Shown here piece after piece: positions 1 through 64,000 of a DNA stretch of 64,000 bases. Location: the NCBI RefSeq assembly GCF_964204645.1, contig NC_134030.1, positions 21,085,110-21,149,109 of the forward strand, written 5' to 3'. The position numbers and the translations under genes were made by a program. Within the stretch, counting starts at the first letter, position 1. The number at the start of each line of letters is the position of its first letter. This DNA is from Tubulanus polymorphus. Lineage: Eukaryota > Nemertea > Palaeonemertea > Tubulaniformes > Tubulanidae. Under the pieces are notes generated by a model, which saw only the letters and a list, made by a program, of their open reading frames with translations, was not told the origin of the DNA and did not search any database.

Positions 1-39
1 TTCATTTATCTACAGTTTACTCGGATTATAGTGTTTATT

Positions 40-187
40 CGACAACTAACTAACGATATACCGCGCCAGGGTGTAGATGCTCTTTAGTGCTATTCCCATT
101 ATTCAACACACAAGGGTGGAATTTTTCAGAATTTTCAAATTATCTTCAGCACTATAGGGTATTGATTAGCCAGCACTGAAAGGGTTA
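40..187. mobile_element. TTAACCCTTTCAGTGC MITE, left-truncated copy
   Basis: The right end, gcactgaaagggttaa, matches the terminal inverted repeat of the complete copy at 23000-23286. The interior (accgcgcc, aattttcaaattatc) also matches. The left part is missing or too diverged to see. Confidence 0.65.
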
Positions 188-262
188 AAGGTGGTTTAGT
201 TTGAATTGTTGTCCTCATCGAAAACATTAAGTAAACAGGGGCAACTAAACCATGAATTGAGT

Positions 263-525
263 TTAACCCTTCCAGTGCGGTGTATAAATCCACAATGGAC
301 TTAGCTAGTACACTGCATCACGGTGTAGTGATGTAATTAGTAATACATTTCTATCACTATTCAAAGATGTTAACGTCTGTCAGACAGTGAACGATGCACT
401 GCACCGCGGTGTAGACATACTACAGCGGTATTCCCATTAATAGAACCCACTGGGGTGGAATTTTTAAAACTTTCAAATTAGCTCCGGCATATTTGGGTAT
501 TAATTAGTCGGTAATGAAAGGGTAA
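263..525. mobile_element. TTAACCCTTTCAGTGC MITE, second copy
   Basis: It begins ttaacccttccagtgc and ends taatgaaagggtaaa, an imperfect inverted pair. The interior has the same cggtgtataaatc and caaattagctccggca blocks as the 23-kb copy. It lies upstream of the first visible INTS10 exon, probably in an intron. Confidence 0.7.
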
Positions 526-602
526 ACTTTTTCTTGAAATCGTACCCAGGCTTCAATTTCCTTTTAACAATTAAGTTTTTGTAAAATGTGATTATTTTCT
601 AG

Positions 603-770
603 CACGCATGCGATGTCCTGTTGAATCTGGTCTCCTCGTTGCCGACTCGAGAATCCGCGCCGATTCAAACGCAGTTCGCACAAGGCGTGGGGCGCCACCT
701 GTGGCTACTGCCGTGCATCGATGTCGAGATTCTACCGTATTGTATCGAAATGTTAGTTTCATCGCTGAAA
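603..770 (+). CDS. INTS10: INTS10-like exon A
   Basis: The acceptor is ttttctag just before 603 and the donor is gtgagt at 771. The exon has 56 codons, phase 0 at both ends. It encodes a helical segment including GVGRHLWLLPC and EILPYCIEMLVSSLK. A different frame is also open here, but only this one joins the downstream exons. Confidence 0.78.
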
Positions 771-2587
771 GTGAGTTTCAATTGAAAATTATTTCTCAAT
801 TTTTCTAGCTTCTGTCATCGATCACCTTATGACATCATCAAAATACTTACCATTGATATGATCTATAGACACTTTTATGAAACATGGCTCCCTCCATAAA
901 TCCCCCTATGACATCACCACATTATCCACTAGTGTTTTGATCTACTGGCTCTTGTAGATTAAGACATCTGCCTCCATAAATCCCCCTATGATGTCACCGA
1001 ATTTTCGACTAGTGATTTGATCTAAATGTACTTCTAGAAAAGATGCCATCATTAGTTCTCCCTATGACATCATCAAATTGCGTACCATTTTATCTATAGA
1101 CACTTCTAGAAAAGATGACCACCTTCATAAATCCCAAAATGACATCATCAAATATCTACTGATAAGACTGGATAGGTGTATAAGAGTTATTGAATTTGAT
1201 GATGTGATAGGGGGATTTATGGAGGCAAAAGTATTTTCTTTGTGTCTATATTAAATTTAAATTCGTATGATTTGAAATTTGGCAATGGATTTTGTTTTTT
1301 TCACAGGAAAAGGCGTTCTCCAATAAAGAGTACAATGACATGTGTTTGGGTCACATGCTAGTTTTACTGCAATACGATTGGCCGAAGCAGCAGACGTTAT
1401 TCGACCAGGCGATGACTAGAATCCGGTCCCGAGGGTCGTTCACTTACAACATATTCTTCAACTACATCATCAGTATCCATTTTCAATGTTGAAATCATCT
1501 TTTCAGTGTAAAGTTTAAGAGCAGCTTTTCTAGGTAGAAACAAATCGAATTTGTCAATTTTCAGTCAAAATTAGTTGATTTTTGAGCAATATGGTGAAAT
1601 TTTTGTCAAAATGGTTCAAATTTTGAGCAAAATTGTGAAATTTTTCATAAAAGATGAATTTCTAAAGTTTTTTTTTCTGGTTCCACTGGGCATACTGATT
1701 TCCCAGTTATTTTCTTCGTAACCATCTATTTGTTCAGATATTGATATTTTGGAGGAATTCGCTTACGTGAAAACTAAAGAGGGCGGAAAAGTGACATTAG
1801 ACATTCTACCGATCAGTACTAAGAGTATAGCACAGTAAGTTTCAATGGGAATTCGGGGGTTCAGAGCGCTCCACTCCTGACAATTGATAGTTTGAATCCC
1901 GACAGTGACAGGTTTCTTTCTGTAGTTCTTCTCTGCACTCTCCATGAAAGTGACAGATATTCCACTCTGAGCTCTCCACCCCCGATAATTGATAGTTCAA
2001 ACCCCGAGTTCTCCAACCCCAAGATAGTCTGAACGCGGAAAGTGAGTTTCTGTAGTTCTTCTCCGAGCTCTCCACCCTGACAAAATGATAGTTTGAATCT
2101 TTTCACAGTGACATTTTTTTCTGCTGTTTTAAGTTTCCTGACAGTGACAGAATTTCTGTGTTTTCTTTTCGTGGTTTTTCTTTAAACTTTGATCGGATAA
2201 CTTGAATTATGACAGTGACAGAGTTCCATGGTTCCTGTCTCCCTCCCTCCCTCTCCCTCCCTCCCTCTCTCCCTCCCTCTCTCTCTCCCTCCCTCTCTCC
2301 CTCCCTCCCTCTCTCCCTCCCTCCCTCTATCTCTCCCTCTCTATCTCTCCCCTCCCTCCCTATCTCTCTCCCTCCCTCCCTCCTATCTCTTATCTCTCTC
2401 TATCTGAATTTCTGTTTTCTCTTACAGACAAAGAACGATGACACGAGGTGTAAATAAAGGCGTGCAAGAAGATTTCCACGCGTCGTTGATGAAACAAGTG
2501 ACTCGTAGTGACGAGAACGTCGAATCTCTCATCCGGCAATTCTTGTCGGAAGAACGTGAAATACTTAAACAGAATCTGACCTCGTGA
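603..2587 (+). CDS. INTS10: Integrator complex subunit 10-like, last four exons (5'-partial)
   Basis: Four exons join in frame: 603-770, 1307-1472, 1738-1834 and 2428-2587 (591 nt, 196 codons plus stop). All introns are GT-AG. The joined product carries FFNYIINIDILEEFAYVKT across the exon 2/3 junction and MTRGVNKGVQEDF near the end. Both resemble what I recall of the conserved C-terminus of metazoan INTS10; this is recognition from memory, not an alignment. In the known family, INTS10 belongs to the INTS10-13-14-15 module of Integrator, the nuclear complex that cleaves snRNA and other nascent Pol II transcripts. The N-terminal part lies off the left edge; no further exon was seen in 1-602. 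The gene runs tail to tail with MOCOS. Confidence 0.8.
822..1228. repeat. Degenerate repeats, 'tatgacatcatca' family
   Basis: Several diverged copies of a roughly 80-100 bp unit containing ataaatccccctatgacat, with gatctatagacactt between. The last copy (about 1195-1228) is inverted, so the cluster ends in a foldback. It lies in an INTS10 intron. The same family recurs at 4755-5250, 7338-7545, 45778-45968, 54398-54470 and 54845-54892. Confidence 0.75.
1307..1472 (+). CDS. INTS10: INTS10-like exon B
   Basis: The acceptor is tttttttcacag and the donor is gtatcc at 1473. It starts in phase 0 and ends one base into a codon. It encodes GHMLVLLQYDWPKQQTLFDQ and then a segment ending FFNYII. Confidence 0.82.
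1738..1834 (+). CDS. INTS10: INTS10-like exon C
   Basis: The acceptor is tttgttcag and the donor is gtaagt at 1835. It completes the split codon as Asn and encodes IDILEEFAYVKTKEGGKV, the most recognisable stretch of this gene, then ILPISTKSIA. Confidence 0.82.
2238..2404. repeat. (CTCCCT)n polypyrimidine tract
   Basis: About 165 bp made almost only of C and T in ctccct/ctct units. It lies in the last INTS10 intron about 25 bp from the acceptor, where it would extend the normal polypyrimidine tract. The open frames across it are low-complexity artefacts. Confidence 0.9.
2428..2587 (+). CDS. INTS10: INTS10-like terminal exon
   Basis: The acceptor is tttctcttacag, directly downstream of a long CTCCCT-rich polypyrimidine tract. 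It encodes TMTRGVNKGVQEDF and then a helical tail ending KQNLTS, with TGA at 2585-2587. Confidence 0.82.
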
Positions 2588-3000
2588 TCTCAGCCGAACA
2601 TAAACTCGCTTCAACGGGTTTGTGATCGATACAGAACATCGGTTTTAAGTCGAATTCAGGATCCAGTCCCACAGATCCGGACCTGTTTCATCGGTGTGAG
2701 TTAAATTCGGAACCCGGTTCCAAAGTTATCATTTGCAGAGGGCGGATCTCGGACAATTTTTGAATAGATCCTAAAATATGCAAGTTCCAATGAGGATGAG
2801 TGCTCAATTGGCCAAGTTTAGCTATTTCTGTCGTGTCGAAAAGGACAACCAGACCAAGGACAGCCAAGGCAGACACCACCCTCTAAATCCACCCCTGATT
2901 AGCTGATTTGAACTCGCACTGAATTTATTAAATCTTCAGCTAATGTGTTGTTCAAACTGCGTTTTGTAAATACGTGTACAAACAAATAAGTGTAAATAAA
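2588..3000 (+). other. INTS10 3' UTR with AATAAA
   Basis: Non-coding sequence after the stop, containing a MITE-like insertion (2736-2898). AATAAA at 2995-3000, in AT-rich sequence, is the best polyadenylation signal candidate. The 3' end is inferred, not observed. Confidence 0.5.
2736..2898. mobile_element. Short MITE, GGGCGGATCT family, copy 1
   Basis: The termini are inverted: gagggcggatctcgg at the left and tctaaatccacccctg at the right. The interior shares blocks such as agatcctaaaa with the copy at 49457-49645, so this is a family of roughly 160-190 bp elements. The ends resemble hAT-type termini, but no transposase is present. It lies in the INTS10 3' UTR. Confidence 0.6.
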
Positions 3001-3104
3001 TCAGTTAGAACTGAAAGGAAAAATTAAATATTCGTCTTGAACTCAGAAGATTCTTGTTAGTATTTGGGGGTTTCAGTGAGCTTTAAACTCACAACGATCA
3101 AAGA

Positions 3105-3380
3105 GCCATGAGCTAGAATGGTTGTGGTTACAAAGAATGCATATGGTAGGTACCGAGTTATATGTGGAAATGCGCCTTGCTTTTTCTCCAACGCCCCCTG
3201 GTGAACATACAGAATGACCCTAAATCGCCCCACAATCATAGAACATGTCATGAGCTAAAACTTTGCGATTGATTGCGGTTGCTAGGTGTGCATACTATGT
3301 AATTTCCCTTTTCAATGCCACCTGGTGAACATAGAGACCTTGAAGGCGCCATAAAATCATAAAACATTTCGTGAACTGTA
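3105..3380. repeat. Two diverged tandem copies of a ~124-bp unit
   Basis: The blocks caacgccccctggtgaacat (about 3190) and caatgccacctggtgaacat (about 3314) recur about 124 bp apart with related flanks (gagct, aatcata-aacat). It lies in the intergenic space between the two gene tails. Confidence 0.5.
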
Positions 3381-3393
3381 AAATGGATGATAA

Positions 3394-3550
3394 GGGATCA
3401 TTCATTAATTACGTACGCATAAAATTTGAATTTTTCAACCCCTCTGTGCGCAAAATCGGCCATTTTTTCATATACATTAAGCATTACAGTACGCAATTGC
3501 GCTGACCCCTCCCCCTCCCCTAATGCGTACGTAATAAATGAATGACCCCT
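3394..3550. mobile_element. MITE, GGGGTCATTCAT family, copy 1
   Basis: The inverted ends are gggatcattcattaatta on the left and gtaataaatgaatgaccc on the right, about 157 bp apart. A second copy lies at 5611-5780. Such ends are typical of non-autonomous cut-and-paste elements; there is no coding capacity. It lies between the two convergent genes. Confidence 0.75.
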
Positions 3551-3691
3551 AAGTGAACGCAATAGCCCGCTGGGGCTATAATTGCCCGAGCGGGCTACAA
3601 GACAGGATGTCATATTTCATGTGTAGAAAGATAAAGTATATTTTGTGCGCATAAAAGTCTTAAACGGTTTTACAAAAACATTCGTAAATAG

Positions 3692-3715
3692 ATATATATA
3701 TATATATATATATAT
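3692..3715. repeat. (TA)12 microsatellite
   Basis: Pure alternating TA, between the two gene tails. Confidence 0.9.
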
Positions 3716-3800
3716 TAAAATGATTTAACAATATAAATTCAAATCCTTGCATCTCACAGAATACTGTTTCAATTATCAAATAAAATATAACTTGTGCAAA

Positions 3801-4175
3801 CAGGGTCCCTACAACTCCTTGATACCTTAAAAGCCCTTAAACGGGAATTGCTTTTGAAGGTGCTCGAAACTCCTTTTAACTCGAGAAAAATGTCAGAAAC
3901 TCTTAACTACTTCAATTTTTGAGAGATAGTCGATTAGATGTTTCAGAAATTGTACGGTAAACTATGTCTAAATCAGTACAGTTGGGAGCAGGATCTTTTG
4001 TACCCAATTAGGTAGTTACCAAATCAGAAAGCTAGTTTGTTTCAAAGATAAATAATTGCTAATTAAACCACCTTGAAGGAATCAATTGCCAATAGAAGGA
4101 ATCGAATCTACTCAAATTGGGATGCAGACGCTTACTCCTTATATCTAGACCTTTGACCGATCGGTAGGGACCCTG
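3801..4175. mobile_element. MITE with CAGGGTCCCTAC ends, copy 1
   Basis: Perfect 12-bp inverted ends: cagggtccctac at 3801-3812 and gtagggaccctg at 4164-4175, 375 bp in all. It shares interior sequence with the 371-bp copy at 18035-18405. Its right end is only 40 bp beyond the MOCOS stop codon, so the MOCOS 3' UTR probably runs into it. No AATAAA was seen in MOCOS orientation here. Confidence 0.85.
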
Positions 4176-4215
4176 AGCGAAAGGAATTATGTCATGTTTC
4201 GATTTAAAATAAATG

Positions 4216-4326
4216 TTAATCTCCTGTACTGGTTGACAGACGGACTGCATCACCGATTCGAATTTTCAAATTCTGCGCCCCTCCGTTCACACATCCGGTG
4301 TGTTTCAGATAAATACCGAATTTCAT
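4216..4326 (-). CDS. MOCOS: MOCOS terminal exon 16
   Basis: Encodes MKFGIYLKHTGCVNGGAQNL, KIRIGDAVRLSTSTGD and TAA at 4218-4216. The (V/K)FG(I/M)YL start fits the usual last block of MOCOS. The acceptor follows a run of T's. Confidence 0.92.
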   Translation of the reverse strand: MKFGIYLKHTGCVNGGAQNLKIRIGDAVRLSTSTGD

Positions 4327-7300
4327 CTAAAAAAAAAAATTGCATAGCTTTGGAAATCACCTTTCAGACTGATTATTACCTGTTTACAGTATGAGGGTGG
4401 CTCCAAGGAGCGGCCCGGACTGTAGACTAATATCTGTATAGAATAGCTGAATGGGTGCCTCCAAGCTCAAGGGGTTGTTCCAGTAGATTGTTTTAACTAC
4501 GAAGACCGAAGTTTAACCAGGGTACAGGTTCCAGACATGGATTGTTTGAGGGGGTGGCTCCTAATTGATACAACGCCCCCCCCCCCCCCACACCTGCGTG
4601 AGATAGAAATTACCTTTTTATCGTTGATGGTCGTCAGCGTTAAAAGCGGAGTTTGATTTTTTTCCGCAGACGATTGATCAATACAAATCATTTGACATCG
4701 ATTACAACGACCTTCACTCTGCAAATACGCACACAAAACATACATGGCTGCTTACATTCATTAATACAACCTATGACATCATCGAAAATGGTCGCCTTCC
4801 TGGGTACAACCTTAGACATCATCAAATTACCTCATAATAATCCATAGAACAATGCGGTAATCACGGTTGCCTCTTTACAAATACCCCCTATGACATCATC
4901 AATTGCCAATTTAGACTTGTTTCCGGAACAGAATATCCTCCTAAATTTTGACATCAAATTGTTTACTAGTGATTTTATCTATAGACACTTTAAGATGGCT
5001 GCCTCCATAAATCTCCCTATGACATCATTAAATCATCTACTAGGGATTTTATCTATAAACACTCAGAAAAGATGGCTGCCTCCATAAATCCCCTATGACT
5101 TCAAATTGTCTACTAGTGATTTTATATATAGACACTTTAAGATGGCTGCCTCCATAAATCTCCCTATGACATCATTAAATTATCTCCTAACAATCTTATC
5201 TATTAACACTTCCAGAAAAGATGTCTGCCTCCATAGGTCCCCTATGATGTCATCACGTGTGAACTTACGTGAAATTTATGTGATCCGATTTTGATATCGG
5301 ACCAGGAGTCCTCGGCGAACGGTGAATTTCCACCAGAGATAATGAAATTTGCCCGAAATCGACTGAGCAAATTAGATAAATCTGCAACGAAACAAAACAT
5401 CGTAACTTCTAAATAATCTATCCATTCAACCGAGTAAATAGAACAGTTAATGCCTATCTATCCTGTACATTACTTTTTGAAATCGTGATCAAGTTCATAA
5501 TAACAGACCCAGCAGTTATTGAAATAAACAAATTTTATAGCAGGTTACAAAATGACCCAGCTGATTAGGAGAAAAACACGGTATCATTGAGACACCTGAC
5601 ATCCTCCCAAGGGGTCATTCATTTATTACTCACGCATTAGGGGAGGGGGGAGGGGTCAGTGCTATTAATTGCGTACTGTAATGCTTAATGTATATGAACA
5701 AATGGTCGATTTTGCGTACAGAGGGGGAGGGGGGTTGAAAAATTAAAATTTTATGCGTACGTAATAAATGAATGATCCCCAAGCGAAGTTGACATGGACA
5801 TTACTAACTTGAACATGACTCAAGAGAAGAGATATATTCAATGGTTGTTTACCTATTTCATCGGTAGTTGTTGCATTTTGTTTGTTGATGGCTTCGAGGA
5901 GATGTTTCGCGCTTGTTTGATTTATGAGTAAAAACTGCGACTGATTGGCTAGAGATAACTGACCATCTGAAATATATAGAAACAAACATCGATATCACAT
6001 TATTCACATGTCCTTCATAACACTCTGACATGCACATGTAATTATATTCTGACATGCACATGTTCCATATGATATAATGTTAAAACATGTTCTGACGTGT
6101 AGATGTCCCACATTTTACATTCTTGCAAGCAACCATTCCTTGGCTATCGATTTGACATACTCATCTACTTCATCTAACATTTCGACATGCACATGTTTCG
6201 GGCGTATCATTCTGACATGCACATATTCCTTATGTTCAATCTGACATGTACATATCCTTCATATGCACAAGATTCTAACATATACATGTCCCTGATGTAA
6301 TATATTGACATGCATTTGTAACATAGTGACATGCACATGTAACATACTGACATGTACATGTTACATACTGACATGTACATGTTACACACTGACATGCACA
6401 TGTATGAGCTGTATTATTTACCGGTGGTATGGCGAGTAGATCGGTTATCATCGGTGTGCTGTTGTATAAGACGACACCCCGACTGACCTAACGCATCGGA
6501 GACCCATTCACCGGCCTGCTCCCCTAAGTCTATACCATTCACTCTACAAATATACAATTAACTAAACCTTCAACACCTTAGAAACCATATCATTCTATAG
6601 CTGTTTGCAGGGGGGGGGGCAGATACAGGGGTGATTTACGACCATAGTACCCAAAGAGTAGAGCATGTTGCAAGCAAATTCCTATCCTTTCTAAGTTTGG
6701 TAACCGCCTAATTGGGCAACAAATCCCGGTTCTAACTGTACCGATTAATGAGTAGTCTATTAACTTCTAAAGTTTCTAATTGCCTTTGTCTCGAAATTGA
6801 AGGAGTTTCAAAGGAGTTTCACGCATTTTACTCAAATCAAAGGAGTTTCAAGAACCTTTAAAAGCATTTTCCATTTAGAAAGAGTTTTTGAGGAATCGTA
6901 GGGACCCTGTACAATGGCCATGACACTCACCCATCACCACAGACTTTAGCTCTGCATAGAGTCGCGTGTACTTTGTCATTGCGGTAAAAATCACCACCAA
7001 ATGGAACGCATAAATTAGGCATCCCTGAAAAATAAGATTTATTTGTCCGTTGATATAAATTATGTCGGCTAAACTTAAGATTCAAATCTTATACTAAAAT
7101 TTACCTGGTTTTGCTAAGACTAGAATTCGCTGTTCCGCGTCGATGTAAGGTTGTATGAGGCAGAGTTGCGGCGCCCTCTTTTGACTGAGACAGACACCGG
7201 CCTTGTTTACGATCATCCACCGTCGATCGTACAGCAGACCGCGGCTTCCGATCTGCCACGACGCCACCTATTGATAAAACAATACATTAGGCGCCTCTCA

Positions 7301-10300
7301 ACTCAAATCTATGAAGGTAGCTTGAAAGTGTACATAGATCAAATCACTTGTAGGTGATTTGATGATGTCATAAGGGGGATTTATAGAGGCAGCCATCCTT
7401 TCTAGAAGGTATAGATCAAATCACTAGTAGACAATTAGATGATGTCATGAGGGGACTCATGGGAGCAGCCATCTTTTCTGAAAGGGCTACAAATACTATC
7501 ACAAGGTTATTTGATAATGTCATAGGGGGATCTATGAAGGCAGACATCAGGTTTATGAGAAATCCAAGACACAGTAAACCCACTTTATCTGCCGAATCAT
7601 TTTGGCTGTTCTATGACAAAAAGTGCACCATTAAATACTTAGTTTTTAGGGTGTAATTTCATTAAAGTTTCATAATTTTACCTGAAAACCGGCGCAAGAT
7701 TTCACAGGATACAAAATGATATTTGTGAGAATATTTTCGTCGGCGTTTTCCTCCAAATTGAGCGGCGCAGTCGACTGATCTTCCATTACGCGCCAGTAAT
7801 CACCCGACCCATCGAGCCAAGGTCGTGACCTCGAGCCGTCTGCGGGCTGCAAAATCTCTGTTGGTTGAGACCGCGACCTTTCAGTCGGTTTTGAGCTTAC
7901 GACCTCGTGTGACTCGACTTCTTGAGAATCCATCTGAATTACTGACGAATCATCTTTAACGATCAATTCCGACAAAACTTCTGCAAGAAAATAATCGTAC
8001 GAAAAAATTTTGAAGTACGTTGTTTTGTAATATTCCCAGAAAGAACTTATTTCGTATGTACTAAAATAAAAGCATATTCAATTAAGTACTCATTTCATGT
8101 ATTATCGAAATTCTAAGTACTTATTGGAATAAGTACTTATTGGAATAAGTACTTATAAGAATAAGTACACATACAACAAGTAGAAACAAATCTCAACTTT
8201 AAAGCACTTTGACATGTTAGTGCTTTTCAACGCATTTACCAGGTACTTGATGTACTAAGTGCCTACTCAATGTATTACTCAAAACTTATTCAAACACTTT
8301 CTGAAATTGGTACCAGGGCCCAGTTTCACGCTAAAGTTCAAGCCTAAAGCGGTTAAGTTTGAATTGTTGTCCTTATCGAAAAAACATGACCAATAGCAAT
8401 ACCTACTCCAAAAATTTGAGTTTAACTTTTTCGTGAAACTGGGCCCGCGGTACTTTTCATACAAGAGACTAAAATGAAACTTACCGTGTTTATTAGAAGA
8501 ATTTTCCTGAACGAAACATTTCTCGACGAACGAAATGAAATTCAACGCGTCCTGCGCGGTGGACATATAACCGAACGAAATCCTCACAGAGCCAGTCGGA
8601 CGCCCGTCGATCAGATCCATATCATCTCCGCAAACGTGACCAGCCTGTCGTAGAAAGTATCATAAATAAACCCAGTTTTGAATAAACCTGGGCTAGAACG
8701 ATAACCACACTCAAACGTGGTGAAAGGATAATAAGATAAAAACCCACTATTTACGGATCAAAAATTTAAAAACAAGAATTCCTTTATTCAATAAATATAA
8801 AATGAATATAAAACGTCTTATATTTATTGAATAAATAAATTCTTGTTTTTAAATTTTTGATCTGTAGATAGTGGGTTTTTATCTTATAAACCTGGGCTAG
8901 TTTTCATCGATAGATTTGATTTACTCAAAGAGAAAAAAATATAATTAAAATCTAGAAGAAATTGAGGAGTAACTACTAGGGACACCTGGTGGATCCTCAC
9001 TTGCCACAGTAGCATTGCCGGTACTGTAGTTTCTTCCTAATTTACGTACCTGGTAATTGGATTTAATATCGTCGGATGAAAGTCCCATGAAATATTGACA
9101 GGCTCCGATATTACAGAAACATCCCGTACGTAGGTGTATATCATTTAACTGAGCTAACTTATCAACCTGAAAAACAACAACACCAAGTTCTACAACTGCG
9201 CTTAATTCTGAATCCAGTTCCACAGCAATGTGGTCTAATTTGATTCTGGTTCTGGTTCCACAGTTGTGTGAGTTTAATTTGATTCTGAACCCATTTCCAC
9301 AGTTGTGTGGGTTTAATTTGGCTTTGGCTCCAGTTCCACAGTTGTGTGGGTATAATTTGATTCTGAACCCAGTTCCACAGTTGTGTGGGTTTAATTTGGC
9401 TCTGAACCCAGTTCCACAATTGTGTGGGTTTAATTTGGCTCTGAACCCAGTTCCACAGTTGTGTGGGTTTAATTTGATTCTGAACCCATTTACACAGTTG
9501 TGTGGGTTTAATTCGACTCTGGATACAGTTCCACAGTTGTGTGGGTTTAATTTGATTCTGAACCAAGTTCTACAGTTGTGTGGGTTTAATTTGGCTCTGA
9601 ACCCAGTTCCACAGTTGTATGGGTTTAATTTGGCTCTGAACCCAGTTCCACAGTTGTGTGGATTTAATTTGATTCTGAACCCAGTTCTACAGTGTTACTA
9701 ATTAATTTGAATTTTCTATAAACAGACCGTGCTATAGCCGACGTAACTCCCGTCATCGCGCAAAACGTTGAAATTGATCACGTTGCCATGTAAACTCGGG
9801 CCATCGAAATACGACCGCACGACCGGCTGGCCGTTCGAATGCAACAATGCTGTCAGTTTGTCGTAGACGAATTTTGTCAGTTGCGAAATTCGCGTGGAAA
9901 TCGCCTCCATTGTTCCTGCAATAAAACAGATAATTTAATACCGTTTGAAATTTTTATGGATGTCTTATGCCCCCCATACCTTGATGAAAATTGTTTAATC
10001 AGTTCAGTGTGTCTACACCGCAGTGCGGTGTATAAATCAGTGATCGACTTTGCTAGTGCATCGCATTGAGGTGTATTGATGTTATTAGTAATTGGTTTTT
10101 ATCACTAATGAATAGTGATGGCAGCACCTGTCAAGCATAGTGAAATATTGGAAACTAACGATACACCGCACTGTGGTGTAAACACAATAAAAGTTATATG
10201 CCTACTATGCAGCGCACAATTTCTTAGAATTTTCAAATTATCCCCAGCATTTTCAGGCATTGATTAATCAGCACTGATCTTAAAAGTTTGCTCACCTCCT

Positions 10301-13300
10301 ATTCTGTCAAGAGCATCAAATCCATGGTTCAATGCAATGATGTCTAAAAATGGCAAAGTTCCATCTTCGAATCTGTAATGAAAAGTAAAATGGACCAAAT
10401 CAGCGATTTGTTATTACAATACCAAGTACTGATTGATAGACCAAATATCAACACAATTGATCGAAGCAACTTCATAACTTCCTATAAAACATTTTATAAT
10501 GCGCTCGTGCAGATTGCAGTAAACAACAATGGATGCCTGGCAGCCATCTTAATTCTGATCAGGGTATTTTATATGTTGCAGTTGTGTTAAGGGTAGATAC
10601 GTGTATAGATCAGAAACAATCAATCCAAGCATCTTCAAAACCTCCCCAAAATAACTTCAGATTTTAGCGAGCTAGACAATCCTACGTTACCTTTCATGAA
10701 TTTTAGCAGATCTGTTGACATGAAAACGCTCGGTTGCCAGGGAAACGAGCACCGTTCCACCGCCGAAATAAGTCTTTTGTAGTGATTCATCGGCGATTTC
10801 ATTGCGTACCAGTAAAGCACCTACGGAAAAATTGACACGCTATAATAAATATATTCATCCCACTCAGACCAGCAGATCCCAGCAAAGTACTATGGCAAGT
10901 GTGGATCCACCAGGTGTCGCTAGTGTGCAGTATGAAGGTTTCAGGACCATTGCCCCCCCTCCAAATAAAATCTTTTTAATCTCAAAGTAACTGATATTAA
11001 CTTGAATCAGTCAGAGTAAGTAGCTGCACTAATTAGCTAGAATTAGTTCACTTTGTCTAATTCATTAGAAGTTAATATCTGTGGGGGACAATTTTCCTAG
11101 AATCCATTAACATATCAACTACTGCGAAAACAGCGGATTCCACTTGTGGCTAGTGAGGATCCATCAGGTGTCGCTAGTGTGCAAGTAGGACATCAACTAC
11201 TGCCAAAACAGCGGATTCCACTTGTGGCGAGTGAGGAACCACCAGGTGTCACTAGAGTGCAGTAGGACATCAACTACTGCGAAAACAGCGGATTCCACTT
11301 GTGGCGAGTGAGGATCCACCAGATGTTTGTTATACTAAAAATAGGCTTACCCAGTCCGGTAGGAAATCCGAAAATTTTATAAAACGACAACGCAACGAAA
11401 TCCGGTTTGAACTTGTTCAAATCGAGTCGATTAGTCGAAACAAACGACGCCGCATCCAGGCAGACGTACCATCGATTAACACCACCGGGGATTCCCCTCA
11501 CACCACCAGGGATTCCCCTTGTGACGCCGGGGAATCCCCGATGAGTAAACCTAAGCGAATATTTCTGTCCGTTGAAATTACTCGACGCCGGGTAGACGAA
11601 TAATCCGTTTGAACGTTGCGGAATACCACACGCGCCATTTACCGCGCCACGTGTACCATCGCTCGTAAGCGGTACGGCGTTCAAATCAATCGCGCCATCG
11701 GAATCTAATTTCTCGCTCGCCGCCAAAAACTCCCCGTACGGCATGTAGTAAATGGACGCTCGTTTGGCGGCGGCGATTTCGCGCATACCAAGCACGGAGG
11801 TGTGCGTGTCTTGGGTATAAAGGAACGCGCCCGTACCAAAACAGTTCTCATCACAGCTAGCATCATTCATACGAATGTTCATACCATTTTCATCGCAGTC
11901 CCCTTCACAGCGGATTTTGGCGCTTCGGTCATTTTGGCGCATGGTTGCACGGTTCTTGTCGCAGAACCTATCACCGCGGGTATCAACACCATTTTGATCA
12001 CATTGCCGAACAGATTGGGAGCTACTTTCGGAAAAATGTCGACCATTACAACGACGGAATGTTTCGGAATCATTCGACGTTCCACCGGCGGTCGCGAGAG
12101 TTTGGGAGCCGTCCTTCGCGCGAGCTAAACGCCGCCCGTTACCGTTGTTCGGCGATGCGGCGAAATTGAAAGTTTCGGCGAGTAGTTTTAACGCGGCCGT
12201 ACAGCCCGATGTGAATATGACGCTGTATTCTTCGGAGCTCGTGCGAAAATGGCGCAAAATCCTGCAACGATTAAAAAATCAAACAAACCAAGAATCATGA
12301 TGATCTTGATTATCAATTTTTATTCACAGTCTCTTTTATCAATACCTTACACCTGAGGCCATACATAACAGGGCCCCCCGGTAATATTGTAAAAGTACCC
12401 TTTTTGCAAATATTATTATCCGATAGAACTGCCCTTTTTCGGGTTTCTCTACCCCCCTTCAAAATTCAAATGCTAAGTACGAGAGGAATATCGGTTTTTG
12501 ACTATCCATTTTTTTCGGTAAAATGCCTTTTTTCGGGTTTCCCTTCCCCTTAGATTCAAATACTAGGTAAGGCCCTGAAACTCCTGAAGCCTTACCCCCA
12601 ACCGTCCTATGATTACAATTTGTGTCCCCTTGCAATATTACCCTAAATCGTTGACCCCGAGCTTAAGGAATTTCTTGAAATTCATTGATTTTCCTTTTCA
12701 ACCATCATTCTAGAATACTTATGGATTTCAGGGCTGGGTTTCATAGATGTGGAAGAAAAATAGTCTCTGGGAACATTTTGAAATTTGTCAGTTATTACCA
12801 CAGTTTCTCATTGTAACCATGGTGGTTGTTACCCAGATTGAGGATTTACCCCTAGGGATAACTTTGATACTCAGTCTATGAAACCGGGCCCTGGAGTCAC
12901 CCATCACGAAAAGGATCTTGGAGACATCCACCGCAGAAATATATGAAAAATGTCGACTGACCTTTCTCTGACTTGGTCGACGGTGTTAGCCGTATTCAGA
13001 CCACTAAGGGATGAGCTGTGAGTGTTACCGTACAGGTTCTCTAATAAATCTTTTTGATACGCTTCGATTTGACGGCGCGAGTAAAGGGTGGCTCCGACGT
13101 GGTCCAAATAAGTCACATCTAATGAAACAAAAACAAAATCGCAGATTTCCGTATTAGTTTAGGTAGCCTACAGAAAAGAGTTTAAGATAAATAGTCCAAC
13201 TGCCCAACTGACATAATGAACAAAACACAGTCTGGTTAAACCAATCCCGGTCCAAATCTTATAAGTGACTGGACCAAACACTGGGCAGTTTGATTACTGA

Positions 13301-13842
13301 CTAGACCAAACAGCAGTCTGGGTACTGACTAAAATAAACGCGTTCAAATTGAATTTGAAGTTCAACATCATTCTACTTCTACTTCTACCAATTTATGGCC
13401 ACCATCAACCAGTTGATGATTTTGCCATCGAGAGGTGCATGAAAAAATTATTTTATTTTTTTTTGTTTATTATGGTTATATTTGCTGCCCCAAAACTGCC
13501 CCAATGGCGTTAGGCAGTTAGGAGAGACTTGAAGGCTTCATTGGATTGGACTAATTCACAGGGACTTGACACAAAAGGATTTTGGCCCCAGTATCCTATA
13601 TACAGGTACTAAATAGTATATATAAATTATAAACAGACTTATTGTGGTCTTGGACTAATTGCATAATTAATTGATTTCCCCTCTTCTTCTAGTATTACTC
13701 AACCAACTTTTCGGCGATGACAACCCAAGAAATACCCTCGTGGATTAGATCTAACACACCCGTGGATTAGATCTAACAAGAAAATCTCATAATCACCTTT
13801 AATTTGGTCGAATTCGTCAGATAATCGCGTCGTTATTGACAT
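4216..13842 (-). CDS. MOCOS: Molybdenum cofactor sulfurase, complete 16-exon gene
   Basis: Exons in gene order: 13842-13797, 13118-12962, 12261-11351, 10820-10691, 10372-10296, 9915-9728, 9166-9050, 8644-8485, 7980-7682, 7267-7105, 7024-6931, 6543-6422, 5966-5853, 5381-5269, 4718-4614, 4326-4216. The total is 2907 nt (968 aa plus stop); every junction keeps frame and every intron is GT-AG. The N-terminal half is a NifS-like class V aminotransferase domain: TYLDHVGATLY near residue 50, PLP lysine in SFYKIFGFPTGLG (Lys about 363), and cysteine loop RTGCFCNIGACQ (516-527). The C-terminal half is MOSC: ILYPVKSCAGFQ (684-695) and GRCNRCQMICIDQ (about 900). MOCOS takes sulfur from L-cysteine and sulfurates the molybdenum cofactor for xanthine dehydrogenase and aldehyde oxidase. 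The protein is longer than the roughly 890-residue human enzyme because of a ~109-residue insertion in exon 3. Confidence 0.96.
4576..4589. repeat. Poly-C run in last MOCOS intron
   Basis: Fourteen consecutive C's, close to the donor of exon 15 (poly-G on the transcribed sense strand). Confidence 0.9.
4614..4718 (-). CDS. MOCOS: MOCOS exon 15 (MOSC C-x-x-C-Q motif)
   Basis: 35 codons in phase 0: SEGRCNRCQMICIDQSSAEK, NQTPLLTLTTINDKK. The RCxRCQMIC(I/V)DQ signature is the most conserved part of the MOSC half. Acceptor tatttgcag, donor gtaatt. Confidence 0.95.
4755..5250. repeat. 'tatgacatcatc' repeat cluster in MOCOS intron 14
   Basis: At least five copies of a unit of about 80-120 bp with tatgacatcat and gatggctgcctccataaat. 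It nearly fills the 550-bp intron. Same family as 822-1228. Confidence 0.8.
5269..5381 (-). CDS. MOCOS: MOCOS exon 14
   Basis: Encodes DLSNLLSRFRANFIISGGNS, then FAEDSWSDIKIGSHKFH. The RFRxNxxISG and EDxW motifs identify the MOSC core. This exon has no long uninterrupted frame of its own and was found from splice sites and motif order. Acceptor cgttgcag, donor gtaagt. Confidence 0.93.
5611..5780. mobile_element. MITE, GGGGTCATTCAT family, copy 2
   Basis: The ends are ggggtcattcatttatta and gtaataaatgaatgatcccc, inverted, 170 bp apart, with a purine-rich interior matching 3394-3550 in reverse orientation. It lies inside MOCOS intron 13. Confidence 0.8.
5853..5966 (-). CDS. MOCOS: MOCOS exon 13
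   Basis: Encodes DGQLSLANQSQFLLINQTSA, KHLLEAINKQN. The LANxxQFLLIN motif is typical of the MOSC half. Acceptor atatttcag, donor gtaaac. Confidence 0.93.
6000..6412. repeat. Short tandem repeats, tgacatgcacatgt
   Basis: Units of about 20 bp containing tgacatg(c/t)acatgt, most regular at 6305-6410. It fills most of MOCOS intron 12 and ends within about 15 bp of exon 12. Each unit holds an acatgt palindrome. Confidence 0.85.
6422..6543 (-). CDS. MOCOS: MOCOS exon 12
   Basis: Encodes VNGIDLGEQAGEWVSDALGQ, SGCRLIQQHTDDN. It matches the family pattern of a short helix ending before the variable loop. Acceptor atttgtag, donor gtaaat. Confidence 0.92.
6600..6909. mobile_element. CAGGGTCCCTAC MITE, degenerate inverted copy
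   Basis: Right end gtagggaccctg at 6898-6909. The interior (aaggagtttcaagaaccttt and following) matches the other copies in reverse complement. The left end is degraded near a poly-G run at 6610-6619. It abuts exon 11 of MOCOS. Confidence 0.6.
6931..7024 (-). CDS. MOCOS: MOCOS exon 11
   Basis: Encodes GMPNLCVPFGGDFYRNDKVH and ATLCRAKVCGDG. Bounded by an 80-bp intron (7025-7104) before and by donor gtgagt after. Phase is consistent on both sides. Confidence 0.9.
7105..7267 (-). CDS. MOCOS: MOCOS exon 10
   Basis: Encodes GSRGLLYDRRWMIVNKAGVC, LSQKRAPQLCLIQPYID, and ILVLAKP. The GLLYDRxWM and LSQK motifs are family hallmarks. A long frame on the opposite strand here is a shadow. Confidence 0.95.
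7338..7545. repeat. 'tatgacatcatc' repeat cluster, inverted, MOCOS intron 9
   Basis: Three copies reading gatgatgtcataagggggat and similar, in the opposite orientation to those at 4755-5250. Confidence 0.75.
7682..7980 (-). CDS. MOCOS: MOCOS exon 9 (linker and start of MOSC half)
   Basis: 100 residues. The first ~80 are a polar, low-complexity linker (rich in S, E, P) of the kind that joins the two halves of MOCOS; the last part, ILTNIILYPVKSCAGFQ, starts the MOSC N-terminal beta barrel. Acceptor ttcttgcag, donor gtaaaa. Confidence 0.93.
8030..8285. repeat. AAGTACTT palindrome cluster
   Basis: Repeated ataagtacttattgga units at 8117-8175 and scattered palindromic aagtactt-like words, in MOCOS intron 8. 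Confidence 0.6.
8316..8446. mobile_element. 131-bp palindromic MITE, GGGCCCAGTTTCACG ends
   Basis: Perfect 15-bp inverted ends: gggcccagtttcacg at 8316-8330 and cgtgaaactgggccc at 8432-8446. The interior block gtttgaattgttgtcc also occurs at about 200-260. No coding potential. It lies in MOCOS intron 8, 38 bp from exon 8. Confidence 0.85.
8485..8644 (-). CDS. MOCOS: MOCOS exon 8
   Basis: Encodes AGHVCGDDMDLIDGRPTGSV, RISFGYMST, and a linker starting QDALNFISFVEKCF. The GRPTGSVRISFGYMS segment closes the aminotransferase-like domain. Acceptor ctacgacag, donor gtaagt. Confidence 0.95.
8682..8900 (-). mobile_element. Snapback non-autonomous element with 15-bp target duplication, copy A
   Basis: The direct repeat ataaacctgggctag flanks it (8682-8696 and 8886-8900). 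Between, 8697-8885 begins on the minus strand with aagataaaaacccac exactly at the duplication and ends gtgtggttatcgtt. Two long arms (about 8730-8795 and 8818-8885) are inverted copies, so the RNA would fold into a hairpin. A related copy is at 32816-33086. The long, variable target duplication argues for retroposition, possibly a Penelope-like relic; this class is inference. It sits in MOCOS intron 7. Confidence 0.75.
9050..9166 (-). CDS. MOCOS: MOCOS exon 7 (active-site cysteine loop)
   Basis: 39 codons in phase 0: VDKLAQLNDIHLRTGCFCNI, then GACQYFMGLSSDDIKSNYQ. The GCFCNxGACQ loop holds the persulfide-forming cysteine of the enzyme. Acceptor gttttttcag, donor gtacgt. Confidence 0.95.
9225..9696. 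repeat. 39-bp tandem array in MOCOS intron 6
   Basis: About 12 units of 39 bp built on cagttccacagttgtgtggg and tttaatttg. Because 39 is a multiple of 3, long frames stay open on both strands; these are not genes. The array fills most of the 561-bp intron 9167-9727. The same unit recurs at 33520-33885 and 62770-63455. Confidence 0.93.
9728..9915 (-). CDS. MOCOS: MOCOS exon 6
   Basis: Encodes TMEAISTRISQLTKFVYDKL, then HGNVINFNVLRDDGSYVGYS. The NFNVL segment is conserved in MOCOS. Acceptor ttattgcag, donor gtctgt, a weaker but phase-consistent GT site. Confidence 0.92.
9990..10285. mobile_element. TTAACCCTTTCAGTGC MITE, diverged copy in MOCOS intron 5
   Basis: The interior is closely matched (gtgtctacaccgcagtgcgg, tcaaattatccccagca), with eroded ends (tcagttcagtg ... 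cagcactgat). Confidence 0.65.
10296..10372 (-). CDS. MOCOS: MOCOS exon 5
   Basis: Encodes RFEDGTLPFLDIIALNHGFD and ALDRIG. The FEDGT motif is part of the PLP fold. Acceptor tttcattacag, donor gtgagc. Confidence 0.94.
10691..10820 (-). CDS. MOCOS: MOCOS exon 4
   Basis: Encodes GALLVRNEIADESLQKTYFG, GGT, then LATERFHVNRSAKIHE. The TYFGGGT motif is conserved in the family. Acceptor ttccgtag, donor gtaacg. Confidence 0.93.
10858..11335 (-). repeat. 77-bp family copies, inverted, in MOCOS intron 3
   Basis: One copy at about 10858-10925 and a run at about 11115-11335 reading gtggcgagtgaggatccacc, the reverse complement of the arrays at 55229 and 60420. The run ends about 15 bp from exon 3. A fragment lies at about 8965-9012. 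Confidence 0.8.
11351..12261 (-). CDS. MOCOS: MOCOS exon 3 (large, with lineage-specific insertion)
   Basis: A 911-nt exon carrying most of the PLP domain: VIFTSGCTAALKLLAETF, then a ~109-residue low-complexity insertion (about residues 102-210), TQDTHTSVLGMRE (His about 221), a short GIPGGV repeat, and LDAASFVSTNRLDLNKFKPD through SFYKIFGFPTGL with the PLP lysine. Donor gtaagc at 11350. The insertion contains recurring CD-x-N-G-like units and stays in frame on both sides. Confidence 0.95.
12730..12892. mobile_element. MITE with GGGCTGGGTTTCATAGA ends
   Basis: Inverted ends: agggctgggtttcatagat at the left and agtctatgaaaccgggccct at the right, imperfect. It lies in MOCOS intron 2. Ends of similar type border 56799-56912. 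Confidence 0.65.
12962..13118 (-). CDS. MOCOS: MOCOS exon 2
   Basis: Encodes VTYLDHVGATLYSRRQIEAY, then LLENLYGNTHSSS and VDQVRER. This is the start of the aminotransferase-like fold; the YLDHAGAT-type motif is conserved across the family, here with Val for the usual Ala. Acceptor tttcattag, donor gtcagt. Confidence 0.93.
13797..13842 (-). CDS. MOCOS: MOCOS exon 1 (start codon)
   Basis: The ATG is at 13842 in context cagaaaATGT, with A at -3. The exon encodes MSITTRLSDEFDQIK and one base of Asp; the donor is gtgatt. The frame stays open upstream to 13971, but only a TTG and no ATG occurs there, so 13842 is the first ATG. It gives a short N-terminus before the PLP domain. Confidence 0.85.
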
Positions 13843-13914
13843 TTTCTGACGCTGTGTTGACGGTTTCTCGCGAACGCGGAAGTGAACCCGTTTTTTGAAT
13901 TGAATTGAATTAGC

Positions 13915-13955
13915 GTCAAGGTCGTTATTACGGGGGGCCACGTGCTTTTGTTTAC
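13915..13955. promoter_or_regulatory. Upstream element with E-box and forkhead-like site, copy 1
   Basis: Contains tcaaggtc (nuclear-receptor half-site type), ggggggccacgtgctttt with the CACGTG E-box, and tgtttac (forkhead type). It lies 73 bp upstream of the MOCOS ATG. A near-identical copy is at 14126-14167. A role in MOCOS transcription is inferred from position and duplication. Confidence 0.5.
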
Positions 13956-14125
13956 AATTCTTTCGAACCAAAGAAAATTCAATTTATTGATTCAAAACTT
14001 AATCTTTCCCTATCTTACCGACGCGTGGTAGTGCTTTATACATGTACATCAATATGCTTGAATATATAGATTGTGCCCCGTTGATTGTATTGAATTCCTG
14101 ACATTGTGTTGTCCCCAGACAAGGT

Positions 14126-14167
14126 GTCAAGGTCGTTGTAAATGGGGGGCCACGTGCTTTTGTTTAC
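14126..14167. promoter_or_regulatory. Upstream element with E-box and forkhead-like site, copy 2
   Basis: Same order of sites as copy 1: tcaaggtc, ggggggccacgtgctttt, tgtttac. The match covers about 41 bp; the flanks differ, so only this module is duplicated or conserved. Confidence 0.5.
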
Positions 14168-14198
14168 GTTACCTTCATTATCAAAGCAACGGATTTAA

Positions 14199-15040
14199 TC
14201 AGGGGCGAGGATCCAATGCGGGATCAGGGCGGATCTAGGGCGGGTGTGATTCAGGGAGGAGTGCACCCCCAAAATAGGGCATAACATGAAATTAAACGGA
14301 GGACACACCCGAAAGAACGGGACCTCGCAAAAACTCAACGTGCGGACACTTCGAATGAAAACTTAGCAGCTAGATTTGATTCGGTCTAGGGCTACTACTA
14401 CATGCACGCGTTTTACTATTGAAAACGCATTTAAACTAAAAAAAGAAGTCCGGCGCTCTAGATCTGTCTTATCCAACATTCTAGGGCAAATTGATAAGAT
14501 AAGCGCAGTTCCGGCAGCACCCTTAGTCAGACCTCATTTGAAAGTTTCCGACAAAAATTGTGCCAGTGAAATTCTGCCGGCCATCCTGGTTTACGAACAA
14601 AGCCGCCCAGCAAGGCTTACAATATCAAACATGGCGTCATGTACAGCAAATTCCAGTTTTAATCTAAAATGTAAAGTTTTGAATGGTGTTATGAAGGAAA
14701 CGTTTGAAGTTTCGATCCGTCAATAATTTTATGCCATGGTTTATAAGCGGCGGGTCCAGGGCAATGGCAGGAGCGCCAAGAAATGAAAAGGGCACACTAC
14801 TCAGGGTTAGCCTTATACCGAAAAAAGGGCAAGTTAGGTATCCACGCCAAAACAAGGGTCTGGAAAACTTTCAGTGCATTTCATAATAAATTCTAGGCAG
14901 GCCTAAGCTCAAGAGTGCTGTCATATAATTTCAGAACTCTGGAATTTCAGGTGGAAAAAAGTCTCCCGTATATATTGCCATTGTATTTCAACAGGGCCAC
15001 TGGAAAATTGCGACAGGAGCACGTCTGGATCCGCCCCTGA
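14199..15040. mobile_element. Non-autonomous DNA transposon, CAGGGGCGGATCCA-like ends
   Basis: The left end tcaggggcgaggatcca and right end tggatccgcccctga are inverted except for two extra bases on the left. A second similar block, cagggcggatctaggg, lies 25 bp inside. The ends look hAT-like. A 116-codon frame (14376-14726, +) lies within it; I do not recognise it as a transposase. Confidence 0.55.
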
Positions 15041-15299
15041 TATTATGCCGATTTTCTAAAATCGGGCAAGTGTTTTGTTTTAAATTTCGCGCTCGCGTCG
15101 CTTATCTCGAGGATCAAGTTATGAGTGAGTCACCGATTTGAACTGCACAAGCTGTTTATATACTCGAGGCGTATTGACACGCGCGCTACGAAATCCTATT
15201 GAACATACTGAAAACCATTCGCTAGACAGCACAAAACACCGCCTTTCTATTCATACAAGTCACCGGGCTTGAAATCGGGCCTTTTCAAACCTTTCAAAC

Positions 15300-15517
15300 T
15301 CGCCGTAGCGAGACAGTATTCGACGCACTATTTCTGCAGCGAGAACTAGCGTGCGTGCGGCGCGTACGACGACTGTTTAATCAGCTGTTGTGAGTGATTC
15401 GGCTCTCCTGTGCATGGTACCTGTACATACCACCCTCACACTACCCAGCCTCTCACCAGCTACCTGAGCGAGCTCCACCCGCCAAACCTTTATAGAACCC
15501 ATCTCAAAAACACCAAG
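15300..15517 (+). other. Candidate untranslated first exon of a + strand gene
   Basis: A CpG-rich, non-repetitive stretch (tagcgtgcgtgcggcgcg) followed by C-rich sequence ending caccaag, with donor gtacgt at 15518. A TATA-like tttatata lies near 15152. A short frame starts with ATG at 15413. The downstream exons, if any, are outside the window or unrecognised. Confidence 0.35.
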
Positions 15518-16679
15518 GTACGTTTAACCGTTACTGTTTTCGTTGTCATCATATTTTTCACCCGGTTTTTGATGTTTTTTTTTTTTAAATTGTGCTCGGT
15601 TTCTCGACTCTCTCAGTCTAACTAACCTTCATCCGTGTGTCTACTACTATACACACACGAGATATAGCATCGATCAATTTCTCGGTTTTGACGGCTCTTG
15701 TCAGTTTAGACTTCGATAACCAGTTTGAAAACGTCGGCATTTCATAAATAGCGAATATTCTCGATGGATTGATATAGAATATTATCTAAAGCTAAATTCT
15801 TAAGACTTTGTTCAAGACTTGTGGTAATTTAATTCTGTAACATTTTTGCCTTTACAATACATAGTTATTGTAAGCTAAAATACGCATGGAATACATACAG
15901 AATACGTGTATTTTTGGCAAGAAATACATGTCATTTGAAGATATTAATTTTTACAAGGTTGAGATTAAAGGTTAGGTTTTGGCCACTAAATCTTGAGAAA
16001 AGTTGATATGATAATTTTGATAATTTTCAATTTCAAGTGGAATTATTGATTATTCATTTCAACATGTTCTTGATATATTCGATAGTTTTGAACCCGGATT
16101 TCAAATAAAAACGATACTTACACTAAAAGAAGTAATTATCTTTTGGATATTTCGATTTCAAATTATATATTTCAATTGATATTTTTTGTATTGGATATTT
16201 TTAAAGAATTCTGAAGCTAGAATTTCAGAATTTCTCAGTTGAAATCTAATTTAATGACGACTTTCTTGATATATTGAAAACTTATTATCAATTTAATTTC
16301 AAAGTGTAAATAAATATCACGATATATTTTTATATTTCGATAATTTTGAAAATCTTTCGACTGAATTTTGAATTGAAATGCTTATGATAATCGCGATAAG
16401 AAGCAATTATATTTTTGATATTTCGAAAAAGAAAAACTAATAATTTCGAAATTACTTATAAAAAAGAAAAAGCTCCACCTACTGAAATCTTAGGAAATAT
16501 CGAAGACATTTTGAAATATCGAAACAATTTAAGTAGATGTTAATTTATTCGAATAATCAATTGCTTGAATATGTTTCTGATTTCCTTACTGGTCTAAACT
16601 GACAAAGCAACCGTTCAAAAATCATGATGGCGCAAGTTTCGAAATCTTAGCAGATGCTGTTAGCCTTTAAACATATTTT
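15518..16679. other. AT-rich unique stretch, no gene seen
   Basis: Low GC, with many runs of gatatttcgat-like words and no conserved frame or inverted ends. It would be intronic if 15300-15517 is an exon. Confidence 0.5.
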
Positions 16680-16911
16680 CAGGCGTGGATCCCGGGGGTG
16701 GGGGACTGGGGGTCTATGGGGGTAGGGATTGATCGAGGGGACTGGGGCTATCCTGCAAATTTTTTTTCTCGCAAATTCTAGAAGCACAATTTTCAAGAAA
16801 AATTGAAATTAAAGAAATATTTTCGAAAAAAATTGGATAATTTTGCCACCAGAGTAGGGGTCACAGACACAGCACCCCATACCTCCCCCCCAGCCCCGGG
16901 ATCGACGCCTG
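16680..16911. mobile_element. MITE with CAGGCGTGGATCCCGGGG ends
   Basis: Left caggcgtggatcccgggg and right ccccgggatcgacgcctg form an 18-bp inverted pair with one mismatch, 232 bp end to end. The interior is G/C-tract-rich near both ends and AT-rich in the middle. Confidence 0.75.
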
Positions 16912-18034
16912 ACTTTTCATCGGTCAATTTTCTAGCGTAACACATCCGCGAAAAAAATATCGTGCATGCTTTCAAAAACTTGATTAACCACCGTCTTCCA
17001 CCGAAACCCTACTACCTCTCCCCCTCCCCCCTACCCCCTGAAAATTAATCATCCAGCCTGGAATAATCTTGAATCTCGGGCGCAAATGGGCGATGATCTT
17101 TGTGCATGTTTCTCAATCGGCCGCAGTCCCCGGCTCGGTTGTTTATTATTTCTCTCGATCGGCTTTCCGCCAAACCCCCCTCGATCATCAACTATATATC
17201 GAAAACCCGTCCTCTTTTTAACCACCGAAAAAATTGTTTCGAAAAATCTTAACGAAAACAACAAAAAAAAATCTGATTTGCACCTAGTGTCGACAAGCTT
17301 TCTCCTGTCCCCCCTTCCTACCACACCCCGTGCTCCCTACCCAGACGCTTAGCCTTGAAATCAAACGCGTTTTCAAATAACGTAGATATAACGTCCTTCT
17401 AACCGTGTGCCGAAAAAAAGTCCGCGTCGAAATTTTGAAAAAATTTTGTCGATCGAAAATTTGTCCCCGACGAAACGCGCGTCGAAAAAGGAAAAGTTGC
17501 GTCCGTTTAGAAATTTGTTCCGGAAAAAAGTCCGCATCGCGAGGCGGCCGTGTTTTTAAGATAACCGTCACAGATTCGGCGCGCCGTTGGACTAGATCCG
17601 AAAAAACAGAACGTAGGAAAAAAGAGACAATGCCGGAAGAAAGTCCGCATCGGGTGGCGACCATGTTTTTAAGATACCCACAGCGGACTCGAAAAGCGGA
17701 TGAAAAATCGCGGCGGGATATTTCAGCGGCTGTCGTTCGTAAGGAATCGGATTATTTCGTTGTTTTTGTGCCCGAATGAAGGATTTAAATCGTCATTTTC
17801 GGGAAATACCATCTTTTCTGTCGCAGCAAATCGTTTGCCATCAAAGAGCGGATAGAAAACACGGACTGGTTGTCGGCGCATGGGACCCGACGACGCAAGA
17901 AAGAAGAACAGTTTGTTGTGAACGTTTTTGTGTTATTTTCTGTCGAATGATATTATTTTTTTAGGTAAAAAAATGAAATTTCAATCAGTAAGGTAGGGAC
18001 AAAAATGATTCGCCTATATATATATATATATATA
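16912..18034. other. CpG-rich stretch with overlapping open frames, no recognised gene
   Basis: Frames are open on both strands at 17049-17780. The product of the + frame (17405-17779) is basic and unrecognised. A direct repeat containing aaaaaagtccgcatcg and gtgtttttaagata occurs at about 17522-17565 and, diverged, at 17637-17680, with a third partial copy near 17414. Without a family match I do not call a gene. Confidence 0.4.
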
Positions 18035-18405
18035 CAGGGTCCCTACGCCTTCTTGATTCCTTACAAACTCATTTCAAATGGAAAATGCTTTTTAAGATGT
18101 TTGAAACTCCGCTAATTTGAGAAAAATGCCCAAAACTACTTTAATTTTGAAAAATAGGCTTTTAGAAATGTTTGTCTAGTTTGTTGTACAGTAAACTACC
18201 CCTAAATCGTTACAGTTGGGACCTGGGTTTCTTTTCTTTTACTAAATTAGGCGGTTACTGAATTAGAAACCTAGTTTAGTAAATGTCTCAAGGATAAAGA
18301 TTGCCTACGAAACCAGTAAATTAAAAAACGGTACCGATTTTTTGAGGCTTCTACTGTATTTTGGAGATATGTCTCCAGGAATGACTGATATCTGTAGGGA
18401 CCCTG
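18035..18405. mobile_element. MITE with CAGGGTCCCTAC ends, copy 2
   Basis: Perfect 12-bp inverted ends at 18035-18046 and 18394-18405; 371 bp, close to the 375 bp of copy 1. Its right end runs straight into the 47-bp tandem array that follows. Confidence 0.87.
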
Positions 18406-18641
18406 TTAAAACTCCTTATATCCAGGAATGACTGATATCTGTAAGGACCCTGTTAAATCTCCTTTTATCCAGGAATGACTGATATCTGTAGGGACCCTGT
18501 TAAAACTCCTTATATCCAGGAATGGCTGATATCTGTAGGGACCCTGTTAAAACTCCTTATATCCAGGAATGGCTGATATCTGTAGGGACCCTGTTAAAAC
18601 TCCTTATATCCAGGAATGGCTGATATCTGTAGGGACCCTGT
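18366..18641. repeat. 47-bp tandem array made of the MITE right end
   Basis: Units read tgtagggaccctgttaaa, then ctccttatatccaggaatg and actgatatc. Each unit ends with the MITE terminus gtagggaccctg. About six units continue from copy 2 of the MITE. Confidence 0.9.
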
Positions 18642-20336
18642 GCATTAACTCATAGTATTTAGTTCCATAGTTCACGTGTGTGAAAATTCAACTCAAAACC
18701 GATTTAAAAAAAAACACTGGAAAATTGATTTATTTTGAGTCTTAGAAGTTACCTTTATCCGTGGATCGTGGAACTGGATCTCTTTTTTCTAAAGGTTTTT
18801 CTCGTAAAATTGAAATCAGGTTAATCGAAAGTTTTTCACAATTTTACGAACAGATGAAGATTGTTTTTTGCTAATGTTCAAAGAAAAAATATTTGTGCGA
18901 TCCAGTTCCATGGTAGTCGTCAGTTAATGAGTTTGACTCTATATATTTAAGATAATTTCAGACTTAGGGTTTGAAAAAATGATACCTTGTCTCTCCTAAT
19001 CAGCTGGGTCATTTTTGTAAACAGCGATAAAATCTGTAATCATTTCTATAACTGCCAGGTCTGTTATTGTCAGCTTTATCGTGATTTAAAAAAATTAATG
19101 TACAGGGTATATAGGCAGCCGGCCGGTTCAACCGTTAAGCTCAAGCAGAAATGAGAAACAAGGTATCAATCTTTTCGAACCCGGAGTCAAATTCGAACCA
19201 ATGGCATGGAACTGGATCCGCGCTTAGGCGAGTCGCAATTTCCATAATTTGGTTCAGAAGTGGATGCATTTTTTCAGCGGGGTAAAAAAAGTGCGGCTTG
19301 AATGGAAAAAGCGGTGTTTCTAGGGGGGGGATCTTTTTGGGGGTTACGATTTAATAGAGGTTACTGGCAATGCGTGTTTTTCTCGAATTCGTGCGCTTTC
19401 AAAAGTAAGTCTCTAGCCCTAGTCATTTGTAGAATGGTTTTGGTGGCTGCGTAAGTCGCAGGTCCTTCATGTTCTTAGATTGATTCTACAGAATTTGAGA
19501 ACTAAGTTGCGCGAGTTACCAGTCATTTGGTAGTTCTTATTTTCGGCTTAGAAAACTAAATAGTTTTTCTTGTTCTTCGACTTATTCTACAGAATATAAG
19601 TCGTAAGTCGTTCGTCGAAAGTCTTTTTTCCGCGGTTTTAAGAATTCCTCGGATAGAAATGCGGCGCCGGTTTCTAGAATGGAATATCGGATGACAATTT
19701 GAAATAATTCGAAGTCATCGCGGGGGCCCCGGCTGTTTTTCTCGCCGTTAAAAAGCGTGACTTCCCGATTTCGAAACAAGTCGTAAGTCAAACGACGACA
19801 TCCTTCGGAAAAAAAAGTAATCGCCGATTTTGGTCGGGTTTTGTTTTTCCTGACGATTAAACCAAATGATACGAGTACGTTTTAAAGTTTATGTTCTTAT
19901 TTTTTAAGAATAATTGAGTTTTGAAGGGGATGAGAAATGTCAGTCAAGTACACTTGAATTCTGCTGCAGGTCGTCGGTAGCGTCCTCGAAAAATGCGCAT
20001 CTGATGCAGATTTTTTGGCGGTCTCTTTTTAAATTTTGCCCCCAGTTAAAATATGGTTCAAGTGGCGTCTCCCTCTCCCCCTCTCTCCCTCTCTCTCTGC
20101 TTTTTAAAAATAAGTAATGATTTGTGACTGTTTTATTAAGAGGAGGGGGGGGGGTTAAATGTCAGTCTAAATCGTCTGGATGTTGGTACTTGTATTTAAT
20201 TTATTGCGTTTAAGCCGTGTTTTAATGAGTGTCTGTTGTGTTAACTGCACAGTCTCTCTCTCGCTCGTGATATAATTTTTGAGGGGCCTATTTTATTCTA
20301 AGCGACGATTTTGATGCACATTGCGCCTGGGAGGGG
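18642..20336. other. Unique stretch without recognised gene
   Basis: No convincing exon. It contains one short polypyrimidine run (about 20069-20100), a poly-G run near 20145, and an older repeat-like segment near 18960-19210 sharing phrases with 5460-5590 (aatcagctgggtca, ctgtacatt in inverse). Confidence 0.4.
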
Positions 20337-20525
20337 GTTAGCTATCTTAGATCCACTGCCTGCTGGCACTAGCTACTTAGTTCCACTGCCAGTCGGGGCT
20401 AGCTACCTTGGATCTGCCGACCGCTCGGGCTAGCTACCTTGGATTTGCTGACCGCTCGGGCTAGCGACCTTGGATGTGCTGACCACTTGGGCTAGTGACC
20501 TTGGGTGCGCCGACTGCCTTTGATC
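20337..20525. repeat. ~40-bp tandem repeats, gggctagctaccttgga
   Basis: About four to five diverged units reading ctcgggctagctaccttgga and tctgccgaccg. Confidence 0.8.
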
Positions 20526-20757
20526 AGCTTCCTTTACCCGGGCTATCTGCCTCATCCAGAAAACAGGATATCGCTTCCTATATCTTTCTCGCGCGCAGTT
20601 TTCTTCCGTTCCCTGCAGAGGTTTATCTCTCTATCGCGCGCATCGTAAGAAGTAAGTCTGGGAACTGGGTTTCCACACGCGACCTTGGACGAAACATTTT
20701 TGCTGCATGCGCGTATGAAAACATTTTCGCAATCGAGCAATATCTCAGTCACTTGTG

Positions 20758-20760
<3 letters not shown>

Positions 20761-20842
<82 letters not shown>
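20761..20842. repeat. (AT)41 microsatellite
   Basis: Uninterrupted AT dinucleotides; frames crossing it give alternating I-Y runs. Confidence 0.97.
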
Positions 20843-20845
<3 letters not shown>

Positions 20846-21214
20846 TGTGTAATAGGCTTATGATAAGTTTTTCTCGCATGCTCTACCACTCTCAAACGGC
20901 TTATCAGTCGGACCGATAGTAACTATGGCGATCTCATGCGTTCGCTTATCTGACTGGTGGAAATGATATAATGAGTTATGATTTTATCGCTGTTGCTATA
21001 TCCGATACAATGGTATTGTTTACGATGAGATTTATGAGTTATGCGGGCAGTGTTTGAAAAAGACGCGGAAGTTTTTTCTTTTTTCTCTCTCCCTCTCCCT
21101 CTTGCTCTCCAACTCGCGAGTGTGTTCGCTGCTAAAAGTCGTCGGGATTGAGTTCGGCAGCTTGAAAAATCAAGCTCATTTCCAAGTGATTGTTGTAGAT
21201 TCAGCTGTCTTAAC

Positions 21215-21390
21215 CCAGAACTGTGGAACTGGATCCGGAATTGTGGAACCGGATTTAGGACTGTGGAATTGAGTCCAGTTACTGAAACTTGATTCAGAAA
21301 TGCGGAATTGTGTCCTGTAACCAAACCTGGGCCCAGAACTGTTGGATTAAGTCCATAAACTGGAACAGGATTCAGTACTGTGGAATTAGA
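21215..21390. repeat. Degenerate 'aactgtggaactgg' repeats
   Basis: Six or more diverged copies of a ~24-bp unit, e.g. cagaactgtggaactggatc. Related to the ends of the small palindromic element at 30419-30529. Confidence 0.7.
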
Positions 21391-21391
21391 T

Positions 21392-21507
21392 CCAGGGGCC
21401 ATATGCACAGTTGTGACTTAAGTCCAAAAGTGGTCTTAGATCTTAAGACAAAGTTGGTCTTAGACTGGTCTTAAGTCTAAGCCATGACTATGCAACCGGC
21501 CCCAGGA
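21392..21507. mobile_element. Palindromic MITE, GGGGCCnnnTGCACAGT family, copy 1
   Basis: Ends ccaggggccatatgcacag and ctatgcaaccggccccagg are inverted and imperfect. The interior gtgacttaagtcc / gtcttaagtctaagccatg is also self-complementary. A second copy lies at 21608-21750 and a third at 39198-39336. Confidence 0.75.
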
Positions 21508-21607
21508 TGTAGGTCCAGAACGGTTTGATTGGGTCAGTAACCATGGAACTGAGACCACAACTGTTTTAGCAGGGTCAAGACCTGTGGAACTTGGTCCAGA
21601 ACTATGG

Positions 21608-21750
21608 ACCTGGGACCAGTTGCACAGCTGTGACTTAAGTCCAAAAGTAGCCGTAAATCTAAAGGTCTTAATTTCTTGATTGGCTTTAGAACTAAGTTGG
21701 TCTTAGACTGGTATTAAATCTAAGCTATGACTGTGCAACCGGCCCCTGGT
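21608..21750. mobile_element. Palindromic MITE, same family, copy 2
   Basis: Starts gggaccagttgcacagctg and ends actgtgcaaccggcccctgg, with the same gacttaagtcc interior. Confidence 0.75.
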
Positions 21751-21863
21751 GTCCAGAACTGTTGGATTGGGTCGGTAACCATGGACCTGAGTCCACAACT
21801 GAAACGATGGAACACGCTTAGTTATAAAACTTGGCCCTCCTCCGGAGATGTTGTTTTCTACTT

Positions 21864-21901
21864 CACGTGGAGCTGAGCTGAGCTGAGCTGAGCTCCACGT
21901 G
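21864..21901. repeat. Perfect hairpin with two CACGTG E-boxes
   Basis: Arms cacgtggagct and agctccacgtg flank a run of gagct pentamers. Both tips are CACGTG. Confidence 0.85.
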
Positions 21902-22204
21902 GTATCCGAGATCTAGTTATATTAGAAAAAAGTATATCTTCTTTCTCACACACACTCAGTTGACGGAGGCGTTCTAAAAACAACCGAATACTAATCCTCG
22001 AACGAACGGCAGTAAAACTGGCTGCTGGTTGTTGGTTTAGATTAACGAGCGTTAGTTTACTCAATGCTAATGAACTTCATTTTCTCGGCGCGAGGTTTTT
22101 GATTTCATGGACTCGAGGCGCGCGATGGCTATGTACGGTCGTCGGAATTCATTTATATCGATAAAAATCCTCTTGAGTTTAATATTTCAGCTTACTAATA
22201 ACGA

Positions 22205-22505
22205 GGTAATAGGGCTTGGATTAAAGTCCAATAGTGGTCTTGTATGGTCTTATAGACTGGTCTTCTTGAAGTTGTTAGATTGACTATAGAACCAAACTCG
22301 GCTTAGACTGGTCTTAGACTGGTAATCAGATTGGTTATAGAACCAAAATGAGCTAGACTGGTCTTAAGATGTTAGATCGGTTATAGAACCAAAATGAGCT
22401 TAGACCGGTCTTGAGTTGTCAGATTGGTTATAGAACTAAAATGAGCTTAGACTGGTCTCAAGTTGTTAGATTGGCTACAGGACTAGGATGGTCTAAGGCT
22501 GATGT
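22205..22505. repeat. Tandem array of the 47-bp 'gttagattggttatag' family
   Basis: Units gttagattggttatagaacc, aaaatgagcttagactgg, tcttaagtt. The unit matches the interior of the palindromic MITE at 39198-39336. Confidence 0.85.
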
Positions 22506-22999
22506 CACATCTAAACCATGACTGCCTTCAGTTTTGTAGACTTTTTAAACAGCACATGGATTTTGCTTCATTGTCTTCTACTCTCTCTCCCTCTCCCCCT
22601 TTCCCTCTCCCCCCTCTCCCCCTTTCCCTCTCCCCCTCTCCCCTCTCAGTTTGTAATGGTATATATTATGATATAATGATAGAGCCCCGTGGTGCTGTGC
22701 GTGGTAATTGATTAGGCGCTAATTATTTGAATCAATGTTTATTCAATAAAATATCATCGACGGAGCTCACACGCTGGTTGCAGGCTGCGGCATGCGTTTT
22801 GTGCCGGCTATAGATTTAATATCCCAGATGTTGTTTTCATTGTAGTGTATAACATAAGCGTAGGAATATCATCGCGATCTAGAGGAATCTTTTAATATCT
22901 CATCCCTGATTTTGCATCGCGCGGTTTTTTCCATTTTTGTCCGGTCCCATTTCGTCTGGAATATACTACAAGCCATTACAGGAGATACGTCTAAACTTG
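22506..22999. other. Unique stretch with TAAT words; no gene
   Basis: After a pyrimidine run (22580-22650) the sequence is non-repetitive, with ggtaattgattaggcgctaa and further homeodomain-type TAATT words. Possible regulatory DNA only. Confidence 0.3.
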
Positions 23000-23286
23000 T
23001 TAACCCTTTCAGTGCGTCTACACTGCAGTGCGGTGTATAAATCGGTGATAGATTTCGCTAGTACACCGCACTGCGGTGTATTGATGTCATTAGTAATTAG
23101 TAATTATCTCTCTTGAAAAATGGCAGCACCTGACGAACATAGTGAAATACTAGTAACTAATGATACACCGCGCCGAGGTGTAGACGCACTATAGTCGTAT
23201 TCCCGTTATTCAACACACTAGTAGGGAATTTTTCAAAATGTTCAAATTATCTCCGGCACTTAATTAGTCCGCACTGAAAGGGTTAA
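23000..23286. mobile_element. TTAACCCTTTCAGTGC MITE, complete copy
   Basis: Perfect 16-bp inverted ends: ttaaccctttcagtgc at 23000-23015 and gcactgaaagggttaa at 23271-23286. Internal words actgcagtgcggtgta and caccgcactgcggtgta form further short palindromes. It is the reference copy for those at 40, 263, 9990 and 58539. Confidence 0.9.
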
Positions 23287-23789
23287 AGGTGCCATCAACT
23301 AATTGCCGAAAACAATCGCATTTAGCTTCCACTGAAAAGTTGATCGAGTAAATTTTCCCTCCCAGCGATCAGGCAGGTGATTAGCTATTTACGAGACGTG
23401 AACTGATTTACTTTTTACTAAGTCCTATGAAATCATGGACTCGTCGAAACGTTTCAGAGTCCATTTCACCGGGATTGTTTCTAACGGGAGGGAGGGAGGG
23501 GCTGATGTTGAAATCAGATATTCAAGTACAGATAGCGACAGTTCATAGCAGTCCTTGAAGTTTTGAATTGGGAATGGATCTATTCACAGCCCTTGAGTAT
23601 CATGCAATGAGCTTTAAAATCTTCAAGTCTTTATCATAGTCCTTGAATGGTATCAGATCACTGATACTCTTGTAGTAGTTCATTGTTACAGCTCTTCAAA
23701 TCTACTGATTTTAAGAATGCCTGGAAAATGTAAATTTCAGCATTCCTGGCTTAAGCCTTACGATAATATATATAAGTCCTGTGTGGCCT
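23287..23789. other. Unique stretch, nothing recognised
   Basis: No frame, repeat family or inverted ends supported. Purine run ggagggagggagggg near 23495. Confidence 0.4.
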
Positions 23790-24265
23790 GTTCCTCAGTT
23801 GAGATTTAAGTCCAATAATGGTCTTAGATTCTAAGACTAGTCTTAAGTTGTTAGATTGGTCATAGAACCGAAATGAACTTAGACTGATCTTAAGTTGTTA
23901 GATTGTTTATTGAACCAAAATGAGCTTAGACTGGTCTTAAGTTGTTAGATCGGTTTATAGAACCAAAATGAGCTTAGACTGGTCTTAGTTATTAGATTGT
24001 TTATAGAACTAAGATGAGCTGAGACTGGTCTTAAGCTGTTAGATTGGTTATAGACCTAAGATGAACTTAGACTGGTCTTTAGATGTTAGATTGGCTATAG
24101 AACTAAGATGAACTTAGACTGGTCTTAAGTTGTTAGATTGGTTATAGAACCAAAATGACCTTAGACTGGTCTTAAGTTGTTAGATTGGTTATAGAACCGA
24201 AATGAACTTAGACTGATCTTAAGTTGGTAGATTAGTTACAGAACTAAAATTGTCTTGCCATGACC
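23790..24265. repeat. 47-bp 'gttagattggttatag' array, second site
   Basis: About nine to ten units; exact 47-bp spacing is seen between 24132 and 24179. It ends in the phrase ttgccatgaccgtgga, a MITE-terminus-like sequence. Confidence 0.88.
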
Positions 24266-25214
24266 GTGGAACGGAGCTCTGGAATCCGAGTCCAGAAAGT
24301 CATTGAAATTCAGTAAATGAGATCAAGGTCATGGACACTATTTAACCCTGCTGAATCTGGAGAATTTTTCTTCAGGTGGTGTCAGATTTCAAGGGGGGTA
24401 CACTATGCAATGCGATTTCGCGTAGCAGGTGCTTCAAATATGTATGAATAAGACCAGTTCTTGAAATCAACCTTACGAACAAGTTTCTACGCGGCACGTG
24501 ATAGAACCTGTTACTTACGTGTATAATAGTTCATGAAATCGGATCTTTTTCAATTGGAGGCGATTATTGACTTTTAAAAGTCGACGATATGAAAGTGTTG
24601 TTTCTTTTTTTTTTTTCGGCCGGTGTCATTCTCGGCGTTTGAATAGCCGCGTTCCGCTAAACGCCGTTGACAAAACACGTTTGTTACAACTTCGGAGCCA
24701 TCGTTTCTTTTTCGAGACAGGTTTTGATAGATTCGAATATGATTAATGCACAGTTTCTACTCACCCTTTGCGAAGAAATAAAAAATCGCGAGGTAAATAG
24801 ATTTCTAAAGATATTATCATTCGGGAGCTAACAGGTTGTACACAGTAACAGTAGGCTATTCACTAATATCTCTTAATAACTGGTTTTTTGTGCGCGTTTT
24901 TTTTTTTTTTTTGATAATAATCTAACTCGATTCTATTCATGAAGTCGCCGTTAGTGTGTGTTATAGAGCTCTCCAGTGAAAGGTTGTAAAAAGCGATTTA
25001 GCAAACGGAATTATTTTTATGAACTTAGCTCCTCGAAATTCTAATTCCCGTCGGAATCAAGAACGGCTTAGCTTAGCTTGGATATCCTGAGCCTAGCTTA
25101 AATCGACCGTGACTATATACAGGGCTCTGAATTCCAAAGAATTCCTGAAACTGACAGTTTTACTTCTATCGGAATTCTAACTTAAACCCGAGAGCCCTCC
25201 TTGATCAGAAGTGT
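24266..25214. other. Unique stretch without recognised gene
   Basis: Mostly single-copy, with T-runs at about 24605-24617 and 24898-24912. No exon supported. Confidence 0.4.
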
Positions 25215-25700
25215 CCAGTGACCGGTTCCATAGTCATGGCTTAGACTTAAGACCAGTCTAAGACCACTATTGTACTTAAGTCTCGACTATGGAACCAGCC
25301 CCTGAAGTCTAAATATTCTACTCTAATTCTTAAGACTGGTCTCAAGTTGTTAGATTGGTTATAGAACCAAAATGAACTTAGACTGATCTTAAGTTAATAG
25401 ATTAGTTAAAGAACTAAAATGAGCTTAGACTGGTCTTAAGTTGTTAGATTGGTTATAGAACCAAAATGAGCTTAGACTGGTCTTAAGTTGATAGATTGGT
25501 TAAAGAACTAAAATGAGCTTAGACTGGTCTTAAGTTGTTAGATTGGTTATAGAACCAAAATGAGCTTAGACTGGTCTTATGTCAGTTAAATGGTATTGGG
25601 TCTTAGCTTGTAAGATAATAGAACCAAAATAGGCATGGCTTTAGACTGGCTGTAAAAACGAAATTGAGCTTATTAAGACTGTTGTTAAATCTGAGACATG
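25215..25700. repeat. Palindromic MITE remnant plus 47-bp array, third site
   Basis: 25215-25305 is a small palindrome (ggttccatagtcatggctta ... gactatggaacc). From 25325 tandem 47-bp units follow, as at 23790. Confidence 0.85.
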
Positions 25701-26297
25701 ACTCGTGCAACTGTAGCCCATAAAGCTCCGATTCTAATCATGAAATCTAATATGTACGTACAGCATCGCGCGCGCGCGCGCGCAGATTAAGGCGCTTCAA
25801 TTATCTTAAACGTCTTAAGATAAATAATACATGATCCCCGTAGGGGGACTAGCGCGTAATAATATCGATAGGATCGTCATTCATTGGCGCGCGCGCAGCC
25901 CTCAGTCAAAGAGCTTTTAGAGAATTTAATATCGCATCTGCGCAATGACAATATCAACATTTCAACTAGCATCGATTTTACGCTCGTGTCGTGGCCTTCT
26001 TCAATACAAACCAAGAGTCGTCTTGAATATCATCTATTGAAATGTGTTTGCTCAATTGAGTTAAACAGAAGCCACGCGGCTGGCACGCAGGCTGGAGGTG
26101 ATAGTGCGACTGTAAATAACGCGCCCTCAGCTGTGTGTGACACATCAATTTCGTTCCCTAGGAATGCGCTAGATGTTGAATTCACACGTTGCTGACTTTC
26201 GCTGCTGTCGATGATTAGTACGAGGGTAGCTTATACAGTTATGTCATACGCCTGCGGTAGTTTATTATAAACCTGAAGTCTTTTTAATGTTGATAAA
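25701..26297. other. Unique GC-rich stretch, (CG)n run, unassigned frame
   Basis: Contains a pure CG run at 25767-25783. The frame 25884-26195 (+) lacks an ATG at its start and has no recognised homologue; I do not call it a gene. Confidence 0.3.
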
Positions 26298-27180
26298 ATG
26301 TCTGGTGTTTGTAGATCATTTTCAATTAAAAATGTCTCCAGTGAGGTTCAGAACACATATGAAGTGTTGACGATCAGTTTTTGAAAGTGTGCTGATAAAA
26401 TGTCTAATATCTGGTGTTTGTAGTTCATTTTCAATTAGAAATGTCTCAGGTGAAGCACTGGACACATGTGAAGTGTTGATGATCAGTTTTTGAAAGTTCA
26501 CTGAAAAGATGTCTGATACCACATGTTTGTAGTTCATTTTAAATTAGAAATGTCTCAGGTGAAGCACTGAACACATGTGAAGGGTGGACGATCAGTTTTT
26601 GAAAGTGCGCTGATAAAATGTCTAATGTCTGGTGTTTGTAGTTCATTTTCAATTAAAAATGTCTCAGGTGAAGCACTGAACACATGTGAAGTGTGGACGA
26701 TCAGTTTTTGAAAGTGTGCTGATAAAATGTCTAATATCTGGTGTTTGTAGTTCATTTTCAATTAGAAATGTCTCAGGTGAAGCACTGAACACATGTGAAG
26801 GGTGGACGATCAGTTTTTGAAAGTGCGCTGATAAAATGTCTAATGTCAGGTGTTTGTAGTTCATTTTCAATTAAAAATGTCTCAGGTGAAGCACTGAACA
26901 CATGTGAAGTGTGGATGATCAGTTTTTGAAAGTGTGCTGATAAAATGTCTAATGTCTGGTGTTTGTAGTTAATTTTCAATTAGAAATGTCTCAGGTGAAG
27001 CACTGAACACATGTGAAGTGTTGACGATCAGTTTTTGAAAGTGTGCTGATAAAATGTCTAATATCTGGTGTTTGTAGTTCATTTTCAATTAAAAATGTCT
27101 CAGGTGAAGCACTGAACACATGTGAAGTGTGGACGATCAGTTTTTGAAAGTGTTCTGATAAAATGTCTAACGTCTGGTGA
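26298..27180 (-). repeat. 109-bp satellite array 1 (minus orientation)
   Basis: About eight units of 109 bp containing tcaggtgaagcactgaacac and atgtgaagtgtggacgatca. Unit starts recur every 109 bp. 109 is not a multiple of 3, so the ~68-codon frames across two units are not genes. Other arrays are at 34340, 42768, 57825 and 63850. Confidence 0.95.
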
Positions 27181-27419
27181 ATATATCCAAAAAACTCTCG
27201 GTTCCCATAGTAGTAACGATTGATGTGAACCAGTGTCTGAACTTCTCACAATGAACTATTTATTCATTCAAACTGCTGTCATTTTTCAATTGATTTCATG
27301 TTTTGTCGCAATTGGGTTTGATCAATATTTAGCACTTTTTCATTTAAGGATTTATTGATTGTTTTGGGAGGGCGAGTACTGTCTGCCTGTGTTGTGTCTG
27401 TCTGTCTATCAGATACCTA

Positions 27420-28005
27420 GTCTTTCTGGGGTATATATCTTACTAATAAAGTCTTATAGCAGCCTTCTGGGGTATATATCTTACAGACCGAGTCTTATAG
27501 CAGCTTTCTGGGGTATATATCTTATTGACCCAGTCCTATTGCAGCTTTCTGGGGCATATATCCTACAGACCGAGTCTTATAGCAGCTTTCTGGGGTATAT
27601 ATCTTACAGACCGAGTCTTATAGCAGCTTTCTGGGGTATATATCTTATTGACCCAGTCCTATTGCAGCTTTCTGGGGTATATATCTTAATGACAGTCTTA
27701 CAGCAGCTTTCTGGGGTATATATCTTACTGACACAGTCTAATAGCAGCTTTCTGGGGTATATATCTTACTGACACAGTCTAATAGCAGCTTTCTGGGGTA
27801 TATATCTTACTGACCCAGTCTTATAGCAGCTTTCTGGGGTATAAATCCTACAGACCTAGTCTTACAGCAGCTTTCTGGGGTATATATCTTACAGACTGAG
27901 TCTTATAGCAGCTTTCTGGGGCATATATCTTACAGACCGAGTCTTACAGCAACTTTCTGGGGTATATATCTTACTGACCCAGTCTAATAGCAGCTTTCTA
28001 TTGTA
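27420..28005. repeat. 41-bp tandem array, tctggggtatatatcttac
   Basis: About 14 units with exact 41-bp spacing at the left (27425, 27466, 27507, 27548). The 137-codon frame over it repeats every 41 residues and is an artefact. Confidence 0.93.
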
Positions 28006-28149
28006 CATGTAATCTATTATGATGAATGGCGCTGTTGACAAAAGTATAATGTGATCGATTAAAAATGGCTCTGGATATCTCGGATGGTACCTCCTACACT
28101 ACGGTCTATGCGTTACTGATGCCTCAAAGCTTTTTGATTTCGCTCCAAT

Positions 28150-28465
28150 TTCTCCTTTTAGCAAGGCTCAGTTCCTTAGTAGAGTCTTACATTTAGAAGT
28201 GGTCTTAAATCTTAACACTGGTCTTAAGTTGTTATAGAAAAAAAGTGAACTTAGACTGGTGTTAAGTTGGTAGATTGGTTATGGAACCAAAATGAGCTAA
28301 GACTGGTCTTAAGTTATTAGATTGACTACAGAACCAAAATGAGCTTAGACTAATCGCGAGTAATATTGAGTTAATATATTGGTTTTAGAATCAGAACGAG
28401 CTTAGCCTGGTCTTAAGGTGTTAGCTTGGCTTTAGAACAAAGATGTCGTGAGAATGGTCTTAAGA
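28150..28465. repeat. 47-bp 'gttagattggttatag' array, fourth site
   Basis: Five to six diverged units with ttagactggtcttaagttg. Confidence 0.82.
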
Positions 28466-28525
28466 CAAGCAGGCCCGTGCAGTTCTAAACCCACTCAGTA
28501 TATGAAGCTGCTGTTTCTATCTAGC

Positions 28526-28703
<178 letters not shown>

Positions 28704-28799
28704 ATACATTGTGATTAACCTGCCACGTGCCGTGCGTGTTCAATAATGAGATTAAAATGTAAATTCCTCATTTATTGCGACGGAAATTAAACTGCGGAA

Positions 28800-29200
28800 G
28801 CCTGCCACGTGAGAGGGAGCGATGAGAGGCAGTGGGGAGAGAGGGAGGGAGGGAGGAGAGAGGGAGAGATAAGGAATGAGACAGAGGGAAATAGCTGAGA
28901 GGAAGAGATGAGGAGAGAAGAGACAGGAGCGGGACAGAGGGGAGAGAGAGAGTGAGAGATGAGGGAGATAAAAGACATGAGGGGTGAGACAGAGATGAGG
29001 GAGAGAAGAAAGAATAAATAGCCTATTTCTTTTTTGCCCGGCAGCAGGTATTATCTTTCTGCCCTTCTCTTGCCCTCTCCCTGTTCTCCTCCCCCTCTCC
29101 TCACTCTCCCCCTCTCCTCTCCTCACTCTCCCCTTTCTCTTCCTCTCCCCCTCTCCTCACTCTCCCCCTCTCCTCACTCTCCCCCTCTCTTCTCTCTGGT
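28800..29200. repeat. Purine-rich then pyrimidine-rich inverted tracts
   Basis: 28810-29010 is mostly gaggga-type purine; 29055-29200 is ctctcccc-type pyrimidine. The two could pair as a long imperfect hairpin. Confidence 0.75.
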
Positions 29201-29312
29201 GATCTCTCTTGAGGACGTCACCGACGAGTACGAAAGCCGTAAAGATATTAATCCGACGTCTTAGTCGCCTAGCAACCGGCCCTGTGAAATTGCCAAGTGA
29301 GCGTTTGAGAAT

Positions 29313-29315
<3 letters not shown>

Positions 29316-29360
<45 letters not shown>

Positions 29361-29364
29361 GCAG
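29316..29364. repeat. (CAG)n with CAA interruptions
   Basis: About 16 units of CAG with two CAA, 615 bp from the (CTG)58 tract and in opposite sense. No gene evident. Confidence 0.9.
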
Positions 29365-29504
29365 CTGCATTGTGTCGTACTAATATTGTCTGCAGCAATA
29401 CGTGTGTCCACTCAGGTGAATCGCATTATTACATCAACCAAGTAAAAACCAGTGATCAAAAAGAAAAACCAGTGCATCCTGTCTGTAAAACTGGTCGTCC
29501 ACTC

Positions 29505-29596
29505 TTCACATGTGTTCAGTGCTTCACCTGAGACATTTTAAATTGATAATGAACTATACTAACACCAGATATTAGATATTTTATCCGTACACTTTT
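29505..29596 (+). repeat. Single degenerate monomer of the 109-bp satellite
   Basis: cttcacatgtgttcagtgct, tcacctgagaca and accagatattagatatttta match the arrays. An isolated copy shows that the unit can exist alone. Confidence 0.8.
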
Positions 29597-29739
29597 GATG
29601 CATACTATGATAGTGGATGTCTTGTGGTTTCCAGGCTACAAATTGATTTATTCTGCCGGTAATTGAAAATCAATCTGCTGTAATTAATGTTTGATTCGTT
29701 GCACTGATTCAGACGGAATCCACGTTTTTTTTTGTATCG

Positions 29740-30120
29740 CCGTCTACCGATCATTTTTATTCTCTGTTCGTTAATCGGTCTCTCATTTCACTTTCACTGA
29801 CTCACTCAGCCCTCGCGAGGAGCTACGCGCGCCGTCCGGCCGTAGCTGCCGACCGCGAGGGGGTACAGGTTGTCATGGAAATGCAACGCAGAAGCTATTT
29901 GCCAATTTCCTGTCTCGATGATTGACGGCGAGGTGAACGGCAAAATAAACAACCGACTTAGTAGCAATCGGTGCCCGGATTTAACCGGGATTAATTAAAG
30001 CTCGGCCCGGATTTCGGAATAATCTACGGATTGATTTATAGTCGTTGTCGTCGTCGGTTACAGAGCTCGCTGATGATAGCTGCGTACGGGTTTTATAATA
30101 CGGTTAGCGCGCGATTCACT
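29740..30120. other. Unique GC-rich island, possible regulatory DNA
   Basis: Single-copy sequence with CpG, caccgcgag-like and gccaatttcc words and no frame. It stands out from flanking repeats; function unknown. Confidence 0.25.
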
Positions 30121-30264
30121 AAATCGTTATTCCGATTCCGTAAAAGTTCTTAAAGAAGGTTTTTCTTTGAAAATAGTGAAGTTCTAAGTATTTTTTTTTA
30201 TTTTAAGTAAATAAATTTTGAAATAATCCTCTTTCACATAGCTCTAACCCTATTTCTTAACCTT

Positions 30265-30336
30265 GCTCAGCTGGGATTTGAACTTGGGACCTTGTGCACG
30301 GCAGCCGCGCGCCTTAACCACTTAAGCCAATGAGCT
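30265..30336 (-). tRNA. tRNA-like sequence (pseudogene or SINE head), UGC at anticodon position
   Basis: Read on the minus strand it has a D-arm block tggcttaagtggttaagg (A-box type), a B-box-like aagttcaaatccc, and a short acceptor pairing gctca/tgagc. Total is 72 nt. T8, A14 and G18G19 are in place; position 33 is C instead of T, and one D-stem and one anticodon-stem pair are broken. Position 34-36 reads UGC (Ala). The mismatches favour a tRNA-derived SINE or pseudogene over a working tRNA. Confidence 0.5.
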
Positions 30337-30418
30337 GAAGTGATTTTCAGGGTTTAATAGTTTGCAATGACCATTAGTCAGGTATGGTGACTATTCGCTA
30401 ACCCGCTCGAACACTCTC

Positions 30419-30529
30419 TGGGTCCGGTTCCACAGTTGTGAGTTAGAGTTGACTCTGAGTTAAAATTAGTTCATTTTCGATTTTTTAACTTTAGAGTCAA
30501 ATTTAACTCAGAACTGTGGAACTGGATCC
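30419..30529. mobile_element. 111-bp palindromic element, GGATCCAGTTCCACAGTT family, copy 1
   Basis: Left gggtccggttccacagttgt and right aactgtggaactggatcc are inverted. The next blocks gagttgactctgagtta / actttagagtcaaattt are also inverted. The termini are the core of the 39-bp satellite. Confidence 0.8.
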
Positions 30530-31940
30530 TGATGACTAGAGTTTCTATCACATTCAAAAATCAGGAATTTCTAAGGCTGTTGTTTCAATATTTCCCATTT
30601 GGCAAATTTGAACGAATATAAAGTTCTCGATTCAGTAACAATTCCTGCTCTATTGTGATAAGTGTTGACAGGAACGTTCGTGGGCAGTAGTTTCAAAAGG
30701 AACATTTTCCATCGAAAAAGGCATCTTTATCGCTTAACTTGTACGTTTGAAATCGAGCTAGCTTCTGAATCAGCGATTCTCTATAAAGTCTTTAATTTCT
30801 AGAAAGCTACTTGGCCTGAATTCGCCCTGGGTGTTGAATGTTGTTGAATCATCTCAGAGGTTCTTCTCAAACCCACAGTAGTAGTCGCGCGTATAGCTTG
30901 AGTTATCTTTATGGAAATCTGTGCATGCCTTATCCCTTGTGGGTATCGGCAAATTAGGAAATACCGCGCTGGATATTATTCAAATATCTTATGGAATATT
31001 GGAGTGTAGATTCCCGGGGCTATGTGCGGGACCGCACTCGGGGCTATAGGTCAGGACTCTGTCGGGTTGAAAGCCATGTGTTCATTCATGCAGGATTGCA
31101 GTCAAGGAAATCATTTGATCTTATTCGATATGACTTTATATACAGGACTTTAATAACCATGGTATTCTGCAAGGATACATGCTGGGGCCCACAGCAATCT
31201 TGTGAGAAATCCCGGAAAAAGTCGAAATTGTGCCACTTCGAGACAATTAGCCCTTTGCTAACTTATTAAATAATTTTACCCTAAAATTATTCAGGAGGAT
31301 CCCTATCCCTTGCTGTGTATTCACTCTTGTTTAGTTCCACACGTCAAGATCCCAGTACCATGGTTCTGACCTCAGTTCCACAGTTCAGAACCCAGTTCCG
31401 CAGTCCAGACTTATGTCCAAAATAGATCTTAGATCTTAAGACTGGCCTTAGATTAGGTATAGAACTAAAGATAGTCTTAGCACCAGGTCCACAGTTGGAC
31501 CGGCTTTAATTTGATTACATTATTAAAATTTTACATCGATCAATGAGCTCTTTTCTAATATACGAAATAAACATTTTACCTCATTACAGCAAACAGTAGC
31601 TACACAAATTTAAGTTGATTGAAAATATTAGTAGTTATTACGAGTATGAATTGTACTGTTTTACTGTAAAACCCATGTTCACGATGATTAAACCGCGAAG
31701 TCTTTTGTTTAGCGGCCGGGGACCAGATGTTCGATTCATTACATTCATCCCTGTGTTCAGCGACGTTGCGGCTGAGCTGTTGTTAATTTCGTAAATACAC
31801 ACACCACTGGTCTGCACAACAGTCTCGTATTGAGCTGTGTTATTAGCTGCTGCCGTATGCATTTCCTTTGTGGTAGATGTATGCTCTGCAACGTGCGAGT
31901 TTTACAGCCATTTCTTCATCTACTGCACCAATGAACTTCT
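30530..31940. other. Mostly unique stretch, no gene called
   Basis: Contains diverged repeat pieces at 31330-31500 (cagttccacagttcag, gtcttagatcttaagactgg). An ATG-started frame of 74 codons at 31862-31638 (-) is complex in composition but unrecognised. Confidence 0.35.
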
Positions 31941-32053
31941 CAGGATCCAGTTCCGCGGTTCTAAGTTAGAGTTAACTCTGAGTTGAATTTAGTTCATTTC
32001 AATGAGTTATCTCAGAGTCAAGTATTAACTCACAACTGTGGAACTGGGTCCAG
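31941..32053. mobile_element. Palindromic element, GGATCCAGTTCCACAGTT family, copy 2
   Basis: Left ggatccagttccgcggttct and right cacaactgtggaactgggtc; inner gttaactctgagttgaa / tctcagagtcaagtattaa. Same structure and length as copy 1. Confidence 0.82.
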
Positions 32054-32064
32054 GGCACCAGATA

Positions 32065-32560
32065 ATCTGTTCGTTATAACCGATAGTTCTATATACAGCG
32101 GAACCTCGTTACAACGAACTTCAGGAGACCAGAAAATCTGTTCGTTATAACTGATAGTTTTATATACAGCGGAACCTCGTTACAACGAACTTCAGGAGAC
32201 CAGAAAATCTGTTCGTGATAACCGATAGTTCTATATACAGCGGAACCTCGTTACAACGAACTTCAGGGGACCAGAAAATCTGTTCGCTATAACCGATAGT
32301 TCTATATACAGCGGAACCTCGTTACAACGAACTTCAGGAGACCAGAAAATCTGTTCGTTATAACCGATAGTTCTATATACAGCGGAACCTCGTTACAACG
32401 AACTTCAGGGGACCAGAAAATCTGTTCGCTATAACCGATAGTTCTATATACAGCGGAACCTCGTTACAACGAACTTCAGGAGACCAGAAAATCCGTTCGT
32501 TATAACCGATATTTTTATATACAGCGGAACCTCGTTACAACGAACTTCAGGGCATCAGAA
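32065..32560. repeat. 71-bp tandem array, cggaacctcgttacaacgaa
   Basis: Seven units with 71-bp spacing (cagcgg at 32096 and 32167). Units also hold tctgttcgttataaccgata. Confidence 0.95.
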
Positions 32561-32815
32561 AAACTAGCGCTAACATTTTGAGCGATGGTTGATTTTTCCC
32601 GTGATATTTCAGTTGTCATAAATCGGCATATTGTCAGCGTTGTTGAGGTTGTTTATGTTCCCCGAGGGCCGCCCGGTAATGCGCTTGTAATTCTTGATCA
32701 GATTATTTCATAAAAATCATTTGGCGCCGCTAGAGTTTTTCGCAATCGGCGCTAATGCGAAGACGGGGGTTCTGATTGGAGAACTGCGAGGAAATGAATT
32801 CCCGCCGAAAAAAAC

Positions 32816-33086
32816 GATTGGATCCATAAGATAAAAACCCACTATCTACGAGAATTTAAAAACAAAATTTTTTTATTCGAACAATCTAAAATATATATAA
32901 TACACGACATTTCGATCTCACCCTAGAGATCATTGTCAGGTTTCACCTGTCGTGTGTTTCATATATTTTAGATTGTTCGAAATTTCCTGTTTTTAAATTC
33001 TTTCAATCTGTAGAGAGTGGGATTCTATCTTATTATCCGTTCACCACGTTTCAGTGTACAGGTTATCGGTCTATGATTGGATCCAT
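32816..33086 (+). mobile_element. Snapback element with 12-bp target duplication, copy B
   Basis: The direct repeat gattggatccat (32816-32827 and 33075-33086) flanks 32828-33074. It starts aagataaaaacccactat, as copy A does, and ends ggttatcggtctat. Long arms around acaatctaaaatatat are inverted. The centre holds a second hairpin, cacgacatttcgatctcacc / ggtttcacctgtcgtg, absent from the shorter copy A. Confidence 0.8.
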
Positions 33087-33519
33087 TTTCTTGTCGGCTT
33101 TCGCGAGCTCGGAATTCACGCGAAAACTGAGTTCAAGTCGGATCGGTAACTGCTTGAATTAACTATTGTTCCTCGGCGTGAGAAAATGTGTAATAAATTC
33201 GGAAAGATTACGCGAATTCGAATCCTGAGTTCGTTCGTCATCAATCCGCGAGCCCTTTAAAGATCGGGCTCGCCGATGATCTCTCGGCCTCTATACCACA
33301 GCATCGATCGCAGATTAGCTGATCTTTCTATTATGATGGTCGCGTAGGATAAGATTTATACATTTTCACAGCCGCGTGCGATCAATATTGGTCTCTTACC
33401 CTGAGACGTGTATACACACACAGCGCTATACACGCACTACATCACCGAAACTACCTTCACATCGCTATCAGATATACTACCTTTAATCAACACTGAACCC
33501 ACAATTCTGAATCATATCA
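33087..33519. other. Unique stretch, no gene
   Basis: CpG-containing single-copy sequence. The (CA)-like run near 33410 is short. No exon supported. Confidence 0.35.
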
Positions 33520-33885
33520 CAGTTTCACAGTTTTGTGGGTCTAATTTGTCTACAAACCCAGTTCCGCAGTTGTGTGGGTTTAATGTGACTGAACCCAGTT
33601 CCACAGTTGTGTGGGTTTAATTTGACTGAACCCAGTTCCACAGTTATGTGGGTTTAATTTGACTCTGAACTCAGTTCCACAGTTGTGTGGGTTAAATTTG
33701 ATTCTGGACCCAGTTCCACAGTTGTGTGGGTTTAATTTGACTCTTAACACAGTTCCACAGTTGTGTGGGTTTAATTTGACTCTGAAACCCAGTTCCACAG
33801 TTTGTAGTGAACCCAGTTCCACAGTTTGTCGTGAACCCAGTTCCACAGTTTGTAGTGAACCCAGTTCCACAGTTTGTCGTGAACC
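33520..33885. repeat. 39-bp array, second site, with a 24-bp sub-array
   Basis: 39-bp units as at 9225. From about 33788 it changes to 24-bp units gtgaacccagttccacagtt/tgt(a/c), four copies alternating tagt and cgt endings. Confidence 0.92.
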
Positions 33886-34339
33886 CCTGTCGGGACAACT
33901 CCAGTTTTTATAATCAGCCTGTAATTCAATGCGATCTTGCTACTCCTACATTTCACGAATTCGATTATGTCTTTGAGAGGTGGCGTACATCGGCGTAAAT
34001 CTCGACTTGACGCCAAAACCGAATCCGATACCGTTTGATCACCGTTTGTTAAGCGCTACTCGGGGGATAATTCGATCGGACTGGTTAATAGGAAACGGCG
34101 TATAACGACTCGGGATCGAGATTCGATTTGCGACCGAGGTCCGCGCGATTCATCGATACCGAATCTAGCCGTAAAATTGCTATCTTATATTTACTGGTAT
34201 AATAGAATGATTGAATGATCGACATCTCGCGAAACGTCTTAAACGGCATCAGTTCAATAAATGGTGATCTTTGACGCTGTTTTGCTGTTCTACGATCAAA
34301 AGGGACGAGAGAGAGAATGTAGATAGTGTATTGTTGATC
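33886..34339. other. Unique stretch, no gene
   Basis: CpG-containing, single copy. The frame on the minus strand (34085-34423) overlaps the satellite edge and is not supported. Confidence 0.35.
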
Positions 34340-35075
34340 GTTTTTAATTGAAAATGAACTACAAACACCAGATATTAGACATTTTATCAGAACACTTTCA
34401 AAAACTGATCGTCCACACTTCACATGTGTTCAGTGCTTCACCTGAGACATTTTTAATTGAAAATGAACTACAAACATCAGACATTAGACATTTTATCAGA
34501 ACACTTTCAAAAACTGATCGTCCACACTTCACATGTGTTCAGTGCTTCACCTGAGACATTTTTAATTGAAAATGAACTACAAACACCAGACATTAGACAT
34601 TTTATCAGCTCACTTTCAAACTGATCGTCCACACTTCACATGTGTTCAGTGCTTCACCTGAGACATTTTTAATCGAAAATGAACTACAAACACCAGATAT
34701 TAGACATTTTATCAGCACACTTTCAAAAACTGATCGTCCACACTTCACATGTGTTCAGTGCTTCACCTGAGACATTTTTAATTGAAAATGAACTACAAAC
34801 ACCAGATATTAGACATTTTATCAGCTCACTTTCAAACTGATCGTCCACACTTCACATGTGTTCAGTGCTTCACCTGAGACATTTCTATTTGAAAATGAAC
34901 TACAAACACCAGATATTAGACATTTTATCAGCACACTTTCAAAAACTGATCGTCCACACTTCACATGTGTTCAGTGCTTCACCTGAGACATTTTTGATTG
35001 AAAATGAACTACAAACACCAGACATTAGACATTTTATCAGCGCACTTTCAAAAACTGTTCGTCCACACTTCAGAT
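34340..35075 (+). repeat. 109-bp satellite array 2
   Basis: About seven units in + orientation, two of them 107 bp because ttcaaactgatc replaces ttcaaaaactgatc. Inverted relative to array 1. Confidence 0.95.
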
Positions 35076-35538
35076 GACACTTTCAAATAAGGTGAATGCC
35101 TGAAGGATTCCCAGGCTGTAACAGATTGATATACACATCATTGAACTTAGCTCATATATTCTGACTCACATCTCACATGGCCTTGTGTTAGTTAGTCTGT
35201 GGTCAATCCTAGAGCTGTACCTGCCAGTGTAAATCAGCTACTGGTCAATCAATCTATGTTTACTTACTGGTCAGTATTTACAGCTGTTGTTCTGATAGTC
35301 TAACATGGTTTATTCGTACCTCCGATTTCTAGAATCAACCCCTGGCATGCGTTGGTATCTCCGGTGTACTGGAACCGTGGCAGTTTCTTTACCCTCAGGT
35401 TCATATAGAAACACTTTTCTCGTTTATAACAAAGAGTTTTATAACAAGTAAAATGATTTATTTTTCACAAGCGTTTCGTGTATTTGTTCTGGAAATCTAG
35501 TTTATTTGTATTCAAGGTCGGGTTATCTGAGTCGGTAA

Positions 35539-36540
35539 GAGGGAGTGAGAGAGAGAGAACGGAATGAGAGAGAAGAGAGGGAAAGAAAGGAATATATGTG
35601 AGAAGAGGGGAGGGGGATTAGAGAGAGCTCTGGGAGAGGGAAAGAGGAAAGGGGAGGGAAAAGGGAAGTTTGATGCTGTGAGGGGGAGGGGTATATTAGA
35701 GTATGGAGGACATGGAAGTAAGGCAGCTGAAAGAGATAAGACAGGGGAGAGGGAAGTGGGAGAGGGAAGGAGGGAGAGGAGAGACAGGGAGGGGAGAGAG
35801 GGTGAGAGAGAGATAGGGGAGAGGGAGGGGGAGAGAGGGAGGGAGAGAGAGGGGAGATAGGGGAGAGGGAGGGAGATAGGGGAGAGGGAGGGGGAGAGGG
35901 ATGGAGGGAGAGGAGAGACAGGGAGGGGAGAGAGGGAGAGAGAGAGATAGGGGAGAGGGAGGGGGAGAGAGGGAGGGAGAGAGAGGGGAGATAGGGGAGA
36001 GGGAGGGAGATAGGGGAGAGGGAGGGGGAGAGGGATGGAGGGAGAGGAGAGACAGGGAGGGAGAGAGAGATAGGGGAGAGAGAGAGAGAGATAGGGGAGA
36101 TGGGAGGGGGAGAGAGAGATAGGGGGGAGAGAGAGATAGGGGAGATGGGAGGGGGAGAGAGAGATAGGGGGGAGAGAGAGCGAGAGAGGAGAGAGATAGG
36201 GGGGAGAGATAGGGGGGAGAGAGAGATAGGGGAGAGAGAGATAGGGGAGAGAGAGGGAGGGAGAGAGGAGAGAGATAGGGAAGAGAGAGGGGGAGATAGG
36301 GGGAGAGAGAGATAGGGGAGAGAGAGATAGGGGAGAGAGATAGGGGGAGAGAGAGATAGGGGAGAGAGAGGGAGGGAGAGAGGAGAGAGATAGGGAAGAG
36401 AGAGGGGGAGATAGGGGGAGAGAGAGATAGGGGAGAGAGAGATAGGGGAGAGAGAGGAGAGAGAGGGGGAGATAGGGGAGAGAAATAGGGGGAGAGGGAG
36501 AATGGAGACAGAAGAGAGGGATGAGAGGGAGAGGATATTT
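35539..36540. repeat. 1-kb polypurine (GGGAGA) tract
   Basis: Almost only A and G, in units such as agagagataggggagagag, with internal tandem duplications (about 35790-35900 is nearly repeated at 35910-36050). The minus-strand frames of about 350 codons are low-complexity artefacts. Confidence 0.95.
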
Positions 36541-36990
36541 TTCTTCTCCACTAAAGTTGTAACCCATTTTGATCTTCCCTTCTACGCAGCACTGAAAAGA
36601 GAAGAATAATCATTTCCGGGAATTCTACCCGTATGAACGTACGTTCTCACATACAAGTACGTGGTGTATGTCGAGTACACGTACAAGTATTGTTGGGTAT
36701 CACACATTTCTGTATGATGATATATGCGTATGCTTGTATTTTTGTATCTGACGCGTTAAAACGAGATGTTGTTTTATGAAGCCGAGTTTCTTGAATTATT
36801 GCGCGTATCTTTCCCCCTGGCTGCGTCGAAAACTAACGAAAATCGTATTTTTTTTTTTTCAAAACCACCGAAACAGTTCCGATTTAGGAGGAGTCTACTA
36901 TAGTGTATACTGATATGAAAGTGATGCAGACGCTTCCTTGAAATTTTTGAATTTTTCCTGTTAAAACTGCTTATATCCAGGAATGACTGA
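36541..36990. other. Unique stretch with a fragment of the 47-bp MITE satellite
   Basis: Mostly single copy. About 36955-36995 reads ctgttaaaactgcttatatc and aggaatgactgatctgt, an isolated piece of the CAGGGTCCCTAC family. Confidence 0.5.
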
Positions 36991-37380
36991 TCTGTATATC
37001 ATAATCTTTGAGCGTCGATGCGCCTGTTTCGCAATTGATTAATTAGGCGGTCGTTAATTGCTAATTAGCGCGTCGCAAATTGTCTTATTGTCATTGGTTG
37101 ATTCGTGCTTTATCTTTTTGTTCCCGTCGGACCGCGACTGACTGACTGACCGATTGACCGATCGCGACTAACCATCAATTAACAACAACAACAAACAGCG
37201 GAAACTTCCTCTCTTTGCCAAATTACCTTTGATTAACGAAGAGAGGGTACCCCTGGGGGGGACGCGCAGGGGGAAGCTCCCCTCGCTTGTTTGCGCTCAT
37301 GCAACACCTAATTAACTCTGATAAGGTCTATTCTTGTTCTGCGCGCTGAATAGGTGTTCGCCGACAACTCTTGTGGTAGC
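36991..37380. promoter_or_regulatory. Candidate regulatory island rich in TAAT and FOX/T-box-like words
   Basis: Single-copy sequence with aattgattaattaggcgg, gttaattgctaattagcg, catcaattaacaacaac, cacctaattaactctg and aataggtgtt. The clustering of homeodomain-type cores between repeat blocks suggests an enhancer. This is inference from word content only. Confidence 0.3.
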
Positions 37381-37559
37381 GTCTGTCCCTTCGGTGCGTT
37401 CTTCACTTGTACATCCGGCTAATTTGATTCATTTGGTTGATTCCTTCTAGCTCGCCGCCGGATTCAACCAGGAATCTCGTTCTTGTTTGCGTTGGTTAAC
37501 TGGAGACACCCAGTTATATCTGAGTTCAGTTTCGATCTAACAGTTGAAACTAGTACAAC

Positions 37560-37690
37560 TCAGAGAAACTCTCTTTTTAACTCTCGTTTCTGAATTGTGG
37601 AACTGGTTCTTCCACTGTGGAACTAGTTATGCCACTGTGGAATTGGACCTTGAACTGTGGAACTAGTTCTTGAAATTGGCCCGGGCTGAA
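37560..37690. repeat. Degenerate 'tgtggaactggttctt' repeats
   Basis: Four units of about 24 bp, ccactgtggaactagttatg and variants. Confidence 0.8.
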
Positions 37691-37975
37691 GAAGCAGCTC
37701 GTGGGCAGAGGGACCAGCTCGTGGGCAGAGGGACCAGCTCATGGGCTGAGGAATCGGCTCTTGGGCTGAGGAACCGGCTCTTGGGCTGAGGAACCAGCTC
37801 TTTGGCTGAGGAACTGGCTCTTGGGCTGAGGAACCAGCTCTTGGGCTAAGGAACCAGCTCTTTGGCAGAGGAACCGGCTCTTGGGCTGATGAACCGGCTC
37901 TTGGGCTGATGAACTGGCTCTTGGACTGATGAACCGGATCTTGGGCTGATGAACCAGCTCATGGGCTGTTTAACT
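37690..37975. repeat. 20-bp tandem array, ctcttgggctgaggaaccgg
   Basis: About 14 units with 20-bp spacing. Sub-types with gcagaggga, gctgagga and gctgatga lie in blocks. Confidence 0.92.
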
Positions 37976-38327
37976 TGTCTTTGAGAACCAGCCCCTACAG
38001 TGTTCATTTCTTTACATGAAAAATGAAATCCATCCAAAAAAACCACTAACATCATCATGTTGACTGAGCTGAGCTTCTTTATTGGCGTCATTTCAGGTGT
38101 CGTCGGCCATTTTGTATTTCCGGGACGAGCTCAGTGGTTATTAGTGAATCTAGTAATAAGGAAGTGAGGTAGATCTATCGCTGTACACTGGCAGAGACTG
38201 TGAACACGCTATGATTTATTAGATTTTCTCACTCTCGCGACTAATCGCGAATTCTCAACGAGAATTTCTTGCGTTATTATCGGATCGGTCCATTACGCAA
38301 TTTCAGCCTCGGATTTTTACTTCCATA

Positions 38328-38475
38328 TGCCTCTTAGAGAACCTCAATACCTCCTAGACAACCTCACTACCTCCTTCTAAACCTCAATACCTCCTAGACA
38401 ACCTCTCTGTCTCCTTCTAAACCTCAATAACTCCTAGACAACCTCACTACCTCCTTCTAAACCTCACTACTTCCC
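38328..38475. repeat. Tandem repeats, cctcactacctccttctaaa
   Basis: Five or so units of about 32-33 bp alternating ctcctagacaa and ctccttctaaa. Confidence 0.85.
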
Positions 38476-39197
38476 TTCAAATATTTCAACTTTTAAATCG
38501 AGTCACATTTCACGTGTGCATCTGGTGCTAAGCCACAACTGTGGAAATCCACAACTGTGGAAGTGGAGCTGCATCTTAAAAAATCTTGCTCGGCCAAATC
38601 TTGACCCTCAATCGAGGAACTGAGGTGAAAAATTGGGTTGGTAGAATACAGGACAGCAACTCGCGAGGCTTCCCGCTGACTTCAATAACTCCAATCTATA
38701 GCTTTTAAACTCACAGACTTTAATTCTCCTTCACGGGGCAGAATATGAAATTGTGTATTTCTATACAGGGGGAGTGGGGAGGGGGAGGGAGAGGGGGGTG
38801 TTATAGTGAATGTGTAGCGTGCGTCGATGTCTGAATAATCGAGTTAATATAAACTTAGGTTTATTAATAACCGCCGCACCGAGGGGATAAAACTCATTTG
38901 ATTTCTCAGCTGCTGCTGCTGCTGCTGCTGCTATGGCAGACGTCTCCTTCGTCGTTCGTCGACACGCGTTTAAACTGAAACGCACCGTGTAATTGTAGTC
39001 GCCGTGGAAACCAGTTGACGTACTGACGGACGGACAGACTGTTTCCGGTCGTGTGTCCGGGGTTATTTATTCCTGGGGTAATTATTCGAAATGGTGCTGC
39101 CTAATTTAGGGCATCATAGTCCGCCGTTTCGCGTATACGACAGGCTGTATGTCCGCTTGCTAAGTCGACTATAGTCCATTTTGCAATGGATGAGACC
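38476..39197. other. Mostly unique stretch, short (GCTGCT)n
   Basis: Holds a (CTG)7 run at about 38910-38931 and CpG-containing single-copy sequence (38950-39180). No gene supported. Confidence 0.4.
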
Positions 39198-39690
39198 TGG
39201 GGCCAGTTGCGCAGTCGTGACTTAAGTCCATAAAAAATGGTCTTAAATCTTAAGACTGGTCTCAAGTTGTTAGATCGGCTATATACCTAAGTTGGTCTTA
39301 GACTGGTCCTAAGTCCTAGCCATGTCTTTTCAACTGGACCCAGGAACTCAGTTGCGCATCTACAGGGACTCACCAGTCTATGGCTAGGCCAGGGACTCGA
39401 AGTTCAAAAGTGGTCTTAAACCTTAAGACTGGTCTCAAGTTGTTAGATCGGCTATATAACTAAGTTGGTCTTAGACTGGTCCTAAGTCCTAGCCATGTCT
39501 TTTCAACTGGACCCAGGAACTCAGTTGCGCATCTACAGGGACTCAACAGTCTGTGGCTAGGCCAGGGACTCGAAGTTCAAAAGTGGTCTTAAACCTTAAG
39601 ACCGGTCTCAAGTTGTTAGATTGGTAACAGAACCAAGTTGGTCTAAGACAGGTCTTAAGTCTAAGCCATGTTTTTGCAACAGGCCCCGTG
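39198..39690. mobile_element. Palindromic MITE duplicated in tandem (178-bp unit)
   Basis: 39198-39336 is a copy of the 21392 family, gggccagttgcgcagtcgtg to the ggaccc end. A 178-bp segment containing gttagatcggctatata and caactggacccaggaactca is then repeated (39290 and 39468), giving two near-identical units and a third half. Confidence 0.85.
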
Positions 39691-40039
39691 TTATCCTGGA
39701 TATTTTGCTTGCTTTTGGTGTGCGTGTACCTCGTTTAGGACTTAACATATTCCCAAAAATCGCGGGCAACAACCGAATATGCGATATTATTCCAGTTCTT
39801 GGTAATACCTCATCCTGCGCGAGAATACACAATAATGGTAATAAACGTAATATGAATAATAGTAATAATATCGTAAATTGTGGTCGCGTTGAGTGTCGTC
39901 CGTTCGGTCGCGACTTGTCTCCTCAACCTCTAGAGAGAGAGAGAGATAGACGTACCACGCGACTGCGATGAATTTAATTCCGTTGCCTAGCGACACGACT
40001 ATTTCTCGAGTCGAGTGACAATCTGTTAATTTAGTCGCG

Positions 40040-40300
40040 TAGAATCAACTGACTGGTTGGCTAACTGGCTGGCTGACTGATCGACTGACTGACTGTCTGG
40101 CTGGCTGGCTGACTGAATGATCGACTGACTGTCTGGCTGGCTGGCTGGCTCGTGTGTCAGCTACGTGGCTGGCTGGCTGACTAGCTGGCTGACTGACTAG
40201 CTAACTGGCTGGCTGATTGACTGGCTTGTGTGTGAGCTGACTGGCTGGCTGGATTGTGTTCGCGCTAACTGGCTAACTGACTGGCCTATCAACCGACAGA
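40040..40300. repeat. (GGCT/GACT)n tetranucleotide tract
   Basis: gactgactgtctggctggct and similar, with short breaks. A smaller run is at 37135-37165. Confidence 0.9.
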
Positions 40301-40549
40301 CCGACTACCAACTGACCAGCTGATAGACAGACTGTCCGACTGACCAGCCAACGGACAGCCAGCCAGATTGACTAGCGAGCTTACCGGCTTCTGTGGAACT
40401 GGGTTCAAAATCACACCTGCAACTGAGTGAAACAGTTGTGTAACTGGGTTCCAGAGATTCACTCGTGAGCCGATGACTGAGTAGGAGTTTATCTCGATAG
40501 TCACAGACTGCTGCAACCCCTCGCGAGCGGCGTTCAATAAATAACCGGT

Positions 40550-40740
40550 CGCGATCGGATTAAAATCATTGATCGATTTATCAGTGACTAACAGACAGAC
40601 AGACAGAGAGAGAGGGGCTTAATTAAAATCACTGCTTTATTGTCGCAATCGGAATAAATCCTGTCTTAATTAATTGAAAGCTATCATTGTGAATTGTTGA
40701 ATTGTTGTCTGTGGCTGTTCAGTCTGGGGTAGATACGAGA
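40550..40740. promoter_or_regulatory. Candidate regulatory island (TTAATTAA, GCTTTATTGTC)
   Basis: Single-copy sequence with gggcttaattaaaatcac, gtcttaattaattgaaag and ctatcattgtgaattg. Inference from homeodomain- and Sox-like words only. Confidence 0.25.
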
Positions 40741-40982
40741 CTCGCTGCTCGGGGACGGCGAGGCTGCAGTCACTATCAGACCCTCACGTACCCTGTAATG
40801 ATGCAGACGCTTCCTCAAATATGAAATGTTCGCCTTAACGACTCCTTATCTCCAGGAGTGACTGATCTGCGGGGAACCCATCGGTACCTTTTTTAGTTTT
40901 CCTGCCGCAATCGCGCTGAAATTCTGAAAACTGCCTGCATTTACAAATTTAAATCAATCGTTGAAATTTGTTCCGTTTTTTC

Positions 40983-41227
40983 GAAAAAGGTCAGAAAATC
41001 ATCTATCGATATATCGGACGACCTTTTAAACTTTGGAACTGCTTACCAGATGCAATTAAATCTAGTCATTCTACTGATGTTTTTAAATCGCAACTTAAAA
41101 CCCATTTGTTCACTAAAGCTTTTAACTAATGATGTAAATTGTTTTTTTTTTCTATCTTCATGTTTAAATTGTGTTTTTATATTGTAAAGCCAATGAGCAT
41201 ATTTTATATGGATTTTAGGCTCAATAA

Positions 41228-41263
<36 letters not shown>

Positions 41264-41264
41264 T
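40983..41264 (+). mobile_element. 5'-truncated non-LTR retrotransposon 3' end with (TTA)n tail
   Basis: 41001-41129 encodes the end of a LINE reverse transcriptase: RPFKLWNCLPDAIKSSHSTD and FKSQLKTHLFTKAFN, then TAA. The LWNxLPD...FKxxLKTHLF pattern is the usual C-terminus of CR1/L2/Jockey-type ORF2. A ~90-bp 3' UTR and a (TTA)11 tail (41227-41264) follow. Everything upstream of about 40983 is missing, so it is inactive. Confidence 0.85.
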
Positions 41265-41849
41265 AAAACCGTAGCCCTCGCTCTAAAAACTTATCCAAAC
41301 GCTTCGAATTGTATTCTTCTCTATCATCTCGCTGGTATTATAATAATACGACCGATTCTCGGCATATGTAGTTGAATTTGATCCGCCTGCCTCCCTGGCA
41401 AACATACACGGTTATCTGTCAATCAATACGCTCTCCCTGGAGAAGAAGTGGCTGATAGCTTATGCTTATGCCTTTTCTTTTTTATTTCTTTCTCTTAAAA
41501 AAATTCCGCTAGCGCGTAAAAATATCGGCGGCTGACTGTGAAATCGTGTAGTTGTTGTTTTTTTTGTGCTACGCAGTCAGTTTAGTTGAATTGGCAGTTC
41601 ACGGCGCGATTCTTTCTGCTGCTTTGAACTGACTGGATGTCGAACGTTTGGCACGGGATGCAATTTCGACAATTGTTTGGGTCAATTCGCGTCGGAAGTT
41701 TTGACGCAAGCGGCCGTTTTGCACAGTTTTGTGAGTGAGGATTTGATTTACAGTTGAAATGAGTTTACGAGTCAAATTTCAACAACGCCGAACCTAGTGA
41801 AATAGTTCGGGACCCGGATCCGCGGTGCTTTATCCACTTCCACAGTTCT

Positions 41850-42120
41850 GGATCCGGTCCCACGGATCTGGTTTCTGGACTCTGTTCCACAGTTCTATAT
41901 CCAGTTTCCATATCTAGTTCCACAGTTCACGACCCAGTTCCAGAACTGTGGAACTGAGTTCTGAACTGTGGAACTGGATTCAGAACTGCGAAACTGGATC
42001 CTGAACTGTGGAATTGGACTCAGAACTGTGGAACCGAGTCTGGAAGTTTGGTATTGTGGAACTGACTTTGGACTCCTGGAACTGTGGAACTGGGTCTAAA
42101 ACTAGGTCTTTATTCTGGGT
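41850..42120. repeat. Degenerate 'agttccacagttctgga' repeats, both orientations
   Basis: 41850-41945 reads ccagttccacagttc, then 41945-42090 reads gaactgtggaactgg, the reverse complement. A large foldback of the same family as 30419. Confidence 0.75.
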
Positions 42121-42767
42121 CTAAAACTAGGTCTTTATTCTTCATGTTGGCTCATAAACTCGAGGTCATTTTCTACACGTGGGATCTCCAGAGGTCTTAT
42201 TCTGAATGTCGTCTTTCTTAGATTCGTTTTCTACAGATACATACCAAACCACCGGGTCCTGGTAACTAGGCTTTCAATGTAAACTCGCAATAATATTTCC
42301 GTCAAGTGGAACCGAACCCCCAGCAGAACCCTGTATATTATATGCTCTGTATCTAATATCATTGAAGTGGTTGTTTTAAGCGTAATCGAAGTCATCCATT
42401 CCGTTAAAAATCTTACCGCACACAAACAAAAAAAATCAGTTAAAAATGCGGAGACCCGTGCGTGAAAATCAGTGAATTTATGCCGGCTCTTAGCGCATGA
42501 CAGCAATATGATATTTTGCACTGGTTTTTAGTTTATTGTTCGTAGCTGAATAATCGTGTCTCGGGGCTCGTGAAATGCTTCACACGTAGATATGAAGTGT
42601 GTTTATGCGTCGAGGGCTGTTTTTAGATTTTTATTTTTTTCGTGAGGAATTTTTTTATGTCAGGACACGAGAATTAGGTTTTATATTCATGGGTCGGTTC
42701 GCTTTGGGGATGTGGATTTATAGAAGTGATAAATCTGCATCCTGCATACTGCATCCCTTCAGAGATA
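42121..42767. other. Unique stretch, no gene
   Basis: A 96-codon frame at 42231-42521 (-) has no ATG-context or motif support. Nothing else seen. Confidence 0.35.
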
Positions 42768-44325
42768 TTAGACATTTCATCAGCACACTTTCAAAAACTG
42801 ATCCACACTTCACATGTGTTCAGTGCTTCACCTGAGACATTTTTAATTGAAAATGAACTACAAACACCAGATATTAGACATTTTATCAGCACACTTTCAA
42901 AAACTGATCGTCAATACTTCACATGTGTTCAGTGCTTCACCTGAGACATTTTTAATTGAAAATGAACTACAAACACCAGACATTAGACATTTTATCAGCA
43001 CACTTTCAAAAACTGCTCATCCACACTTCACATGTGTTCAGTGCTTCACCTGAGACATTTTATCAGCACACTTTCAAAAACTGATCGTCAATACTTCACA
43101 TGTGTTCATTGTTTCACCTGAGACATTTCTAATTGAAAATGAACTACAAACACCAGATATTAGACATTTTATCAGCACACTTTCAAAAACTGATCGTCCA
43201 CACTTCACATGTGTTCAGTGCTTCACCTGAGATATTTCTAATTGAAAATGAACTACAAACACCAGATATTAGATATTTTATCAGCACACTTTCAAAAACT
43301 GATCATCCACACTTCACATGTGTTCAGTGCTTCACCTGAGACATTTTTAATCGAAAATCAACTACAAACACCAGATATTAGATATTTTATCTGCACACTT
43401 TCAAAAACTGATCATCCACACTTCACATGTGTTCAGTGCTTCACCTGAGACATTTCTAATTGAAAATGAACTACAAACACCAGATATTAGACATTTTATC
43501 AGCGCACTTTCAAAAACTGTTCGTCCACATTTCACATGTGTTCAGTGCTTCACCTGAGACATTTTTAATTGAAAATGAACTACAAACACCAGATATTAGA
43601 CATTTTATCAGCATACTTTCAAAAACTGATCGTCCACACTTCACATGTGTTCAGTGCTTCACCTGAGACATTTCTAATTGAAAATGAACTACAAACACCA
43701 GATATTAGACATTTTATCAGCGCACTTTCAAAAACTGTTCGTCCACATTTCACATGTGTTCAGTGCTTCACCTGAGACATTTTTAATTGAAAATGAACTA
43801 CAAACACCAGATATTAGACATTTTATCAGCATACTTTCAAAAACTGATCGTCCACACTTCACATGTGTTCAGTGCTTCACCTGAGACATTTCTAATTGAA
43901 AATGAACTACAAACACCAGATATTAGACATTTTATCAGCGCACTTTCAAAAACTGTTCGTCCACATTTCACATGTGTTCAGTGCTTCACCTGAGACATTT
44001 TTAATTGAAAATGAACTACAAACACCAGATATTAGACATTTTATCAGCATACTTTCAAAAACTGATCGTCCACACTTCACATGTGTTCAGTGCTTCACCT
44101 GAGACATTTCTAATTGAAAATGAACTACAAACACCAGATATTAGACATTTTATCAGCGCACTTTCAAAAACTGTTCGTCCACATTTCACATGTGTTCAGT
44201 GCTTCACCTGAGACATTTTTAATTGAAAATGAACTACAAACACCAGATATTAGACATTTTATCAGCATACTTTCAAAAACTGATCGTCCACACTTCACAT
44301 GTGTTCAGTGCTTCACCTGAGACAC
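42768..44325 (+). repeat. 109-bp satellite array 3
   Basis: About 14 units, the longest array here. The left half is varied, with one truncated unit near 43060; the right half from 43460 is a regular 218-bp dimer. Confidence 0.97.
43460..44325 (+). repeat. 218-bp higher-order repeat within array 3
   Basis: Monomer A (cgcactttcaaaaactgttc, cacatttcac) alternates with monomer B (catactttcaaaaactgatc, cacacttcac). A starts at 43460, 43678, 43896 and 44114; B at 43569, 43787, 44005 and 44223. All A copies translate identically, as do all full B copies. Confidence 0.95.
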
Positions 44326-44671
44326 TAAAACGAGCTGCAACAATGAATATATGAAGGTCAGTAAGTTTCAGGCTGCTGTCATCAGGAGATGAAAAGTTTC
44401 AATTCGATAGTTTATTAAACCGGAAATTAATACGCGAATGGAAGATGTTTTTGATTGAATTTACTCGCTGCACGCCATCCGTCTGTTAATGTCAAATTAA
44501 TTACGCTCCGTTCTCAATTTACCTTACCTCATTCGCGATTCTGTCTCCAATTTCCTGTATTCATTTTTGCGTACGGATTTGATCAAAACTTTCGAACAAA
44601 GAATCAATTTCTAAAAAACGGTTTATCGAAAAAAACTAACAAGGATTGAATCTTGTGACACACTAAGTAGA

Positions 44672-45265
44672 TCTAGTCTGATCTTTTGACGTGAGAGTGA
44701 TATCTGAGTTGGATGGTACAGTAGACTCCGCTCAAGTCGGATCTTTTGACTTGAGAGTGATATCTGAGTTGGATGATACAGTAGACTCCGCTCAAGTCGG
44801 ATCTTTTGACTTGAGAGTGATATCTGAGTTGGATGGTACAGTAGACTCCGCTCAAGTCAGACCTTTTGACTTGAGAGTGATATCTGAGTTGGATGATGTA
44901 GACTCCGCTCAAGTCGGATCTTTTGACTTGAGAGTGATATCCGAGTTGGATGGTACAGTAGACTCAGCTCAAGTCTGATCTTTTGACTTGAGAGTGATAT
45001 CTGAGTTGGATGGTACAGTAGACTCCGCTCAAGTCAGACCTTTTGACTTGAGAGTGATATCTGAGTTGGATGGTACAGTAGACTCAGCTCAAGTCTGATC
45101 TTTTGACTTGAGAGTGATATCTGAGTTGGATGGTACAGTAGACTCCGCTCAAGTCAGACCTTTTGACTTGAGAGTGATATCTGAGTTGGATGATGTAGAC
45201 TCCGCTCAAGTCGGATCTTTTGACTTGAGAGTGATATCCGAGTTGGATGATACAGTATCGGATTC
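44672..45265. repeat. 60-bp tandem array, gtagactccgctcaagtcgg
   Basis: About ten units with 60-bp spacing; two units lack 3 bp (gatgtagac for gatacagtagac type). Frames are open on both strands because 60 is a multiple of 3. Confidence 0.95.
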
Positions 45266-45383
45266 TGCATGTGTTGGATATCACTGTCAAGTCAAAAGAT
45301 CAAAAGAATCTAGTATATAATCATAACGCCATGTACTTTCTTTATCTGAAAGATATTTTTTCTCACGGGAATTCAGTACGGGA

Positions 45384-45451
45384 GGGAGGGAGGAAGAGGG
45401 GAGGGAGGGAGGGAGGGAGGGAGGGAGGGAGGGAGAGGGGGAGGGAGGAGT
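45384..45451. repeat. (GGGA)n tract
   Basis: gggagggagggaagagggg followed by pure gaggg units. Confidence 0.95.
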
Positions 45452-45777
45452 GTATTTTACTGTAAACTGCTGTTGATATTGTTCATATCTCATGGTTCAG
45501 ATAATTGTTATTTTACTGTGTTAGGATACAACATTCTAAATTGTAAGGTTAAAAGAAGTTTCATGTTATACGTATATTGTGTGAATATCCTGTATTGTGT
45601 GAATATCGTGTAAGACAATAAAATATGATATTATTTTGTTGATTTAACCAACGATTTTAGTTTTCCTTGACGTGTTTTATTTACGGAGGATCGGATGATG
45701 TGAGATATTCTCGGAAGCGGAATATTTTTAGCGGGATTGAATTCGTCTCTCTGCGCAGGTGACGCCGTCTGCCAATA

Positions 45778-45968
45778 GGAAATCCCCCTATGACATCATC
45801 GAACTGCTTACTGCTTTGCTGGGTCCACCGCGAAAAAAACCTATGACATCGTTAAGCTGCCAGGTCTATAGAACCTTTCATACAAAATGGCCGCCTCCAT
45901 GAATCCCCCTATGACATCATCAAATTGTGTACTAGTTATTTGATCTATAGACCTGTAGAAAAGATGTC
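45778..45968. repeat. 'tatgacatcatc' family copies
   Basis: Two to three units with ccccctatgacatcatcaaa and atctatagacctgtagaaa. They directly precede the 47-bp array. Confidence 0.75.
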
Positions 45969-45974
45969 TGCTGT

Positions 45975-46885
45975 CCCTGTTAAAACTTTTTACATCCAGG
46001 AATGACTGATATCTGTAAGGACCCTGTTAAATCTCCTTATATCCAGGAATGACTGATATCTGTAAGGACCCTGTTAAAACTCCTTATATCCAGGGATGAC
46101 TGATATCTGTAGGGACCCTGTTAAAACTCCTTATATCCAGGGATGACTGATATCTGTAGGGACCCTGTTAAAACTCCTTATATCCAGGGATGACTGATAT
46201 CTGTAGGGACCCTGTTAAAACTCCTTATATGCAGGAATGACTGATATCTGTAGGGACCCTGTTAAAACTCCTTATATCCAGGGATGACTGATATCTGTAG
46301 GGACCCTGTTAAAACTCCTTATATCCAGGAATGACTGATATCTGTAAGGACCCTGTTAAAACTCCTTATATCCAGGGATGACTGATATCTGTAGGGACCC
46401 TGTTAAAACTCCTTATATCCAGGGATGACTGATATCTGTAGGGACCCTGTTAAAACTCCTTATATCCAGGGATGACTGATATCTGTAGGGACCCTGTTAA
46501 ATCTCCTTATATCCAGGAATGACTGATATCTGTAAGGACCCTGTTAAAACTCCTTATATCCAGGGATGACTGATATCTGTAGGGACCCTGTTAAAACTCC
46601 TTATATCCAGGGATGGCTGATATCTGTAGGGACCCTGTTAAATCTCCTTATATCCAGGAATGACTGATATCTGTAGGGACCCTGTTAAAACTCCTTATAT
46701 GCAGGAATGACTGATATCTGTAGGGACCCTGTTAAAACTCCTTTTATCCAGGAATGACTGATATCTGTAGGGACCCTGTTAAAACTCCTTATATCCAGGA
46801 ATGACTGATATCTGTAGGGATCTTGTCAAGAATGACTGATCTGTAGGGACCTTGTCAAGAATGACTGATCTGTAGGGACCTTGTT
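45975..46885. repeat. Large 47-bp array of the CAGGGTCCCTAC MITE end
   Basis: About 18 units of 47 bp (ctgttaaaactccttatat, ccaggaatgactgatatc, tgtagggacc), plus three shortened ~30-bp units at the right edge. Each unit carries the MITE terminus gtagggaccctg. There is no intact MITE at this site. Confidence 0.95.
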
Positions 46886-47480
46886 ACTGCAATTTACAAA
46901 TAACAGGCGGACATTGAACTGATTATCGGACAGGTGATGATGAATGGCTAGTGCGGTTTGCTCCGTGTCCGGTCACAGTTGCAGGTAATAACGTATATAT
47001 ATCTCGTACCTGCTGCAGCGGCGGCAGCTGTGCCGGGATACTGCGCCGGTAGCTGCTAAAGATTTAACGGTAATTAAGCGTGCCGATTGGTGGGGTAAGA
47101 GAGACCGGTACCGGTACCGGGTACCCGCAGAGTCACTGAAAGCGTTACGAACGTTTGCGGTCGGGCGCCGCGAGGTCGACCGGTGCAACAGACGGCTGAT
47201 TTCTCAGATGAGTTTACTGATTGTTCGCTGAAGGAATTCTACTTAGAAACTTTGGAACGTTGTCTAAACGGATTTGCGAGAATTCTGCGGGAAAGAAATG
47301 TTCACCGATACACGAGGTCTACGAATACCTGACCGCAGGGGGTTCGCGGTGAACAACAACGTTGAATTTACAGGATTTAAAAAAATTGAAGAAAATTGTT
47401 CATTAGCCCTCGGGGGTGCGTTAACAAAATGTCCTCACCTTGGCAGGGGGGTCGCACTGACCTGGAAAACAGACAAATCT
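46886..47480. other. Unique GC-rich stretch, no gene called
   Basis: 46980-47220 is CpG-rich single-copy DNA with ctgctgcagcggcggcagct and an accggtaccggtaccgggta palindrome. Frames are unconvincing. Confidence 0.35.
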
Positions 47481-47485
47481 AGAAA

Positions 47486-47572
47486 AAACTGTGGAACTAT
47501 ATATATATATATATATATATATCACAACTGTGGAACTATATATATATATATATATCACAACTGTTTATTTAG
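47486..47572. repeat. Two (TA)n tracts interleaved with cacaactgtggaact
   Basis: aactgtggaact is followed by a TA tract, then cacaactgtggaact, then a second TA tract and cacaactgt. Confidence 0.9.
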
Positions 47573-47790
47573 TTCCGTACAATTGTCAGAAATCCGGATG
47601 TTTCTTTATTTTTCTTATGCTAGAAAATTGACGACGACGGCGATGAATTTCTTTTCAGCTCCTTTCATTTGTAGCTTCAAAGAATCCAGACTTCAAAGTC
47701 GACAATTGAAAACGGAATTGATATTCAGACTTAAAACGAACTGTTAGTCACGACATCTTGTGGCGGTCGTTGGTAACAACCATATATGTG

Positions 47791-48070
47791 GTGGTCACTA
47801 TCCTGGAAATCGGGGAAAAAGCGCGGAATTTTCTTTTCTTTGAAAAAGTCGTGGAATTTCGTAAATTTCGTAAAAATAAAAAACCTAAAAACCTGAGAAA
47901 AGTCAGGAAAATTTGTTGACTCGGCACATGAATTCAAACAGTTGCTGTCCATGTCTTACACGTATTTGACTGTGTTAATTGATCGGATTCTTAACAGATC
48001 AAGTCAGGGAAAATCAACGCGCGTGTCAGGGAATTGTGGAGGGGGAAGCAAATCGAAAATAAAAGTGGCT
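47791..48070. mobile_element. MITE-like repeat with GTGGTCAC/AAGTGGC ends, copy 1
   Basis: gtggtcactatcctggaaat at the left and aaataaaagtggctt at the right. The interior gttaattgatcggattctta and acagatcaagtcagg recurs at 53865-54137; the left part recurs at 52675-52850 and a piece at 61440-61530. Confidence 0.65.
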
Positions 48071-48769
48071 TAACTTTCATGGACAGAAGAAACATGTTCT
48101 CCATTTGCTGGAATTCTAAACGGGGCTGCGTTCATTGTTTAGTGTATGACATCCTGGCTGTTGAAGTAGCAAGGCTTTCGATCCCCCCCCAAAAAAAATA
48201 GAGAAACTTTAACTTAACTTTGGTATAGAGGGTATAGCGGTATATCGGGGGTGTTTTACTATGTATTTGTATGGGATGTACATTGAGAAAACCTGGCGGT
48301 AGGGGGGGGGGGGTGGTGGTAAATGCGAGGGCGGTATGTGCTAGGGCGGTATATTGGGGTTCACTGTATTTCAAAGCAATGATCGGTATTGATAGAATAT
48401 TGATATCGCTCTGACCCTAGCTGACATTTTTTTAAGATAGCTGATTTTCAGAGGGGTGGATGTAAAAATGAAAGGGTGGCCTCCATTCTAAATCCTGCGG
48501 CGTAGAACGCTGATTAGACGGTTTTAAAATCCTTGAAACAAAAAACTTTTCGAAAATAATTTTCGAGTATTATCAAGTTAAAGTTTCGATTGACGTCGTA
48601 ATCACGAGGGACGCGGGCGTAATTATAATTATAACTCGATTACGATCGGAACTTTGATTACGATCGGTTGCCGTTGTCGGTTCCGACGGCGACCTCTTCC
48701 CCGTCGTCGTCGTCGTCTGAAGATTTGAAACACGCGGCGACCGTTCGTCAAACGAAACGAGATGCGTTT

Positions 48770-49228
<459 letters not shown>

Positions 49229-49456
49229 GTAACTCCGCGAGTCGTTTTTAAGCCGCCCGTTTCGCCGCGTTCGTGACGTGACGTGAGTTTTTCCGCGGAT
49301 GGGATTTTTTTCCGTACTCCCGTTTTAGATCAAAGCTTTCATCCCGCCGGCGAATTTCGTCTCGTTTAAACGAACGCCCGAAACTACGATAATTGTCTTT
49401 TATGAAATGTCGTCAAATGACGTCAATGCCTCCACGTTGGTTACCCCTTTCAAATC

Positions 49457-49645
49457 GGGCGGATCTATGATAGTTGGTAGGTAGACTAGGGTCCAGAACG
49501 AAAAGCCGACAAATAAATCGATCCTAAAAGATGCGAATTCCGAGTAGATGAGTTTCAAATTCATCCGTTTACTGTATCTTTCTTGACCTCTCTCGATGGG
49601 AAGGCCTCACGACCCCTGAGAACACCCCCTAAATCCGCCCCTGTT
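49457..49645. mobile_element. Short MITE, GGGCGGATCT family, copy 2
   Basis: atcgggcggatctatga at the left, cctaaatccgcccctg at the right. The interior atcgatcctaaaagatgc aligns with copy 1 at 2736. Confidence 0.65.
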
Positions 49646-49649
49646 TAAG

Positions 49650-49935
49650 CGAGTCTACACTGAAGTGCGGTGTATGAATTGGTAGTGCTAGTACATGGCA
49701 CTGCGGTGTATTGATGCAATTTATGATTATCTATTATCATCTATTATGTTACCATGTATTGAAAGATGCTGTTTGATTTCGTAACCGATCTTGAGAAGCA
49801 TTTTGGTTTTTATAACCAATCTAACATTTTAAGACCAGTCTGATTTCATCTCGGTTCTAGAACCAATCTAACATTTAAAGGATAGTCTAAGCTCATTTTA
49901 GTTTTACTAAAGCCACCTGGCATGTTAAGAACAGT
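49650..49935. repeat. Fragments of the TTAACCC MITE and inverted 47-bp family
   Basis: 49650-49745 has tctacactgaagtgcggtgt. 49793-49935 has ataaccaatctaacatttta and agtctaagctcattttagtt, the reverse complement of the 22205 array. Confidence 0.7.
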
Positions 49936-50624
49936 GTAAACTGAATTCAATGTTTCGCCGATCTGATAATTTGTTCGAATTCGATGATATCCCGGTATGA
50001 AATCTGAGCGTTCACCGGCGCAGCTGACCTGTGTGTCTGGATGAATACGAGTAGCGCGAGTAGGAGTCGTCTGCCGCTGTTTTTCCCGAACGAACTCGAT
50101 GATCGTATTGCGCGGGCGGCGACGACAACAAAGAACGGACGGACATTAAGTGATTACGGCGAACTTCACAAACAAACCATTCGCGCAAAAACACGGGAAA
50201 TCAATGTCGCCAACAGCCATCTCACAGATATAGCAGCAACTAATTCGATGATATAACAATGTGGCTGTACTGCTAGTCATACTGGTACTTGTTCGATGCG
50301 TACGACAGTTGAGTGCCATTTTTATTGATCACTTTGACTTTGACTTTGACCACGGCTGCTTTGCACCAGTCTGGGGCAGATCTGGCTTTTCGAAAAATGG
50401 GGGATGCGCACTGCTTACTTGGGTCACTACTTACACAAGGGGGTAATGGGGACTCCAGAAAACTTAGATGTATTTATGTGCAATCTGAGCGCTTTCCTGT
50501 TGAAATTAGGAATGAAATATGTCCAGAATTTCTCCACTTCCTAAACTTAAGTCTTAGGGAGGGAAATTCCATGGCCATAAAAAGGAATGCGTGTTGCAGG
50601 TATAATTTAAGTGTCCCTATAGCA

Positions 50625-51184
50625 GCACTCAGGTCGCCCTACGACGCGACGCAACTGAAGACCACGAGTTGTAACTGCGCTCAGGTCGCTTACAACTAGA
50701 ACTAGAGGCGACCGGCAGCAACGGGATTGAAACGTTTAACGCTAATCAGTGCGCGCTCAGGTCGCCCTACGACCGTCGCTGCAACGCGCGATTCAATTGA
50801 TCATGTGATCTGTTCAAAATGGCGCCGCCCATGTTCAATTGATCATGTGATCTGTTCAAAATGGCGCCGCCCATGTTCAATTGATCATGTGATCTGTTCA
50901 AAATGACTATAGTACTTCCCTACAACGCGGAAATCGGTTGCAGTAGCGCTCAGGTCGACAAAAACGCTGTACAACTAGTGGTAGTCGCTGCGACGCGTTG
51001 CTGAAAGTTCAGCATGTTCAACTCATAGCGACTGGCAGTTTTTGCGTCGCCGACCCGTCGCTGTCAGTTGTAGACGCGCTCAGGTCGCCGCGACTGGGAA
51101 AAAACCAGTCGCTGACGATCGCTGCCAGTTGCTCGAGCCAGTCGCTTCTAGTTGTAGTTGCAGTTGTAAGGGCGACCTGAGTGC
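50625..51184. mobile_element. 560-bp element with GCACTCAGGTCGCCCT ends
   Basis: Left gcactcaggtcgccct at 50625-50640 and right agggcgacctgagtgc at 51169-51184, a perfect 16-bp inverted pair. Inside, the end sequence recurs (50678, 50755, 50947, 51076), and three 42-bp direct repeats with caattgatcatgtgatctg and aaaatggcgccgccc lie at 50794-50905. Non-autonomous; superfamily unknown. Confidence 0.82.
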
Positions 51185-52674
51185 CCCTTATGACTCCTTC
51201 ATTCCTTAAAAACTCCTCCAGTGTCATTAAACGCTTTTAAAGGTGTTCGAATGCCCAAAACTCCTTTAATTTTGAGAAATGGGCGATCAGAAACACGTAG
51301 ACTACGCCTATATCGATACAGTTCTGCACACTGAATTTGACTTAAACCTCTTTTTGTAAACTTTAAAACTAAACATGTAAACAGCAGCTGTGAGAAGTGG
51401 AAATGATGACTGATTACGCTCATCGGTGCTAGGATATCATCACCTAACTATCGGGGGATATCAGCGAGATAATTACTAACACACTAGTCAAATTGATGAA
51501 TGGTTCCCGCGAGAGTCGACTCCGGAGTCCTCAAGGATGTCGGCGACTTCCGCATTGCTGACAATATGTGTTATTAGAATGGATTACGAACGCGAGTTTG
51601 TTAACGGAGCAGAGCTAACTATATCTCCTCGGTTAACACCGCCTATTTCGACGAAAGGCTTAACTTTTTTCCCTTGAGGTACAATCCTACGGAGCATCAT
51701 CGATAGGCTTATCGTCTAACCTTGAGGAACACTTCCAAAACAACATCAATTAAGCAGACCTGACTTCCGCTTGTTGAGAGTAGTTACTACTGTTTTATGA
51801 GTTATTTTTTTAATGAAAATTATCAAAATACTCTCAAAATCAGAAGGGTTTCTAGTTCATTTCTAATTAGACTACTATTTTTGAGGTCAAATTACTCACA
51901 TTAGTGGTGAAAACTACTTCAAAATGGAAATACTGAAGTCTGATTATGGGCTTACTATCTATCCTTGAGGTACACCCCTTAATAAACTTAGAAGGTTCGC
52001 TGTGTATCATTGAGGTACAACCGAAAACAACACAAATAAATGGCTTACTGTCTACCCTTGTGTTACCTCTCCTCCATTAGTGGCGAGCTGAGTATCTACC
52101 CTTCAGCTACACCTCACCACCCAATTTATCAACGTTGACAATATCTACCCCTGAGGGACCCGTCGAAAATTGACAAACTGTCCACACAGCCGAGTCAAAT
52201 CAACTCAATTGTCCATTTCAGTATACCTAACTTGAGTACGAAAGTAACTGATTCCGAAGTCAATTTGGAATCAGTTGAGCTGCTGCAAACGTGGAGAAGA
52301 AACAATATCCGCTCCCGGAGAAAGGATTTTAGAACTTCTTCCAGAATGATGTATGCGAAAATCTAGCTGCTCGAGAGAGAACCATCAACTTCCCATCAAA
52401 CTCGCAACATCGGAAACTTACTTAAAACAAGTGCTGCTGACCCGAGTAATTACTCGTGTTATAATAGAAAAAGCGCTTTATTTACGATTCCTAGACTTAC
52501 ATTATCTGAACGAAAATGATGCAATAAACTTAAAAATCAGCTCGCAATATAGACCTAGTGAACCCTTGAAGCGCCAGTTTGAAATGAGATAAAGATATCG
52601 GTATTCTCACCTAGAATTTAGGGGTCAGTTAAAACTTGGTTTAATCCCAGGTGTTCTGGTCGACCCTGGTCTAC
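51185..52674. other. Mostly unique stretch, degraded CAGGGTCCCTAC MITE at left
   Basis: 51185-51300 resembles the MITE interior (aactcctttaattttgagaa). 51640-52160 has loosely repeated phrases (ctacccttgaggtacacc). No gene supported. Confidence 0.4.
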
Positions 52675-52850
52675 AAGGCAGTGGCCGCTTACCGGAAAAT
52701 CAGGAACAAATCGGGGAAATTCTTTTCTCTGAAAAAGTCAGGGAATTTTGTTCGGAAAGTTCGAAATTGGGGAAATATCTGGTAAATATGTTAAACAGTT
52801 TCCGTCTATGTCTTGCGTATTTGACGAAATTGAGTTAATAAATTGAAATT
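52675..52850. mobile_element. GTGGCCnC repeat, copy 2 (partial)
   Basis: gcagtggccgcttaccggaa and gtctatgtcttgcgtatttg match the copies at 47791 and 53865. The right part is missing. Confidence 0.55.
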
Positions 52851-53302
52851 GAGTTAAGTAGGTATAAGATTTTAAGAAAAGCCTTTAGAACTATACGCGG
52901 AAAGAATGGTTTAAGCAGTACCGATTTAGGAGGAGTCGACTGTAATCGGGATGTGAAAGTTCTGCGGTGAAAATGACGCTTAATGAAATATGAAATATTC
53001 TCCTTTTTAAAACTCCTTAGAAACTCGTTGTATCCAGAAATGACTGATCCTTTAGTGAATTCACTTCTGACTGACGTGCGAAAACTCGGCGCGAAAAACG
53101 AGCTCCGTCGAATCTTGCGAGCATTGATTTCTTGAATAACAACGTTTGACACATTTTTTCCTCCCCGAGCACACATACACACACGAAAGTGTACCGGTTC
53201 GAGATCAGCTAAATTGACGCTAAAAGCATTTTCGCGCGAGGCTGTATAACGCCGGGCTTTCTCGGTGAGCATTCGTCATCTATGCGTGAGAGACAATATC
53301 AA

Positions 53303-53466
53303 TTAACCCCTTCCGGTCGGAATACCGTTCGTACATTTGTGATTGTATCCCTTTCTACTTCAGATACTGTTCATATATTTGTAGCAGTGTGGTGAAGCAT
53401 TAGGGTAATTCTTATGTCATGGGCCAAGTATGTATGTGAAGGGCATTTCACGTTCATTAGGGGTTA
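53303..53466. mobile_element. 164-bp MITE with TTAACCCCT ends
   Basis: ttaaccccttccggtcgg at the left and cattaggggttaa at the right. The interior has two diverged gttcgtacatttgtgat / gttcatatatttgtagc copies. Confidence 0.6.
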
Positions 53467-53490
53467 ACGACCAGGAACCAATTGCTCAAA

Positions 53491-53522
53491 AGTAATAATA
53501 ATAATAATAATAATAATAATTT
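53491..53522. repeat. (AAT)n microsatellite, possible minus-strand retroposon tail
   Basis: About ten AAT units followed by ttatttttcatttaac. Read on the minus strand this is an AT-rich 3' end with a (TTA)n tail, like the LINE at 40983, but no reverse transcriptase remnant was found in 53523-53830. Confidence 0.6.
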
Positions 53523-53864
53523 ATTTTTCATTTAACTTAAAGTACAAGATATAATAACGACAATAGTGAAGAGAAATAACAGTTAAATGAAGGAAGCAGT
53601 GAAAGCCTAGAGGCTGTACAGGTCACTGCACCTGAAGACATTATAATAATTATTGCAATAATTTAAGTTGGTAACTAAAGCAGTTATTAAAAGTAAGTTA
53701 AGTTGGTTAAAGATAATTGAAGATCCACTGGTTAAATCTAACAAACTTTTCAGCAAATGGCCCCAAGAGTGTGAAGCCAAGACAAGGGGATCTTGTGGTT
53801 GACCCCAAGGAAATTGTAGTGTCTAATTAGGCTTTAATGTGGGATCCTCAATTGCCACAGTACG

Positions 53865-54137
53865 CCTGTGCTTACCTGAAAATAAGGGGAAAATTCACGG
53901 AGATTTCTTCTTTTTCTTTAAAGTCAGGGAATAATATGGAAATTTTTTTAAGCGTAGCTAAAAATCAAGGAATAGTTGTGGAAATTAGTAGAGATGCGTC
54001 AAATCAATCAGATTCTGTCTATGTCTTACGTATTTGACTAATGTTAATTGATCGAATTCTTAGCAGATCAAGTCGGGGAAAACAACACGCGTGACAGGGA
54101 AAAGTCAGAAAAAAAGCAAGTTAGATAAAAGTGGCCA
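53865..54137. mobile_element. GTGGCCnC repeat, copy 3
   Basis: Starts gtgcttacctgaaaataagg, ends gataaaagtggcc, and shares gttaattgatcgaattctta with 47791. Confidence 0.65.
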
Positions 54138-55228
54138 TTCTTCAGTCGCGTTGTATCTCGAGTATGCCGAGGGTTAATGGTATGGGAGAGAGAGAGAGAG
54201 AATTTTTGACACATCAGTCTCTTACAGTGTAAATACAGTGTACACAGTGTTATTTATTGTCCTGCTACGACGAACGAACGCTACGATTTTATAAATAGAA
54301 TTCATCCATATTCTTCTAACACCGAGAGATATAAAAACACTATTGACACTTCTCGCTGCCGTCTGCTGTAACTGTGAATACACTTACTGTAAACATGGCC
54401 GCCACCATAAATCCCTCTATGACATCATCAAACTTGTTTGCCGGTGAAGTGATCTGTAGACACTAACAGAAAGATGTCTGTGGTTAAGACCGAATTATTA
54501 GACTTGCCAATGACAGATTTAGGGCGGTGGACCAGGTGGACTGGTCCACCCATTACAAATGTAGAATGTGCCCTCCAAAATGTCTGGCAATTTAGTTTCG
54601 CAAAGGAAATATAAAAAGTTTAGATATCACACCATTGAATAGGCCCTGATGAAGCCTATAGTAGCCTTGTTTTGGCCCTATAAGCCCTAAATCTTCTGCG
54701 GGTGGGTCAACAGGACCCCACTGATGTTCACGCCCGCAGCCCTCGTATTACCAAATCTGCCCTTCTCAAATTTAGTGCCTATTCATTCATGTTTTTAGGT
54801 CCCCTCCCTTCGAAGAATCCCAGATCTGCCCTTGCGTATCTAGAAACAATGGCTGCCTCCATTAATATACCTATGACATTATCAAATTACTTTCAAGTAT
54901 AAAAGGAATCGTAATTTAATTAGCAGTTTTCCGCATGTAATTCTAATGTGACGCAAACTCTTCATGTTTTACTCGAACAACCGCGATAATGTGAATAGTC
55001 AGTTACGACTGGTATTTCGATCGGTTGCCGTCAAACACAGATGGCAGACGTCGGACGTGTAGTGTAAGACTAATGGACGATATGAAATCATACTCCTCTT
55101 TCCCTCTCTCTCCCTTTCCTCTCTCCCCCCTCTTATTCTCTCAAACCAGACTTCACTTGCGCTGCTGTCATTTGCAGTAATTCAAGTTAGCACGCTTCAA
55201 ATGATGTTAACCCCCCCTACCTCACTAG
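54138..55228. other. Mixed unique and repeat sequence, no gene
   Basis: Copies of the 'tatgacatcatc' family at 54398-54470 and 54845-54892. 54515-54840 has inverted blocks (gatttagggcggtggacc, ccagatctgccctt) suggesting another decayed element. Confidence 0.45.
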
Positions 55229-55795
55229 TGACACCGGGTGGATCCTCACTTGCCGCATGTGGAATCCTCTATTGCCTCAGGAATCGATGTCCTACTGCAC
55301 ACTAGCGACACCTGGTGGATCCTCACTTGCCACTAGTGGAATCCTCTCCTGTCGCACTAGTTGATGTCCTATAGCACACAAGCGACACCTGGTTGATCCT
55401 CACTTGCCACAAGTGGAATCCTCTATTGCCGCAGTATTTGATGTCCTACAGCACACAAGCGACACCTGGTGGATCCTCACTTGCCACAAGTGGAATCCTC
55501 TATTGCCGCAGTAGTTGATGTCCTACAGCACACAAGTGACACCTGGTGGATCCTCACTTGCCACTAGTGGAATCCTCTCCTGTCGCAGTAGTTGATGTCC
55601 TACTACACACTAGCGACACCTGGTGGATCCTCACTTGCCACAAGTGGAATCCTCTATTGTCTCTGTAATCGATGTCCTACTGCATACTAGCAACACCTGG
55701 TGGTTCCTCACTTGCCACTAGTGGAATCCTCTCCTGTCGCAGTAGTTGATGTCCTACTGCATACTAGTGACACCTGGTGGATCGTCACTTGTCAC
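55229..55795. repeat. 77-bp tandem array, site 1
   Basis: Seven to eight units, 77-bp spacing (gacacc at 55230 and 55307), with cgacacctggtggatcctca and gcagtagttgatgtcctac. Inverted copies sit in MOCOS intron 3. Confidence 0.95.
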
Positions 55796-55863
55796 ATGAT
55801 CGTCAAGACGACTGCCTACATCGATCCCGCATTTTCTAATGCGTGCTTGAAGGCCAGCAAAAT

Positions 55864-56133
55864 CTATATTAAACTAATCCCTTTCTTAGATAATCCGCGG
55901 ATTATACTAATGTTTGGATAAAAGTCATCCCCGTAGATTGAATACGGTATTAACGAATCGTTAGGAATCAGTATTGAATCATGAGTTGATTCAATGTCGT
56001 TGGCTACGTAAGGTACGCGCAGTCGTAGCCCGCGGTAACAGTGATTGTGGTCAGCTTTATCGATCTCCGTTTCCCGTTCGGCGGCGAATGTTTCTGGTGA
56101 AGTGCGTGAGTTGTGGTCGCGCGCTGTAAACAA
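55864..56133 (-). other. Unassigned non-repetitive open frame
   Basis: On the minus strand, after a splice-acceptor-like tttgtttacag (about 56131), 88 codons run to TAG at 55866-55864. The sequence includes RGLRLRVPYVANDIESTHDS and IYGDDFYPNISIIRG, complex in composition and not repeat-derived. I do not recognise a family. It could be an orphan terminal exon or chance. Confidence 0.2.
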
Positions 56134-56798
56134 ATACCCACTTACGAGTTCTACTACGAGTTAACCCCGAATCCCAGTGCCGTCCGGGGGTCGGCGCTAC
56201 CACGCAGGTGATCGGTTCCATAATTAGGCAAATTTGATTGTTTGACGTGAAGTGAATTCTTTTATCAGTTCGAATCCCATCAAGTTCGGTCTAGAATATC
56301 CTGAAATGGATTTCTAGCTGTCCAATTCGGTCTAGTTGCTGTCCAAATTGTCTTAACATTGGGTTTTGTGTGTGAATCAACCATATGATAACCAATACGT
56401 CTTTTAAAAAAATCTAAAATCAAAATTGAATTATTGCCCTGTTTTGCCCAAATTTTGCCTGAAATTTGCCCCAAAAATGTCCTATAATTCAATTCTAGCT
56501 CCAGCCTTGATTGTCTGCCGTTCAAAGATAGTCCTGACTACCCAGGAAAATAAGCGTAAATCTTGGCTCGAAAATATCTTTCGCAGAATTAAAACCCGAG
56601 TTGTTTGTTCTTGTATTTTTCAGGTGAGAACTATTCGGTCGAGAGAAAAGGGTAACTGAATTAGACGTTTCTATGTATAGTTGAACTGTAGTATTTAGTC
56701 GATCGAGGTAAGATTCTGAATTCGAATTAAATCGTTGATTCATGAATGACGTAATGAATACTATTAGGGGTATCTGTGTCCCTTTTGTTTTAGTCTTG

Positions 56799-56912
56799 TG
56801 CCCAGTTTTATAGACTGGCATTATCTTTAAGCTGGGGGCTGACTCCGATTGATTTTCAGTTGCGTTGGTCCCTGGGTTAAAGTCAATACCAGTCTACGAA
56901 ACCAGCCCCTGG
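56799..56912. mobile_element. Short MITE with CCCAGTTTTATAGACTGG ends
   Basis: tgcccagttttatagactgg at the left; ccagtctacgaaaccagccc at the right, an imperfect inverted pair. Similar in style to 12730-12892. Confidence 0.7.
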
Positions 56913-57291
56913 TGTTTAGCCTAGGCTGTACCCCTGGGTCGGGTTTCACAGTTTTGAGTGGGTCCTGGGCCTTAGTCAGGTTTCTTGTGAACGCAATTTT
57001 TGTCCGATCTTCTTCAAATTCGGATATATATTGACTTGTGTGTGGCCCAAAAATCTTGGATGAGAAATTTGTAAATAAGCGGAAAAATTGCAGAAAACCT
57101 GTTACATGCACCACCATTTTGCAGCTATAAACTATTAGATCTACAGTTAGTCATTAACAGTATTAGATTTATCTTCGAAGTCGAATTTATCGACTATATA
57201 TCATGACCTCGAACCGCCGATATCGCTGCCTGGCAGCCGTATTTAAAAAGTCTATAATTACATCGATGACAAAAGCAGTTTCGTCGTCGAG

Positions 57292-57474
57292 TCAAGTGTC
57301 AACGCGAAGAACAATGTCAATTTGCGTCGTGTTTGTCGAACTCGTCGCTGATTGGCTTCGTCGATATTTTCGCGAAGTCGAAAGCTCTTCAAAAGACAAC
57401 TCTTCAAAGCGTTTCATCTTCTTGTCGGCGTAGCGCGACTTTAAAACGAGCAGTCTTTGTAGGATTCTCTCCAT
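57292..57474 (-). other. Unassigned small open frame with ATG
   Basis: 60 codons from ATG 57474 to TGA 57292: charged, with RFEELSFEELSTSRKYRR. Not repeat-derived; not recognised. The opposite strand is open too, which lowers confidence. Confidence 0.2.
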
Positions 57475-57694
57475 ATCTTATTTTAAACATATCATAGTGC
57501 AATTTGAAAAGGCACGTAGTAGGATCGTACCAATAGCTATTCTTATTATCTGTCCATTTCCTCAGTAAGTTCTCAATGCGCCGCTATTAAATGTATATCC
57601 CCCCCCCCCCCCCGTGGGGTTCTATTGTCGTGTTCATTCACCACGCTTTACAATGTGGAAGTACTTTCTTGTCGTATTATTTAATAAAGAAATA

Positions 57695-57740
57695 AACTTG
57701 TAATAATAATGATAATAAAAATAATAATGATGATAATGAT
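57695..57740. repeat. (AAT/ATG)n imperfect microsatellite
   Basis: taataataatgataataaaa and atgatgataatgatg. Confidence 0.85.
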
Positions 57741-57824
57741 GTAAATTGAGAAGTGGGTGGCTTTTGAATGAGCTTCGTTTTTGATGATATTTTTTTTCTT
57801 CGACGTTAATAGTGTTAGTCGTTC

Positions 57825-58110
57825 AATTTCAATTAAAAATGTCTCAGATGACGCACTGAACACATGTGAAGTGTGGACGAATAGTTTGTGAAAATGTGCT
57901 GATAAAATGTCTAATATCTGGTGTTTGTAGTTCATTTTCTATAAAAAAAATGTCTCAGATGAAGTACTGAACACGTGTGAAGTGTGGACGATCAGTTTTT
58001 GCAAGTTAGCTGATAAAATATCTAATATCTGGTGTTTGTAGTTCATTTTCAATTAAAAATGTCTCAGGTGAAGCACTGAACACATGTGAAGTGTGGACGA
58101 TCAGTTTCAG
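57825..58110 (-). repeat. 109-bp satellite array 4 (minus orientation)
   Basis: Two and a half units with gcactgaacacatgtgaagt. More diverged than array 3. Confidence 0.92.
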
Positions 58111-58295
58111 TTGAATGTTTTGAATATAAAGGCAGCAGACTTTGCCCTGGCCTTAATTAGCTCGTATGTAACGGAGTTTTTATGCTCTCACAAGTATAAT
58201 GTTATTGTATGGTTTTTTCCACCGCGCGCATTCGGTGTTTTCATAATATTATCCGCGGATATTTATGTAAGCTGCGTATGGCAATTAAACGGAAT

Positions 58296-58300
<5 letters not shown>

Positions 58301-58386
<86 letters not shown>
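58301..58386. repeat. (TA)43 microsatellite
   Basis: Uninterrupted TA. Confidence 0.97.
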
Positions 58387-58389
<3 letters not shown>

Positions 58390-58538
58390 TGTACCCCCAG
58401 CCGGTGCTGGTGTATATTTACATCGAGATAGATATTACCTCCCAGAAAAATTCATAGAAATATTACACCTAGGCGAATGTGTGAGTTCCGTATGTGGGGG
58501 GCGAGGGCTGATCCGCTGAAGAAGACAGATTTATCTAG

Positions 58539-59050
58539 TTAACCCTTTCACTGCTGGCAGTTTTATGATGCCCTGAAGTGCTGTAGATAATTTGAAAATT
58601 ATTGAAAATTTCACCCCAGTGCGTTGTATGACAGGCATATCACTATGTTGTCTCTACATCGACCAGTGCGGTGTATTGTTAGCTACTATGATAGCTTTTA
58701 TTATGCACTGCATCTGGAACCCAAAATGATGGTCAAAGTGGAGCTCCCAGATCTTCTCAGACGCTGAAAAGTTAAACCCTGACAAATTCTTACCCTAAAG
58801 TGCTGGAGAAAATTTAAAATTCTTTGCTAATGTATCCTTTAACAGACAGGCGTACCACTATAGTGCATCTACACTGTGGTGCGGTGTATCGTAAGTTACC
58901 AATATTTCACAATGTTTAACAGGTGTTGCCATCTTTCAATCGAGATTTTAACTGGTTGATCGTTACCATTACACCGCGATGCGAGAGAGGATCAACCAGG
59001 CACTGATTTGTACGCCGCACTGCGGTGTAGACACACTGTAAAGGGCTAAA
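58539..59050. mobile_element. Two TTAACCC MITE copies, adjacent
   Basis: The first copy starts ttaaccctttcactgctgg at 58539 and ends cgctgaaaagttaaa near 58775. The second overlaps its end (ttaaaccctgacaaattc) and finishes actgtaaagggctaaaa near 59050. Both are in the opposite orientation to the 23000 copy (attttctccagcactt order reversed). Confidence 0.7.
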
Positions 59051-59554
59051 ACCCTGCCTTGCTGAAGTTATTTTCAATTAGTCAGATTTGTTTGCCAGTG
59101 CACCGAACTGAGTAAGATCCTTGAACCCATTTCTAAATCAGATCATATGAACAATTGTTTTTTTTATCATCAGGAATTGTTTGTTCCGGTATTTTTCTTC
59201 TCGCGCGCACGAATGTTCGCGGCTTGTCCGACATCGAGCCTAAACACATACGAAGAGAAGTGATAACATCAAAACACGGATATCGGATTATGTGCGGGAA
59301 TGTTTTTTCGGAAGATGTCGAATAAATAAATTGCGGGTATGAAATTACGTGTATGGACGCATCTGACATCGTCAGGCGTTACGATTGTTGGAATATCCGA
59401 TGTTTGTTGAAATATCCGATTATCACCTGTACGGTTGTTCAATTGGTTTTAGCTGGGGCTATGATCGTTGGACTCTTAAGAGTTTCTTGGGCTTGGATTA
59501 TTGAAATATCGTATTAGGGCTATGATTTGCCAGGACAATGATGGTCAAAATTTC

Positions 59555-59998
59555 TATTGGCTCGGCTTTGATTGTTGCAATATCTGTTGCCAGAACTACA
59601 ATTGTTGAAGTATCTGTTGCCATGAATACAATTGATGAAATATCTGTTGCCAGGAATACAATTGTTGAAATATCTGTTGCCAGGACTACAATTGTTGAAA
59701 TATCTGTTGCCAGGGCTACAATTGTTGAAGTATCTGTTGCCATGAATACAATTGATGAAATATCTGTTGCCAGGAATACAATTGTTTAAATATCTGTTGC
59801 CAGGACTACAATTGATGAAATATCTGTTGCCATGAATACAATTGTTGAAATATCTGTTGCCAGGACTACAATTGTTGAAATATCGGTTGCCTGGACTACA
59901 ATTGTTGAAATATCTGTTGCCATGACTATAATTGTTGAAATATATGTTGCCAGGACTATAATTGTTGACATATCTCTTGCCTGGGGTTTAATTGTTGC
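59555..59998. repeat. 30-bp tandem array, atctgttgccaggactacaa
   Basis: About 14 units of exactly 30 bp, with ttgttgaaat completing each. Sub-types (ggactac, tgaatac, ggaatac) recur in the same order, indicating 120-bp block duplication. Frames are open on both strands because 30 is a multiple of 3. Confidence 0.95.
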
Positions 59999-60419
59999 AA
60001 TGTTGTAATGTTATTTGCAATGTTTTAGTTGTCAGGAGTATGATAGTGCTGAAGTTGAAATAGCTGATTGCCAGCGGCGGGTATATTTACCATTTCAAAA
60101 ATTTCCTCATCTTCTCGAACTGCGTTTCATTCAATGATTGCGACTTCACAGTTTGATTTCGTCTCGGCGAGAAGATTGCTCTGAAATTGGGTGTTTTGAC
60201 GTTTGCGTAAACAGACTGTCGGCGGCGGGAATGTTTTGATTACTGGTTTACGTTCGTGTTCCGTTTGTCTGATGGCAGTGATTTCAATGACGTTTGTCGA
60301 CTGACGGAATCGCAATAATTGATACTGCCGCGAAAATAGATCATCTTGACGACCGCAGCGACTGCCGCCAACATAGTATCGACTATTCCAGACGTATAAT
60401 TATTTCTTACTGAATTGCA

Positions 60420-60972
60420 GGCCTGGTGGATCCTCACTTGCCACAAGTGGAATCCTCTACTGTTGCAGTAGTTGATGTCCTAGTGGACACAAGCAATACC
60501 GAGTGGATCCTCACTTGCCACTAGTGGAATCCTCTATTGCTGCAGTAGTTGATGTCCTACTGCACACCAGCGACACCTGGTGGCTCCTAACTTGTCACAA
60601 GTTGAATCCTTTATTGCCGCAGTAGTTTATGTCCTACTGCACACTAGTGACACCTGGTAGATCCTTTGCCACAAGTGGAATCCTCTATTGCTGCAGTAGT
60701 TGATGTCCTACTGCACACTAGCGACACATGGTGGATCCTCACTTGCCACAAGTGGAATCCTCTATTGCCGCAGTAGTTTATGTCCTACTGCACACCAGCG
60801 ACACCTAGTGGATCCTCACTTGTCATAAGTGGAATCCTCTATTGTCGCAGTAGTTGATGCCCTACTGCACACTAGCGACACCTGGTAGATCCTCACTCGC
60901 CACAAGTGGAACCCTCTATTGCTGCAGTAGTTGATGTCCTACTGCACACTAGCGACACCTGGTGGATCGTCA
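60420..60972. repeat. 77-bp tandem array, site 2
   Basis: About seven units of the same family and orientation as 55229-55795. Confidence 0.95.
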
Positions 60973-61619
60973 TTTGCCCCTAACCTTGCTTCAATCCTAT
61001 TCCTATGATATATGACATTACTAATATTGAGTAAGCTATATGTGTTTACGCTCTCAGTAAATCAGTGCTGCGTTAAGTACCTCTTAATGCACAACATCTT
61101 GAATCCGCCGTGAACTTATCACAAATTGAACTCTCTTGACTTTCTGGAATATCCGGTTAGTTTCCGTCTAAAGCGTATATGTGCAGGGCTTTCACTCTCG
61201 ACGTCGTCAATTCAACTCTTCTTCACGATTTCAGTCATCGGTTCTCTGTTGGGCTCAATACTGTTCGATTGTCATTGAAGGATTGTGAGAGTGATTGTAT
61301 TTTACTAGACAATCCCTGATACCGATCCTAATTTTTTTCATCCATATCTACATTCTTACACCAACTCCAAACGGCCACCTGGAGTTGATTCAATGGAAAA
61401 TGAATGAATTGTTGAATTATTATAAACCTAGAAATTTCTTCCCTTCACTCGGGGAATTTTGTGAAATCACATGAAAAAATCAGGGAGAACTCTTGGGATT
61501 TGTAAATGGGTGCCAAGTGGCCACCCTGTACACCCCACTTTCTCCATCCCTGCATGAAGGGAAGCTATTTCCCCATTCTCTGTTTGGTGCATAGGTAAAT
61601 TGCACTTCCCGGCTCCTAG

Positions 61620-62425
61620 AGTAGGTACATCACGCGTGGGGAGGCTATCCCCCACTCCTTGCTCCCCCACTCCTTGCTCCCCCACTCCTTGCTCCCCCAC
61701 TCCTTGCTCCTAGATAAGGTACATCGCACGTGAGGACGCTATCCCCCACTCCTTGCTCCCCCACTCCTTGCTCCTAAAGTAGGTACATCACACGTGGGGA
61801 TGCTATCCCCCACTCCTTGCTCCCCCACTCCTTGCTCCTAGATTAGGTACATCGCACGTGAGGACGCTATCCCCCACTCCTAGCTCCCCCACTCCTTGCT
61901 CCCCACTCCTTGCTCCTAGAGTAGGTACATCACTCGTGGGGACGCTATCCCCCACTCCTTGCTCCCCCACTCCTTGCTCCTAGATTAGGTACATCACGCG
62001 TGGGGAGGCTATCCCCCACTCCTTGCTCCCCCACTCCTTGCTCCCCCACTCCTTGCTCCCCCACTCCTTGCTCCCCCACTCCTTGCTCCCCCACTCCTTG
62101 CTCCCCCACTCCTTGCTCCCCCACTCCTTGCTCCTAGTGTAGGTACATCACTCGTGAGGACGCTATCCCCCACTCCTTGCTCCTAGTGTAGGTACATCAC
62201 TCGTGAGGACGCTATCCCCCACTCCTTGCTCCTAGTGTAGGTACATCACTCGTGAGGACGCTATCCCCCACTCCTTGCTCCCCCCACTCCTTGCTCCCCC
62301 ACTCCTTGCTCCCCCACTCCTTGCTCCTAGAGTAGGTACATCACTCGTGAGGACGCTATCCCCACTCCTTGCTCCCCCACTCCTTGCTCCCCCACTCCTT
62401 GCTCCTAGAGTAGGTACATCACTGA
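61620..62425. repeat. Nested array: 15-bp units inside longer blocks
   Basis: cccactccttgctcc (15 bp) is repeated one to eight times. Each run is followed by a ~35-bp spacer tagagtaggtacatcactcg, tgaggacgctatc. Blocks differ mainly in the number of 15-bp units. Confidence 0.95.
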
Positions 62426-62764
62426 TGAAGAGAGATGTCTAATTTTCTAAAAGCATCATCAATAACGACATCATCGTTGTACTAATCGGCATTGATATAC
62501 GAGCAATATATGAGTAAACATTTCCCTCGTCGATTCATACCGTAAACAAAAGACAGATTAAGATTTGTCTGACGTGAAAATCACGACGATATTTTCATTT
62601 CCTTGTTCGCCCGTTCGTCACTATGGTTACGACGTCTGACGGACGGACAGACGTGATTTAATAGTTATTACGACTTTTGTTCAGGTGGCGGCGATGAAAA
62701 AAACTAATAATCAAAGTAACATCCTACGCTTTATTTCTTCATTATCAACATCAGCATCCTTTAT

Positions 62765-63460
62765 GTCTTCGATCCAGTTCCACAGTTGTGTCGGTATAAA
62801 TTGAATCTGGATCCAGTTCCACAGTTGTATCGGTATAAATCGAATCTGGATCCAGTTCCACAGTTGTGTGGGTATAATTCAATTCTGAACACAGTTGTGT
62901 GGGTTTAATTTGATTCTGAACCCAGTTCCACAGTTGTGTGGGTTTAATTTGACTCTAAACCCAGTTCCACAGTTGTGTAGGTTTGATTCAACTCTGGATC
63001 CAGTTCCACAGTTGTGTGGGTTTGATTTGACTCTGGATCCAGTTCCATGGTTGTGTGGGTTTAATTTGACTCTTGATCCAGTTCCACAGTTGTGTGGGTA
63101 TAAATTGAATCTGGATCCAGTTCCACAGTTGTGTGGGTTTGATTTAACTCTGGATCCAGTTCCACAGTTGTGTGGGTTTGATTTAACTCTGGATCCAGTT
63201 CCACAGTTGTGTGGGTTTTATTTCACTCTGAACCCAGTTCCGCAGTTGTGTTAGTCAAATTTGACTCAGGACCCAGTTCCACAGTTGTGTGGGTCTAATT
63301 TGACTCAGGACCCAGTTCCACAGTTGTGTTAGTCTAATTTGACTCAGGACCCAGTTCCACAGTTGTGTGGGTCTAATTTGACTCAGGACCCAGTTCCACA
63401 GTTGTGTGGGTCTAATTTGACTCAGGACCCAGTTCCACAGTTGTTTGGGTTTGATTAGTG
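62765..63460. repeat. 39-bp array, third site
   Basis: About 17-18 units with cagttccacagttgtgtggg. The right part (63245-63440) has tctaatttgactcaggacc, the left part tttgatttgactctggatcc, so two sub-families are joined. Confidence 0.95.
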
Positions 63461-63849
63461 AACACGGTTCAATTATGTAATGTATCAATATCAGGTAGTA
63501 CTGGTATAGCAGTGTCTCCTCGGTGCCGCATACAGTAAGTGTATCACAGACTGGATTGAATATCAATGACAGATCTCTAGAGGCAAACGGAGCTGCAGGA
63601 TTTACGACGTAAAGAGACTCTATTACTCTTTGATTGCGATACCCACGTAAAGCGACTACTGTTTATCACTAAGCTTACCCAACCCAGCTTCTAGATTTAC
63701 ATCAAACAGAAACCAACTTTTATCCGAAATGATCATCCGTCTTTCAAAAGACCCATTTTTGTCGGCCATCGATTTTCTTTGCTTTGGTTCTGCAGCTATG
63801 AATAATGTAGGTATGAATTCACAGCTGGGATGAGATCATCCATTCCTTA
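63461..63849. other. Unique stretch, no gene
   Basis: No supported frame or repeat family. Confidence 0.4.
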
Positions 63850-64000
63850 CCTTAGACATTTCCAATTGAAAATGAACTACAAACACCAAATATTAGACAT
63901 TCTATCAGCACCCATTCAAAAACTGATCGTCCACACTTCACATGTGTTCAGTGCTTCATCTGAGACATTTTTAATTGAAAATGAACTACAAACACCAGAT
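63850..64000 (+). repeat. 109-bp satellite array 5, continues past the right edge
   Basis: The first unit and part of the second: gaaaatgaactacaaacacc, gatcgtccacacttcacatg. Confidence 0.93.

Follow-up and report, generated by a model that had tools for sequence, protein, structure and literature searches.

Tandem arrays built from the right end of a MITE in the nemertean Tubulanus polymorphus

We analyzed a window of 64,000 nucleotides from Tubulanus polymorphus (NCBI RefSeq assembly GCF_964204645.1, contig NC_134030.1, positions 21,085,110 to 21,149,109 of the forward strand), which lies on the contig designated C6 here, in a genome of 268 Mb and 77 contigs. The window holds a 47-bp satellite array at 46 kb, complete and partial copies of a MITE, and a short array of extra terminal units that begins directly at the right end of one of these copies at 18 kb (Table 1). 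TRF counted 18.0 copies of the 47-bp unit with 96% matches in the array at 46 kb, beside which no MITE body was recognized by eye, and 5.7 copies of the unit at 18374-18641. Allowing up to two mismatches, GTAGGGACCCTG occurs 30 times in the window, a number equaled in none of 100 shuffles, compared with 2.75 expected.

Table 1. Coordinates of the MITE copies, terminal units and adjoining repeats within the window
Feature	Position	Strand	Remarks
MITE copy without array	3801..4175	+	Both termini present
Left terminus of a further MITE copy	6898..6909	+	Copy itself on the minus strand
MITE copy, array begins at its right end	18035..18405	+	Both termini present
Five extra 47-bp terminal units	18406..18640	+	Immediately past the MITE terminal base
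Truncated MITE right end	36923..36998	+	GATGCAGACGCTTCC subterminal sequence at 36923
Truncated MITE right end	40800..40882	+	GATGCAGACGCTTCC subterminal sequence at 40800
74-bp dispersed tandem repeat, one copy	45893..45966	+	Array at 46 kb adjoins
47-bp satellite array, 18 units	45975..46820	+	Starts mid-unit at CCCTG; TRF and unit comparison
Shortened 29-bp units, far end of the array at 46 kb	46799..46884	+	TRF, 2.9 copies

Several other repeats share the window. A 60-bp array at 44675-45301 has units starting with TACAGTAGACTCCGCTCAAG, which we take to be a Tc1/mariner-pogo-like end, and directly behind it 25 bp of this unit recur in inverted orientation (45277-45301); the array may represent a second satellite derived from a transposon end. 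The units of a 71-bp array at 32057-32562 contain TACAGCGGAACCTCGTTACAACGAA, presumably resembling a pogo-type terminal repeat. Members of a 109-bp satellite family lie on both strands, as arrays at 26297-27179, 34341-35076, 42763-44324 and 57812-58107 and as further pieces at 29487-29595 and 63849-64000, while 77-, 74-, another 47- and 39-bp repeat families each occupy several places. On the minus strand, an open frame at 11274-12278 matches class-V aminotransferases (Pfam PF00266, E 4.6e-6) and perhaps belongs, as we assume, to a molybdenum cofactor sulfurase gene.

Aligned to the last 60 bp of the MITE, the 47-bp unit scored 22 for the copy at 3.8 kb and 32 for the copy at 18 kb, compared with a maximum of 13 over 2000 letter shuffles per MITE end. 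The array at 46 kb is thus a satellite built of the MITE's right end, confirming what the first-pass annotation had proposed from the window. Its further statements that the MITE is complete in two copies of 371-375 bp, that the copy at 18 kb catches the transition by passing directly into terminal units, and that about 18 units without an intact MITE stand at 46 kb were likewise supported. The copy at 18 kb lacks the usual subterminal stretch and meets the unit at CTCCAGG; the copy at 3.8 kb shows no target duplication, with a match in one of five bases. Two supposedly isolated units near 36955 and 40830 did not hold up: each is preceded by the MITE's own subterminal GATGCAGACGCTTCC, ruling out loose satellite units at these places and identifying both as truncated right ends.

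The element itself is short, non-coding and present in many copies, with complete copies mostly measuring 361-469 bp (the shortest solo copy has 319 bp) and terminal inverted repeats of ~12 bp, CAGGGTCCCTAC ... GTAGGGACCCTG. Exact matches to its 12-bp terminus number 974 genome-wide, counting those within array units, compared with 18 for a reversed control. Two first-look searches returned 394 and 782 MITE candidates, 40 of which were scored in each. For the target-site analysis, 42 entries were reduced to 35 by merging strand twins, and seven with extra units, L074, and L013, which had too little flank, were set aside, leaving 26 solo copies. In these, the 5-bp flanks were identical at a rate of 0.715 compared with 0.359 after shuffling (z 9.1), whereas all other lengths from 2 to 10 bp reached z values of at most 2.0 and thus found no support as target-site duplications. 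Four or five of the five bases matched in 17 of the 26 copies, and among these 17 duplications T was favored at the first base and A at the last. Omitting L001, L003 and L004, which are nearly identical, left a z of 7.7 at 5 bp and of 2.1 at 6 bp (n=23). These three copies, with tree end branches of 0.006-0.011, perfect 5-bp duplications and left ends reading CAAGGTTCC, form a younger group related to the old family, and this group is likely a trail to an active transposase.

The CAGGG-type termini presumably fit hAT ends. Taken with the 5-bp duplications, they make the MITE a candidate member of the hAT5 group on sequence grounds. As summarized in PMC12730594, which cites Kapitonov and Jurka (2007), hAT5 was defined with 5-bp target duplications; this is the likeness to our element, to which no transposase is tied here. 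Between paired termini ~3.3 kb apart at two loci (L077 and L078), no closed frame exceeded 129 aa. The lack of a transposase-size frame ruled out an autonomous partner at either locus, and L077 turned out to be a left-end array.

Across the genome, we read right-end arrays at 18 loci, including the two in the window, with between 2 and 61 full extra units per locus and 300 in total; these loci are a sample, taken from the first 100 places listed of 974, 160 and 252 matches. At all 18, the tandem units are homologous to part of the element: each consists of its last 34 to 47 bp, that is, a subterminal stretch plus the 12-bp terminus. MITEs with few extra units, whose existence had been predicted from the window, were found with two or three (L011, L076, L079), five (L073 and the window at 18 kb) and six units (L074), with larger counts reaching 61 (L070), and none of the 18 loci carried exactly one full extra unit. 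Two unit families emerged, one of 45/47 bp starting with TTAAAAC (eight loci), whose two forms differ by a doubled AT, and, beyond the annotation, a second of 34 bp starting with TATATCC (ten loci). A single 34-bp unit is embedded in the 45-bp array of L072. In both families, the next unit follows immediately after the terminal G; directly past the terminus, 137 of the 300 units start with TATATCC and 129 with TTAAAAC, the other listed starts being close variants.

Left-end arrays were also present, at L077 (41-bp unit) and L044 (about 26-bp unit) as well as on the left of L087. Flanking DNA is contained in the 26-bp unit of L081 and in the left array of L087, and L082 has a 20-bp unit and no recognizable MITE body. 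Given L081 and the left side of L087, the exact terminal joint is not universal among the arrays, although the right-end families follow it as a rule. Among the first 100 of 252 dimers listed, 93 consisted of right-end units and seven came from the L081 and L082 arrays, a right-end excess that arose although the searched 12-mer is identical at both ends.

Right-end arrays occur both as composites with a MITE (L070, L073, L079 and others) and as free arrays without a body recognized by eye (window at 46 kb, L072, L080, L086). Megabase heterochromatic satellites form long arrays close to centromeres or telomeres; in the sequence retrieved, each of the 18 arrays here measured less than 3 kb, with L087 extending past its stretch, and they are distributed over seven contigs, although longer arrays could be absent from the assembly. 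By eye, the 61 units of L070 show a higher-order pattern made of recurring four-unit runs, in which the 45-bp units carry fixed variants in a constant order. The DNA flanking the L085 and L086 arrays resembles, as we take it, exons encoding an acyl-CoA ligase and a choline-phosphate cytidylyltransferase, and both arrays seem by eye to be intronic.

The arrays sit on old, ungrouped copies, a further point not covered by the annotation. Median pairwise identity was 80.2% among solo bodies (27 copies, 336 of 351 pairs) and 79.5% among array-bearing bodies (eight copies, 24 pairs); at a median of ~80%, the MITE copies are mostly old. In a tree of 37 bodies, ten from the 18 array loci and 27 from solo copies whose orientation (doubtful for L001, L003 and L004) was checked beforehand, array status changed nine times compared with a shuffled mean of 8.9-9.0, and an earlier tree of 36 rows had given ten changes compared with 8.8, indicating that array-bearing copies are not clustered. 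Both trees are near star-like, with two starred branches each, and therefore exclude little. An ancestral MITE with two right ends might have transposed, its copies later expanding the dimer in place. The joint, identical at all loci within a family, agrees with this scenario, and the lineage concerned could hide in a star-like tree; however, array-bearing bodies are ungrouped, and two unit families would require two masters.

The outer borders of the arrays bear on the same scenario. At seven of the 18 loci, chosen by eye as those with both borders readable, a 5-bp duplication (at least four of five bases) was found outside the array once, compared with 17 of 26 solo copies (Fisher p 0.03), or 14 of 23 without the young group of L001, L003 and L004 (p 0.08). 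The mean match was 34%, that is, chance level, compared with 71.5% for solo copies. Most of these arrays thus seem to have lost the original outer border, an outcome that neither simple array transposition nor simple slippage inside the element predicts. The one near-perfect duplication, ATATG/ATACG (four of five bases), lies outside the 22 counted units of L085, as a transposed array would leave it, and speaks for transposition of a ready-made dimer. Its absence in six of seven cases and four other arrays that finish in partial units (L069, L074, L075, L083) argue in the opposite direction, and we regard this explanation as unlikely.

Complementarily, we compared the units with one another. 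The patterns that found most array loci favor consensus ends, so similarity can be judged fairly only on the 15 unsearched bases. Over these, units of the 18 array loci were 86.8% identical between loci, compared with 76.2% for solo ends, 28 of 35 of which were kept by a similarity filter (the unfiltered 35 reached 56.3%, chance matches still included); the difference was attained in 32 of 1000 permutations. Linked variants recur across chromosomes, with A6T and A13T shared by the window at 18 kb (C6) and L070 (C9), and G21T and G25C by L073 (C10), L083 (C8) and L084 (C9); these rare combinations may instead derive from variation among MITE ends. Within the window, G37A is confined, among the 18 right-end loci, to the arrays at 18 and 46 kb, suggesting exchange between the two.

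At the same time, body-attached ends were closer to their own array (2.63 differences per 28 bases) than to other arrays (3.10; 17 of the 18 loci), and none of 5000 shuffles came out as low; one L074 unit was misread by a one-base shift, inflating the distance for that locus. Such closeness is what local birth would give, that is, an independent origin of each array, with certain sites in the right end favored for slippage or micro-homology repair. In the same line, attached ends share private variants with their own arrays (ACCAAT in L079, GGCACC in L070, GAGACC in L075), and both internal break points usually follow CTCCT, whose CCT is common to the terminal CCCTG. In the 34-bp family, the first right end matches the start of the unit at L011, L076, L086 and L087 and deviates by about one base at L075, L079 and L084; given this mostly good fit, the family offers no clear case against local birth. 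In the 45/47-bp family, in contrast, the first right end differs from TTAAAAC at three of four readable loci, namely L070 and L071 (both TTGAAAAC) and L072 (CTAAAAC; no body recognized), agreeing at L073. With linked variants recurring across chromosomes as well, purely independent births appear rather improbable. Together, the unit relations are best read as common seeds plus local homogenization, with local birth accompanied by some exchange as a serious alternative.

The joints could also date from the MITE's active period, as products of a transposase that joined a cut or self-inserting end to a TNNNA target within the element's own end. Right-end joints do fall on the exact terminal base, target duplications favor T first and A last, and TTAAA ranks fifth of 78 five-mers in one right end. 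TATAT, in turn, ranks only thirteenth of 78, TGAAC of a left array falls below background, and the units of some left-end arrays contain flanking DNA (L081, left side of L087). Moreover, most copies are old, and no nested MITE-in-MITE founder was noticed in the loci read. We therefore hold this origin to be very unlikely.

As the best explanation, we tentatively propose, at somewhat short of an even chance, that duplication of a terminal segment was followed by expansion, that recombination or repair passed the tandem from one right end to another, and that some arrays lost their MITE. The initial duplication, in a MITE right end, would have had one breakpoint at the terminal G and another inside the element, before either TTAAAAC or TATATCC. 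Slippage and unequal exchange would then have extended it in tandem, and homology-guided repair would have carried it onto further MITE copies, by then already old, at their right ends, presumably by ectopic copying from an array followed by joining of the far side to flanking DNA. Spread of this kind would produce an identical joint everywhere and the loss of the target duplication on the array side. Local homogenization would cause an array to share private variants with its own end, and decay or deletion of the body would leave free satellites such as that at 46 kb. Fixed starts, unclustered bodies, linked variants across chromosomes, missing outer duplications and partial end units count for homology-guided spread; the closeness of attached ends to their own arrays and the outer duplication of L085 count against it, and the first ends of the 34-bp family slightly lower our confidence.

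Satellites derived from MITEs or terminal repeats have already been published, and the present case is a variant of this theme. In the Xstir/Xmix MITE system of Xenopus (Hikosaka and Kawahara 2004, as reported in PMC12628747, PMC9659126 and PMC2872659), the MITE, a free tandem array and MITE-plus-array composites coexist as they do here; these accounts place the source of Xstir in the terminal inverted repeat in the table of one review and in internal MITE sequence in the text of the other (PMC12628747, PMC9659126). Our units, in contrast, are the extreme end including the terminus, are joined at the terminal base and come in at least two lengths, and the Xenopus MITE is described as piggyBac-type (PMC2872659), as opposed to the 5-bp duplications found here. 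In Tetris/TIR-220 of Drosophila virilis, a non-autonomous element likewise has inverted terminal repeats that gave rise to satellite arrays, which occur attached to the element or without it, but the ~220-bp Tetris repeats are described as lying inside long foldback terminal repeats behind an outer flanking domain (PMC4079207), whereas our MITE has no outer domain and terminal repeats of ~12 bp. The Xenopus tropicalis element miDNA4 (Scalvenzi and Pollet 2014, as reported in PMC12628747 and PMC9659126) similarly has MITE-linked arrays of variable copy number that become free satellites upon element decay; its repeat is said to lie inside a Tc1/mariner MITE, whereas our arrays extend outward from the end. 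For the pDv element and the pvB370 satellite of the Drosophila virilis group, a table row in PMC9659126 likewise gives a class II terminal repeat as the origin of the satellite. Coral CMITE arrays, ascribed to slippage, are tandem and MITE-derived too, but according to PMC2872659 they consist of whole elements with TTAA duplications rather than ends. Among the open-access papers listed in our literature searches, we noticed no report of a MITE whose exact terminal base is the starting point of outward arrays in several unit lengths.

How satellites are born is an old question, as the process is usually visible only as a finished array. Here, a single genome displays MITE ends standing alone, others bearing two to six extra units, long attached arrays and free arrays, so that the intermediate stages are unusually clear, with two unit lengths each having one fixed joint. 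Models of birth, be it a transposed dimer, local slippage or homology-guided spread, thereby become testable through target duplications and private variants. It is also conceivable, albeit improbable, that a younger satellite has been colonizing the dead right ends of one old MITE family, moving by homology between old, unrelated copies and invariably docking on the exact terminal base. If so, this old family would have offered the satellite landing sites throughout the genome.
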